Assembly (NCBI GenBank): GCA_022825925.1
Contig: JAJDVW010000037.1
Location: 1-64,000, forward strand
Length of the DNA: 64,000 nucleotides
Direction of reading: 5' to 3'
Source: Pseudomonadales bacterium
Lineage (GTDB): Bacteria; Pseudomonadota; Gammaproteobacteria; Pseudomonadales; Azotimanducaceae
A program made the translations under genes and the position numbers. This document shows positions 1 through 64,000 of the stretch, one piece after another. Under the pieces are notes generated by a model. That model ran no database searches, was not told the origin of the DNA, and saw only the letters and a program-made list of their open reading frames with translations. Position 1 is the stretch's first letter, and every line of letters starts with the position of its first letter.

Positions 1-513
1 CTGGTCCAGGATCTCGCGGCCCAGCGTGCCCTGGCCCGCGATGACGGCATCGTCCTCGAACGGGTGCACGAGGACGAGTCCGCGCTCCTCCGCCAGCCCG
101 TGCGTGTAGGTGAGCGTCTCCGCGAACCGGTCTCCGTGCAGGAACACCTCGGCGCCGAACACCTTGGTCTGCTCGACCTTCGCGTTCGGCGTGTGGCGCG
201 GCATGACGATGGTCACGGGAATGCCGAGGCGCGAGCCGTGGTAGGCCAGGGCCTGGGCATGGTTCCCCGCGGACATGGCGATGACGCCGGCGTCGCGTTC
301 GGCGGCGTCGAGGAGTAGCAGGCGGTTCAGCGCGCCCCGTTCCTTGAACGACGCGGTGAACTGCAGGTTCTCGAACTTGAGATGCAGGTCCGCCCCGAGG
401 TTGGCCGACAACGTCTCGGAACGCAGCAGCGGCGTGCGTACGACATGCTCGCCGATCCGCTCCCAGGCCCTCTCGATCGCGTCCAACGTCACGGTCATGT
501 CTGCAGCGCCCAT
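1..513 (-). CDS. Threonine/serine dehydratase (PLP-dependent), C-terminus cut by window edge
   Basis: Minus-strand translation MGAADMTVTLDAIERAWERIGEHVVRTPLL...ADLHLKFENLQFTASFKERGALNRLL...VIAMSAGNHAQALAYHG matches the fold-type II threonine deaminase motif (SFKERGA, AGNHAQ). Confidence 0.85.
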   Translation of the reverse strand, partial: MGAADMTVTLDAIERAWERIGEHVVRTPLLRSETLSANLGADLHLKFENLQFTASFKERGALNRLLLLDAAERDAGVIAMSAGNHAQALAYHGSRLGIPVTIVMPRHTPNAKVEQTKVFGAEVFLHGDRFAETLTYTHGLAEERGLVLVHPFEDDAVIAGQGTLGREILDQ

Positions 514-558
514 CCGCCGCCGCTCCCGGCGGGCGGCGCAGTATAGCCGCGCCTGGAA

Positions 559-1779
559 TCAGCGGTCCGTGGCGTGTCGCGCCAGCGTCCGGACCACCAC
601 GGCGAGGGCCGCGAAGACCAGCACGCCCGCGAGCGCGAAGGCGGCGCCGGGGAAGTAGACGGGCGCCGCCGGCGACGTGAACCAGGCGAAGAGCTGCGTC
701 ATCACGGGGGGGCTCACCACCGAGGTGGCGCTCGCCACGCTGCCGATCGCGCCCTGCAGTTCGCCCTGGGCGTCGGCCCCGACGTGTCTCGACATGACGC
801 CGGTGAGGGCCGGCATCACGAGTCCCGAGCCCGCTCCGACCACGATCCAGACGTAGAGCATCCAGCCCACCGGCGAGAGCAGCGCATAGCCGAGCAGGCT
901 GACGGCCGCGAGGGCGAAACCCACGGAGGCGCAGCGCTCCGCACCCCAGGCGGGGATGGCGCGGCGGATCACGAAACCCTGGACGATGAGCATGCACATG
1001 CCGACGAAACCGAGCGAGAACCCGATCTCGCGCGGACCCCATCCGTAGCGTTCGATGCTGAAGAACGCCCACGTCACGGGCAGCGAGTTCTGCGCCGTCA
1101 TGTAGAGGAAGTACGCGGCCAGGATGCCGATCACCACCGGGAACCGGCGCATCTGGCGGAACGCCCCCAACGGGTTGGCGCGGGACGCCCGGAACGGCCG
1201 GCGATGTTCGCGCGCCAGGGTTTCCGGAATCGCGAGCCAGCCGAACGCGACGGTGGCGAAAGCAATTCCGGCGGTGGCGAAGAACGGCGTGCGCGGCCCG
1301 AACTCGCCCAGGAAACCGCCGATCACGGGGCCGAGGATGAATCCCGCCCCGAACGCGGCGCCCATCAGGCCGAAGTTCTGCGCGCGCTTCTCCGGCGGGA
1401 AGAGGTCGGCGACGCACGCGTTGGCGATGGCGAAGCTGGTGGCCGACATGCCCGCCACGAGCCGGCCGACATAGAGCCAGGCGAGGGTCGGCGCGAAGCC
1501 CATGATGAGGTGGTCGAGCCCGAACACGAACAGCGACAAGAGGAGCACGGGGCGCCGTCCGAAACGGTCCGACAGGTTGCCGGCCAGCGGTGCGCAGAAG
1601 AACTGCATCAGCGCGTAGACGAAGACCAGCCAACCGCCGTGGCGCGCCGCCTCGTGCAGGGGGTCGCCGGTGACGTCCACGATCAGCTCGGGCAGGACCG
1701 GCATGACGATCCCGAAACCGACGGAGTTGAGGAGGACGGCGACGAAGATGAACGCCACCGCCCGGTTGGCGGAGGTCAC
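559..1779 (-). CDS. MFS transporter, TetA/DHA1-like
   Basis: 12-TM type hydrophobic protein with GIVMPVLPEL and NLSDRFGRRPVLLLSL motifs. ORF extends to 1863, but a GTG at 1779 is a plausible start that leaves an intergenic region for the divergent aroG leader. Confidence 0.8.
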   Translation of the reverse strand: MTSANRAVAFIFVAVLLNSVGFGIVMPVLPELIVDVTGDPLHEAARHGGWLVFVYALMQFFCAPLAGNLSDRFGRRPVLLLSLFVFGLDHLIMGFAPTLAWLYVGRLVAGMSATSFAIANACVADLFPPEKRAQNFGLMGAAFGAGFILGPVIGGFLGEFGPRTPFFATAGIAFATVAFGWLAIPETLAREHRRPFRASRANPLGAFRQMRRFPVVIGILAAYFLYMTAQNSLPVTWAFFSIERYGWGPREIGFSLGFVGMCMLIVQGFVIRRAIPAWGAERCASVGFALAAVSLLGYALLSPVGWMLYVWIVVGAGSGLVMPALTGVMSRHVGADAQGELQGAIGSVASATSVVSPPVMTQLFAWFTSPAAPVYFPGAAFALAGVLVFAALAVVVRTLARHATDR

Positions 1780-1861
1780 GCTGGATTCCGGGGCGGGCAG
1801 TGCGCGTATCGTCGCGTGAGCGGTTGCTTTTTCGCAAGGGAGCGCAGAGAATCCGCCCGCC

Positions 1862-1957
1862 ATGAAGATCAGCGAGTCGAATCGTCAGGCCGTGCCCGAG
1901 AGACGGATCCGCATCGGACGCCGCTCGGGCTATTGGTTCGCCTACCCGCCCCGTTAG
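1862..1957 (+). CDS. Putative aromatic-amino-acid leader peptide MKISESNRQAVPERRIRIGRRSGYWFAYPPR
   Basis: 31-codon ORF ending in a Y-W-F-A-Y cluster, directly upstream of DAHP synthase and followed by a hairpin and an intrinsic terminator. Confidence 0.7.
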   Translation: MKISESNRQAVPERRIRIGRRSGYWFAYPPR

Positions 1958-1975
1958 CGCGGCGCACTCGCTTCT

Positions 1976-2001
1976 CGAGAGGCCGCGCGGGCTGCCTCTC
2001 G
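1976..2001 (+). promoter_or_regulatory. Leader hairpin between leader peptide and terminator
   Basis: Perfect 8-bp stem CGAGAGGC / GCCTCTCG. Confidence 0.6.
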
Positions 2002-2005
2002 ACCG

Positions 2006-2044
2006 AACCCCGACAGGTAGCCGCCTTCGGGGTTTTTGCGTTTT
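2006..2044 (+). terminator. Intrinsic terminator (attenuator) upstream of DAHP synthase
   Basis: Perfect 8-bp stem AACCCCGA (2006-2013) / TCGGGGTT (2027-2034) followed by TTTGCGTTTT. Confidence 0.75.
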
Positions 2045-2054
2045 GGAGGGTCCC

Positions 2055-3131
2055 ATGCACACACCGACGGAGAATCTCAACGTGCTTGCCAACGAGGTCC
2101 TGCCGACTCCGTTCGCGGTCAAGGCGGCGCAGCCGGCGCCGGAGGCGGTCATGGATCGGGTCACCGACGCGCGCCACCAGGTACGCAAGATCCTGGAGCG
2201 GCGCGACCACCGCCTGCTCGTGGTCGTGGGCCCGTGCTCCATTCATGACGTGGACGCCGCGCTGGAATACGCCCGCCGGCTGAACGCCGTCGCGGCCCGG
2301 ACGAGTGACAGCCTGCTCGTCGTCATGCGCGCCTACTTCGAGAAGCCCCGCACGACCGTCGGCTGGAAGGGGCTGATCAACGATCCGTATCTCGACGATT
2401 CGTTCCACATCGAGGACGGCATCCAGATCGCGCGCCGGCTGCTCATCGACCTCGCCGCGATGGGCCTGCCGCTGTCGACGGAGGCGCTCGATCCGATCAT
2501 GCCCCAGTACCTGCACGACCTCATCGCGTGGTCCGCCATCGGCGCCCGGACGACCGAGTCGCAGACCCACCGGGAGATGGCCTCGGGGCTGTCGTCCGCC
2601 GTGGGGTTCAAGAACGGCACGGACGGCTCCCTGGACGTCGCGATCAATGCCCTGCGTTCCGTGACCAAGCCGCACCGGTTCCTCGGCATCAACCAGTCCG
2701 GCCAGGTCGCCGTCATCCACACGCGCGGCAACGACCTCGCCCACATCGTCCTGCGCGGGGGGCACTCCGGGCCGAACTACGACGACGGGGCGATCGCCTC
2801 CTGCGAGGCGGAACTCCGTGCCGCGGACCTTCCCGAGAACATCATGGTCGACTGCTCGCACGCCAACTCGAGCAAGGACCATCGGAACCAGCCCGCGGTC
2901 GCCCGCGACGTCGCCGCGCAGATAGAAGGCGGGAACCGCTCGATCATCGGGATGATGCTGGAGAGCAATCTCTCCGAAGGCAGCCAGAAGCTGGGAGACG
3001 ACCTGAGTTATGGCGTCTCGATCACCGACGCGTGCATCGGGTGGTCGGAAACGGAGTCGCTGTTGCTGGAGCTGGCCGACCGGATGGGCGACGTGCTCGT
3101 GCGGCGCACGGACCTCGCCCGCGCCGGCTGA
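2055..3131 (+). CDS. aroG: 3-deoxy-7-phosphoheptulonate synthase (class I DAHP synthase, AroG/AroF type)
   Basis: LLVVVGPCSIHDVDAALEYA, MRAYFEKPRTTVGWKGLINDP, ARTTESQTHREMASGLS; ORF track frame 2043..3131, with internal start MHTPTEN. Confidence 0.93.
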   Translation: MHTPTENLNVLANEVLPTPFAVKAAQPAPEAVMDRVTDARHQVRKILERRDHRLLVVVGPCSIHDVDAALEYARRLNAVAARTSDSLLVVMRAYFEKPRTTVGWKGLINDPYLDDSFHIEDGIQIARRLLIDLAAMGLPLSTEALDPIMPQYLHDLIAWSAIGARTTESQTHREMASGLSSAVGFKNGTDGSLDVAINALRSVTKPHRFLGINQSGQVAVIHTRGNDLAHIVLRGGHSGPNYDDGAIASCEAELRAADLPENIMVDCSHANSSKDHRNQPAVARDVAAQIEGGNRSIIGMMLESNLSEGSQKLGDDLSYGVSITDACIGWSETESLLLELADRMGDVLVRRTDLARAG

Positions 3132-3167
3132 GCCTGGGATCGCCCTACCGGAGCGCACCCCGGGGGG

Positions 3168-3746
3168 TCAACGGTAGTAGGCGTGCTCCGTCATGGTGTG
3201 GTCGGTGGCGTCCCGGATCGCGGCCAGGTCCGGGACCTGCTCGATCAACGTCCTCTCCACGCCCTGCTTGAGCGTGATGTCGACGGCGGCGCACCCCTGG
3301 CAGCCGCCGCCGAACTGGAGGACGGCGGTGTCGCCGTCCACGACCTCGACGAGCGTCACCATGCCGCCGTGGGAGGCCAGCCCCGGATTGATCTCGTTGT
3401 AGAGCACGTAGTTGATGCGGTCCTCGATCGGCGAGTCCGGGCCGACGCTGGGGGTCCGCGCGTTGGGAGCCTTGATCGTGAGCTGCCCGCCCATGCGGTC
3501 TTCCTGGAAGTCGACCACCGCGTCGACCAGGTAGGGCTCGCTACGTTGCTCGAAGTAGGCCGTGAACGCCCCGTAGTCCACCGGGACATCGTCCTCGACC
3601 GCCTCTCCCGGACGGCAATAGGCGATGCAGGTCTCCGCATGCGGCGTGCCCGGCTGCGCGACGAAGATGCGGATGCCGCACCCTTCCTCCTGCTTCGACA
3701 GCAGATCCTTCAGGTAGTCCTGCGCGGCTTCGGAAATGTCGATCAC
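3168..3746 (-). CDS. nfuA: Fe-S biogenesis protein NfuA
   Basis: A-type-like N-terminal domain plus Nfu domain [22 protein letters not shown]; start taken at GTG 3746. Confidence 0.92.
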
Positions 3747-3942
3747 GACGTTGCTCCCGCCAAACCCGACCAAAGAGCTTGGGTATGGTACCCCGAAACC
3801 GGCACTGGTGCCCGACCCGTCCACGTATCATGAGTCATCCTCAGGACCGCAACCCGATAACTTCTATTGCGCTCATGCAGCGCGGGCCATTACCGTAGCC
3901 GGCAGACAGGTTGGCGCACGGCGGCAGACCCGCCGATCGACG

Positions 3943-7593
<3,651 letters not shown>

Positions 7594-7595
7594 CG

Positions 7596-7712
7596 TCAGC
7601 CAGATACGAAGTGGACGGCGATGGCGGTGAGGATCAGCACGACGAGCACGGCGGCCATGGCATCGGGGATCGCATCGCCGCCAGACTTGCGCGCATCCGG
7701 ACTCCGTGACAT
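7596..7712 (-). CDS. Small single-TM membrane protein (38 aa), hypothetical
   Basis: MSRSPDARKSGGDAIPDAMAAVLVVLILTAIAVHFVSG: polar N-terminus plus one hydrophobic helix, convergent with metH. Confidence 0.5.
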   Translation of the reverse strand: MSRSPDARKSGGDAIPDAMAAVLVVLILTAIAVHFVSG

Positions 7713-7769
7713 GCCGAATCCTCCGATCCCCCGGACCGAGTGTAGCAGCCGGCCCCAGGGCCGCCCGCA

Positions 7770-8438
7770 ATGAGCCGTCCGAATTCCTTCGATACCGCCA
7801 CCGAGGTCGCCGCGTTCGTGCGGGGCGTGTCCGCCCTGCCGCATCCGACCACGCCGCTCGTGCGAGCGCTGCGGCGCGAACTCTCCGGTCGGCTGCGCGG
7901 CGTCGATGCCGGGTCCGTCCACCGCTTCGCACGGGCGCTCGTCCAGGAAGCGCCTTCACTGCGATGGGCAGCCTGTGAAGTGATCGCGGGACACCGCTCC
8001 GCGTACGCGCTCCTGGACCGGACCCGGCTCGAGGGGCTCGGCGCGGGGATGGACAGTTGGCATGCCGTGGACGGCTTCGCGCGCACGTTGTCGGGCCCGG
8101 CCTGGCGGGACGGCCTGATCGACACCGACGTTGTCCACGCCTGGGCGCGGTCTCCCGACCGATGGTGGCGGCGCGCGGCGCTGGTCAGCACCGTCGCGCT
8201 GAACGTCCGTACCCACGGCGGCAGGGGCGATGCGGCAAGGACCCTCGCCGTCTGCGGGATGCTCGCGGAGGACCACGACGACATGGTGGTCAAGGCGCTC
8301 TCTTGGGCGCTGCGCGCCCTGGTCGTCCACGACGGAGACCGGGTCGGAGCATTCCTGCACCGTCACGAGGGGGTACTCGCCGCCCGGGTGGTGCGCGAAG
8401 TCCGCAACAAGCTCGAGACGGGGCGCAAGAACCCCTGA
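7770..8438 (+). CDS. DNA alkylation repair (AlkD-like HEAT-repeat) family protein
   Basis: HEAT-like helical repeats; WARSPDRWWRRAALVSTVALN and LSWALRALVVHD resemble the AlkD family. Confidence 0.7.
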   Translation: MSRPNSFDTATEVAAFVRGVSALPHPTTPLVRALRRELSGRLRGVDAGSVHRFARALVQEAPSLRWAACEVIAGHRSAYALLDRTRLEGLGAGMDSWHAVDGFARTLSGPAWRDGLIDTDVVHAWARSPDRWWRRAALVSTVALNVRTHGGRGDAARTLAVCGMLAEDHDDMVVKALSWALRALVVHDGDRVGAFLHRHEGVLAARVVREVRNKLETGRKNP

Positions 8439-8557
8439 CGCGCCCGCCCGCTTCCCTCCCGAGGTTCTATTCATAGACCCATCGGTTAGTTCCGGCCCGG
8501 CACGCCCCCTGCTACAGTGCCCGGACGCCCGCACGAGGGGGCGGCCGTCCGGACTGG

Positions 8558-8662
8558 CATCCAGGCAGAGAACATCCAGGCAGAGAACATCCAGGCAGAG
8601 AACATCCGGGCAGAGAACATCCGGGCAGAGAACATCCGGGCAGAGAGCATCCGGGCAGAGAG
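8558..8662 (+). repeat. Tandem repeat, 7 x 15 bp (CATCCRGGCAGAGAR)
   Basis: Seven consecutive 15-bp units at 8558, 8573, 8588, 8603, 8618, 8633 and 8648; only A/G differences at two positions; last base abuts the ATG at 8663. Confidence 0.97.
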
Positions 8663-10318
8663 ATGTATCGCTACGACGAATTCGACCAGCGCTTCATAGA
8701 CGAGCGCGTCGCGCAGTACCGCGAGCAGACGCAGCGGTACCTCGCGGGGGAACTGACGGACGACCAGTTCCTGCAACTGCGGCTGCGCAACGGCCTCTAC
8801 ATCCAGCGGCTCGCACCGATGCTCCGCATCGCGGTGCCCTACGGGACGCTGTCCTCGGAACAGCTCCGCGCCCTCGCCGACATCTCCCGCCGCCACGACA
8901 AGGGCTACGGCCACCTGACCACCCGGCAGAACGTGCAGATCAACTGGCCGGCCCTGGAGGTCGTGCCGGACATCCTCGCGGACCTCGCCAAGGTCCGCAT
9001 GCACTGCATCCAGACCAGCGGAAGCTGCATCCGCAACGTCACGACGGACCAGTTCGCCGGCGTCGCCGCGGACGAGCGGGTGGACGCCCGCCCCTACTGC
9101 GAGATCGTCCGCCAGTGGTCCACGCAGCACCCGGAGTTCGACTGGCTGCCGCGCAAGTTCAAGATCGCCTTCAACGGCGCGGCAGCGGACCGGGCCGCGA
9201 TCCACGTGCACGACATCGGCATCCGGGTGGACCGCGCGGGCGACGACATCGTGTTCGACTTCCTCGTCGGCGGCGGCCTCGGCCGCACGCCCGCGATCGG
9301 CAGCGTCATCCGGACCGGACTCCCGGAGCGCCACCTGCTGACGTACCTCGAAGCCATCATGCGCGTCTACAACCGCTACGGACGCCGCGACAACAAGTAC
9401 AAGGCGCGCATCAAGATCCTCGTCCGCGCCATGACCCCGGAGGTCTTTCGCGACCGGGTGGACGCCGAGTGGGAGCACCTGAAGGACGGCCCGAGCACGC
9501 TGACGCGCGAGGAGATCGACCGCGTCCTTCGCTGCTTCGAACCGCCCGCCTATCCCCGGCGCGAGGATCAGACGGCCCTGCTCGCCGAACGGCGGCTCGC
9601 CTCCCCCGGGTTCAACGCCTGGGTGCGGAACAACGTCGCCCCCCACAGGGTCCCCGGCTACGCCGTCGTCACCCTGTCGACCAAGCTGACGGGCGTTCCG
9701 CCCGGCGACGTGTCCGACGTGCAGATGGACGCGGTGGCCGACTGGGCCGACCGCTACGGCTTCGGCGAGCTGCGCATCGGGCACGAGCAGAACTTCGTGC
9801 TCCCGGACGTGCCGCAGGAGCACCTCTTCGAACTCTGGGAGCACGCCGACGCCCATGGCCTCGCATCGGCCAACCTGGGCCTGCTGACGGACATCGTCTG
9901 CTGCCCGGGCGGCGACTACTGCTCCCTGGCCAACGCGAAGTCGATCCCCGTCGCCGAAGCGATCCAGCGCGAGTTCGACGACTACGACTACCTGCACGAC
10001 CTCGGCCCCATCGATCTCAACATCTCCGGCTGCATGAACGCGTGCGGCCACCACCACGTGGGCCATATCGGAATCCTGGGGGTGGACAAGAAGGGCGCCG
10101 AGTTCTACCAGATCGCCCTTGGCGGCCATGCCGGAGACGATGCCTCCCTTGGCAAGATCCTCGGCCCGTCCTTCTCGCGCGACGAGGTGACGGGGGTGAT
10201 CGGCAAGATCCTGGACGTCTACGTGGACAAACGGGTCGAGGAAGAGCCCTTCCTGCACTGCGTGCGCCGCATCGGCATCGCGCCGTTCAAGGAACGGGTG
10301 TATGCCAGCGCTGGTTAA
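8663..10318 (+). CDS. cysI: Nitrite/sulfite reductase (hemoprotein)
   Basis: HLTTRQNVQINWPALE, SGSCIRNVTTD, CCPGGDYCSLANAKS, NISGCMNACGHHHVGHIGI siroheme/4Fe-4S motifs. Confidence 0.93.
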   Translation: MYRYDEFDQRFIDERVAQYREQTQRYLAGELTDDQFLQLRLRNGLYIQRLAPMLRIAVPYGTLSSEQLRALADISRRHDKGYGHLTTRQNVQINWPALEVVPDILADLAKVRMHCIQTSGSCIRNVTTDQFAGVAADERVDARPYCEIVRQWSTQHPEFDWLPRKFKIAFNGAAADRAAIHVHDIGIRVDRAGDDIVFDFLVGGGLGRTPAIGSVIRTGLPERHLLTYLEAIMRVYNRYGRRDNKYKARIKILVRAMTPEVFRDRVDAEWEHLKDGPSTLTREEIDRVLRCFEPPAYPRREDQTALLAERRLASPGFNAWVRNNVAPHRVPGYAVVTLSTKLTGVPPGDVSDVQMDAVADWADRYGFGELRIGHEQNFVLPDVPQEHLFELWEHADAHGLASANLGLLTDIVCCPGGDYCSLANAKSIPVAEAIQREFDDYDYLHDLGPIDLNISGCMNACGHHHVGHIGILGVDKKGAEFYQIALGGHAGDDASLGKILGPSFSRDEVTGVIGKILDVYVDKRVEEEPFLHCVRRIGIAPFKERVYASAG

Positions 10319-10784
10319 GGACCTGCGGGTCGTCCCCGACGAGTGGACCCTGGTCGGCTCCGGGGACGTGCCGGACCCGGTTCCGGACCGGACGATCCTT
10401 GCGTTGGAAGACTGGCTCCCGCGGCGCGCGGCGTCGTCCGGCGGCCGGATCGGGGTCTGGGTCGAGGGCGACACGGAAGCCGAAGCCGTGGGACCGCACG
10501 CCGCGGAACTGCCGCTGATCGCGGTCCACTTCCCGGCCTTCGCGGACGGGCGGGGGCTGTCCCTCGGCGCGCTGCTGCGCACGCGCTACGGTTTCGAGGG
10601 CGAACTGCGGGCGTATGGCGACATCCTCCCGGACCTCGCCCAGTACCTGCACCGTTCCGGTTTCGACGCGTTCGTGCTCGCCGACCGGCGCAGCGCCGAA
10701 GTCGCCATCGCGTCGGTCGGCTCCATCACGGACCACTACCAGGCCTCCGTCCGCCAGCCCGTACCCGCGTTCCGCAGACGGTAG
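10302..10784 (+). CDS. DUF934 family protein
   Basis: LPLIAVHFPAFADGRGLSLGALLRTRYGFEGELRAYGDILPDLAQYLHRSGFDAF; conserved neighbour of cysI. Confidence 0.88.
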   Translation: MPALVKDLRVVPDEWTLVGSGDVPDPVPDRTILALEDWLPRRAASSGGRIGVWVEGDTEAEAVGPHAAELPLIAVHFPAFADGRGLSLGALLRTRYGFEGELRAYGDILPDLAQYLHRSGFDAFVLADRRSAEVAIASVGSITDHYQASVRQPVPAFRRR

Positions 10785-10871
10785 CCGCCGCCGGCGTCCG
10801 TCGGGACACGGCGCCCGGCGGGCGTGTCACAATCGCGCCCGGCCCCTGGCGCTCGCGGAGGCGCTTGTCAG

Positions 10872-12041
10872 TTGAGTCTTGGCGTCGTCGAATCGTTCTT
10901 CCTGATCTTCTCGGGCGCGGCGCTCCTGGCGACGGTGGCGCTCTACACGCGTCAGCCGCTGCTGGTGGCCTACATCGGGATCGGCATGCTTCTCGGGCCC
11001 CACGCCCTGGGGTGGATCCCGGACGCCGCCTTCGTGGAGGACACGGGCGAGATCGGCATCATCTTCCTGCTGTTCCTGCTCGGTCTCGACCTCCCGCCGA
11101 ACAAGCTCCGCACGATGCTCGGCGCCTCCGTCGTCACGGCCCTGGTGAGCACGGCGGTGTTCTTCGCGGTCGGTTTCGCCGTCATGGCGTTGTTCGGCTT
11201 CTCCGTCGCGGAGGCCCTGGTCGGCGGCATCGCCGCGGTCTTCTCCAGCACCATCATCGGCATCAAGCTGCTGCCGACGACGGTCCTGCACCACCGCCAC
11301 ATCGGCGAGATCGTCATCAGCCTGCTACTCATTCAGGACCTGCTCGCGATCGTGGCGCTGCTGGCCCTCGCCGGGTACCAGCCCGGGTCCGGTGACTTGC
11401 TCCAGCACCTCCTGCTCGTGGCCGTGGCGTTCCCGGCCATCGCCCTGGCCGCGTTCGGGGGCGTGAAGTACGTGTTGCTACCGTTGCTGGCCCGGTTCGA
11501 CGCCTTCAACGAATTCGTCTTCCTGCTGGCGATCGGCTGGTGCCTCGCGATCGCCACGGCCTGCCACTTCGTGGGCATGTCCTTTGAGGTCGGCGCCATC
11601 GTCGCCGGCGTGTCGCTCGCGAACTCGCCGATCGCGCAGTACATCACGGACACGCTCCGCCCCCTGCGCGACTTCTTCCTCATCCTGTTCTTCTTCTCGA
11701 TCGGCGCCGCCGTAGAGCCGATGCTGCTCGTGCAGGTCGCCGCCCCGGCCCTCGTGCTCGGCGCGGCGCTGCTGGCGGTCAAGCCCGTGACCTTCCGGGT
11801 GCTGCTCACCTGGCAGGGCGAGAACCGCGACACCGCCCGCGAGATCGGCGTGCGGCTAGGCCAGGCGAGCGAGTTCTCGATCCTCGTCACCGGGGTCGCC
11901 GCAGCCAGCGCCCTCGTCGGCATCGAGGCGGCTCACGCCATCCTGGCCGCCACCGTCATCACGCTGGTCGCGTCCACCTACCTCGTGATCTTCCGCTACC
12001 CGAGCCCCATCGCCGTGTCCGCGAGCTTGCGGCGGGATTAG
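10872..12041 (+). CDS. Monovalent cation:proton antiporter (CPA2/Kef type)
   Basis: GIGMLLGPHALG, LFLLGLDL, GIAAVFSSTIIGIKLLP; TTG start at 10872 inferred. Confidence 0.88.
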   Translation: MSLGVVESFFLIFSGAALLATVALYTRQPLLVAYIGIGMLLGPHALGWIPDAAFVEDTGEIGIIFLLFLLGLDLPPNKLRTMLGASVVTALVSTAVFFAVGFAVMALFGFSVAEALVGGIAAVFSSTIIGIKLLPTTVLHHRHIGEIVISLLLIQDLLAIVALLALAGYQPGSGDLLQHLLLVAVAFPAIALAAFGGVKYVLLPLLARFDAFNEFVFLLAIGWCLAIATACHFVGMSFEVGAIVAGVSLANSPIAQYITDTLRPLRDFFLILFFFSIGAAVEPMLLVQVAAPALVLGAALLAVKPVTFRVLLTWQGENRDTAREIGVRLGQASEFSILVTGVAAASALVGIEAAHAILAATVITLVASTYLVIFRYPSPIAVSASLRRD

Positions 12042-12054
12042 CAGGGGTCGTCCT

Positions 12055-13050
12055 CTACCTCGCCAGGTCGAGGACGCCGCGGCCCACCATCTGCCCGGCG
12101 AGGATGCGGTCGATCGCGTCGGAGAGCGTGTCGAGGGTCAGTTCTTCCCTGAGCGCGGCCAGACTTTCGATCTTCCACGCGCCGGCGAGCTTCTCCCAGA
12201 TGTGGGTCTTTTCCTCGATCGGCAGTTCGACGGAGTCGATGCCGAGGAGGTTGACGTGCCGGAGAATGAACGGGAACACCGTGGCCGGGATCTCGGGAGA
12301 GGCCACGAGGCCGCACGCCGCGAGGCTCGCCCCGTACTTCAGGCCCTTGACGGCGTTGAAGAGGATGTCGCCGCCGACGGTGTCCACCACCCCGCCCCAG
12401 GTCTCCCGGAGCAGGGGCCGGCGGGTGGCCTCCGCGGCGGCTTCGCGGGAGACGATCTCGGCCGCGCCGAGCTCCCGGAGGTACGCATGCCGCGCTTCCT
12501 TGCCGGTCACCGCGTGCACCTCGTACCCGAGTTGCGCGAGCAGCGTCACGGCGACGGATCCAACGCCGCCGGTCGCGCCGGTGACCAGCACGGGCCCCGA
12601 GGCAGGCTTCATCCCCGCCCCTTCGAGCTTGTCGACGCAGAGCGCGGCGGTGAATCCCGCGGTGCCGAGGATCATGCTTTCCTCGAGGCCGAGGCCGTCC
12701 GGCAGGGGCACGGCCCAAGCTGCCGGGATGCGCACGCGCTGGCCGAAGCCGCCCGGCGTGTTCATCCCCAGGTCGAAGCCGATGGCGACGACCTCCTCGC
12801 CCGGGTGGAAGTGGTCGTCGGCGGACTCGAGCACGACGCCGGCGGCGTCGATGCCCGGTGTGTGGGGGAAGTTGCGGGTGACCCCCGGATTGCCGGTGGC
12901 GGACAGCCCGTCCTTGTAGTTGAGCGAGGAGTACCGGACCTCCACCAGGAGATCGCCGTCGGGCAGTTCCGCGTCGTCGCGCTCGACGATCGACCTCGTG
13001 AACCGCCCGTCCTCTTCCCGCGTTACCCGAAACGCCCGGAACGTACCCAT
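12055..13050 (-). CDS. YhdH/YhfP-family (acrylyl-CoA reductase type) oxidoreductase
   Basis: SLNYKDGLSATGNPGVTRNFPHTPGIDAAG, VLVTGATGGVGSVAVTLLAQLGYEV. Confidence 0.92.
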   Translation of the reverse strand: MGTFRAFRVTREEDGRFTRSIVERDDAELPDGDLLVEVRYSSLNYKDGLSATGNPGVTRNFPHTPGIDAAGVVLESADDHFHPGEEVVAIGFDLGMNTPGGFGQRVRIPAAWAVPLPDGLGLEESMILGTAGFTAALCVDKLEGAGMKPASGPVLVTGATGGVGSVAVTLLAQLGYEVHAVTGKEARHAYLRELGAAEIVSREAAAEATRRPLLRETWGGVVDTVGGDILFNAVKGLKYGASLAACGLVASPEIPATVFPFILRHVNLLGIDSVELPIEEKTHIWEKLAGAWKIESLAALREELTLDTLSDAIDRILAGQMVGRGVLDLAR

Positions 13051-13071
13051 GTATCAGTCTCTCCCGTCATT

Positions 13072-13110
13072 ACCACCCGCTCACACCACGCGCTCATGCC
13101 ACCCGCTCAC
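13072..13110. repeat. Tandem repeat, 3 x 13 bp
   Basis: ACCACCCGCTCAC / ACCACGCGCTCAT / GCCACCCGCTCAC; covers the sohB stop codon and the sohB-yhdH spacer. Confidence 0.85.
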
Positions 13111-14153
13111 GCGTCGCCGCCCGGGGTCAGCCGCCCCGCCGCGGCGCCACCGCCCAGGAACCGGCCCAGCGGTCCCTTTCCGAGCATGGCGTTCCACTGT
13201 TCGAGCAGGCGCTCCACCGGCTTGCGGGGCTCTACCCACTTCACCTCGAAGACGTCGCGCTCGCCGCACGCCGCCATCAGGTATTCGTCGGAAGTGCGGA
13301 GCTCGTCCACCAGCTTGTGATCAATGGCGCGCTGGCCGTACCAGGCCTCGCCGGTGGCGACGACCTCGAGGTCCACGTCGGGACGGTTGTCCCCGACGAA
13401 CTCCTTGAAGAGCGCGTGGATGTCCTCGAGTTCCTCGATGAACTTCTCGCGTCCCTTCTCGGTGTTCTCCCCGAACACCGTGAGCGTGCGCTTGTACTCG
13501 CCGGCGGTGAGCACCTCGACGTCCACGTCGTTCTTCTTGAGCAGCCGGTGCACGTTGGGCACCTCGGCCGCGACGCCGATGGATCCGACGACGGCGAAGG
13601 GCGCGGCGACGATCCTGTCCGCGACCGCCGCCATCAGGTAGCCGCCGCTCGCCGCGATCTTGTCGATCGCCGCCACGAGCCGGATGCCCCGGGCCCGGAT
13701 GCGCGATAGCTGCGAGGCGCCGAGACCGTATGCGTGGACCAGTCCGCCGCCGCTCTCGATGCGCACGACCACCTCGTCGTCCTCGCGCGCGGTCGTGAGG
13801 ACCGCGGTGACCTCGTTGCGCAGCGCGCGGATACCGGTCGCTTCCAAGTCTCCCTTGAACGCGATCACGAACACCCGGGGCCGCTCCGTGGGCTCCTTCC
13901 GAACCCGCTTGATCTCCTTGTGCTCTTCCTTGAGCCGCTTCTTGAACTCCCCGGGCGCCGACATGGCCTGGGCGAGCGCGTTGGCGAGTTCGCGCAGCCG
14001 GTCGTTGAGCCGGGTGACCTCGACGTGCCCGCCCGGCGCGTGCCGGTGCCGCCGCATGCCGGCGGCGGCGACGGCGGCCACCGTGACGACGATGGCCACG
14101 ACGACCGTGACGGCCTTGGCCAGGAAGGACAGGTAATCGAACAGGTAGTCCAT
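13107..14153 (-). CDS. sohB: Inner-membrane serine protease SohB (S49 family)
   Basis: VFVIAFKGDLEATGIRALRNEVTAVL, DKIAASGGYLMAAVADRIVAAPFAVVGSIGV. Confidence 0.93.
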   Translation of the reverse strand: MDYLFDYLSFLAKAVTVVVAIVVTVAAVAAAGMRRHRHAPGGHVEVTRLNDRLRELANALAQAMSAPGEFKKRLKEEHKEIKRVRKEPTERPRVFVIAFKGDLEATGIRALRNEVTAVLTTAREDDEVVVRIESGGGLVHAYGLGASQLSRIRARGIRLVAAIDKIAASGGYLMAAVADRIVAAPFAVVGSIGVAAEVPNVHRLLKKNDVDVEVLTAGEYKRTLTVFGENTEKGREKFIEELEDIHALFKEFVGDNRPDVDLEVVATGEAWYGQRAIDHKLVDELRTSDEYLMAACGERDVFEVKWVEPRKPVERLLEQWNAMLGKGPLGRFLGGGAAAGRLTPGGDA

Positions 14154-14242
14154 GTCGTGCAGGGAAAGGGGCTTGGCCGCGGGTGGGCAAAAGCGCGCTA
14201 ATCTACCACAAAGCCCCTTGCCTGCGTCCCGGGAGGACCGCC

Positions 14243-14578
14243 GTGCCGGACGGCCGAAACGAACTCCGCGACACCCTCGCCGAACGCTTCGACGGGTCCG
14301 TCCTGGCCGGCCACGACGTCCGTGTCGCCCTGGCGGTGGACGGCTGGCGGCCCCTCGTCTGTTCGATCAGCGCGGCGGGTCTCGCCTTCGACGACACCGT
14401 CGTCCCGGAGGCGACGTTCTACTTCGATTCCGCCCAGACGGCCCTGGGGCTGCTCTGTGGGGACGCAGACGTGATGGACGCCTTCATGGAGGAGCGTTTC
14501 CGGTCGGACGGGAGCATCACGCTCGTGTTCCTGCTGCTCTCGGTGTTCCGGGGGATCCCGCTCGACGTGCCGCCCTGA
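14243..14578 (+). CDS. SCP-2-like sterol-binding domain protein (tentative)
   Basis: Size and pattern AALTALGLLCGDADVMDAFMEERFRSDGSITLVF; GTG start at 14243 with strong SD GGGAGGA. Confidence 0.5.
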   Translation: MPDGRNELRDTLAERFDGSVLAGHDVRVALAVDGWRPLVCSISAAGLAFDDTVVPEATFYFDSAQTALGLLCGDADVMDAFMEERFRSDGSITLVFLLLSVFRGIPLDVPP

Positions 14579-14602
14579 CCGCCCGCGTCCGCGCGGCCGC
14601 GA

Positions 14603-15445
14603 TCACTCCGCGGCCGCCGTCATCTCGTCGATGAACGCCTGGATCAGCCAGCCCGAGATGGCCGTACCTCCCGGCGTGTTCGGCGGCCGGGCGTAGTGGA
14701 ACCAGTGCGCCTCGGCGATCTCGTCGTCCTGGCACACGATGTCGCCCCCCGCGTAGTCCGCGTGGAAGCCCAGCATGAGCGAGTTGGGAAACGGCCAGGA
14801 CTGGCTGCCGAGGTAGCGCAGGTTGGTGATGGCGATGCCCACCTCCTCCTCCACCTCGCGATGCACCGTCTGCTCGATCGACTCGCCCGGTTCGACGAAC
14901 CCCGCGAGGGTGCTGAACATCCCGGTGGGCCAGTTCGCGTTGCGCGCCAGCAGCATCTCGTCCCCCCGCCGGACGAGGACGATGATGCTCGGGGACAGGC
15001 GGGGGTAGCTGACCATTCCGCAGCGCGGGCACTCCTTGGCGCGGTCGGTGCCGTGGTCGACCGTTTCCGTCCCGCAGCGCCCGCAGTACCGGTGGTCGCG
15101 GTGCCAGTCGACGATCTGCTTGGCCCGGCCGGCCAGGTAGAAGAACGCCGGATCGACCCGTCCCAGCCATGCGCGCAGACCGACGCGCGCAAACCCTTCC
15201 GGCACGTTGCCCGATGCCGCCAGGGCGAAGCAGGGCCGCCCCTCCCACCGGCCCAGGAAGGTCCGCCAGGAGACCTCCACGTCGAGCCAGCGGAACTCGT
15301 CCCGCGTGACCGGGCGCGGTATGCCCCGCTCGCTGATGCACAGGATCTCCTCCCCCAGGTAGGCGAAGTACAGGGCGTCGTCGCGCTCGGCATCCGCCGG
15401 CGCCGCGACGAGGGACTCGAAGGAGTCCGGTTCGGTCGGCCACAT
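14603..15445 (-). CDS. nudC: NAD(+) diphosphatase (NADH pyrophosphatase)
   Basis: YCGRCG...CPRCGMVSYPRLSPSIIVLV zinc ribbon plus Nudix box GFVEPGESIEQTVHREVEEEVGI. Confidence 0.95.
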   Translation of the reverse strand: MWPTEPDSFESLVAAPADAERDDALYFAYLGEEILCISERGIPRPVTRDEFRWLDVEVSWRTFLGRWEGRPCFALAASGNVPEGFARVGLRAWLGRVDPAFFYLAGRAKQIVDWHRDHRYCGRCGTETVDHGTDRAKECPRCGMVSYPRLSPSIIVLVRRGDEMLLARNANWPTGMFSTLAGFVEPGESIEQTVHREVEEEVGIAITNLRYLGSQSWPFPNSLMLGFHADYAGGDIVCQDDEIAEAHWFHYARPPNTPGGTAISGWLIQAFIDEMTAAAE

Positions 15446-15463
15446 GACGCTTCTTCTCCTTTC

Positions 15464-15499
15464 CCGTACTTCCCGTACTTCCCGTACTTCTCGTCCTTC
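15464..15499. repeat. Tandem repeat, 9 bp x 3 perfect (+1 degenerate)
   Basis: CCGTACTTC x3 at 15464, 15473, 15482, then TCGTCCTTC; lies in the dnaQ-nudC spacer just upstream of the nudC SD. Confidence 0.9.
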
Positions 15500-15502
15500 C
15501 CC

Positions 15503-16231
15503 TCAGGCTTCCGCGCTCGCGGCGGGTGGCCGCCGCCAGACGCAGGGCCGGCCGCACAGGGCGTCGAGGGCATCGAGCTTGGCTTCGTGCGCCCCCCGCT
15601 CTTCGGCGGTGGCGCGCACGACCAGCAGCGGGGCCCGTTCCACCGGCAGGCGGAACGCCGCGCCCTCCTCCGTCTCTCCCGCCACGGGATCGTCCCCCGG
15701 GAACAGGGAGGCCTGTCCTCCCGTCATCAACAGGTAGACGTCGGCCAGGATCTCCGCGTCGAGCAGGGCCCCGTGCAGCTCCCGCTGCGAATTGTCCACC
15801 CCGTACCGCCGGCAGAGCGCGTCCAGGTTGTTCTTGCGGCCCGGGTGTCGGTCCTTCGCGAGCGCCAGCGAGTCGGTGATCGAGCACAGCTCGGCGATGC
15901 CCCGCGGCCCGCGCCCGAGCAACCCGAGTTCGTAGTCGATGAAGGACACGTCGAAGGGCGCGTTGTGAATCACGACCTCCGCGCCCCGCACGAACTCGAG
16001 GAACTCGTCGGCGACATCTCCGAAGCGCGGTTTGCCGGCGAGGTCCCGGAGGGTCAGGCCGTGCACCTCGACCGCCGCGTCGTCGATGTCCCGCTCCGGA
16101 TCGATGTAGCGGTGGAAGCGGTTGCTCGTCAGGCGACGGTCCACGATCTCCACGGCGCCGATCTCGACGATGCGGTGCCCCTGCGCGGGTTCGAGACCCG
16201 TGGTCTCCGTATCGAGAACGACCTGGCGCAC
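15503..16231 (-). CDS. dnaQ: DNA polymerase III epsilon subunit
   Basis: RQVVLDTETTGLEPAQGHRIVEIGAVEI, VIHNAPFDVSFIDYEL, HGALLDAEILADVYLLMTGGQ. Confidence 0.96.
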   Translation of the reverse strand: MRQVVLDTETTGLEPAQGHRIVEIGAVEIVDRRLTSNRFHRYIDPERDIDDAAVEVHGLTLRDLAGKPRFGDVADEFLEFVRGAEVVIHNAPFDVSFIDYELGLLGRGPRGIAELCSITDSLALAKDRHPGRKNNLDALCRRYGVDNSQRELHGALLDAEILADVYLLMTGGQASLFPGDDPVAGETEEGAAFRLPVERAPLLVVRATAEERGAHEAKLDALDALCGRPCVWRRPPAASAEA

Positions 16232-16689
16232 TAGCTCTGCGCCGACTCGCGCAGCATGTCGTCGATGGCCGCGTTGGCGGCCCGGTCCACCCGTTCGTTG
16301 TCGGCGTGGCCGCTGTGCCCCTTCACCCACACCCACTCCACGTCATGCGGGCCGGCCGCGCGGTCGAGCCGCTCCCACAGGTCGCGGTTCTTGACGGGCG
16401 TCTTCGACGCGGTCTTCCAGCCGTTGGCCTTCCAGCGCCCGATCCACTCCGTGACTCCGCGCCGGACGTACTCCGAGTCCGTCGTCAGGCGGACCCGACG
16501 GGCGCCGTTCAGCGCCGACAGACCCTCGATCGCCGCCGTCAGCTCCATGCGGTTGTTGGTCGTGTGGGGTTCCGCCCCCGTCACGAGACGTTCGCGGTCC
16601 CCATGGCGCAGCGTTGCCGCCCATCCGCCGGCCCCGGGGTTCCCGCGACAGGCGCCGTCCGTGAAGATCTCGATGCGTGGCCCGGTCAC
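16231..16689 (-). CDS. rnhA: Ribonuclease HI
   Basis: [54 protein letters not shown]. Confidence 0.97.
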
Positions 16690-17498
16690 GGAGACGCCGC
16701 GCCTTCCGTGGGCGCCGGGGGCCCCTGGCGCGCGGCGGTCCCTCCTCCCGGGGCCACGGCCACGTGCGTCGCGCCCGGCACGGTCAGGGGCGGCGTGCGC
16801 TCGGCGCTCCGGGAGAACACGTGCGTACCGGGAATCCGCGCCAGGGACTCCTTCGTCGCGAGGGTCAGGTACACGCCTCCGACCGGGGCCTGGCTACGGT
16901 TGAGCCAGCCGCTGAGCCGCCGCCACCGCGGATGGGTCAGCCTCAGGTTGAGGGTCGCCCGGTAGTTCAGGTAGTGCACCCTGCCCTCGCGGACGAAACC
17001 GAGGACCGCGAGCCACTCGTTGAGCCGGAACGCGCTCACGGGCCCCATGCGCCGCCCGAGACGGCTCACCGCCCAGAGCGACACCGGGTTGAAGCTGCAG
17101 ACGAGCAGGCGTCCGCCCGGACGGATCACGCGGGTGACTTCCCGCATCGCGGTGCGCGGGTCGCGCGCATACTCGAGGGCGTGGTGCAGGACGACACCGT
17201 CCACGCTGTTCGACGCAAGCGGAAGCGACTCGGCGCGCGCCACGAGGGAAGCGACGTTGTCGCACGGCGCCACGGGCATCGACGCCCCGGCAAAGAGCCG
17301 GCTCTTGACCATGCAGCGGGAAGTCGCGTCCGTGGCTTCCGGGACCGGTCCCAGCCACAGCAGGCAATCGCCGTGGAAACGCCGGACGCGCTCGCGGAGC
17401 AGGTCGGTCTCGCGATGCAGCAAATCCCGGCCGGGCTCGGACGCGAACCAGTCCGCGAGGGCTCCGAAGCCAGTCTTGCGTTCCCCGTTCCGTTGCAA
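16686..17498 (-). CDS. Class I SAM-dependent methyltransferase (YafS-like position)
   Basis: [41 protein letters not shown]; adjacent to rnhA-dnaQ. Confidence 0.8.
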
Positions 17499-17613
17499 AT
17501 CCCGACGCTATCCCGCAAAGTCGCCCACGAACCGGCGGCATTGTCCATCGCCGCCGCACCATCCGCAAGGCAAACGCTGGCAAAGGATCTCCGGATCGCA
17601 TGGATCGGGCGGT

Positions 17614-19233
17614 TTGAGCATCGTCATTACAGTCAGGCCGCGCACCCTCGATCGGTCCCGCGGCGCCGGCGTCCGGCGCGGGGCCGCCGCGCTCGCCATC
17701 CTGACGGCCGCGTGCCTGGCGCCGCCCGCCGCCGGCACCGCGATGCTCTCCGCGGACGGAACGGACGCGGCGCTCCTGCGTTCCGTCCCCGACTGGCTCG
17801 TGCGCCCTCCGGAGCCGGCGCCTCCGGAGCCGCTTCCGCCGCAGACGGGAAACCCGCTTCCCGGGTTCCTCGATACGCTGCGTGCGAACTTCGTGCTGGA
17901 CCACGCGCTCGAGCGACCGCAGGTGCGGGCCGAGATCGCCTGGGTCCGGCGCAATCCAGAGTTCCTGGACCGGGTGATCCCGCGCGCGGAGCGACATCTT
18001 CCAGGCATCTGCGAGGTCGTGCTGGCGCGGGGGATGCCGGGGGAACTCTGCCTGCTCCCGGTCATCGAGAGCGCCCTCAACCCGTTCGCGAGGTCCCGGA
18101 GCGGGGCCGTGGGCCTGTGGCAGTTCATCCCCGGTACGGCGCGCCGGTACGACCTGAAGATCGACTGGTGGGCGGACGAACGCCGCGACCCCGTGGCGTC
18201 CACCGACGCGGCGCTACGCTACCTGAGCGACCTCCATGGGATGTTCGGCGACTGGCTTCTCGCGCTGGCCGCGTACAACTGCGGGGAACACCAGGTGGCA
18301 CGGCGGCTGGACGCCGCTCCGGACGGGAGTTCGTTTTTCGACCTCAGGCGGCTGCCCCGCGAGACGCGGGCGTACGTCCCGCGCCTGCTCGCCTTCGCGG
18401 CGATCTTCGCGGACCCGGACGCCCACGGCATCCGGCTCCCGGGCCGGCTGGGCCGCAACGTGGCGTTAGCCCCGACCTACGCCCCGGTGACCCTCGCGGG
18501 CCAGATGGACCTGTCCCGCGTGGCCGAGGCCAGCGCCCTGACCCTCGAGGAACTCTACCAGCTCAATCCCGGACTCAACCAGTGGGCCACGCATCCGGAG
18601 GGACCCCACCGGATCCTCGTCCCGGCCGCGCGCTCCGAGGCGCTCGGACGCGCGCTCGCACAGGTGCCGCCCGAGGAACGCGTCCGCTGGGTGCGGCACC
18701 GCATCGCCCCGAACGAGACCCTGGGGCACATCGCGCTGCGCTACCGCACCGACGTGGCCACCCTCATGCGGACGAACGACCTGGCACGCACGTTGATCCG
18801 GACCGGCGACACGCTCCTCGTGCCCCGCTCCGGGCGCAACGCCGGTTTGCCCCCGGCGCGGGGCCGACCGCAACGCAGCAGCGTTTACGTGGTGCAGGCC
18901 GGCGACTCGCTGTGGGAGATCAGCAGGCGGCTCGGCGTCCCACTCGAGACGCTCATGCGCGAGAACGGGATGGGCCCGGAGGAGTTGCTGCGCATCGGCC
19001 GGCGATTGACCCTGCCTTCCGCGGGGGCGGCGTTGGACCCCACGGCGGCCGGATCCGGCCGGGCCGGGCCGGAGATCGTGCGGTACCGGGTGCGTCGGGG
19101 GGACTCGCTTGATCGGATCGCGCGCGAATTCGGCGTGTCCGTGCGGGACATCGCGACCTGGAACGCGCTCGACCCGAAGGCCTACATCTTTCCGAACCAG
19201 GAACTCGTGCTTCGCCTCGGCGTCCGCGGATAA
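17614..19233 (+). CDS. mltD: Membrane-bound lytic murein transglycosylase D with LysM repeats
   Basis: LLPVIESALNPFARSRSGAVGLWQFIPGTARRYDLKIDWWADERRDP; several C-terminal LysM motifs; TTG start inferred. Confidence 0.93.
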   Translation: MSIVITVRPRTLDRSRGAGVRRGAAALAILTAACLAPPAAGTAMLSADGTDAALLRSVPDWLVRPPEPAPPEPLPPQTGNPLPGFLDTLRANFVLDHALERPQVRAEIAWVRRNPEFLDRVIPRAERHLPGICEVVLARGMPGELCLLPVIESALNPFARSRSGAVGLWQFIPGTARRYDLKIDWWADERRDPVASTDAALRYLSDLHGMFGDWLLALAAYNCGEHQVARRLDAAPDGSSFFDLRRLPRETRAYVPRLLAFAAIFADPDAHGIRLPGRLGRNVALAPTYAPVTLAGQMDLSRVAEASALTLEELYQLNPGLNQWATHPEGPHRILVPAARSEALGRALAQVPPEERVRWVRHRIAPNETLGHIALRYRTDVATLMRTNDLARTLIRTGDTLLVPRSGRNAGLPPARGRPQRSSVYVVQAGDSLWEISRRLGVPLETLMRENGMGPEELLRIGRRLTLPSAGAALDPTAAGSGRAGPEIVRYRVRRGDSLDRIAREFGVSVRDIATWNALDPKAYIFPNQELVLRLGVRG

Positions 19234-19243
19234 GGCCAGCCCC

Positions 19244-21166
19244 TCAGGGCGAGACAGTCCCGAGATCCAGCCCGGCATCCACCCGTAGCGACGCCAGGAG
19301 CGCGCTCATGTCGCGCTCGCGGGCCCAGGCGCCGAGTTGCGTGCGCATCGCGGCGCGTTCGCTCTCCGTCATCGCTCCGAAGTCGCCGGGTTCGATGCGC
19401 GTCACCGTCACCACGGCGTGTCCGTCGCCCGGAAGCTCGACGTTCGTCGCGGCCCGCTCCCCGGCGGACGCCAGGGGCAGCTCGAACGCGGCCTGACCGA
19501 CCGCGGGCGGCAGGTCGGGGGCGGCAGCCGTCACCGACTCCCGGACGTTCCATTCCAGGCCGTAGTCCGCGGCGATGTCCGCGACCGCTTCGCCCGACGC
19601 CGTGCGGTCGAGCGCCGCCGTGGCAGCCGAGCGCGCCGCGTCGTCGCCCCGTTCCGCGAGCAGTTGCGCGCGGATGTCGTCCCGGGCTTCCTCGAGCGGG
19701 ATCTCGGCCGGGGGGTGCCGCGTCGCGACGCGGGCCACGACTGCCGTGTCGCCCGTCCGGATGGCCGGGCTGTTGTAGCCTTCGTGCAGGACGTCCGCCT
19801 CGAACACCGCGTCGCGGAGCGTGGCGTCGGCGAACGGGCCCGTCGCCGCGTCGCGGGTCACGCCGTCCACCCGTTCGACCGGCAGCTCGAGCGCGGCGCC
19901 GACCCCCTCGAGCGTGTCCGGCTCCTCGAAGGCGATCTCGTCCATCTGGCGCAGCCGTTCGTCGAACGCGTCCTGCGCGCGGGTGCGCCGCAGCTCCGCC
20001 GACAACCGCTCCCTCGCCTCCTCGAACGTGGGCGGCTCCGTCTCCTCGATCTCGAGGAGGCGGATGAGGTGCACGCCGAAAGCCGTGACCACGGGTTCGG
20101 AGAGTTCGCCGACCTCGAGGTCCCACAGCGCGCTCTCGAACGCGGCGTCGAACACGTCACGACCGACGAGCCCCAGGTCGCCCCCGTTCCCGGCGGACCC
20201 GGGATCCTCCGACAGCTCCCGCGCCTTCTCCTCGAAAGCGTCTTCGAAGGAGTCGCCGCCCTGCAGTTCCCGCCGGACTTCGGCGAGTTGCGCGATCGCG
20301 TCCGCCTCCGACCGGTCGTCGCCCACCTCCAGGAGAATGTGGGCTCCCCGGCGACGGCGGGCGTCCCCTGCGGCCATGCGGTCCCGTTCCTCCGCCGCGA
20401 ACGCCTCCCGAACGTCGGCCTCGGTCAACTCGATGCCGTCCGCCAGATCGGCGAGGGAGAGTCTCACGTACTCGACGTCCAGCCGTTCCGGGGTCATGAA
20501 CCGGTCGACGTGGTAGTCGTGATAGGCCGCGATGTCCTCCTCGGAGACCTCGATGTCCGCCGCGAAGTCCTCCGTGCGGAACGCGAGCCACGCGACGTCG
20601 CGCCGCTGGGTGAGCAGACCGGCCGCCTCCCGCACCTCCCGGTCCGTCGGCGTCCCGGTGTCGCCGACGCTACCGGCGAGCTGGACGATCAACGTGTTGT
20701 TCGCGAGTTCGTCCTGGTAGGACGAGGGCGAGAAGCCCGAACTGGCGAGGACCGCGCGGAACCGGTCTTCGTCGAAGGTCCCTTCCACCTGGAACTCCGG
20801 GTTCCGAAGGATGTCCCGGTTGAGCCGGTTCGCCGACGCGGCGAGCCCCATATCCTCCGCCGTCTGCCGCAGGAGCGTCTGGTCGACGAGCAGGCCCAGC
20901 GTCGATTGGCGCAGCAGCGACTCGTCGATGAGGGAGGGGTCGGCGCTCTCGCCCATCTGGCGCAGGATGTCGCGGCGCCGCCGCTCCATCTCGACGCCGA
21001 GCAGGGCTTCGGTGATGTCCTCGCCGTTCACGGTGATGGCCACCGGCTCGCCCACGGCGAACAGGTTGAACGCTCCGAACCCGAACACGGTCAGGACGAA
21101 GGCGATGATGCCGACCATGATCTTGGCGCCCATCGACTGGGCGCCGTCGCGCATTCTTTGCAGCAT
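19244..21166 (-). CDS. ppiD: SurA N-terminal/parvulin-type peptidyl-prolyl isomerase (PpiD)
   Basis: MLQRMRDGAQSMGAKIMVGIIAFVLTVFGFG anchor; AHILLEV...GGDLGLVGRDVFDAAFE parvulin domain; next to hup. Confidence 0.93.
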   Translation of the reverse strand: MLQRMRDGAQSMGAKIMVGIIAFVLTVFGFGAFNLFAVGEPVAITVNGEDITEALLGVEMERRRRDILRQMGESADPSLIDESLLRQSTLGLLVDQTLLRQTAEDMGLAASANRLNRDILRNPEFQVEGTFDEDRFRAVLASSGFSPSSYQDELANNTLIVQLAGSVGDTGTPTDREVREAAGLLTQRRDVAWLAFRTEDFAADIEVSEEDIAAYHDYHVDRFMTPERLDVEYVRLSLADLADGIELTEADVREAFAAEERDRMAAGDARRRRGAHILLEVGDDRSEADAIAQLAEVRRELQGGDSFEDAFEEKARELSEDPGSAGNGGDLGLVGRDVFDAAFESALWDLEVGELSEPVVTAFGVHLIRLLEIEETEPPTFEEARERLSAELRRTRAQDAFDERLRQMDEIAFEEPDTLEGVGAALELPVERVDGVTRDAATGPFADATLRDAVFEADVLHEGYNSPAIRTGDTAVVARVATRHPPAEIPLEEARDDIRAQLLAERGDDAARSAATAALDRTASGEAVADIAADYGLEWNVRESVTAAAPDLPPAVGQAAFELPLASAGERAATNVELPGDGHAVVTVTRIEPGDFGAMTESERAAMRTQLGAWARERDMSALLASLRVDAGLDLGTVSP

Positions 21167-21283
21167 CGATCAGCCCCCCCGGCTCAGGGACGCTCGGTCA
21201 GGCGCGCCGCGACTCGCGGCTGGCGCATGCGTGGCGGCTGGCGGCGTCGCACGCCGACGTTCGACGCCCGCGACCGGCCCGGG

Positions 21284-21556
21284 TCAGTTCAGGGCGTCCC
21301 GGAGCGCCTTGCCGGCCTTGAAGGCGGGGACTCTCGCGGCGGCGATCTGGATGCTCGCGCCGGTCTGTGGATTCCGCCCGGTACGCGCGCCCCGCTCTCG
21401 AACGGCGAACGTGCCGAAACCGACGAGCGTAACGGGTTCGGCGTTCTTCAGGGAGTCGGCGATCGCGTCCAAGGCCGCATCCAGGGCCCGGCCGGCCTCG
21501 GCCTTCGGGATGTCCGCGGACTCCGAAATCCGTTCGATGAGTTCCGATTTGTTCAT
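21284..21556 (-). CDS. hupB: DNA-binding protein HU
   Basis: [32 protein letters not shown]...[23 protein letters not shown]. Confidence 0.96.
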
Positions 21557-21703
21557 TGAGATCCCTCGTTGATGGGAAACGCTGTTCTTCCTGATGCCTT
21601 CGGCCGAGTCTCGCGTTCGGCGGGGTTCCGGCGGGCCGTCGAATCTGCCTTCGCGACCGGTTATACCAACGCCGAAAAATCCTTGTCAAACGCGAAGTGC
21701 CGT

Positions 21704-24100
21704 TCAGTGCGGATTGATCGGAACGCCCCGCCTCGCCCCGTCTCCCGCGGCGCGCACGGTCTCCTGGCCGAGGGCCGGCGCCGGGGGCCGCTCGAGCGCC
21801 GCGGCGATGACGTCATCCATCCAGGCCACCGGGGTGATCGTCAGCTCGTCCTTGATGTTCTCCGGCACCTCCTTGAGGTCCCGCTCGTTGCCCTCGGGGA
21901 TGATGACGCGGCCGACGCCGCCCCGCCGCGCGGCCAGCAGCTTCTCCTTCAGGCCGCCGATGGCAAGCACCCGCCCGCGCAGCGTGATCTCGCCGGTCAT
22001 GGCGATGTCCGCGCGTACCGGGATCCCCGTCAGGACGGACACCAGGGCCATGCACATCCCGATCCCCGCGCTCGGTCCGTCCTTGGGCGTGGCGCCCTCC
22101 GGAACGTGGATGTGGAAGTCGTGCTTCTCGTGGAAATCCGGCGCGACTCCGAGCACTTCCGCACGGCTGCGCACGAAGGTGAGGGCCGCCTGGATCGACT
22201 CCTGCATGACGTCGCCGAGCGAGCCGGTCTTGGTCTGGCGTCCCTTGCCGGGCACCGCGACCGCCTCGATGTTGAGCAGTTCGCCGCCGACCTCCGTCCA
22301 CGCAAGCCCGGTCACGACCCCTACGCGGTTCTCCTCTTCCGCCCGGCCGTAGTCGTATCGCGCCACGCCGTTGTAATGCTCGATGCGCTCGGGAACGAGC
22401 GTCGCATCGATGTCCGCGGACGTCGTGGCGTGCTCCTTGACGATCTTCCGGCACAGCTTCGCGATCTCGCGCTCGAGCCCGCGGACCCCGGCTTCCTTGG
22501 TGTAGTAGCGGATCAGCCGCACGATGGCGGCGTCCGTGACGGCGAGGTCGTCCGCCTTGAGACCGGTCAGGCGCTTCTGCTTCGGCACGAGGAAGCGCGA
22601 CGCGATGTTGACCTTCTCGTCCTCCGTGTAGCCGGGGAGGCGAATGACCTCCATCCGGTCGAGCAACGCCGGCGGGATGTTCATGGAATTGGACGTGCAG
22701 ATGAAGAACACGTCCGAGAGGTCGTAGTCGACTTCCAGGTAGTGGTCGTTGAAGGTGTTGTTCTGCTCGGGATCCAGCACCTCGAGCAGCGCGGATGCCG
22801 GATCCCCGCGGAAGTCCATGCCCATCTTGTCCACTTCGTCGAGGAGGAAGAGCGGGTTGCGCACGCCCGCCTTGACCATCTTCTGCACGACCTTGCCGGG
22901 CAGCGCGCCGATGTAGGTCCGGCGGTGTCCCCGGATCTCCGCCTCGTCCCGCACGCCGCCGAGGGCCATGCGCACGAACTTCCGGTTCGTCGCGCGGGCG
23001 ATCGACTCGCCGAGGGAGGTCTTGCCGACGCCGGGGGGCCCGACGAAACACAGTACGGGGCCCTTCACCCTGCTGACCCGCCCCTGCACGGCCAGATACT
23101 CCACGATGCGTTCCTTGACCTCCTCCAGCCCGTAGTGGTCCTCGTCCAGGATCTTCTGGGCGGCGTTCAGGTCGCGCCGGATACGGCTCTTCCTGCGCCA
23201 CGGGACGCTGAGCAGCCAGTCGAGGTAACCCCGCACCACGGTGGCCTCCGCGGACATCGGCGCCATCATCCTGAGCTTCGACAGCTCGCCGACCGCCTGC
23301 TCCTTGACTTCGCGCGGCATGCCCGCCTCTTCGACCTTCCGGGCGAGTTCGTCGAACTCCCCCGGCGCGTCGTCGATGCCGCCGAGCTCCTTCTGGATCG
23401 CCTTGATCTGCTCGTTCAGGTAGTACTCGCGCTGGCTCTTCTCCATCTGTTTCTTGACGCGCCCATGGATGCGCTTCTCCACCTGCTGAAGCTCCACCTC
23501 CTTGTCCATCGCCGCCATGACCCGCGCGATGCGGGCATCGAGGTCGAACGCCTCGAGCACCGCCTGGCGCTCCTCGACGTCGAGCGACATCCGGGCCGCG
23601 ATCGTGTCCACCAGCCGCCCCGGCTCCTCGATGGCGGACACGGCCGCGAGGGCTTCCTGAGGGGCCTTCCCGGCGGTCTCGACGTAGGTCTCGAACTTGG
23701 ACTTCACCGCCCGCACCGCAGCCTCGCGGGCGTCCCGCTCCATCTCGGCCTCGGGCACGGCCTCCACGTCGGCGGCGAGGTGCGCCCCGCCGTCGCCCAG
23801 GCGCAGGACTCGCGCGCGCGCACTCCCTTCGACGAGCACCTTCACCGTGCCGTCCGGCAACTTGAGCAGTTGCAGGACCGTCGACAGCGTCCCCACCGGG
23901 AACAGGTCGTCCCGCCCCGGGTTCTCCTGCGCGGCGTTGCGCTTGGCGACCAGCAGGATGCGCTTGTCCGACGCCATGGCGGCCTCGAGGGCCGCGATGG
24001 AGGACCGGGTACCGACGAAGAGGGGATGGACGCCGTGCGGGTACACGACCATGTCCCGCAACGGGAGGACGGGAAGGTCCGCCTGGGTACGTTCGCTCAC
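21704..24100 (-). CDS. lon: ATP-dependent protease Lon
   Basis: GPPGVGKTSLGESIARATNRKFVRMALGGVRDEAEIRGHRRTYIGALPG; GPSAGIGMCMALVSVLTG catalytic region. Confidence 0.98.
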   Translation of the reverse strand: MSERTQADLPVLPLRDMVVYPHGVHPLFVGTRSSIAALEAAMASDKRILLVAKRNAAQENPGRDDLFPVGTLSTVLQLLKLPDGTVKVLVEGSARARVLRLGDGGAHLAADVEAVPEAEMERDAREAAVRAVKSKFETYVETAGKAPQEALAAVSAIEEPGRLVDTIAARMSLDVEERQAVLEAFDLDARIARVMAAMDKEVELQQVEKRIHGRVKKQMEKSQREYYLNEQIKAIQKELGGIDDAPGEFDELARKVEEAGMPREVKEQAVGELSKLRMMAPMSAEATVVRGYLDWLLSVPWRRKSRIRRDLNAAQKILDEDHYGLEEVKERIVEYLAVQGRVSRVKGPVLCFVGPPGVGKTSLGESIARATNRKFVRMALGGVRDEAEIRGHRRTYIGALPGKVVQKMVKAGVRNPLFLLDEVDKMGMDFRGDPASALLEVLDPEQNNTFNDHYLEVDYDLSDVFFICTSNSMNIPPALLDRMEVIRLPGYTEDEKVNIASRFLVPKQKRLTGLKADDLAVTDAAIVRLIRYYTKEAGVRGLEREIAKLCRKIVKEHATTSADIDATLVPERIEHYNGVARYDYGRAEEENRVGVVTGLAWTEVGGELLNIEAVAVPGKGRQTKTGSLGDVMQESIQAALTFVRSRAEVLGVAPDFHEKHDFHIHVPEGATPKDGPSAGIGMCMALVSVLTGIPVRADIAMTGEITLRGRVLAIGGLKEKLLAARRGGVGRVIIPEGNERDLKEVPENIKDELTITPVAWMDDVIAAALERPPAPALGQETVRAAGDGARRGVPINPH

Positions 24101-24145
24101 GGGGTCACTCGGGCCGGGAAGCGGACCGGGTTCGGCGCCCGGCGG

Positions 24146-25516
24146 TCAGTCTTCCGGCGCCGCCTTCGCACGATCCACGTTTTCGTAGAGCAGCATCGGC
24201 TCGGTCTCGCCGCGGATGACGCTGCCGTCGATGACGACCTTCTTCACCGACTCCGTCGACGGCAGCCGGTACATCGTGTCGAGCAGCACGGACTCGAGTA
24301 TCGAGCGCAGTCCGCGGGCGCCGGTCTTGCGCTCCATGGCCTTCACGGCCACCGCCGTGAGGGCGTCCTCCCGGAAGTCCACCTGCACGCCCTCCATGTC
24401 GAACAGCTTCGCGTACTGCTTGGTGAGCGAGTTCTTCGGGTCCGTGAGGATCTGCACGAGGGCGTCGCTGTCGAGTTCGTCGAGGGTCGCGACGACCGGC
24501 AGCCGCCCCACGAACTCGGGAATGAGCCCGTACTTGATGAGGTCCTCCGGTTCCACCTGGCGCAGCGTGTCGCCGATGTTCTTGCCCTCCCGCTCGCCGC
24601 GGACCTCCGCCCCGAAACCGATGCCGCTCCTGGCGGAACGATCCACGATCACCTTGTCGAGGCCCGAGAAGGCGCCGCCGCAGATGAACAGGATGTTGCC
24701 GGTGTCGACCTGGAGGAACTCCTGCTGGGGATGCTTGCGTCCGCCCTGGGGCGGCACGGAGGCGATCGTCCCCTCGATGAGCTTCAGGAGGGCCTGCTGG
24801 ACGCCTTCTCCGGAGACGTCGCGCGTGATCGACGGGTTGTCCGACTTGCGCGAGATCTTGTCGATCTCGTCGATGTAGACGATGCCGACCTGGGCCTTCT
24901 CGACGTCGTAGTCGCACTTCTGCAGGAGCTTCTGGATGATGTTCTCGACATCCTCCCCGACGTATCCGGCCTCGGTGAGCGTGGTCGCGTCGGCGATCGT
25001 GAACGGCACGTCGAGGAGCCGCGCGAGGGTCTCGGCCAGCAGCGTCTTGCCGCAGCCGGTCGGGCCGATCAGCAGGATGTTCGACTTGGACAGCTCGACC
25101 TCGTCGCGCTTCTCGCGCGGCTTCGCCTTCGTCTTTGCGGCACCGGAGGCCGCACCGGAGGAGGCACCCGAACCGCCGCTGCCCGAGCCCGATGCGGAGC
25201 CGTTGTAGTTCAGCCGCTTGTAGTGGTTGTAGACCGCGACAGAAAGGACTTTCTTGGCGTGCTCCTGGCCGATGACGTACTCGTCCAGGATCCCCTTGAT
25301 CTCTACCGGGACCGGCAGCCGGTCGGCGTCCTTGCCGTCGCTGCCTTCCTGGACTTCCTCCCGGATGATGTCGGTGCAGAGCTCCACGCACTCGTCGCAG
25401 ATGAAGACGGACGGCCCGGCAATGACCTTGCGGACCTCGTGCTGGCTCTTGCCGCAGAACGAGCAGTAGACGAGCTTACCGGAGTCACCGCCCCTGCCGG
25501 AGTTACGATCCGCCAT
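24146..25516 (-). CDS. clpX: ATP-dependent Clp protease ATP-binding subunit ClpX
   Basis: [31 protein letters not shown] zinc domain; [25 protein letters not shown]; unusually long Gly/Ser/Ala linker before Walker A. Confidence 0.98.
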
Positions 25517-25520
25517 ACTT

Positions 25521-25553
25521 TCCCTTAGTGCTCCGTTAGTGCTCTGTCAGTGC
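25521..25553. repeat. Tandem repeat, 3 x 11 bp upstream of clpX
   Basis: TCCCTTAGTGC / TCCGTTAGTGC / TCTGTCAGTGC, 4 bp before the clpX start on the minus strand. Confidence 0.85.
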
Positions 25554-25656
25554 TGCCCTTGGCGCTGCGCCGCCTGCCCCTCAACCTTGCTTGCAACGGC
25601 GAGATATTGCAACCCGCTCCCGCTCCCGCGGCTGTTTCATGGATGGCGGCGCCCCG

Positions 25657-26295
25657 TTACGAGGAGACCGCCGTGAGCTCGGCGCGCGGGTGCTGCACCG
25701 AGTCGATGAGCCCGTACTCGACGGCGTCGTCCGGGCTCATCCAGTAGTCCCGGTCGGTGTCCTGGGAGATGCGCTCGACATCCTGTCCGGTGTGGCGCGC
25801 CAGGATCTCGTTGAGACGCTGTCGCACGGCGACGATCTCCCGCGCCTGGATCTCGATGTCCGCGGCGACGCCGCGGGACCCGCCGGCCGGCTGGTGCAGC
25901 ATCACCCGCGCGTTCGGCAGCGCCATGCGCTTGCCGCGCGTCCCGGCGGCGAGCAGGAACGCCCCCATGCTCGCGGCCTGGCCGATGCACATGGTCGAAA
26001 CGTCACAGCGCACGAACTGCATCGTGTCGTAGATGGCGAGCCCGGCGGTGACCGCCCCCCCCGGCGAGTTGATGTAGAGGTGCACGTCCTTGTCCGGGTT
26101 CTCGGATTCGGCGAACAGCAGTTGCGCCACGACCAGGTTGGCGACGTTGTCGTCGACCGGTCCGACCAGGAACACGATGCGCTCCCGCAGGAGCCGGGAG
26201 TAGATGTCGTAGGCCCGCTCGCCACGGGCGCTCTGCTCCACGACCATGGGCACCAGTCCCAGGTTGCGGACGGATGGGGGGATTCGGTCTTCCAC
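25657..26295 (-). CDS. clpP: ATP-dependent Clp protease proteolytic subunit
   Basis: [70 protein letters not shown] start at 26295. Confidence 0.97.
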
Positions 26296-26308
26296 GGGCA
26301 GCCTCCGG

Positions 26309-27763
26309 TCAGGTGTCCTCGTCGTCGGTGGGGTCAGCCCCCTGCGCCCCGTCGCCTCCGTCCTCGTCCCGAGCGGCGCCGGCCGGGTCATCCGCGGTCG
26401 GCTGCCCGGCCATCACGTCGTCGTGCGAACTCGGAACGGCCGCGACGTCCGCCACCGACAGGACGTAGTCGACGACCTGCTCCCGGAGCACGTCGGACTC
26501 GACGCGTTGCAGCAGGGTGTCCTGTGAATAGTACCAATTGACCACCTGCTCCGGGTTCTCGTAGCTGGACGCCAGTTCCTCGATGCGTCCCCGCACCTTG
26601 CCCGCGTCCACCGTCAGCCCTTCCCGTTCGATGACGGCGCGGGTCAGCAGCATCTCGCGAATGGACTTTTCCGCCTCGCGCCGGGCGATATCCATGGCCG
26701 CCGCGGGCGGCGCGGGGGAGTCGCCGTCCGCACCGAAGAGTTGGGGGAGTTCCGAGCGGATCTGCCCGAGGCGCTCCTCGACCAGGCAATTCGGTATCTC
26801 GAACGCGTGCAGATCGACCATCTGCTCCATGACCTGGGTCGCGACCCGCGCCCGGATGGTCGCGGCAAGGCGACCGCCCATGTCCTTGCGCACCTCCGCG
26901 CGAAAGGCCTCTTCGCCGCTGTTTTCGCTGTCGTCGCTTTCGCCGTCGTCGCCCTCGCCGTCTTCGGCACGTTCGCCGCCTTCAGCGCTTGCGCCCGCGC
27001 CCACGTCAAACGAGGCGAAGAACGCCTCGTCCAGGTCGGGTAGCTGCCCTTCGGCGATCTCGCGGACGGTCAGGTCGAACTCGGACTCGCTGCCGCGCAG
27101 GGTCTCGTCGGCCATTGCGTCGGGAAACGTCGAAGTGATGCGCTTCGTCTCGCCGGCGGCCATGCCGAGCGCCGCGTCGGCCACGTTCGGGAAGAAGAAC
27201 TCGTCTCCCGCAATGAACGACATGCCCTCGTGGTGGAAGTCTCCGTCGCCGCATTGCGCCAGGTCCGCGGTGATGCGGTCCCCCTCGCGGGCCGGGCGCT
27301 CCACCCCGCTCCAGGTCGTGCGCCCCTTGCGCAGGCGGTCGACCATCGCGTCGATGTCGGTGTCCGTGACCTCCGCTTCCGGCCGCTTCACCCGCACCCC
27401 GGAAAGGTCGCCGAGTTCGATCTCCGGAAACACCTCGAAAGTGGCCGTGAACTGGAACCCGTCCGCGGCCTCGAGGTCTCCCGGGTCGAACGTCGGCGTA
27501 CCCGCGGGCTGCAAATGTTCCTGGAGCAACGCCTCATGGAAGCTCGACTGCATCAGCGCCACGGCAACCTCGGCGCGGATGCTGGCGCCGAAGCGGCGCC
27601 GCACCTCCTTGACCGGGGTCTTGCCCGGGCGAAATCCGTTCAGACGGACCGTACGCGCGGTCTCGCGCAGTCGCTTTCCGAACTCTTCCTCGAAGGGCTC
27701 CGGGTCCAGCCGGATGTGCATCCGGTGTTCGAGGCCGCCCGTGTTTTCGACAGATACTTGCAT
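26309..27763 (-). CDS. tig: Trigger factor
   Basis: [19 protein letters not shown]...[20 protein letters not shown]; carries an acidic low-complexity insert. Confidence 0.95.
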
Positions 27764-27833
27764 CGCACTCAAGGGCCGGGCCGTTCCGGCCGACCGGCAC
27801 ACCGCGCAGGGTCGAAGCGCGGCGCGCCGCAAT

Positions 27834-27909
27834 TGGGGTGGACGATGGGGTTCGAACCCACGACCACTGGATCCACAATCCAGAGCTCTACCGGCTGAGC
27901 TACGCCCAC
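27834..27909 (-). tRNA. tRNA-His (GTG)
   Basis: Minus strand GTGGGCGTAGCTCAGCCGGTAGAGCTCTGGATTGTGGATCCAGTGGTCGTGGGTTCGAACCCCATCGTCCACCCCA; cloverleaf with encoded CCA. Confidence 0.95.
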
Positions 27910-27963
27910 CATCGCTGCATATTGTAACCGAGCGGGTCCACCGCGGGCTCGCCCGGACAGGGA

Positions 27964-28040
27964 TGGCACGCCCGGCAGGACTCGAACCTGCAACCGCCGG
28001 CTTAGAAGGCCGATGCTCTATCCAGTTGAGCTACGGGCGC
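27964..28040 (-). tRNA. tRNA-Arg (TCT)
   Basis: Minus strand GCGCCCGTAGCTCAACTGGATAGAGCATCGGCCTTCTAAGCCGGCGGTTGCAGGTTCGAGTCCTGCCGGGCGTGCCA. Confidence 0.95.
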
Positions 28041-28091
28041 AGCCCTGGCGCGTCCGCACAGTTCGAAACCACTTTGGTCAGACGCGCTATC

Positions 28092-28121
28092 TCTCTGCTA
28101 TCTCACTCTCTGCTATCTCAC
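28092..28121. repeat. Tandem repeat, 2 x 15 bp plus partial copy, between tRNA genes
   Basis: TCTCTGCTATCTCAC twice in tandem, preceded by the partial GCTATC. Confidence 0.9.
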
Positions 28122-28138
28122 CAATACCAGACGGAAAG

Positions 28139-28215
28139 TGGTCGGGGTAGGGAGATTCGAACTCCCGACTTCCTGCTCCCAAAGCAGGCGCGCTGCCAGA
28201 CTGCGCCATACCCCG
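28139..28215 (-). tRNA. tRNA-Pro (TGG)
   Basis: Minus strand CGGGGTATGGCGCAGTCTGGCAGCGCGCCTGCTTTGGGAGCAGGAAGTCGGGAGTTCGAATCTCCCTACCCCGACCA. Confidence 0.95.
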
Positions 28216-28357
28216 CCGCGCGGCCGCGCGATCATACTGGCGCGCCCGCGGGCGGTCAAACCGCGGGCGGTGGCTGCGGGCGGTGGCCGGCCCGCCGACC
28301 GCGGTCACGGCGCGCCCGCCTCCGTGTAGACTGCGTTTTTTTGGCCCCACTGGACCG

Positions 28358-29206
28358 ATGAGCGCACGCATCCTCGACGGGAATGCCATCGCGGGGTCCA
28401 TCCGCAAGGACATCGCCACGGTCGTCGCGGCCCGTGTCGGGCGCGGCGTGCGGCGGCCCGGAGTGGCGGTCCTGCTCGTCGGCGACGACCCTGCATCGGC
28501 GATCTACGTGAAGCACAAACGCCGGGACTGCGTCGAGGTCGGCTTCAAGCACGACATTCGTCATCTGCCGGCGGAAGCGCCGGAAGGCGCGCTCGTCGAC
28601 GCGATCGAGGAACTCAACGGCGACGGCACGATCGACGGCATGCTCGTGCAACTCCCCCTCCCGGCGCACCTCGACGCGCCGCGCATCCTCGAGCGCATCG
28701 CGCCGTCGAAAGACGTCGACGGCGTGCACCCGTACAACATCGGCCGGCTGGCCCTGCGACAGCCCACGCTGCGATCCTGCACGCCGAAGGGGATCATGGC
28801 GCTGCTCGAGCGGACGGAGACGCCCCTCCGCGGCCTCGCGGCGACCGTCCTCGGCGCCTCGAACCACGTCGGCAGACCGATGGGGCTCGAACTGCTGCTC
28901 GCGGGGTGCACCGTCACCACCGCGCACAAGTTCACGCGCGACACGCCGGCGCACGTCGCCGCCGCCGACGTCGTCGTCTCCGCGACGGGACAGGCCGGGC
29001 TGGTGCGCGGGGACTGGATCAAGCCCGGGGCCATCGTCGTCGACGTGGGCATCACCCGCGACCGGAACAACCGGCTGCACGGGGACGTCGAGTTCGAGGC
29101 GGCCCGCGAGCGCGCCGCGTGGATCACGCCGGTGCCGGGCGGGGTGGGCCCCATGACGCGGGTCGCCATGCTGCAGAACGTGCTGCAGTCGGCGGAGGGC
29201 AGGTGA
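28358..29206 (+). CDS. folD: Bifunctional methylenetetrahydrofolate dehydrogenase/cyclohydrolase
   Basis: [55 protein letters not shown]. Confidence 0.97.
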
Positions 29207-29943
29207 CGGTCCTTCTCCTCTCGGACCTGCATATCGACGTCGACGCGCCCCGCGTGCTGCATGGGTTCCGTGACTTCCTGGCGCGCGAGGCGCCCGGGGC
29301 CGACGCGCTCTACATCCTCGGGGACCTGGTGGAGGTCTGGGTGGGGGACGACGACGACGGTCCGACGGCCGCGGCGGTGCGGGAAGTCCTCGCGGCGGCC
29401 ACCCGCCATTGCCCGGTGTTCGTGATGCACGGGAACCGCGACTTTCTCCTGGGCGACGCGTTCGCCGCGGACACCGGCGTCACGCTCATTCCCGACCCGC
29501 ACGTCATCCAGCCGCGAGCGGACGGACCGCGTCTCCTGCTGGCGCACGGGGACGCGTTCTGCACGCGGGACGCCGCCTACCAGCAGGCACGCGCGGTGCT
29601 GCGCTCGCCGCAGTGGCGGGCGGACGTGCTGGCGCGCACCCTCCCGGAACGCCGCGCCCTCGCGCGGAGCCTGCGCGAGGAGAGCCGACAAGCGAACGCC
29701 AACAAGGCCGAGAACATCATGGACGTCACCGGGGAGGAAGTCGTCGCCGCCATGTTGCGCCACGACTGCCCCGTGCTGATTCACGGCCACACCCACCGCC
29801 CCGGCGTCCACGATGTCCCGCTCGCACCCGACGGACGGACGGGCCGCCGCTACGTGCTCGGCGACTGGGGACGCTGCGGCTGGACGCTGCGCCTGGGCCG
29901 CGAGATGGCCCTCGAGTGCTTCGCCCTGCCACAAAACCCGTAG
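29203..29943 (+). CDS. lpxH: UDP-2,3-diacylglucosamine diphosphatase
   Basis: [56 protein letters not shown] start overlaps folD stop. Confidence 0.94.
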
Positions 29944-30096
29944 GGGAGGGCTTGTCCGAGGCTTGTCCCGTCCGGATCGGGGTCTGGCACCAATCCGACA
30001 GTGCGTGCATGCGCGCATCCCCGAACGCCCACAAGAGCCACCCCAAAGGGCCAACTTGACCCCGTTTACGCCGGCCGGACAGCCGGCCGGACTCCC

Positions 30097-30384
30097 CTAT
30101 GCGGCCCAGGCCGGCGCGCGCCGAATGTTGCCGCGCCCGTCCCGCGAGCCACCCGACACCTCCGCCGCATCGATCAGCCCGATGCGCCGCCAACCCTGGG
30201 ACGGCAGCCAGGTCCCCGCCGGCGCGACTTCGCGCTGCCGACAGCGGACCGCGTACCGCCCCACCGGAGGCGCACGCCCCTTCCACCCGTCAAACCACAG
30301 CCCCGAACCAGCCCCGTCCAGCACCACCGGCGGCACTCGCCGACGCCGCTGCCGAAAATGCTTGCGCGCATTCAGCAGCACGTA
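30097..30384 (-). pseudogene. C-terminal remnant of a Y1_Tnp/REP-associated tyrosine transposase
   Basis: RYVLLNARKHFRQRRR...GLWFDGWKGR...TWLPSQGWRRIGLIDAAEV resembles the tail of this transposase family; no catalytic domain, stop codon immediately upstream in frame. Confidence 0.55.
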
Positions 30385-30707
30385 ACGCTACCGCCCGCGC
30401 GACGATGCCCTCCGCAGTCGTCCTGCCGAATGAAATGGGCGATTTTCCGTTGTCGGGGATGCCCTTCGCGACGCCTGCCGGGTACCCAGTCCGGCTCGCG
30501 GCCCGGTCACCGCGCCACCAATGAGCGTGGAGCGTTTTCCACGGGCGCGGTCCCCCGAACACAAGCGCGGCGGTGGGCGGGCGGTGGAAAACGCGGCGCC
30601 GGACACGCCTTGATTGGGGCGATGTTCCGTCGCGGAGCATTCGCCCGGGACACGCGCCAACGCCGGCGACGCGGCGCGGTGGGGGCGCCAAGCGGATCGT
30701 GACGTCC

Positions 30708-31322
30708 CTACCCCGGCGGCGGGCCACTGTGGAAGCGCAGCTCGCGCTCGGGCTCGGTGACCAGCCGCCCCTCCACTGCCAGCATCTCCTGTACGCGTGC
30801 CTCCACCGGCGCGTCGGCGCAGGATCGCGCCAGGGTGAGATAGGTCTCGAAGTGACGCGCCTCCGAGGCCAGCAAGCCGGCGTAGAGCCGGCCGAGGTCG
30901 CCGTCGAGGCGCTCCGCGAGCAGGGCGAAGCGTTCGCAGGAGCGGGCCTCGACGATCGCCCCGGCGATGAGCGTGTCCACCAGCCGGTCCGGCTCGTGGG
31001 ATGCGGCGAGGCCGAACAGGGCGCTGGCGTAGCGGGACGGCGACAGCCTTCGCGGCGTGACGTCGCGGCGCCGCATGGCCCGCAGCACTTCCTCGAAGTG
31101 GCGCAGTTCTTCCCGGGCCAGCCTGGCCAGGGGCGCGAGGAGTTCCTCGTGCGCGTCGTAGCGATAGAGCATCCCGATCGCCGTGCCCGCGGCCTTCTTC
31201 TCGCAGTTCGCGTGGTCGATCAGCAGGGTGTCGACGGCAAGGACCGCCGCGTCCGCCCAGGCGTCGGGGGTCGCCTTGCCGAGGAAAGCCCGGACGGCGC
31301 CGAGGTCGGGGGCGCGGCTCAC
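30708..31322 (-). CDS. miaE: tRNA-(ms2io6A)-hydroxylase MiaE-like
   Basis: DHANCEKKAAGTAIGMLYRYDAHEELLAPLARLAREELRHFEEVL, EARSCERFALLAERLD, EARHFETYLTLA di-iron motif. Confidence 0.9.
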   Translation of the reverse strand: MSRAPDLGAVRAFLGKATPDAWADAAVLAVDTLLIDHANCEKKAAGTAIGMLYRYDAHEELLAPLARLAREELRHFEEVLRAMRRRDVTPRRLSPSRYASALFGLAASHEPDRLVDTLIAGAIVEARSCERFALLAERLDGDLGRLYAGLLASEARHFETYLTLARSCADAPVEARVQEMLAVEGRLVTEPERELRFHSGPPPG

Positions 31323-31789
31323 TCTGCCGGGATGCGGAAGTTCCGCTCGTATGCGGCCGTGGACCGCGTCAGGAACTCGCGGGAAATCGTGGCGAAGAGC
31401 TGCGCCGGAGGAACGGCCGCCCCCGCCGCCGACGTCGCGAGTCCGAGCGCCCCGAAGTCCGGCGCGCCGCGGGTCCGGCGGAGGGTCTCGTACGCCAGGG
31501 TCAGCAGGCTCTGTTCCGGCACGGGAACGATGTGCAGCCGGGTGGCCGCCGCCTGCAGCGCGTCCGGGTCGACCACCGACAGGAAGCCCCCGACGCTCGC
31601 GTCGCGCAACTCGGCGAGACGCCGCCAGATCGCCAGGCGCTGGTCCGGCTCGTAGCCGTTCCAGTCCACCACCTCGTGGGCGAAGCGCTTGCAGCCCCGG
31701 CACACGAGATCGCCGAAGGTGGTCGAGCACACGCCGATGCAGGGACTGGTGCGTTCCCGCCGCGGCCTGGCTTGTGTTTCCCCCGGCAT
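31319..31789 (-). CDS. DUF1289 domain-containing protein
   Basis: SPCIGVCSTTFGDLVCRGCKRFAHEVVDWNGYEPDQRLAIWRRL. Confidence 0.9.
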   Translation of the reverse strand: MPGETQARPRRERTSPCIGVCSTTFGDLVCRGCKRFAHEVVDWNGYEPDQRLAIWRRLAELRDASVGGFLSVVDPDALQAAATRLHIVPVPEQSLLTLAYETLRRTRGAPDFGALGLATSAAGAAVPPAQLFATISREFLTRSTAAYERNFRIPAE

Positions 31790-31793
31790 CGAC

Positions 31794-33317
31794 TCAGGCG
31801 TGGCTCGACAGCTCGATCACGGGCTGTTCCTCGAGGGCTGCCTCGCGCAACTGCTTCATGCGGTCGTTGCGGCGGCGCGACAGCCGCGCCAGGTAGGCCT
31901 CGTCGATGTCTCCGGTCACATACTCGCCGTTGAAGACCGAGCAGTCGAAGCCCCGCAGGTCCGGGTTGCCCTCCCGGGCGGCCAAGATCAGGTCGTCGAT
32001 CGTCTGGTAGACGAGCCAGTCGGCTCCGATCAGCGTTCCGATCTCCTCCTCGCTGCGGTTGTGCGCCACGAACTCGTTGGCCGCCGGCATGTCGATGCCA
32101 TAGACGTTGGGGTAGCGGACCGGCGGCGCCGCGCAGGCGAAGTACACCTTGCGCGCGCCCGCCTCCCGGGCAAGCTGGATGATCTGCCGCGTCGTCGTGC
32201 CGCGCACGATCGAGTCGTCGACGAGCAGCACGTTCTTGTTGCGAAACTCGAGTTCGACGGCGTTGTGCTTGCTCCGCACGGACTTCCGGCGCTCCGTCTG
32301 GCCCGGCATGATGAACGTGCGTCCGATGTAGGGGTTCTTGACCAGGCCCTCGCGGAACTTGACGTCGAGCTGGTGGGCCAGTGGCAGCGCCGCCGTGCGC
32401 GCCGTGTCGGGCACGGGAATGACGACATCGATATCGTGCTGATTGCCGGGGTAGCGGGCGAGGATGCGCTCGGCGAGGCTCTCCCCCATCCGCAGGCGCG
32501 CCTTGTATACGGAGATCCGGTCGATGATCGAGTCCGGCCGGGCGAGGTAGACGTGCTCGAAGATGCACGGCGAGTAGGCGCGCTCGACTCCGCAGCGCCG
32601 CGTGTGGAGGTTGCCCTCGATGTCGATGTAGACGGCCTCGCCCGGCTGCACGTCGCGCACGACCTCGAAGCCGAGGATGTCGAGGGCGACGCTTTCCGAC
32701 GCCACGATGTACTCGAAGCCGCGCTCGGTCTCGCGGCGCCCGTAGACGAGCGGACGGATCCCGTGGCAGTCGCGGAAGCCGACGATGCCCCCGCCGATGA
32801 CCATGGCGACGGCCGCGTAGGCGCCTCGGCACCGGCGGTGCACGCCCTCGACGGCCTTGAAGACCGCGTCCGGCTCGACGCGCACCGCGCCGGCCTTGTT
32901 CAGTTCGTCGGCAAACACGTTCAGCAGGATCTCGGAATCCGAGTCCGTGTTGACGTGGCGCCGGTCGGCGCGGAACAGGTCCGCCTCGAGTTCCGTGGCG
33001 TTGGTCAGGTTGCCGTTGTGGCCGAGCGCGATGCCGTAGGGCGAGTTCACGTACATCGGCTGCGCCTCGGCGGAACTCGAGGTCCCCGCCGTCGGATAGC
33101 GGACGTGGCCGATCCCCATCGTACCCACCATCCGCTGCATGTGGCGCTGCTCGAACACGTCGCGCACCAGCCCGTTGCCCTTGCGCAAGTGCGCACGCAC
33201 GCCGTCGCAGGTGACGATCCCGGCCGCGTCCTGGCCGCGGTGCTGCAGCGCCGTCAACGCGTCGTAGAGCTGCTGGTTGACGACCGTGTTCCCGAGAATC
33301 CCCACGACTCCGCACAT
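31794..33317 (-). CDS. purF: Amidophosphoribosyltransferase
   Basis: [61 protein letters not shown]. Confidence 0.97.
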
Positions 33318-33336
33318 GGCTTCCCGTACCCCCCGT

Positions 33337-33819
33337 TTACCCGGACGGCCCGGCGAAGCGCCGCGTGGCGGCATGCAGGAGGTCCAGTACGTCGCGTTCG
33401 AAGGCAAGCAACTCCGGTACCAGGGCGGACTCGAGCCACAAGGTCGTGGTCTCGGCGAACGGTCGCAGCGCGATCAGCGCGACCAGGACGACGAGGACGC
33501 CCCGCACGGCGCCGAACAGCGAGCCGAGCATCCGGTCCATCCGGCCGATTCCCGTGGAGCGCACCAGCTCCGCCAGCCCGCGCTGCAGGATCGCCCCGGC
33601 GATCAGGACCGCGACGAAGACGACGGCGAATCCGACCGCGGCGGCGAGGCCGGCGCCGATCCCGAGCAGGCCGGCCACGGGCTCCCCCAGCAGGCGAGCC
33701 GCGACGAAGGCCGTCACCCAGACGATCACCGACATCACCTCGCGCGCCAGACCGCGAACGAAACCGATGGCCGTGGACAGGCCCACGACCGCCACGATGA
33801 TCCCGTCCGCTCCCGACAT
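33337..33819 (-). CDS. cvpA: CvpA family protein
   Basis: [37 protein letters not shown]; upstream of purF. Confidence 0.93.
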
Positions 33820-33847
33820 CTCAACTCTTCAACTCGTCAACTCGACG
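33820..33847. repeat. Tandem repeat, 3 x 8 bp abutting the cvpA start
   Basis: Minus strand GAGTTGA-CGAGTTGA-AGAGTTGAG-ATG. Confidence 0.85.
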
Positions 33848-33859
33848 GGGGCATGGCGT

Positions 33860-34408
33860 TCAATGGCTGAACCGGACGATGCGGGGTTTGAGGTCACGAT
33901 AGCGATCGTCGAGTTCCTGCCGCAACCGCACCGCCGCGTCGCGCTCGATCATCGGCCCGACGGCGACCCGGGTCAGCTTCGTGGCGCTCGCCTTGACGTT
34001 CGAGAGCAGCGCATCGTAACCGTCGTTACGCAGGCGATCCCGCAGCGCCACGGCGTTGTCCCGACTCGAGAAGCTGCCCATCTGCACCGCCCAGGCTTCC
34101 GCCGGCGCCGGCGGGGCCGCGGTCTCCTCGGCCAGCACCGGGTCGCCGATCCGGGTTCCGGTCTCGCGCCGATACCCTTCCGGGTCGATCTCCGCCCGCA
34201 GGGCGTCACGCGCCGCCAGCAGCCCGGCACCGGCCGGGGGCGCCGCCCGATCCTCGAGGGCGGAGACGTCGATGGGTTCGGGCGTGACCGGAGGCAGTTC
34301 GAGCGGCTCTATGCCAGCGCCATCGAAAAGCATCGGAAAGGCGATGACCGCGACCGCTGCGAGAAAAACGGCACCTGTGATCCGGTATCGGGTCTGCTCT
34401 GTCAGCAA
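33860..34408 (-). CDS. dedD: SPOR domain protein (DedD-like)
   Basis: RYRITGAVFLAAVAVIAFPMLFDGAG...WAVQMGSFSSRDNAVALRDRLRNDGYDALL; TTG start inferred. Confidence 0.88.
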   Translation of the reverse strand: MLTEQTRYRITGAVFLAAVAVIAFPMLFDGAGIEPLELPPVTPEPIDVSALEDRAAPPAGAGLLAARDALRAEIDPEGYRRETGTRIGDPVLAEETAAPPAPAEAWAVQMGSFSSRDNAVALRDRLRNDGYDALLSNVKASATKLTRVAVGPMIERDAAVRLRQELDDRYRDLKPRIVRFSH

Positions 34409-35637
34409 TTCAGTCTGGCGCGAGCGCGGGCGACCAAGTCGAAAGAGCCGCAGACAAGAATAACATCGTTCGGCCCCGTAGTAGAGCGGGCGGCGTCCAG
34501 CGCGGCGTCCGGGTCGGAAATCGCGCGCGGCGTCACCACGCCATCCAGCCGGCGGCGCAGATCGTCGGCGGACAGCCCCCTTGGCAGCCGGTTGTCGGTC
34601 ACGATCCACCGCGCCACCCGCGGCAGCAGCGGTCCCACGACGCCCGGAGCGTCCTTGTCCTCCAGCATCCCGAGGACCGCGCAGGCGACACGGGCCGGCA
34701 GGTGCCCGGCAAGAAACCGTGCGGCGTGGGGGTTGTGGGCCGTGTCCAGCATCCAGCGGCGCCCCTCGGCGCACACGCGCTCGAGACGGCCCGGCAGCAC
34801 GGCGCCGCGGCAGGCGGTCGCCACGGCCGCCGCATCGAACTCCGGATCCATCAGCGCCCACGCCTGCAGCGCCGTCGCCGCGTTGCGGGAGGGGACCAGG
34901 GGGCTCGCCTCGACATGCACCGTGCGACCGCCGGCGAGACGCACCGTCCAGCCGCGCGCATCGACCGTGTCGTCGTAGTCGCGGCCATAGGCGAACAGCG
35001 GCGCCCCGAGCGCCCGCGCGCGTGACCGCACGGCCTCCGGCACGTCCGGCTCCCCGTACACGGCCGGCCGGCCCGCGCGCAGCACGCCGGCCTTTTCGGC
35101 CGCGATGGCCTCGCGCGTGTCGCCGAGGTACTCCTGGTGGTCGAGACCGACGCTGACGATGATCGCGACGTCCGCGTCGACCACGTTGGTGGCGTCGAGG
35201 CGTCCCCCCAGTCCGACCTCGAGCACGGCGGTGTCCGTCCGCCGCGTCCGGAACACGTGGAGCGCGGCCAGGATCGCGAATTCGAAGTAGCTGAGCGCCG
35301 TTTCGCCCCGGGCTCGCTCCACGGCCTCGAACGCGGCGACGAGCGTTGCGTCCGTCGCTTCCCGCCCGTCTACCCGGACGCGTTCGTTGAAGCGCGCGAG
35401 GTGTGGCGACAGCGTCGTCCCGACGGAGTCTCCCGAGGCCAGCAGGAGGTGTTCGAGGAACACGCAGGTCGAACCCTTGCCGTTCGTCCCCGCCACGATG
35501 ACGTTGCGGGGCGCGGGCGGGGTGACGCCGGCGCGCCGGGCGACGCGCGCCACGCGCTCGAGCCCCTGCAGGACGTCCCGCGGATGTTCCGTGCCGATCC
35601 GTTCGAGCCACTCGGCGAGGGGCGCGGGCTCAGCCAT
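34402..35637 (-). CDS. folC: Folylpolyglutamate synthase/dihydrofolate synthase
   Basis: VIVAGTNGKGSTCVFLEHLLLASG, SPHLARFNERVRVDG, VLEVGLGGRLDATNVVDAD. Confidence 0.95.
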   Translation of the reverse strand: MAEPAPLAEWLERIGTEHPRDVLQGLERVARVARRAGVTPPAPRNVIVAGTNGKGSTCVFLEHLLLASGDSVGTTLSPHLARFNERVRVDGREATDATLVAAFEAVERARGETALSYFEFAILAALHVFRTRRTDTAVLEVGLGGRLDATNVVDADVAIIVSVGLDHQEYLGDTREAIAAEKAGVLRAGRPAVYGEPDVPEAVRSRARALGAPLFAYGRDYDDTVDARGWTVRLAGGRTVHVEASPLVPSRNAATALQAWALMDPEFDAAAVATACRGAVLPGRLERVCAEGRRWMLDTAHNPHAARFLAGHLPARVACAVLGMLEDKDAPGVVGPLLPRVARWIVTDNRLPRGLSADDLRRRLDGVVTPRAISDPDAALDAARSTTGPNDVILVCGSFDLVARARARLNC

Positions 35638-35687
35638 GCGCACGCATGCAGCCCGCGTCCGTCATGCACCGCCCCAACCGCGTGCGC

Positions 35688-36494
35688 TCACGGCGCGTCC
35701 AGGGCGCTCCGCAGTTCGCCGAGCCAGGCCTCGAGCCGCGGCGGGATCGACTCCGGCGTGTCCGCGAGTCCTCCCATGATGTCGACCAGGGCGCTGCCGA
35801 CGACGACGCCGTCGGCAACCCGTGAGACGGCGCGCGCGGAAGCCGCGTCGCGAATGCCGAAGCCCACCTGGATCGGCAGGTCGGAAACCTGGCGCAGCCG
35901 CAGGAGGTTGCGGGCGACATCGTTCACGTCGAGGTGCGTGGCCCCGGTCACCCCCTTCAACGACACGTAGTAGAGAAACCCGGACGCGCGCGCGGCGATG
36001 CGCGCCGCGCGCTCCGTCGTGGTGGTCGGCGCCACGAGAAAGACGAGGTCGAGGTGCCGCGCGCGGAACGCTTCCCGTGCCGCCGCCGCTTCCTCCGGGG
36101 GCAGGTTGACGATGATCATCCCGTCCACGCCCGCGTCCGAGGCGCGTCGCGCGAAGCGTTCGTAGCCCATGCGCATCAGCGAGTTCAGGTACCCCATCAG
36201 CACGACCGGGGTGACGGCGTCGTCCCGGCGGAACTCCTCCGCCATCGCGAGGACGCGGTCCAGCGTCACGCCATTCGCAAGCGCGCGCTCCGAGGAGCGC
36301 TGGACCGGCGGGCCCTCCGCTTCCGGGTCCGAGAAGGGCACGCCCAGTTCGAGGACGTCCGCCCCTCCGCGCACCAGGCCGTGCAGCGCGGGGACGGTCG
36401 CGGACAGCACCGGATCGCCCGCCGTGACGAACGCGGTCAGCGTCTTGCGGCCGGCGGTCCGCTGCGCCGCCAGCCGTTCCGCAAGGCGGCTCAC
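35688..36494 (-). CDS. trpA: Tryptophan synthase alpha subunit
   Basis: [57 protein letters not shown] start at 36494. Confidence 0.96.
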
Positions 36495-37747
36495 GCGGGG
36501 GCTCCGCCGTCGCCTGGGCCCCCGTCCACGCCGTCCGCGCCCGCATCGAGCAGCCCCGCGACCACGGGGACATCCTTGTCTCCGCGGCCGGACAGGTTCG
36601 CGACGATGATGTCCTCCCGCGGGCGTCGCGGCGCCTCCGCGATCACCCAGGCGAGGGCGTGGCTCGACTCGAGCGCGGGCATGATGCCCTCGAGGCGGTT
36701 GAGCATGCGGAACGCTTCGAGCGCCTGCTCGTCGGTGACGGCGACATACCGGGCGCGCCCGCTGTCCTTCAGGTGCGCGTGCTCCGGACCGACGCCCGGG
36801 TAGTCGAGGCCGGCCGAGATGGAGTGGGTCTGCATGATCTGCCCGTCCCCGTCCTGCATGAGGTAGGTAAGCTGACCGTGCAGGACGCCGGGCGACCCGG
36901 CGGCGAGGGGCGCCGCATGGCGGCCCGTCTCGAGGCCGAGGCCGGCCGCCTCCACCCCAACCATGTCCACGCCCTCGTCCTCGAGGAACGGGTGGAACAG
37001 CCCCATCGCGTTCGACCCGCCGCCCACGCAGGCGACGAGGACGTCCGGCAGCCGGCGTTCCGCCTCGAGACACTGCGACCGGGCCTCGCGGCCGATCACG
37101 GCCTGGAAGTCCCGCACCATCATCGGATACGGATGCGGCCCCGCCACGCTGCCGATGATGTAGTGGGTGGTGTCCACGTTCGTCACCCAGTCCCGCATCG
37201 CCTCGTTCATGGCGTCCTTCAACGTCCGCGACCCGGACTCGACCGACACGACTTCGGCGCCGAGCAGCCGCATCCGGTACACGTTCAGGCGCTGCCGCTC
37301 GATGTCCTCGGCCCCCATGTACACGCGGCACGCGAGCCCGAGCCGCGCGGCCACCGTCGCCGTCGCGACGCCGTGCTGCCCGGCGCCGGTCTCGGCGATC
37401 ACGCGCGGTTTCCCCATCCGCTTCGCCAGCAGCGCCTGTCCCACCGTGTTGTTGATCTTGTGGGCGCCGGTGTGGCTCAGGTCCTCGCGCTTGAGATAGA
37501 CCTTCGCGCCGCCGAGTTCCGCGGTCAGGCGCTCCGCCGGGTAGAGGGGCGTGGGCCGGCCGACGTAGCGGGCGAGGTCGGTGGCGAGTTCGTCCTGGAA
37601 CGCACGGTCCGCCGAGAGCGTCGCGTACAGCCCGTTCAGCTGGTCCAGGGCGCGAATCAGCGTCTCGGCGACATACCTGCCCCCATAGGCCCCGAACCGG
37701 CCGTCCGCGTCCGGCGCGTCGTACGGCGGCCTATTGGAGGGCGGCAC
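36491..37747 (-). CDS. trpB: Tryptophan synthase beta subunit
   Basis: [55 protein letters not shown]. Confidence 0.98.
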
Positions 37748-38354
37748 GCTGCACCTCCGCGACGAACGCGCGCACCTTCGCCTCGCTCTTGACGCCCTCG
37801 ACGCCGCCTTCCACGCCGCTGCTCACGTCGACTCCGTACGGACCCAGCCGCCGGATGGCGGCGCCGACGTTGTCCGGCGTCAGGCCGCCGGCCAGCACGA
37901 GCGGCCGGTGCGAGGACGTCGGCCACAGCGACCAGTCGAACGTACGGCCCGTACCGCCTCGGGCGACGGCGTCGTACGTGTCGAGCAGGAAGGCCCGCGC
38001 CGTCGGGAAGGCATCCTCCAGCGCCTCGATGCGGAAGCCCGTCCGTACGCCCTCCGCCTTCACGTACGGGAGCCCGAACCCGCCGCACGCGGCGGCGTCC
38101 TCCCGGCCGTTGAACTGCAGCAGGTCCAGGGGCACCGCCGCCAGGATATCCTCGACCCCCCCCGGAGCGGCATCGACGAACACGCCGACGCGCGTCACCA
38201 GCGGCGGCAGCGCGTCGGCGATATCGCGCGCGGCCTCGATCGACAGGTGGCGCGGACTCGCCGGAACGAAGTTGAGCCCGACCGCATCGCAGCCGGCCGC
38301 CACCGCGGCGAGCCCGTCCTCCACCGAGGTGATTCCGCAGATCTTCGTTCGCAC
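37731..38354 (-). CDS. trpF: Phosphoribosylanthranilate isomerase
   Basis: [54 protein letters not shown] start. Confidence 0.95.
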
Positions 38355-38439
38355 GCGCACCAGGCGGTCCGTCCCGGGAACATCAAGGGGCGGGGAGTTT
38401 GCGGACTTGCGCACCTTCGGGCAAGTCCGTCATGCTTGG

Positions 38440-39252
38440 TCAGGCCCGGAGCAGGGTCGGCGGCGGGCGGTAGGGAACCTCGATGTCGGGGTACGTGACC
38501 CGGGTGAGATACAGCCCGTCGGGCGGTGCCGTCGGCGGCGCCTTCGTCCGGTCCCCGGCCGCAAGCAGGTCGGCCACCAGCTTGGTGTCCGCCTCGCCGC
38601 GGCCGATGTGCGCCAGGCATCCCGCCAGGTTGCGGACCATGTGCTGCAGGAAGGCGTTGGCCTCGATGTCCATGACCACCTGCTTCCCGTGGCGGACCAC
38701 GGAGACGGCGTCCACCCGCCGGAAAGGCGTGCTCGAATCGCACGCCGCGGCCCGGAACGCGCTGAAGTCCCGTTCTCCGAGGAGATCCTGCGCGGCACGG
38801 TGCATCGCGCCGGCATCCAGCTCCGCCCGCGTCCAGGTCACCCTGCCGCGCAGCAGCACCGGCGCGGTCTCGGACTCCAGGTAGACGTACGCGTAGCGCC
38901 GCGACACGGCGCTGAAGCGCGCGTGAAAGCGCCGCTCGACCAGGCGCGCCCAGACGACGCCCACGGCGCCGTCGGCTCCGCGCAGCAGCGCATTCGTGCC
39001 GCGCCGCCAGGAGTCCTCCGACCGCACGGCGGAGGTGCGGAAGCTCACGACCTGCCCGGTGGCGTGCACTCCGGCGTCCGTCCGGCCGGCCACGGCGACC
39101 CGGACGGGCGTGTCCGCGACCCCGGACAGGGCCCGCTCGAGCGCCTCCTGCACGGTCGGAACGCCCACCTGCCGCTGGAAACCGTGAAAGACCGCTCCGT
39201 CGTACTCCACGCCGAGCGCCACGGTCCGCGGTGGGCTACTCGAGTTCGTCAA
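38440..39252 (-). CDS. truA: tRNA pseudouridine(38-40) synthase
   Basis: VALGVEYDGAVFHGFQRQVGVPTVQEALERAL, VAGRTDAGVHATGQVVSF. Confidence 0.96.
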   Translation of the reverse strand: MTNSSSPPRTVALGVEYDGAVFHGFQRQVGVPTVQEALERALSGVADTPVRVAVAGRTDAGVHATGQVVSFRTSAVRSEDSWRRGTNALLRGADGAVGVVWARLVERRFHARFSAVSRRYAYVYLESETAPVLLRGRVTWTRAELDAGAMHRAAQDLLGERDFSAFRAAACDSSTPFRRVDAVSVVRHGKQVVMDIEANAFLQHMVRNLAGCLAHIGRGEADTKLVADLLAAGDRTKAPPTAPPDGLYLTRVTYPDIEVPYRPPPTLLRA

Positions 39253-40393
39253 GGAGCTCCTGGGCTGCCGCCCGCTCCGTGTCGTCGCCTTCGGCGAGCA
39301 CTTCCTCGAGGACCACGCGGGCGGTTTCCTCGTCGCCCATGTTCACGTAGGCCCGGGCGAGGTTCAGCTTGGTGTTCGGGCTGTAGCCGCCGGGACCCGT
39401 CGGGCCCTCCGCGGGATCGTCCTCCTCCACCGGGTCGTAAGCCGACTCGTCCTCGTAGGTCTCGGTGGGTTCGTGGGACTCCGCCGGCAAGTCTTGGGCG
39501 GCCGGTACCGGCTCCTCCAAGTCGCGAGCCGGATCGGCGTCCCCAACGAGGTCCTCGGCCGTCGAAGATTGACCGCCACACGCATCGGCGGTCGCCTCGA
39601 GCGCGCGCACCCGGCGGCGCCGATAGAGCACCCCGACCACGGCGGCGGCCAGCAGCACGGCGACGGCGCCCCAGGCAACGAAACCGAAACGCGCGGGCGG
39701 AACGTCCGCGTCTCGCGACGCCGGCCGGCCCTGCGGCGTCGCCGTCGTTGCGGCTTGCCGCAAGGTGTCGACCTGCTGTTCGAGGGTCGCGACGACCTCC
39801 TCCAGCGCGGCGATCTCGCCTTGGGCACGGACCAGGTCGCCGCGCGCGCGGTCGAGGTCGACAACGAGCGCGGCGTTCTCTCCGGCCAGCCGGTCACGTT
39901 CGGCAAACGCTTCTTCCAGGGCCTCCGATACGGGGTCCGGCTCGGGGTCGCGCCGCGAGACCGGCTCCGCCTCCCCCGGGGCGACCGCCGCGTCCGGCGG
40001 CTCTTCAATGATGGGGGCCGCCACCGGGTCGGGGATTTCCGTTGCCGGGGGCGGGGGCCGGGGCGAGGTCGGTACCGTACCCATCGCCTCGGCCTCGGTC
40101 GGAACCTCGAGAATCATGCCGCCCCGAATGCGGTTCCTGTCACCGTCGATGAACGCGTTCGGGTTCAGCCGGACCAGGGCCGTCATCGTCTGGTCGACGG
40201 TGGCCTGCCCGGGACGCACGCGCCTCGCGATGGACCAGAGGGTGTCGTAGGGCCCGATGGGGCCGTACGTCAGGCGCACTTCGGCCTCGTCCGCCGCGGG
40301 TGCCCCGCCCTCCGCCGCCAGCGCGGCCTGCGTCGCGGCAAGGGTCACGGCAAGGCCAACGCAGAGGACGAACGCCGCGAACCCGTTCGCCAT
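39236..40393 (-). CDS. fimV: FimV/LysM-type polar/TPR membrane protein
   Basis: GPYDTLWSIARRVRP LysM; coiled coil; single TM; acidic cytoplasmic TPR YSPNTKLNLARAYVNMGDEETARVVLEEVLAEG; located between leuB and truA. Confidence 0.85.
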   Translation of the reverse strand: MANGFAAFVLCVGLAVTLAATQAALAAEGGAPAADEAEVRLTYGPIGPYDTLWSIARRVRPGQATVDQTMTALVRLNPNAFIDGDRNRIRGGMILEVPTEAEAMGTVPTSPRPPPPATEIPDPVAAPIIEEPPDAAVAPGEAEPVSRRDPEPDPVSEALEEAFAERDRLAGENAALVVDLDRARGDLVRAQGEIAALEEVVATLEQQVDTLRQAATTATPQGRPASRDADVPPARFGFVAWGAVAVLLAAAVVGVLYRRRRVRALEATADACGGQSSTAEDLVGDADPARDLEEPVPAAQDLPAESHEPTETYEDESAYDPVEEDDPAEGPTGPGGYSPNTKLNLARAYVNMGDEETARVVLEEVLAEGDDTERAAAQELLDELE

Positions 40394-41484
40394 CAGTCCG
40401 CCTCCAGCCGCGCCGTCACCGCGTCCGCCATCTGGTCCGTACCGACGCACGTCACCCCGGCCGTGCCGTCCTGCGGCATGATGTCGGCCGTGCGCAGTCC
40501 GTCCGCGAGCGTCGCGGCGACCGCGTTCTCGAGCCGCGCCGCCGCGTCCCCGGCGTCGAGGCTGTAGCGCAGCAGCATCGCCGCCGACAGGATCGTCGCC
40601 AGCGGATTCGCGATGTTGCGTCCGGCGATGTCGGGCGCCGTCCCGTGCACCGGTTCGTAGAGCCCCTGCCCGCTGGCGTTCAGCGACGCGGACGGCAACA
40701 TCCCGAGGGACCCGGTCAGCATCGCCGCCACGTCCGAGAGGATGTCCCCGAACATGTTGCCGGTCACCACCACGTCGAACTGCATGGGCTCCCGGACGAG
40801 TTGCATGCCGGCGTTGTCGACGTACATGTGCCCGAGCGAGACGTCGGGGTAGTCGGCGGCGACCTCGGTGACCACCTCCCGCCACAGTTGCGTCACCTCG
40901 AGCACGTTCGCCTTGTCGACGGATACGAGCCGGCCCCGGCGCTTGCGCGCGAGGTCGAAGGCGACGCGCGCGATGCGCTCGATCTCGCGCTCCTCGTAGA
41001 CGTAGGTGTTGAAGCCGCGACGGCCGCCGTTGCCGACGGTCACGCCGCGTGGCTCGCCGAAGTAGATGCCGCCGGTGAGCTCGCGCACGATGAGTATGTC
41101 GAGACCCGACACCAGTTCCGGCTTCAGCGAGGACGCCGATGCCAGCGGCGCGAACAGGATCGCGGGACGCAGGTTGGCGAACAGGTCGAGTTCCGCACGC
41201 AGCCGCAAGAGGCCGCGTTCCGGACGCCGGTCCATCGGCAGGTCGTCCCACTGCGGGCCGCCGACGGCGCCGAGGAGCACCGCGTCCGCGCCGCGTGCGC
41301 GGTCCAGGGTCGCGTCCGTCAGGGGGACGCCGTCGCTGTCGAGGGCGGCCCCGCCGATGCTGCCGTACTCGAAGTCGAACGCGATGTCCGGGCAGGCGCG
41401 CTCGAGGACGCCCACGGCGTGCGGCATCACCTCGGCGCCGATGCCGTCCCCGGGGAGGACCAGGATGCGGGCCCGTCTGCTCAC
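40393..41484 (-). CDS. leuB: 3-isopropylmalate dehydrogenase
   Basis: [61 protein letters not shown]. Confidence 0.98.
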
Positions 41485-42131
41485 CCCGCCTCCCCGTCCG
41501 CGAATACCCAGGGCTGCCGCTCCCGGTGGGCCCGTTCGAACGCCCGGATGGCATCGGCGCAGTCCAGGGTGAGCCCGATGTCGTCAAGGCCCCGCAGCAG
41601 GCGGCGGCGCGTCTCCGGGTCGGTCTCGAAACCGAACGACCCGCCCTCCCCGGTCTCCACGCGTCCCGCCGCGAGGTCCACCTCGACGGTCAGACCCCCA
41701 CGGCCCGCCAGGTCGAACAGCTCGGCCACCGCGGCGTCGGGCAGCGTGACGAGCAGCAGTCCGTTGTTCACGCTGTTCGTGGCGAAGATGTCGGCGAAGC
41801 TCGGCGCGATCACGCACCGGAAACCGTATTCCAGCAGCGCCCACACCGCGTGCTCGCGGCTCGAGCCGCAGCCGAAGTTGTCGCGCGCGAGGAGTACCGA
41901 GGCGTCCTGGTAGTCGGGGGCGTTCAGGACGAAGTCGCGGTTGATGCGCCGTTCGTTCGGCGTCTTCCCGATGACGCCCTCGTCCAGGTAACGCCACGCG
42001 TCGAACAGGTTGTCCCCGAACCCCGTCTTCCGGATCGACTTCAGGAACTGCTTCGGAATGATCTGGTCCGTGTCGACGTTGGCCCGGTCGAGGGGCGCGA
42101 CCACGCCCCGATGCGTCGTGAAGGCCCTCAT
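41481..42131 (-). CDS. leuD: 3-isopropylmalate dehydratase small subunit
   Basis: [44 protein letters not shown]. Confidence 0.98.
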
Positions 42132-43546
42132 CCGACGGTCTCCCGCGGATCCGCGAGGTGTCCGGCGATGGCGCTCGCGGCGGCGGTGGCCGGACTCACC
42201 AGGTGGGTGCGACCACCGTGGCCCTGGCGGCCCTCGAAATTCCGGTTGGACGTCGAGGCGCAGCGTTCGCCGGGCAGCAGCCGGTCCGCGTTCATGGCCA
42301 GGCACATCGAGCAGCCGGGCGCCCGCCACTCGAAGCCCGCGGCCAGGAATATCTCGTGGAGCCCCTCGTCCTCCGCCTGGCGCTTCACGAGGCCGGAACC
42401 CGGCACCACGAGCGCCTCCGCCACCCGTACCCTGCCCCCGCGCGCGACTTCGGCCGCGGCGCGCAGGTCTTCGATGCGCGCGTTCGTGCACGAGCCGATG
42501 AAGACCTTGTCGAGGGGGACATCGGTCATCGACGTGCCCGGCGCGAGGTCCATGTAGGCGAGCGCGCGCGCCGCGACTTCGGCCTTGACCGGATCTTCCA
42601 TGTCCGACGGCGACGGCACGGCGCCGCCGATCGCGCCGACGAGTTCCGGGGAGGTCCCCCACGTCACCTGGGGCTCGAGCGTGGCCGCGTCGATCTCCAC
42701 GGTCCGGTCGAAGACGGCGTCCGCGTCCGAGCGCAGGGTGCGCCACCACGCCACCGCTTCGTCCCAGGCGTCGCCGCGCGGTGCGAAGGGCCGTCCTTGC
42801 AGGTACGCCAGCGTCGTGTCGTCCACGGCGACGAGCCCGGCCCGGCCGCCGGCCTCCACGGACATGTTGCACAGGGTCATGCGCCCCTCCATCGACAGCG
42901 CCTCGATGGCGGTGCCGCGGAACTCGATGACGTGACCCGTCGCCCCGGCGGTGCCGATGGCGCCGATGACGGCGAGCGCCACGTCCTTGGCGTACACCCC
43001 CGCCGGCAGCGCCCCTGTCACCGCGATGCGCATGTTGCGGCTCTTGCGCTGCGCGAGGCACTGCGTGGCGAGCACGTGTTCCACCTCGGACGTGCCGATG
43101 CCCTGGGCCAGCGCGGCGAACGCGCCGTGCGTGGAGGTGTGCGAATCGCCGCACACGATGGTCATCCCCGGCAGGGTCGCCCCCTGCTCCGGTCCGATGA
43201 CGTGCACGATGCCCTGGCGGATGTCGTTGATGCCGAACTCGCGGATGCCGAAGTCCCGGCAATTGGCGTCCAGGGTCTCCACCTGGATGCGCGCGACCTC
43301 GTCGACGATGCCGGGGACCCCCGCCCGACGCTCGGACGGGACCGTGGGCACGTTGTGGTCCGGCGTCGCGAGGTTCGCGTCCACGCGCCAGGGACGCCGG
43401 CCCGCCAGCCGCAGCCCCTCGAACGCCTGCGGCGAGGTGACCTCGTGCAGCAGGTGCCGGTCGACGTAGAGCAGGCTCATGCCGTCGGACCGGTCGGTGA
43501 CGTGGTGGGCGTCCCAGATCTTGTCGTAGAGGGTCTTGCCGCTCAT
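42128..43546 (-). CDS. leuC: 3-isopropylmalate dehydratase large subunit
   Basis: [75 protein letters not shown]. Confidence 0.98.
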
Positions 43547-43583
43547 GGCGTCTCGCGGGCGCAGAAGTCGCGGTCGGGGCGAG

Positions 43584-43612
43584 ATTCTACCGGGGCGTGT
43601 CGTGGATCGGAA
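43584..43612 (-). promoter_or_regulatory. Candidate sigma70-like promoter for leuCDB
   Basis: Minus strand TTCCGA - 17 nt - TAGAAT, about 38 bp upstream of the leuC ATG. Confidence 0.45.
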
Positions 43613-43650
43613 CGGCGCACGCCCGTCCCGCATCAGATAACACTTTAATT

Positions 43651-43696
43651 AACACCTGTATTCATTTGATTAATCTAACGTTCAACACCTGTATTC
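43651..43696. repeat. 13-bp direct repeat, 33-bp period, at the aroC 3' end / leuC upstream region
   Basis: AACACCTGTATTC at 43651-43663 and 43684-43696, in an AT-rich island. Confidence 0.9.
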
Positions 43697-44745
43697 TGCG
43701 CCCGGTCGCGCATCAGGTGATCCATCAGCACGAGCGCCGTCATGGCCTCGGCGATCGGCGTCGCGCGCAGGCCCACGCACGGGTCGTGGCGTCCCTTCGT
43801 CACGACCTCGACCTCGCGGCCGCCGGTGTCCACGCTCTTCCCCGGAATGGCGAGGCTCGACGTCGGCTTGAGCGCGATGCTCACGACGATGTCCTGACCG
43901 GACGAGATGCCTCCGAGGACGCCGCCCGCGTCGTTCTTCACGAATCCGTCCGCGTCCATCTCGTCCCGGTGCTCGCTGCCGCGCTGTCCCACGACCGCGA
44001 ATCCCGCGCCGAACTCGACGCCCTTCACCGCGTTGATGCCCATGAGCGCGCCGGCGAGGTCCGCGTCGAGCTTGCCGAACACCGGTTCGCCGAGCCCGAC
44101 CGGAACGTCCGACGCCACCACGTTGATCCGCGCGCCCACCGAATCCCTGGCGGCGCGCAGCTCGTCGATCAGGACCGCGATCTCGTCCACCGCGTCCGGG
44201 TCGGCGCAGAAGAACGGGTTGTCGTCCACGATGCTCCAGTCGACGGTGCGTACCTCGATCGTGCCGATCCCGGCCAGGTAGCCGCGCACGCGCGTGCCGT
44301 GGCGCTCGTGAAGGTACTTCTTCGCGATCGCGCCGGCGGCGACCCGCATGGCGGTCTCGCGGGCGGAGGCGCGCCCACCGCCCCGGTAGTCCCGCCGGCC
44401 GTACTTCTTCAGGTACGTGTAGTCCGCGTGCGCCGGACGGATCTGGTCCTTGATGGCGCCGTAGTCCCGCGAGCGCTGGTCCACGTTCTCGATCACGAGC
44501 CCGATCGGAGTCCCGGTCGTCACGCCCTCGAAGACGCCGGACAGGATCCTGACGGCGTCGGGCTCCTGGCGCTGGGTCGTGTACTTCGAACTCCCGGGCC
44601 GGCGGCGGTCGAGGTCCCCCTGCAGGTCGGCCTCCGACAGCGACAGTCCCGGGGGGCAGCCGTCCACCACCGCGCCCATGGCGAGCCCGTGACTCTCGCC
44701 GAACGTGGTAAGCGTGAATGCCTGTCCGAAGGTGTTTCCGGCCAT
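43675..44745 (-). CDS. aroC: Chorismate synthase
   Basis: [58 protein letters not shown]. Confidence 0.98.
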
Positions 44746-44764
44746 GGCGAGCCAGTATCGGAAG

Positions 44765-45643
44765 TCAGCGGGGCCCTGACAAGCAGGGCAAGGAGGACAA
44801 GCAGTCGCCGTCGAGCACGAAAACCCCGAAATCCCCGTTGGCGAGGCGCGGGGCGTTGGCGAGTTCCGGCCAGGCCAACGGCAATTCGGAGAAGGCTTCG
44901 GCGAGCGTGGCGGCCGTGTCTCCCACTTCTCCCGCCAACAGTCCATGGGGCTCAAGCCACGCCCCGAGGCCCCCGAGAACGCGGCGCCAGCACGCGAGGC
45001 CGTCCGGGCCCGCCGCGAGGCCGCCCGGGGGTTCGCTGCCGTACTCCGGAGGCAGGCGCGCGATCTCGGCCGTGGGAACGTAGGGCGGATTGGCGATCAC
45101 GAGGTCGTAGCGGCGGCCGTCCAGCGCCTCGAACAGGTCCGACGACCGGACTTCCGCCCGGGCCTCGAGATCGAAACGCGCAACATTAGTCCCCGCGCAC
45201 GCAACGGCGGCGGCGTCCATGTCGACCAGGGTGAGCGAGGCCTCGGAGAACTCCAGGGCCGCAGCGATCCCCAGTGCCCCGCAACCGCAGCAGAGGTCCA
45301 GGATGCGATCGGGCGGTCGCCGCAACCATGGCCGGAAGCGGTCGAGGATGAGTTCCTGCAGCGGGGAACGGGGGATCATCACGCCCGGCGAGACGACGAA
45401 CCAGCGCTCGGCAAACCATGCGCGGCCGGTGAGGTGGGCGACCGGAACACGCTCCCGGATGCGGCGTTCGAGGAGCGCGCGCAGGGCGTCCGGCGTCGCG
45501 GGACTCCAGCCGTGTGCGTCCCGGTAGCCGAAGACCAGGTGCTCCGCCTCGGCCCGTGCGTCCGCCGCGCCGTGTCCGAAGGCGATGTCGGCCGCGTCGA
45601 GGTCGTCGGCCAACGCCCGCGCGAGGTCGCGCGGATCAGTCAC
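44765..45643 (-). CDS. prmB: 50S ribosomal protein L3 N5-glutamine methyltransferase
   Basis: [59 protein letters not shown]. Confidence 0.93.
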
Positions 45644-46559
45644 TCGCCAGGCGGTTCGGCAGGACCACCTCGACGCGGGATGCGGCACCGGCGCCGCCTG
45701 GGGCGATCGGGCCGAGACCGTGGGCCACCGCGGTCACGCCGGCCGCCTCCTCGAGCCTGCCCGCAGCGGCCGTCGCGCAGCGCTCCGCCGCGCCCGTCAG
45801 CGCATCGACGGACCGGGGCCCGTAGACGTGGCACACGACGTGGAAGGTCTCGCCGGACAGCTCCCCGAGCCCCCCGGCCAGGTCGTCGAGCGCCGTGAGC
45901 GCCGCCGCCGACAGGTTCCCCGCGGCATCCGGCTCGACGCCCTCGACCACGACGAATCCGGTGCGCTCCAGGGCGCCCGCAAGCGTCAGGGTGGCGTCGA
46001 ACGGGGTCGGGCCCTGCGGGACCACGATGTCGAGATGTGCGTACACGCGGCGGTTCCCGCGCTGCACCGCATAGAACGCGACGAGTTGCCCCTGCCCGTC
46101 CACCCGGACCGGAGCGGCGAGATAGAACTGGTTGCGGTTCGGGGCGGCGAGTTCCGCCACGCCGAAGATCTGGTTCGCCCAGATCGTGCTGCGTCCGCAG
46201 TCCGGCCCCCGGCACGAGAACACGATCCCGGGGCTGATCGCGGCGATGCGCGTCTCGTAATGCGCGATCACGTCGTCCAGCCGCTCCCCGTCCGGAATCC
46301 GGTAGGTCACGCGGCTGAGCGGTCCCTCCACCCGGACCGCCTCCACCCGCACGTCCCGCTTGATCCTGTCCACCGGCGCCGTGATGAACTCGTAGGGCTC
46401 GGGCCCGCTGCTTTCGGTGTACTCCACGATCCAGGACCGCGGGAACCGCTCGACGGCGGACGGGTCGGCGGAGCCGGACACGTCCTCGGCGGCATGGGAA
46501 GCAAGTCCGAGCGCCACCAGACCCGCCCCACGCGCGGCCGCGGCGAGCGTTCGGGACAT
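45636..46559 (-). CDS. DUF4892-like periplasmic protein
   Basis: Secreted-type N-terminus; VRVEGPLSRVTYRIPDGERLDDVIAHYETRI...FSCRGPDCGRSTIWANQIFGVAEL; cysteine pair CRGPDC typical of this family. Confidence 0.7.
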   Translation of the reverse strand: MSRTLAAAARGAGLVALGLASHAAEDVSGSADPSAVERFPRSWIVEYTESSGPEPYEFITAPVDRIKRDVRVEAVRVEGPLSRVTYRIPDGERLDDVIAHYETRIAAISPGIVFSCRGPDCGRSTIWANQIFGVAELAAPNRNQFYLAAPVRVDGQGQLVAFYAVQRGNRRVYAHLDIVVPQGPTPFDATLTLAGALERTGFVVVEGVEPDAAGNLSAAALTALDDLAGGLGELSGETFHVVCHVYGPRSVDALTGAAERCATAAAGRLEEAAGVTAVAHGLGPIAPGGAGAASRVEVVLPNRLASD

Positions 46560-46579
46560 GACTGTCGTGTCGCGCAACA

Positions 46580-47614
46580 CTATGCCGCACCCAAGGCCGT
46601 ACTCCAGGTTTCCGGGCTCGCGAACTCGACGTCCACCATCTGCTCGCTGGTCATCAGGTCGTTCACCACCTGGCCGATCCCGTAGCCCTCGTACAACACC
46701 CGGTGCAACCCCTCGACCAGGGGCATGTACACGCCGAGTTCCGTGGTCTTGGCGCGGATCACCCGCAGGGTGTTGACCCCTTCCGCGAGCCTGCCGAGCT
46801 GCTCCATGGCCTCGTCCAGCGTGCTCCCCTTGCCAACCTGGAAGCCGAGCTGGAAGTTGCGGCTGAGGGGGGACGTGCATGTCACCATGAGATCCCCGAC
46901 TCCCGCGAGGCCCAGGAAAGTGAAGGGATTGGCGCCGAGGGACACCGCGAAGCGGCTCATCTCCGCCAGGCTGCGGGTGATGAGCATGGCGACCGTGTTC
47001 TGGCCGACCTCGAGCGCGGCCGCCATGCCGCAGATGATCGCGTAGACGTTCTTCAACGCGCCCCCGAGTTCGACGCCGTAGACATCGTCGCTGGAATAGA
47101 CCCGCAGCGTCGGGCTCGCGAGCACGCGCCGCACGGCCGACCGCAGGTCCGCGGAGCGGCTCGCCACCACGGTACCGGTGAAGTGGGCGCCGGCGATCTC
47201 CTCCGCCAGGTTCGGCCCGCTGATCACGCCGGTCCCGCACTCGGGCAGCAGCTCGTCCAGGATCTGGCTCATCAGGCGGAACCCGTCGGACTCGACCCCC
47301 TTGGTGCCGCTGACCGCGAACGCGCCCGGTTTCGCGTGGGCCGCGACGTCCCGCGTCACCTGTCGGAAAGAGGCGCTCGGGACCGTCACGAAGAGGACGT
47401 CCGACGCGCCGACGGACTCCGCGAGGTCGCCGCTCGGGACCACGTTGTCGTCGAGGGGATGGCCCTTCAGATACCGCCGGTTCTCGCGGTGCGCCCGCAT
47501 GTCCGCGAGCTGGGCGGGATCGCGCATCCACAGGTATGCCGGAAAGCCGTTCTTCGCGACGATGTTCGCGATGGCGGTGCCGAAGTTGCCGGCGCCGACG
47601 ATGGCTACCTTCAC
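46580..47614 (-). CDS. gpsA: Glycerol-3-phosphate dehydrogenase [NAD(P)+]
   Basis: MKVAIVGAGNFGTAIANIVAKNG; GVISGPNLAEEI; GVELGGALKNVYAIICGMA. Confidence 0.95.
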   Translation of the reverse strand: MKVAIVGAGNFGTAIANIVAKNGFPAYLWMRDPAQLADMRAHRENRRYLKGHPLDDNVVPSGDLAESVGASDVLFVTVPSASFRQVTRDVAAHAKPGAFAVSGTKGVESDGFRLMSQILDELLPECGTGVISGPNLAEEIAGAHFTGTVVASRSADLRSAVRRVLASPTLRVYSSDDVYGVELGGALKNVYAIICGMAAALEVGQNTVAMLITRSLAEMSRFAVSLGANPFTFLGLAGVGDLMVTCTSPLSRNFQLGFQVGKGSTLDEAMEQLGRLAEGVNTLRVIRAKTTELGVYMPLVEGLHRVLYEGYGIGQVVNDLMTSEQMVDVEFASPETWSTALGAA

Positions 47615-47668
47615 GCGGCCCTCCCCCGTGCGTGGGCGGGGTATGGTAGCAAACGATCCCCTGGTTCA

Positions 47669-47685
47669 AGCCCCGTAGCGGGGCT
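47669..47685. terminator. Perfect hairpin downstream of htpG / upstream of gpsA
   Basis: AGCCCCG-TAG-CGGGGCT; no strong U-tract, so terminator function is only a guess. Confidence 0.4.
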
Positions 47686-47694
47686 GGTCCCGGC

Positions 47695-49560
47695 TTACGT
47701 CCCGGCGAGTTCCAGCAGCAGCCGATTGACCCGGCGCACGTAGTCTCCCGGATCGCCGAGCGGCTGTCCCTCCGCCAGGCTCGCCTGGTCGAACAGCACC
47801 CTGACCAAGTCCGCGAAGCGGTCTCCATCGGCCTCGCCCTCGAGCTTCTCGACCAGGGGATGCCCGGGATTGATCTCGAAGTGGGGCTTGCTCTCCGGAA
47901 GCTGCTGGCCCGTCGCTTCCATGATGCGCCGCATCTGCGCCCCCACGTCGCCCTCGGCGAGCACGAGGCAGGCCGGCGAGTCCGTCAGGCGCACCGAACG
48001 CCGCACGCTCTCGACGCGGTCCTCGAGCACGTCCGCGATGCGCTTGCAGAACGCGTCGTCCGCGTCCGGTTCGTCCTCGGGGACACCCCCGGGCAGGTCG
48101 AGGTCGCCGCGCGAGACGTCCGCGAGGGGCTTGCCGTCGAACTCCTGCACGAACGACATGAACCACTCGTCGATGCGGTCCGACAGCAGCAGCACCTCGA
48201 TGTTCCGCTGCCGGAACACCTCGAGGTGCGGACTCTGGCGCGCCGCCGCCAGGCTGTCGGCGACGAGGTAGTAGATGCTCTTCTGGTCGTCCCGCATGCG
48301 GCCGACGTAGTCCTCGAGCGATACGCGCTGGGCGTTCTCGTCGTCGGCGGTGGTGGTGAAGCGCAGCAGCTTCATGACCGCCTCGCGGTTGGTGAAGTCC
48401 TCGGCGACGCCCTCCTTCAGCACCTGGCCGAACTCGTCCCAGAACGTCGCGTAGTCGTCGCCCTCGAGCTTCGACAGCATGTCGAGGACGCGTTTCGCGA
48501 GCGCGCTTCGGATGGTCCGGACAGAGGCGTCCTCCTGCAGGATCTCGCGGGAGACGTTGAGCGGCAGGTCGCTGCTGTCGACGATGCCGCGCACGAAGCG
48601 CAGGTACAGGGGCAGGAACTGCTCCGCCTCGTCCATGATGAACACGCGCCGCACGTAGAGCTTGAGCCCCCGCGGAGACTCGCGGTTCCACAGGTCGAAC
48701 GGCGCGCGGCGCGGCACGAACAGGAGGCTCGTGTACTCGAGCTTGCCCTCGACCCGGTTGTGGCTCCAGGCGAGCGGGTCCTCGTAGTCGTGGGAGACGT
48801 GCTTGTAGAACTCCCGGTACTCGTCGTCGCCGACCTCGCTGCGCGAACGGGTCCACAGGGCGGTCGCGGCGTTGACGGTCTCGTCTTCCGGGCCCGCGTC
48901 GTCGCCTTCCTCTCCGTCCTGGCCGTCCGCGGCCTCGCCCGCCATCACCACCGGCACGGCGATGTGGTCGGAGTACTTGCGCACGACGTTGCGCAGCCGG
49001 AACGCCTCGGCGAACTCGTGGGCGTCGCTCGTGAGCCTCAGCACGACGGACGTGCCCCGGTCGGCCTCCGCCTTCTCCACGGTGAACTCGTCCTCGCCGC
49101 TCGAGGTCCAGCGGGTGCCCGTCTCCGTGCCCGCCTTGCGGGTCAGCACCGTCACCTCGTCCGCGACCATGAACGCGCTGTAGAAGCCGACGCCGAACTG
49201 CCCGATGAGCTGCCCGTCCTTCTGCTGGTCCCCGGTGAGCGACCCGAAGAACTCCGCCGTCCCCGAACGCGCGATCGTGCCGAGGTTCTCGACCACCTCC
49301 TCACGGGTCATGCCGATGCCGTTGTCGGCCACCGTGAGCGTCTTTTCGTCGGCGTCGAAAGCGATCCGGATGCGCAACTCCGGGTCGTCGGCAAGCAGGC
49401 CGTCGTCCGACAGCGCCGCGAAGCGCAGCCGGTCGATGGCGTCCGACGCGTTCGAGATGAGTTCCCGCAGGAAGATCTCCCGGTTCGAGTACAGGGAGTG
49501 CACCATCAGGTGCAGCAGTTGCTTCGCTTCCGTCTGGAAGCCCAGGGTTTCGGCTGTCAT
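47695..49560 (-). CDS. htpG: Molecular chaperone HtpG (Hsp90)
   Basis: [58 protein letters not shown]. Confidence 0.98.
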
Positions 49561-49634
49561 CTTTCCTCGACGCGGGCGACCAAGGGGCTTGCCCGTACAT
49601 GGTGGCGGGCCCACACGGTTTCAAGCGCGCCAAT

Positions 49635-49667
49635 CGTTCCCGCTTCGTTCGCGCTTCGTTCCCGCCG
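49635..49667. repeat. Tandem repeat, 3 x 11 bp upstream of htpG
   Basis: CGTTCCCGCTT / CGTTCGCGCTT / CGTTCCCGCCG. Confidence 0.85.
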
Positions 49668-49719
49668 GGAGGATTCGCCTCGCGGCCGGCCGACTCCAGG
49701 GCCCGGCCGGCGGCGACCG

Positions 49720-51270
49720 TCAAGCCGTGGCGTGCTCGAACGCCACCACGTTGCGCGACGCGCTGCTGAACTCGACGCCCACCAGGTGGACGCCCACGCC
49801 GGGCGCGCGGTACTTGTCCGCGTAACCCCGATCCCTGAGTTGCCTCATCGCGCCGCCCTCGCCGGCCTGCTCCACCACCTTGAACTCGAACACGTACACC
49901 CGGCCCTCGAAACGCACCGCCATGTCGAGGCGGCCGTGGCTCGTACTCTCCTCGACCGCCACGTCGAGGCCCAGCGCGGCGAAGTGCGAGTAGAAGACGC
50001 TCGCGTAGTAGCCCTCGAAGTTGGCGATGTCGTTGTTCGTGTACCACTCGTACGGGATGCTCGCGAAGAACGACCGGAACAGCGCCTCGAGGCCGGGGAG
50101 GTCGTTCTCCTTGAGCAGATCGTAGAGGCGGTCGGTGTTGCGCATCCGAGCCGCGTCGTTGCGCACCCAGTGGCGCAGCAGCGACTCGTTGAGGCCCAGG
50201 CGCACCTCCCGGTTCGGGTAGCCGAGGCGGTAGCTGGTCCGCGCGCCGCGCCGTTCCTCGCCCTGGATGGTCAGGTAGCCGGTCTGGAACAGCAGCGCCT
50301 CGGTGCCGATCGCGCCGACGTCGAAGGCCGACAGCAGTTCCTCCGTGCCGCGCATGCCGTCGAGGTCCACCGAACGCACCCGCCGTTCGGCGAGGAGGTC
50401 CACCAGGAACCGCGGCGAGCCGGTTTCGAACCAGTGCGCCTTGAACTCCCGGTTGCGGAACAGCAGGAGGATGTCGAACGGGTTGTACACCCTCTCATCG
50501 CCGAGCCAGGAGTAGCCGTTGTACCAGTCTCGGATCTCGTCCCGGTCGAGGCCCGGCAACTCGGGCGCGAACACCTCGTCGAGGTCCGCCTCCGTGTAGC
50601 CGCAGATCGACGAGTAGCGGGGCTCGACCGTGATGTCCGTGAGGTTGTTCAGCCCCGAGAACAGGCTCACCTTGCTGAACTTGCTCACGCCGGTGATGAA
50701 GCTGAAGCGGATGTGCGCGTCACAGTCCTTGACCACGGCGTACAGGCCCCGGAGATAGTCGCGGTTCCCGCGCGCCACCTCCGGCGCGTCCAGCGCGTCG
50801 AGGATCGGCTTGTCGTACTCGTCGATCAGCACCACCACGCGCCGGCCCGAGCGCTCGTGCAGGGTGCGGATCAGGTAGCGCAGACGCCCGGCGTCCGACG
50901 CGGCGGCCGGATCGGCGATGCCGGCCGCGTCCTCCATCTCGCGCAGGCGGTCACCCACTTCCGCGCGCAGGTCCCCGTCGCCCGCGAAGTGCCCGCTGCC
51001 GAAGCTCACGCGGACGACCGGATGGCGCACCGACCAGTCCCACCGGCCGTGGATGGCGAGGCCCCGGAACAGTTCCTCGCTGCCCTCGAACAGCTCCTTC
51101 AGCGTGTCCAGGAACAGGCTCTTGCCGAACCGTCGCGGGCGCGAGAGGAAGAAGTGCGTTCCGTCGCCGAGCAGGCGTTCGACGGACGGCGTCTTGTCGA
51201 CGTAGTAGGCGTCGTCCTCCCGTATCTTGCGGAAGGTCTGGATGCCGATGGGAAGGCTGCGGCGTTCCAT
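49720..51270 (-). CDS. AAA-ATPase-like protein with C-terminal PD-(D/E)XK nuclease-like domain
   Basis: MERRSLPIGIQTFRKIREDDAYYVDKT, FFLSRPRRFGKSLFLDTLKELFEG; C-terminal LDMAVRFEGRVYVFEFKVVEQAGEGGAMRQLRDRGYADKY nuclease-like motif. Confidence 0.92.
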   Translation of the reverse strand: MERRSLPIGIQTFRKIREDDAYYVDKTPSVERLLGDGTHFFLSRPRRFGKSLFLDTLKELFEGSEELFRGLAIHGRWDWSVRHPVVRVSFGSGHFAGDGDLRAEVGDRLREMEDAAGIADPAAASDAGRLRYLIRTLHERSGRRVVVLIDEYDKPILDALDAPEVARGNRDYLRGLYAVVKDCDAHIRFSFITGVSKFSKVSLFSGLNNLTDITVEPRYSSICGYTEADLDEVFAPELPGLDRDEIRDWYNGYSWLGDERVYNPFDILLLFRNREFKAHWFETGSPRFLVDLLAERRVRSVDLDGMRGTEELLSAFDVGAIGTEALLFQTGYLTIQGEERRGARTSYRLGYPNREVRLGLNESLLRHWVRNDAARMRNTDRLYDLLKENDLPGLEALFRSFFASIPYEWYTNNDIANFEGYYASVFYSHFAALGLDVAVEESTSHGRLDMAVRFEGRVYVFEFKVVEQAGEGGAMRQLRDRGYADKYRAPGVGVHLVGVEFSSASRNVVAFEHATA

Positions 51271-51361
51271 CCCCGAATCCTAGCAGGCCGCGTCATGGGA
51301 CGGCTCTCTCCATGTCGGTCCGTGCCGGTACACTCATCGCAAAACGGGCGTCTGGTCTGCC

Positions 51362-52234
51362 CTACCAGCCCGTCACCTCCGCCAGCGCCTCCCCGATCTC
51401 CGCGAGGCTGCGTACGGTACGCACGCCCGCCGCCTCGAGCGCGGCGAACTTCTCGTCCGCCGTGCCCCGCCCGCCGGCGATGATGGCCCCCGCGTGCCCC
51501 ATGCGTTTTCCGGGCGGCGCCGTCACCCCGGCGATGTAGGCGACCACGGGCTTCGAGACGCGTTCGGCGATGTACGCCGCGGCCTCTTCCTCGGCGGTCC
51601 CGCCGATCTCGCCCACCATGACGATGGCCTCGGTGTCCGGGTCCCCCTCGAACAGCTCCAGGATGTCGATGAACTGGCTGCCCGGAATCGGGTCGCCGCC
51701 GATGCCCACGCAGGTCGACTGTCCGAAACCCTGGTCCGTCGTCTGCTGGACGGCCTCGTAGGTCAGCGTGCCGGAACGCGATACCACTCCCACCCGCCCG
51801 GGGAGATGGATGTCGGCGGGCATGATGCCGATCTTGCAGGCGCCCGGGGTGATGACGCCGGGACAGTTGGGGCCGATGAGCCGCGTGTCCGTGAGGTCGA
51901 GCCGCGCCTTGACCGCGAGCATGTCGAGGGTCGGGATCCCTTCCGTGATGCAGACGATCAGCTCGATGCCGGCGTCGAGGGCCTCGAGGATCGAGTCCTT
52001 GCAGAACGGCGCCGGCACGTAGATCACAGAGGCAGTGGCGCCGGTCTCCACGACGGCCTCCCGGACGGTGTCGAACACCGGCAGCCCGAGATGGCTGGCG
52101 CCGCCCTTGCCGGGCGTCACGCCCCCGACCACGCGCGTTCCGTAGGCGATGGCCTGCTCCGAGTGGAGCGTGCCCTGGGAGCCGGTGAAGCCCTGCACCA
52201 GCACGCGGGTGTCTTGGTCGACGAGAACGCTCAT
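51362..52234 (-). CDS. sucD: Succinate-CoA ligase alpha subunit
   Basis: [56 protein letters not shown]. Confidence 0.97.
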
Positions 52235-53400
52235 GCCGCACCTCCGGCCGCCTGGATGGCTTTCCGCGCCGCGTCGGCCAGGGAGTCCGCGGTCACCAGA
52301 TCGAGCCCGCTCGCCGCGAGCTTCTCCCCGCCGACGGCGGCGTTGTTGCCCTCGAAGCGCACCACCACCGGGACGTTCACGCCCACCTCCGTGACCGCGC
52401 CGATGATGCCGTCGGCGATGGTCGCGCAGGACACGATGCCGCCGAAGATGTTGATGAGCACGGCCCTGACGTTCTCGTCCGACAGGATGATCCGGAACGC
52501 CTCGCCGACGGCCTCCTTCGTAGCGCCGCCGCCGACGTCGAGGAAGTTGGCCGGCGTGCCGCCGTAGAGCTTCGCGAGGTCCATGGTGCCCATGGCGAGT
52601 CCGGCGCCGTTCACCATGCAGCCGATGTTGCCGTCGAGGGCCACGTAGTTGAGTCCGAACTCGTCCGCGCGCGCCTCGCGCGGGTCCTCCTGGGTCGCGT
52701 CGCGCATCCCGGCCAGATCCCGCTGCCGGTACAGGGCGTTGTTGTCGATGTTCATCTTCGCGTCGAGGCAGTGAATGCGGCCTTCCTCGGTGACCACGAG
52801 CGGGTTGATTTCGACCAGGGAGCAGTCGAGTTCATGGAAGAGCTTCACCAGCTTGACGAAGATGTCCGTGAACTCCCGCACCTGGGTCCCCGAGAGCCCG
52901 AGCCGGAACGCCATCTCGCGCCCCTGGTGGGGCTGCGCGCCCACGTACGGGTCGATGGCGGCGCGCAGGATCTTCTCCGGGGTGTCCCGGGCGACCTGCT
53001 CGATCTCGACGCCGCCCTCGGCGGACGCCATGACGACCACCCGCCTGGACGCGCGGTCCACGACCACGCCCAGGTAGAGTTCGGTCGCGATGTCCGTGCA
53101 GCCCTCGACGTAGACCTTGCCGACCGGCTGCCCTTCCGCATCGGTCTGGACCGTCACCAGGCTGCGGCCCAGGAACTCCTCGGCGAACGCCCGCACGGCG
53201 TCCTCGGAGTCCACCAGCCGGACACCCCCCGCCTTGCCGCGTCCGCCGGCATGGACCTGCACCTTGCAGACCCAGCGGTCGCCGCCGATCTCGCGGGCCG
53301 CGGCCACCGCCGCGTCGGGCGTGTCCGCGGCGTGACCCTCCGATACCGGCAGTCCGTACCGCGCGAAGAGTTCCTTCGCCTGGTATTCGTGCAGATTCAT
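52231..53400 (-). CDS. sucC: Succinate-CoA ligase beta subunit
   Basis: [56 protein letters not shown]. Confidence 0.98.
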
Positions 53401-53482
53401 GCGTTCTCCTCAGTGCGGGACGCGCCGCGGGCCCACTCGACGGCCCATGGTCACGCGCTCGCCCGTTACCCCTTCCCCGGAA

Positions 53483-56159
<2,677 letters not shown>

Positions 56160-56163
56160 GGGG

Positions 56164-58998
56164 TCATCCGAGCAGTGCGTCTTCCACGAGCTGTTGCTGG
56201 CGCTCGATGTGCTTGGCGAAGTATCCCGCCGCCGGGGAGGCGAACGCCACCCTCCCGGCGTACGTCAGGTACAGGTCCTGGTCGAGGCGCGTCAGCACGC
56301 GCCGCATGTGATGCTGGCTGGGATACCACGCGCCCTGGTTGGCCGGCTCTTCCTGGCACCAGATCGCGAGTTCCAGGTTGACGTAGGGGGCGATGACCTC
56401 TCCGAGTTCGGGCTCCGGGAACGGGTAAAGCTGCTCGATGCGGACGATGGCCACGCTGTCGAGACCCAGCTCGCGGCGCTTCGCGACCAGGTCGTAGTAG
56501 ACCTTCCCGCTGCACAGCACCAGGCGGTCCACGCGGCTCGGGTCGGGGACGGACGCGTCGGGGATCACCGGCTGAAAGCTGCCGTCCGAGAGGTCCTCGA
56601 GGGTCGACACCGCCTCCTTGTGCCGCAGCAGGCTCTTCGGCGTCAGCGCGACCAGCGGCTTGCGCAACGGCCGGATCACCTGGCGCCGCAGCATGTGGAA
56701 CATCTGCGCCGGGGTCGTCGGCACGCATACCTGCATGTTGTGCTGCGCGCAGAGCTGCAGGTAGCGCTCGAGGCGCGCGGACGAGTGCTCCGGTCCCTGG
56801 CCCTCGTAGCCGTGCGGCAGGAGCATCACCAGGCCGCAGAGCCGGTCCCACTTCGTCTCGCCGCTCGAGACGAACTGGTCGATCACCACCTGCGCGCCGT
56901 TGGCGAAGTCCCCGAACTGCGCCTCCCAGACGACGAGGGCGTTGGGCGTGGTCGTCGCGTAGCCGTACTCGAACGCGAGCACCGCCTCCTCGGACAGCAG
57001 CGAGTCGTAGATGTCGAAGGTCGGCGATTCCGCCAGGTGGTTGAGGGGGACGTGCCGCTTGCCGTCCTTCTGGTTGTAGACGGACGCGTGACGGTGCGAG
57101 AACGTGCCGACGCCGACGTCCTGCCCGGTCAGCCGCACGGGATGGTCCTCGTCGAGCAGCGTCGCGTACGCCATCATCTCGCCGAAGCCCCAGTTCACCG
57201 GGGCGGCCCCCGCCGCCATCCTGCGCCGGTCGTCGAAGATGCGCTGTACCTGGCGATGCAGCACGAAGCCCTCCGGCGTGCGGTTCGCGAGCTCCGCGAG
57301 TTCCTTCAGGCGGTTGCGGTCGAAGCGGGTGTCCGCCGGCGTGGTCCACTCGTGGCCCAGGTAGGGCCGCCAGTTCACGAACAGTTCGACGCTCGGCTCG
57401 TGCACGAGGCTCAGGGCGACGTGCTCCCCGGAGTCGAGCGCGTCCCGGTAGCGCTCGGTCGAGTCGTCCACCTCCGCCTGCGTCACGACGCCTTCGGCCA
57501 CCAGGCGGTCCGCGTAGATGGTGCGCGTCGTCGGGTGGGAGTGGATCGCGTGGTACATCAGCGGCTGCGTCTTCATCGGCTCCTCGGTTTCGTTGTGACC
57601 GCGGCGGCGGTAGCAGACGAGATCGATGACGACGTCCTTGCGGAACTGCATGCGGTAGTCGACGGCGAGCTGCGTGACGAACAGCACCGCTTCGGGATCG
57701 TCCGCGTTCACGTGGAAGATCGGAGCGCGCACCATCTTCGCGACTTCCGAGCAGTACTCGGTCGAGCGCGCGTCGTCGACGCGGTTCGTCGTGAAGCCGA
57801 TCTGGTTGTTCACGATGACGTGCAGCGTGCCGCCGGTGTGGTAGCCGCGGGTCTGGGACATCTGGAACGTCTCCATGACCACGCCCTGCCCCGCGAAGGC
57901 CGCGTCCCCGTGGATCACGACCGGGACCACCAGGCTGCCGGTGTAGTCGCGCCGCCGGTCCTGCCGCGCCCGCACGGAGCCCTCCACCACCGGCGAGACG
58001 ATCTCGAGGTGCGACGGGTTGAACGCGAGCGCGACGTGCATCTCGCCCCCCGGGGTCTCCACGTTGGACGAGAACCCCTGGTGGTACTTCACGTCGCCCA
58101 TCCCGGTGCCGACGACCCGCCCCTCGAACTCGTCGAACAGGTCGCCCGGGTCCTTGCCGAGGATGTTCACGAGCACGTTCAGCCGGCCGCGGTGGGCCAT
58201 GCCGATGACCGTCTCCACGACGCCGTGGGAGCCGGTGCGCTGCAGCATCTCGTGCAGCATGGGAATGAGGCTCTCCGCCCCTTCGAGCCCGAAACGCTTC
58301 GTGCCCGGATATCTCGCGTGCAGGTATTTCTCGAGGCCCTCGGCCGCGGTCAGGCGCCCGAGGATGCCGCGCCGCGTCTCCGCGCCGAACTGCGGACTCG
58401 AGCGCACGCTCTCCAGGCGTTGCCGCACCCACAACTGCTCCTCGGCGTCGGTGATGTGCATGTACTCCGCTGCCACCGGTCCGCAATAGGTCCGCTCCAG
58501 GGCGTCCACGATGCTGCGCAGCGGCGCCTGCCCTTCCTCGAAGAAGTGCGCGGTGCCGGTATGAAACCCCACGTCGAGGTCCGCATCGGTCAGGTGGTGG
58601 TAACCGAGGTCGAGTTCCGGGGCGGGGCGCCGTTCCCACATGCCGAGCGGGTCGAGCCGCGCGCGGCGGTGGCCGCGGTGGCGGTACGCGCTGATCAGCT
58701 CCAGCACGCGCACCTGCCGACGCTCGTGCTCCGAGCTGATCGCGGTGCTGACCCGTTCCGGGCGCGCCTTCAGGCGATTGCGCCCGAGCCTCTCGAAGTG
58801 CTCGACGATGGCGCCGTGGGGCACGTCGCCGGTCTGCACGCCCTCGACGCGGGGCAGCTTGTCGAAGTAGCTGCGCCATTCCTCGCCGATGGCGTTCGGG
58901 TCTTCCAGGAAGCGCTCGTAGATCGCCTCGACGTAGGCGGCGTTGCCCCCGGACAGGTGGCTGCTCCTGCGCATCCTGTCGAGAAAGGAATCTGTCAT
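56164..58998 (-). CDS. sucA: 2-oxoglutarate dehydrogenase E1
   Basis: [65 protein letters not shown] at 58998 (ORF track extends further upstream). Confidence 0.97.
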
Positions 58999-59053
58999 CC
59001 AGCTTGGCCTGAACTGAGCGCGGTCAAGGCTACCAAAAGAGCCGGGACGAGCG

Positions 59054-60316
59054 TTGACGCCGGAATCCCTGCTGCGTAGGCTCCGGCGCACCGGGGTGGC
59101 AGCCTCAGAATTCGAGGCTGGTTCACCCCACTCTCGTGGGAAGCGCCCGCCCTTGGCAACGGAAACCGATCGTCCGGAAACACAATCCGAGACCGTTGCG
59201 ACTCCCGAGACACCCACCGGCATGGACGAGGTGACGCCGCGATACCGCGATCTTTTCGGCGTGACCGCCCCCCCGCCTCGCCACGACGTCTCGCCTCTGC
59301 GGGAGGGATCGTTTGAACTTGACCTTGAAGCCCCCCCGCCCCCGGAGACGCCCTTCAGGCGAATCGATGACAAGGGGCACCGGCTCGGTTCGATCTCAGA
59401 TTCACTCCTCGTTTGCGGCGACGCGCAGCGCTCGCTCCGGCGGCTACCCGACGAGTCCGTGCAGACGGTGGTCACGTCTCCTCCCTATTGGTCGTTACGC
59501 GACTACCGCGTGCCCGACCAGACGGGACGTGACGAATCTCTCCAGACCTATGTTCGGCGCATCGTCGAAGCCCTGGACGAGCTCAGGCGTGTGCTGCGCC
59601 CGGATGGGACCGTTTGGCTGAACGTCGGGGACTCCTATACCTCCGGCAATCGTCGCTACCGAGCCCCTGACCGCAAGAACCGTGCCCGTGCGATGCACGT
59701 TCGCCCAACCACTCCGGCGGGACTGAAACCGAAGGATTTGATTGGCGTCCCCTGGCGTCTCGCCTTCGCTCTGCAGGATGCGGGCTGGTGGCTGCGCTCC
59801 GAGGTCATCTGGCACAAGCCCAACGCCCATCCCGAATCAGTGGGCGACCGCCCCACCAAGGCCCACGAAACCATCTTCCTCCTGTCGAAGGCGCAGAGCT
59901 ACTATTACGACATTGATGCGCTACGAGGCCCAAACGGTCGTCGTCTGAGAGATGTTTGGGAGATCGCAACGGAACCGCTGAAGCGCGGGGAGAGCGTCCC
60001 GGACGATCATCCGGCAATGATGCCCTTGTCCCTGGCCCGCCGATGCGTCGCAATCACCAGCCGGCCGGACGGCGTTGTCCTCGATCCCTATGCTGGCTCC
60101 GGCACTACCCTGCTCGCCGCGAAACAACTGGGACGTCGCTGGGTGGGAATCGAGCTCAATCCCGAGTTCGTCGACATGATCGCGCGTCGGATCGCCCTGC
60201 CAAGCTCACCGAGGCCGCTTGGATCCAAGACGCCCGCAGGGCAAGCGACCGTAGACACCACACGCTGCAACTCTTCCGAGAATATCGGCGGGCCGTGGGC
60301 GCCATCGTCATGCTGA
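59054..60316 (+). CDS. Site-specific DNA methyltransferase (SPPYW type, probably N4-cytosine)
   Basis: Motif IV TSPPYWSLRDY followed by motif I-like DPYAGSGTTLLAAKQLGRRWVGIELNPEFVDMI; actual start may be the ATG near 59222 (MDEVTPRYRDLFGV). Confidence 0.88.
   Translation: MTPESLLRRLRRTGVAASEFEAGSPHSRGKRPPLATETDRPETQSETVATPETPTGMDEVTPRYRDLFGVTAPPPRHDVSPLREGSFELDLEAPPPPETPFRRIDDKGHRLGSISDSLLVCGDAQRSLRRLPDESVQTVVTSPPYWSLRDYRVPDQTGRDESLQTYVRRIVEALDELRRVLRPDGTVWLNVGDSYTSGNRRYRAPDRKNRARAMHVRPTTPAGLKPKDLIGVPWRLAFALQDAGWWLRSEVIWHKPNAHPESVGDRPTKAHETIFLLSKAQSYYYDIDALRGPNGRRLRDVWEIATEPLKRGESVPDDHPAMMPLSLARRCVAITSRPDGVVLDPYAGSGTTLLAAKQLGRRWVGIELNPEFVDMIARRIALPSSPRPLGSKTPAGQATVDTTRCNSSENIGGPWAPSSC
59100..59120. 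promoter_or_regulatory. Inverted repeat near the methyltransferase 5' end
   Basis: CAGCCTC-AGAATTC-GAGGCTG, 7-bp perfect arms. Confidence 0.45.
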
Positions 60317-60567
60317 GGGCCTTTCGGGATGGCGACAACGAAACCCCGAAGCGCTACCAGTTGCTCGAAGTGCCCGTCAGCATCTTCTCGTCGATCCAGC
60401 ATGCCCCACTCAGCGAGTTCAGGAATGACGCTCCCGTAATACCCTGCCGGGCGGCCGACGGCACGTTACTGGCGCGTGTTGCCCTTGATCGCTCCGACGC
60501 GAAAGTGACGGTTCGCAGCATCCGGCTGGCGTCGTGCATCCTGCATGCCGAGTGGATCCGACCGTAG
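60205..60567 (+). pseudogene. Possible C-terminal fragment of the cognate restriction endonuclease
   Basis: In the frame of ORF 59956..60567: KLTEAAWIQDARRASDRRHHTLQLFREYRRAVGAIVMLRAFRDG...YQLLEVPVSIFSSIQ...LARVALDRSDAKVTVRSIRLASCILHAEWIRP. Reads as coherent protein, overlaps the methyltransferase end out of frame, no N-terminal half. Confidence 0.4.
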
Positions 60568-60717
60568 CCAATCGCGTGCCCGCGTGACTTCACGGAGGCC
60601 GCCCGGCACCGCGTGCCCCTGGTGAAGCCACCTCTGCCGGTCGTCCAAGCCAGCGACCGTGCGAGTGCCGATCATGCGGCCACCGCGCACGCGGCAAGGC
60701 GGTCGCCGGCGCGCAGA

Positions 60718-61422
60718 TCAGGTCCCGTGGGTGACGAGCATCGCCTTGATCTTGCCGATCGCCCGGGTCGGGTTGAGGTCTCTCGGACAGACGCTGGTGC
60801 AGTTCATGATGCCGCGGCAGCGGAACACGCTGAAGGGGTCCTCGAGGTCCGAGAGGCGCTCCTCCGTCGCCGTGTCCCGGCTGTCGGCGAGGAAGCGGTA
60901 CGCCTGCAGCAGGCCCGCCGGCCCGACGAACTTGTCCGGGTTCCACCAGAAGGAGGGGCAGGAGGTGGTGCAGCAGGCGCAGAGGATGCACTCGTAGAGG
61001 CCGTCGAGCTTCTCGCGGTCCTCCGGCGACTGGAGCCGTTCCTGGGCGGGCGGCGCCGCGTCGTTGATCAGCCACGGCTTCACCTTCTCGTACTGCTGGT
61101 AGAACTGGGTCATGTCCACCACGAGGTCGCGGATCACGGGCAGTCCCGGCAGGGGACGCAGTTCGAGCTTGCCCCTCGGGGCGGCCTCGGACAGCGGCGT
61201 GATGCACGCGAGGCCGTTCTTCCCGTTCATGTTGATGCCGTCCGAACCGCAGACCCCTTCCCGGCAGGAACGGCGGAACGACAGGCTCGGGTCCTCGGCC
61301 TTCAGCATCTCGAGGACGTCGAGCACCATCAAGTCGCTGCCCTCCGGCACTTCGACGCTCGTGTGCTGCATGTGCGGCTTGACGTCCCGGTCCGGGTCGT
61401 ATCGGTAGAGGCTGACCTGCAT
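60718..61422 (-). CDS. sdhB: Succinate dehydrogenase iron-sulfur subunit
   Basis: CREGVCGSDGINMNGKNGLAC; CILCACCTTSCPSFWWN; CRGIMNCTSVCPRDLNP. Confidence 0.98.
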   Translation of the reverse strand: MQVSLYRYDPDRDVKPHMQHTSVEVPEGSDLMVLDVLEMLKAEDPSLSFRRSCREGVCGSDGINMNGKNGLACITPLSEAAPRGKLELRPLPGLPVIRDLVVDMTQFYQQYEKVKPWLINDAAPPAQERLQSPEDREKLDGLYECILCACCTTSCPSFWWNPDKFVGPAGLLQAYRFLADSRDTATEERLSDLEDPFSVFRCRGIMNCTSVCPRDLNPTRAIGKIKAMLVTHGT

Positions 61423-61431
61423 GGGGATCTC

Positions 61432-63201
61432 CTAGTAGCTCCGTTCCGCCGGCTGGAAGGTCGGCACGGTCTTCGGCTCGAAGTTCACCGCCCGCTTGCC
61501 GACGCGCTGCCCCTCGGCGAAGTACAGCGAGTGGCACAGCCACGCGTCGTCGTCGCGGTCCTGGTAGTCCTCACGTGCGTGCGCGCCGCGCGTCTCCTTC
61601 CTCGCCAGGGCGACGACCGCGGTCGCCTCCGCGACCTCGAGGAGGTTGTCGAGCTCGAGCGCCTCGACCCGGGCCGTGTTGAATGCCGTGCTCTTGTCGG
61701 CGAGGTGCGCGGCCCCGATCCGCTCGCGGAGGTCGGCGAGCAGCTTGCGGCCTTCCTCCATGTGGGACTCCGTGCGGAACACGCCGAAGTTGATCTGCAT
61801 CACGTTCTGCAGTTCCTTCCTGAGCGCGGCGACGCCCTCTCCGCCCGTCGACCCCTCCCAGCGCGCGAGCCGCGCCCCGGCGGCCTCCAGGTCGCTCTCG
61901 GACGCGGCGCGGTAGCTCACCCCCTGCCGCATGACCTCCTCGATGTGCACGCCGGCGGCGCGGCCGAACACGACGAGGTCGAGCAGCGAGTTCCCGCCCA
62001 GCCGGTTCGCCCCGTGCACGGAGACGCAGGCGGCCTCGCCCACGGCGTAGAGCCCGTCCACGGCATTGTCGCCGCCCTCTCCATCCTGGGTCAGCGCCTG
62101 TCCGCTCACGCGCGTCGCGATGCCGCCCATCATGTAGTGGCAGGTCGGCACGACCGGGATGGGAGTGTGCACGGGATCGACGTGGGCGAAGGTGCGCGAG
62201 AGTTCGAGGATGCCGGGCAGGCGGCTGTTCAGGACCTCCGCGCCGAGGTGGTCGAGTTTCAGCATCAGGTGGTCGGCGTCGGGCCCGCAGCCGCGGCCCT
62301 CGAGGATCTCCAGGATCATCGAACGCGCCACCACGTCCCGGCCGGCGAGGTCCTTCGCGTTCGGCGCGTAGCGTTCCATGAACCGTTCGCCGTCCCGGTT
62401 GACGAGGTAGCCGCCCTCGCCCCGGCACCCTTCGGTCACCAACACGCCGGCGCCGTGGATGCCCGTCGGATGGAACTGCCACATCTCGATGTCCTGCACC
62501 GGGACGCCGGCGCGCAGGGCCATGCCGATGCCGTCGCCGGTGTTGATGTGGGCGTTCGTGGTGCTCGCATAGATCCGTCCGGCGCCGCCCGTCGCGAGCA
62601 CCGTGGCGCGCGACTGCACGAAGACCGTCTCCCCCGTCTCGATGCCGATGGCGATGACGCCGACGACCGCGCCGTCCGCGTTCGTGACGAGGTCCACGGC
62701 GAACCACTCCGACAGGAAGACGGTCCCGGCGCGCAGGTTCGACTGGTAGAGCGTGTGCAGCAGCGCGTGGCCCGTCCGGTCCGCCGCCGCGCACGTGCGG
62801 GCCGCCTGCCCGCCGCGCCCGTAGTCCTTGGACTGGCCGCCGAAGGGCCGCTGGTAGATGCGGCCGTCCTCGTTGCGCGAGAACGGCAGGCCCATGTGCT
62901 CGAGTTCGTAGACCGCCTGGGGCCCGGTCGAGCACATGAACTCGATCGCGTCCTGGTCGCCGATGTAGTCCGATCCCTTGACGGTGTCGTACATGTGCCA
63001 GCGCCAGTCATCGTCCGGGTCCTCGCTGCCGATGGCGCAGGTGATGCCGCCCTGCGCGGATACCGTGTGCGAACGCGTCGGGAAGACCTTCGAGAGCACC
63101 GCCGTGCGCAGGCCCGACTGCGCGAGCTGCAGCCCCGCGCGCATGCCGGCGCCGCCGCCGCCGACAATGACGCCGTCGAACTCCATCGTGCGCATGGCCA
63201 T
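61432..63201 (-). CDS. sdhA: Succinate dehydrogenase flavoprotein subunit
   Basis: [62 protein letters not shown]. Confidence 0.98.
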
Positions 63202-63572
63202 CAGGAGGCGCCCCAGATGACCGACAGGGCCCAGATCAGGTACAGGAACAGGAGCGCCGCCGTCGCGCCCTGGTAGGCCAGCCGCACCACCGTCGAGGCG
63301 CGCCCGAAGTAATGCGGCCGGAGGTAGTCGGTCCCCACCGTCCACATGCCGATCCAGGCGTGCGCCACCAGGGCGCCCACGGAAAGCGTCGCGAAGACGA
63401 CCATCGGCGTCGACGAGAACCAGGCCGCGAACGCCGCGTGGCCGCCCTCCGGGTTGACCGCGAACCAGCCGCCCACGCACAGCCCGAACGCGCCGAGCAC
63501 CACGGCGGACACGCGCTGCAGGACGAAGTCGGACAGCCCGCTGCGCCCGAAGCTCGTGACGTTCGTTACCAC
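63201..63572 (-). CDS. sdhD: Succinate dehydrogenase membrane anchor subunit
   Basis: [19 protein letters not shown]...[16 protein letters not shown]; three TM helices. Confidence 0.93.
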
Positions 63573-63937
63573 AGCCAGACTCCCGTCGCCGCGGCCGCGA
63601 GGAACGAGAGGCCCAGGGTCGTCCAGGCGCCGCGCCGCGCGCCGGCGAGGGAGTCGCCCACGTGGAAGTCGAGGAGCAGGTGGCGGATTCCGGCGATGAA
63701 GTGGTAGGCGAGCGCCGCCAGTGTGACCCAGAGGGCGAACTTGCCGAGCCCCGTTTCGATGAGCGCCGCAGCCTGGGCATAGCCCGCCTCGGAGTCGAGC
63801 GCGAGGTCCAGGAGATAGAGCAGGTACGCCGTGCCGGCGAACAGGGCGGCCCCGGTGATACGGTGCGTGATGGATGCCACGGCCGTTACCGGAAGATAGC
63901 TCGTCGGTGCGATTTCGACGGGGCGTTCCGAGGTCAT
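63566..63937 (-). CDS. sdhC: Succinate dehydrogenase cytochrome b556 subunit
   Basis: [24 protein letters not shown]...[20 protein letters not shown] heme-binding region. Confidence 0.95.
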
Positions 63938-64000
63938 CTGCCCGCTGGGTCCGTGATACGGCGGCGATGGTATGCGACGCCCGAGCGGCTGACAAACGCG

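Follow-up and report, generated by a model that had tools for sequence, protein, structure and literature searches.

Control of the first shikimate pathway step is generally attributed to end-product inhibition and repressors. The trp, his, phe, thr, and ilv leaders of enteric bacteria combine control codons, alternative helices, and an intrinsic terminator, and more than one amino acid is sensed by those of ilv and thr. Attenuation upstream of a DAHP synthase gene has been described in C. glutamicum, in which the aroR leader with Phe-Tyr-Phe precedes aroF (Neshat et al. 2014, as reported in PMC11802643; leader in PMC4046766); its expression reportedly changed with Phe limitation and not with Tyr (PMC11802643). 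A uORF with Phe codons was predicted for Acholeplasma aroF (uORFC-13-1 motif; PMC8632094), and a prediction for Shewanella aroF cites an attenuator sensing tRNA-Tyr (PMC2659441). In Pseudomonas, P15 is listed by Rfam as an sRNA gene with no assigned function (RF00627), and it was only suggested, from synteny, to be perhaps a riboswitch (PMC2527527).

The window analyzed here (the whole stretch of 64,000 nucleotides, part of a 5.7 Mb draft genome) carries an aromatic-rich leader ORF, competing hairpins, and an intrinsic terminator upstream of aroG (Table 1). The C. glutamicum system shares with this locus an aromatic leader peptide, attenuation, and a DAHP synthase gene, but it belongs to another phylum, with no Trp codon reported and a response shown for Phe only. 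The uORFC-13-1 motif likewise places a uORF and a terminator, both predicted, ahead of a DAHP synthase gene, but with Phe codons only, another structure, and another phylum. Compared with the enteric leaders, which are similarly built, the window differs in that all three aromatics are represented at the shared pathway entry and in that the switch helices lie past the stop codon. The Rfam amino acid leader families, T-box, and riboswitches gave no match in the window, either at the gathering score or at a weaker E-value threshold. The locus is thus an attenuator of a known kind with precedents, its three-amino-acid control set is unusual, and its distribution is wider than the window suggested. 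The sequence-only reading had called a Tyr-Trp-Phe leader unusual, which is fair, but an aromatic leader before a DAHP synthase gene is not unprecedented in view of the Phe-Tyr-Phe codons described for aroR.

Table 1. Features of the aroG leader region, in coordinates of the window.
Feature	Position	Strand	Evidence
Predicted promoter, TTGCTT (1824-1829), 17 nt, GAGAAT (1847-1852)	1824..1852	+	Comparative prediction
Leader ORF, 31 codons, tail ...RRSGYWFAYPPR*	1862..1957	+	ORF translation; at least 4 aromatics in the last 16 codons in 43/45 leaders
Putative control codons TAT TGG TTC GCC TAC (Tyr Trp Phe Ala Tyr)	1931..1945	+	Read in the sequence
Segment B (GCGCGGC), directly after the stop; partner 1982-1988	1957..1963	+	B:C co-varies, z -8.6; z -7.3 within D-type groups
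Segment C: 1975-1983, left arm of C:D; 1982-1988, partner of B	1975..1988	+	
Segment D: 1994-2002, right arm of C:D; 1990-1997, antiterminator with E	1990..2002	+	D:E, z -6.7
Segment E (AGGTAGCC), in the terminator upper stem and loop; partner 1990-1997	2015..2022	+	Co-variation
Intrinsic terminator E:F (AACCCCGA/TCGGGGTT), U-tract 2033-2037	2006..2037	+	Folding and alignment
Entire post-stop switch, match of covariance model R2	1955..2037	+	52.8 bits, E 2.7e-13, with the window itself in the training set
aroG, class I DAHP synthase, proposed regulated gene	2055..3131	+	TIGR00034, 502 bits; NF009395, 524 bits

The leader ORF encodes MKISESNRQAVPERRIRIGRRSGYWFAYPPR*, and the run of Tyr, Trp, Phe, Ala, and Tyr codons that the sequence-only reading had pointed out near its end is present, as is a DAHP synthase gene downstream. 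A perfect hairpin past the stop codon was also correctly noticed, although it had been given as 8 bp (1976-2001), and the C:D stem is 9 bp, pairing 1975-1983 with 1994-2002. The perfect 8-bp GC-rich terminator stem (2006-2013 with 2027-2034) lies ahead of aroG as described, followed by its T-run. The post-stop region folded better than shuffled sequences (z -3.1), and the folding of the whole leader was not exceptional (z -1.1).

It is highly probable that aroG is controlled by a ribosome-mediated transcription attenuator, which adjusts expression to how much charged tRNA-Tyr, tRNA-Trp, and tRNA-Phe is available. In the proposed mechanism, a shortage of any one of these amino acids would stall the ribosome at the Tyr-Trp-Phe-Ala-Tyr codons, leaving segment B, past the stop codon, free to pair with C; D would then pair with E, the terminator would not form, and aroG would be transcribed. 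When all three aromatics are plentiful, the ribosome would reach the stop codon and cover B, upon which C:D would pair, E:F would form, and transcription would end ahead of aroG. A conserved leader reading all three aromatics at one gene would amount to a single-RNA sensor of pathway output.

A putative promoter was recognized by comparison among relatives, its predicted -10 element ending 9 nt upstream of the leader ATG. A -35/-10 pair with the -10 end 6-10 nt before the leader ATG was found in 42/45 leaders, and the mean promoter score was 10.8 vs. 8.0 in shuffled upstream sequence; a strict consensus promoter scan found none. Since the -10 element lies this close to the ATG, the comparison suggests that the leader transcript is leaderless or nearly so. 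Upstream, a divergent gene on the minus strand (559-1863) encodes a Tet(A)-like MFS efflux protein or transporter, whose top NCBIfam match was under the cut-off. Its start codon shares two bases with the leader ATG, so the promoter and 5' ends of the two transcripts may interact.

Conservation was evaluated in relatives from the same uncultured Pseudomonadales family, collected by an AroG search, which provided about 50 readable aroG upstream regions. The same layout, namely an aromatic-rich leader, a hairpin past the stop codon, and an AACCCCG...CGGGGTTTT terminator, was found in 44 of these. The leader tails include GYWFAYPPR, GSWFGYRLR, GWWFTYFKS, and GYFFFVT, as well as GGWWAGYYFFSG, GYWLGFWFAFSKP, NWRYFAYFFVR, and WLGYYYFIDL. 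For statistics, one near-duplicate was dropped and two leaders from named contigs were added, giving 45 leaders. Within their last 16 codons, W occurs in 41, Y in 45, F in 40, and all three in 36, whereas W, Y, and F occur together in 3.0% of background ORFs from the same loci. The leaders have on average 5.5 aromatics in this stretch vs. 1.1 in the background, and at least four are present in 43/45 leaders vs. 4% of 1565 background ORFs. Near the stop codon, W is absent in a few relatives (L117, L135, and L041), as is F in others (L016 and L030). Covariance model R2 matched 173/207 family genomes, a count that includes thrS and other sites. In two relatives (L114 and L130), the leader has decayed (e.g., ACWISAYLFFKS) and the terminator is missing, which are apparent losses of the attenuator.

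The competing helices were evaluated by comparing the pairing energy within each sequence with that across sequences, using 37 sequences from which near-duplicates and divergent cases had been removed. Co-adaptation was observed for B:C (z -8.6), C:D (z -6.0), and D:E (z -6.7), and none was observed in the same 37 sequences for the control pairings B:D, B:E, and C:E or for the Trp-Phe codons with the terminator flank. The co-adaptation persisted under permutation within D-type groups, which is a partial control for relatedness. An unsupervised scan of all alignment column pairs placed E:F, C:D, and D:E on top, with B:C also among the few helices listed, and the alignment pair counts exceeded those of all 500 shuffles, both in the number of paired cells and in the covariation score. 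Column 49 in D co-varies with both its C partner and its E partner, as expected for a segment that can pair with either of the two. Applied to the MAFFT alignment, RNAalifold returned the terminator alone because the alternative helices compete, and the column scan and explicit pair counts were used instead. These data give a candidate his-type switch built from five segments of the RNA (B to F), in which C:D and E:F would terminate and B:C and D:E would antiterminate. His-type attenuators use, without translation, a helix between a leader segment A and segment B. For a candidate A:B helix, z was -1.6 to -2.1 in the family, and the RF00627 structure includes a hairpin equivalent to it.

As in attenuators generally, a leader with control codons for a product of the pathway, replaced by Thr codons before thrS, is followed by an intrinsic terminator between leader and gene, and the co-varying helices D:E and B:C are incompatible with E:F and C:D. 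When the transcript was ended before F with B unmasked, B:C plus D:E formed. A ribosome at the stop codon was simulated by masking the first 14 nt of the transcript ended before F; in this equilibrium estimate for 45 sequences, mean D:E pairing decreased from 7.1 to 3.9 and C:D increased from 0.8 to 4.1. The balance shifted from D:E to C:D in 31/45 sequences and in the opposite direction in 3/45. Ribosome position therefore shifted the helix balance in silico, though in the window itself the equilibrium shift was partial, with D:E decreasing from 9.1 to 6.1 pairs, so the outcome must depend on which helices fold first as the RNA is transcribed. Together, the family-wide conservation and covariation strongly support what had been read from the window alone, namely that the DAHP synthase gene is preceded by a ribosome-mediated attenuator with multi-aromatic control.

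Outside the family, several of the strongest model sites precede DAHP synthases of another lineage, and VAYWYFGYGYFSQEPSCL and SWWFSYGFYFSQTSGHA are examples of their leaders; the named genomes with such sites include Oceanobacter, Halomonas, Billgrantia, Alcanivorax, Marinobacter, and Pseudomonas. Weak order-level matches (roughly E >1e-7) were set aside as mostly generic CCCCG/CGGGG terminators, many of them on both strands. The Pseudomonas sites (L254-L259, L282-L299) coincide with Rfam RF00627, "sRNA P15", with one site per genome in 18/18 genomes. In each of these genomes, P15 spans hairpins, a terminator, and a leader ORF with aromatic codons (..FYFGYWFSHWRA* or a close variant of it), with a DAHP synthase gene downstream, and each leader keeps Y and W, then F or Y, immediately ahead of the stop codon. 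The window's leader has the same elements, but its DAHP synthase belongs to another lineage and the window gave no RF00627 hit at the curated gathering score; this leader would work like P15 and is not a member of RF00627. In a tree of DAHP synthases, the leaders fall on two separate clades, and leader-less AroG of Pseudomonas and others groups with the window's clade. In a literature search confined largely to openly accessible papers, no description of P15 as an attenuator or of a Trp-Tyr-Phe leader was found, nor anything on PA1750 together with a leader peptide. These comparisons give P15 a concrete candidate function. Attenuation by W, Y, and F codons is probably a general control of aromatic pathway entry across much of Pseudomonadales, which would have originated on, or been transferred to, two or more DAHP-synthase lineages, with P15 being the prematurely terminated leader and the switch a module with exchangeable control codons, such as Thr before thrS.

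Several alternatives may be considered. The likeliest of them is that attenuation is real and a single amino acid, probably Phe or Tyr, effectively sets the level while the other codons are bystanders. We regard this as unlikely, though it agrees with C. glutamicum AroR, whose F-Y-F leader responded to Phe and not to Tyr (PMC11802643), and with the few relatives lacking W or F near the stop; retention of all three aromatics in 36/45 family leaders and of Y and W, with F or Y next, in 18/18 Pseudomonas leaders argues against it. Arrest of the ribosome by the nascent peptide on a free aromatic compound, as with TnaC, in place of codon starvation, would explain why the Pseudomonas tail FYFGYWFSHWRA is strongly conserved as a peptide, but the order and spacing of aromatics vary freely in the window's family, and use of the scaffold with Thr codons before thrS fits tRNA charging. 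This mode of action is accordingly considered improbable.

The sequence-only reading had further proposed that the Trp-Phe codons (GGTTCG, 1935-1940) pair with CGAACC (2004-2009) as the antiterminator. The 6-nt complementarity is perfect in the window, but it is broken even in the nearest relative, the nearest relatives having AGAACC or GAGAACC at the flank; this pairing does not co-vary (z +0.1), and its codons would be covered by the stalled ribosome, which makes it very improbable as the antiterminator. The co-varying antiterminator is instead 1990-1997 with 2015-2022, which would be released by the post-stop helix of 1957-1963 with 1982-1988. It is scarcely credible that a chance ORF lies ahead of an ordinary terminator, or that the terminator belongs to a neighboring gene: GC-rich DNA can yield short ORFs and hairpins, and the unexceptional folding of the full leader would suit this reading, but the arrangement is conserved family-wide with co-variation. 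Moreover, since the upstream gene is divergent, the terminator is not that of an upstream gene and could act only on transcripts entering aroG. By this comparative evidence, the leader and putative switch upstream of aroG are not a chance arrangement, and attenuation by the supply of three charged tRNAs is the preferred reading.

The covariance model search of the window's genome returned two strong sites, aroG and thrS. The leader at the thrS site (G000:C74:76620-76710, minus strand; locus L175/L196) is the Thr-rich MRSSSVTATTTTTRTTGWAV*, and TIGR00418 is the top match over the first 330 residues of the gene downstream. No aromatic leader of this kind was found at trpE and pheA of this genome. 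The predicted control codons track the downstream gene, with Thr before thrS and aromatics before aroG, which points to a scaffold in which control codons are interchangeable. Similar switch sites occur before thrS in other family genomes (L176-L183, L186, L187, L192, and L193). A third class of model matches (L184, L185, and L189) lies upstream of ABC-transporter-like genes, where the short ORFs have no single-amino-acid run. At a further locus (L227), a Ser/Phe-rich leader-like ORF (DSLFTRGSFFTQNSFSMQDSLLP) is located upstream of the same kind of switch.
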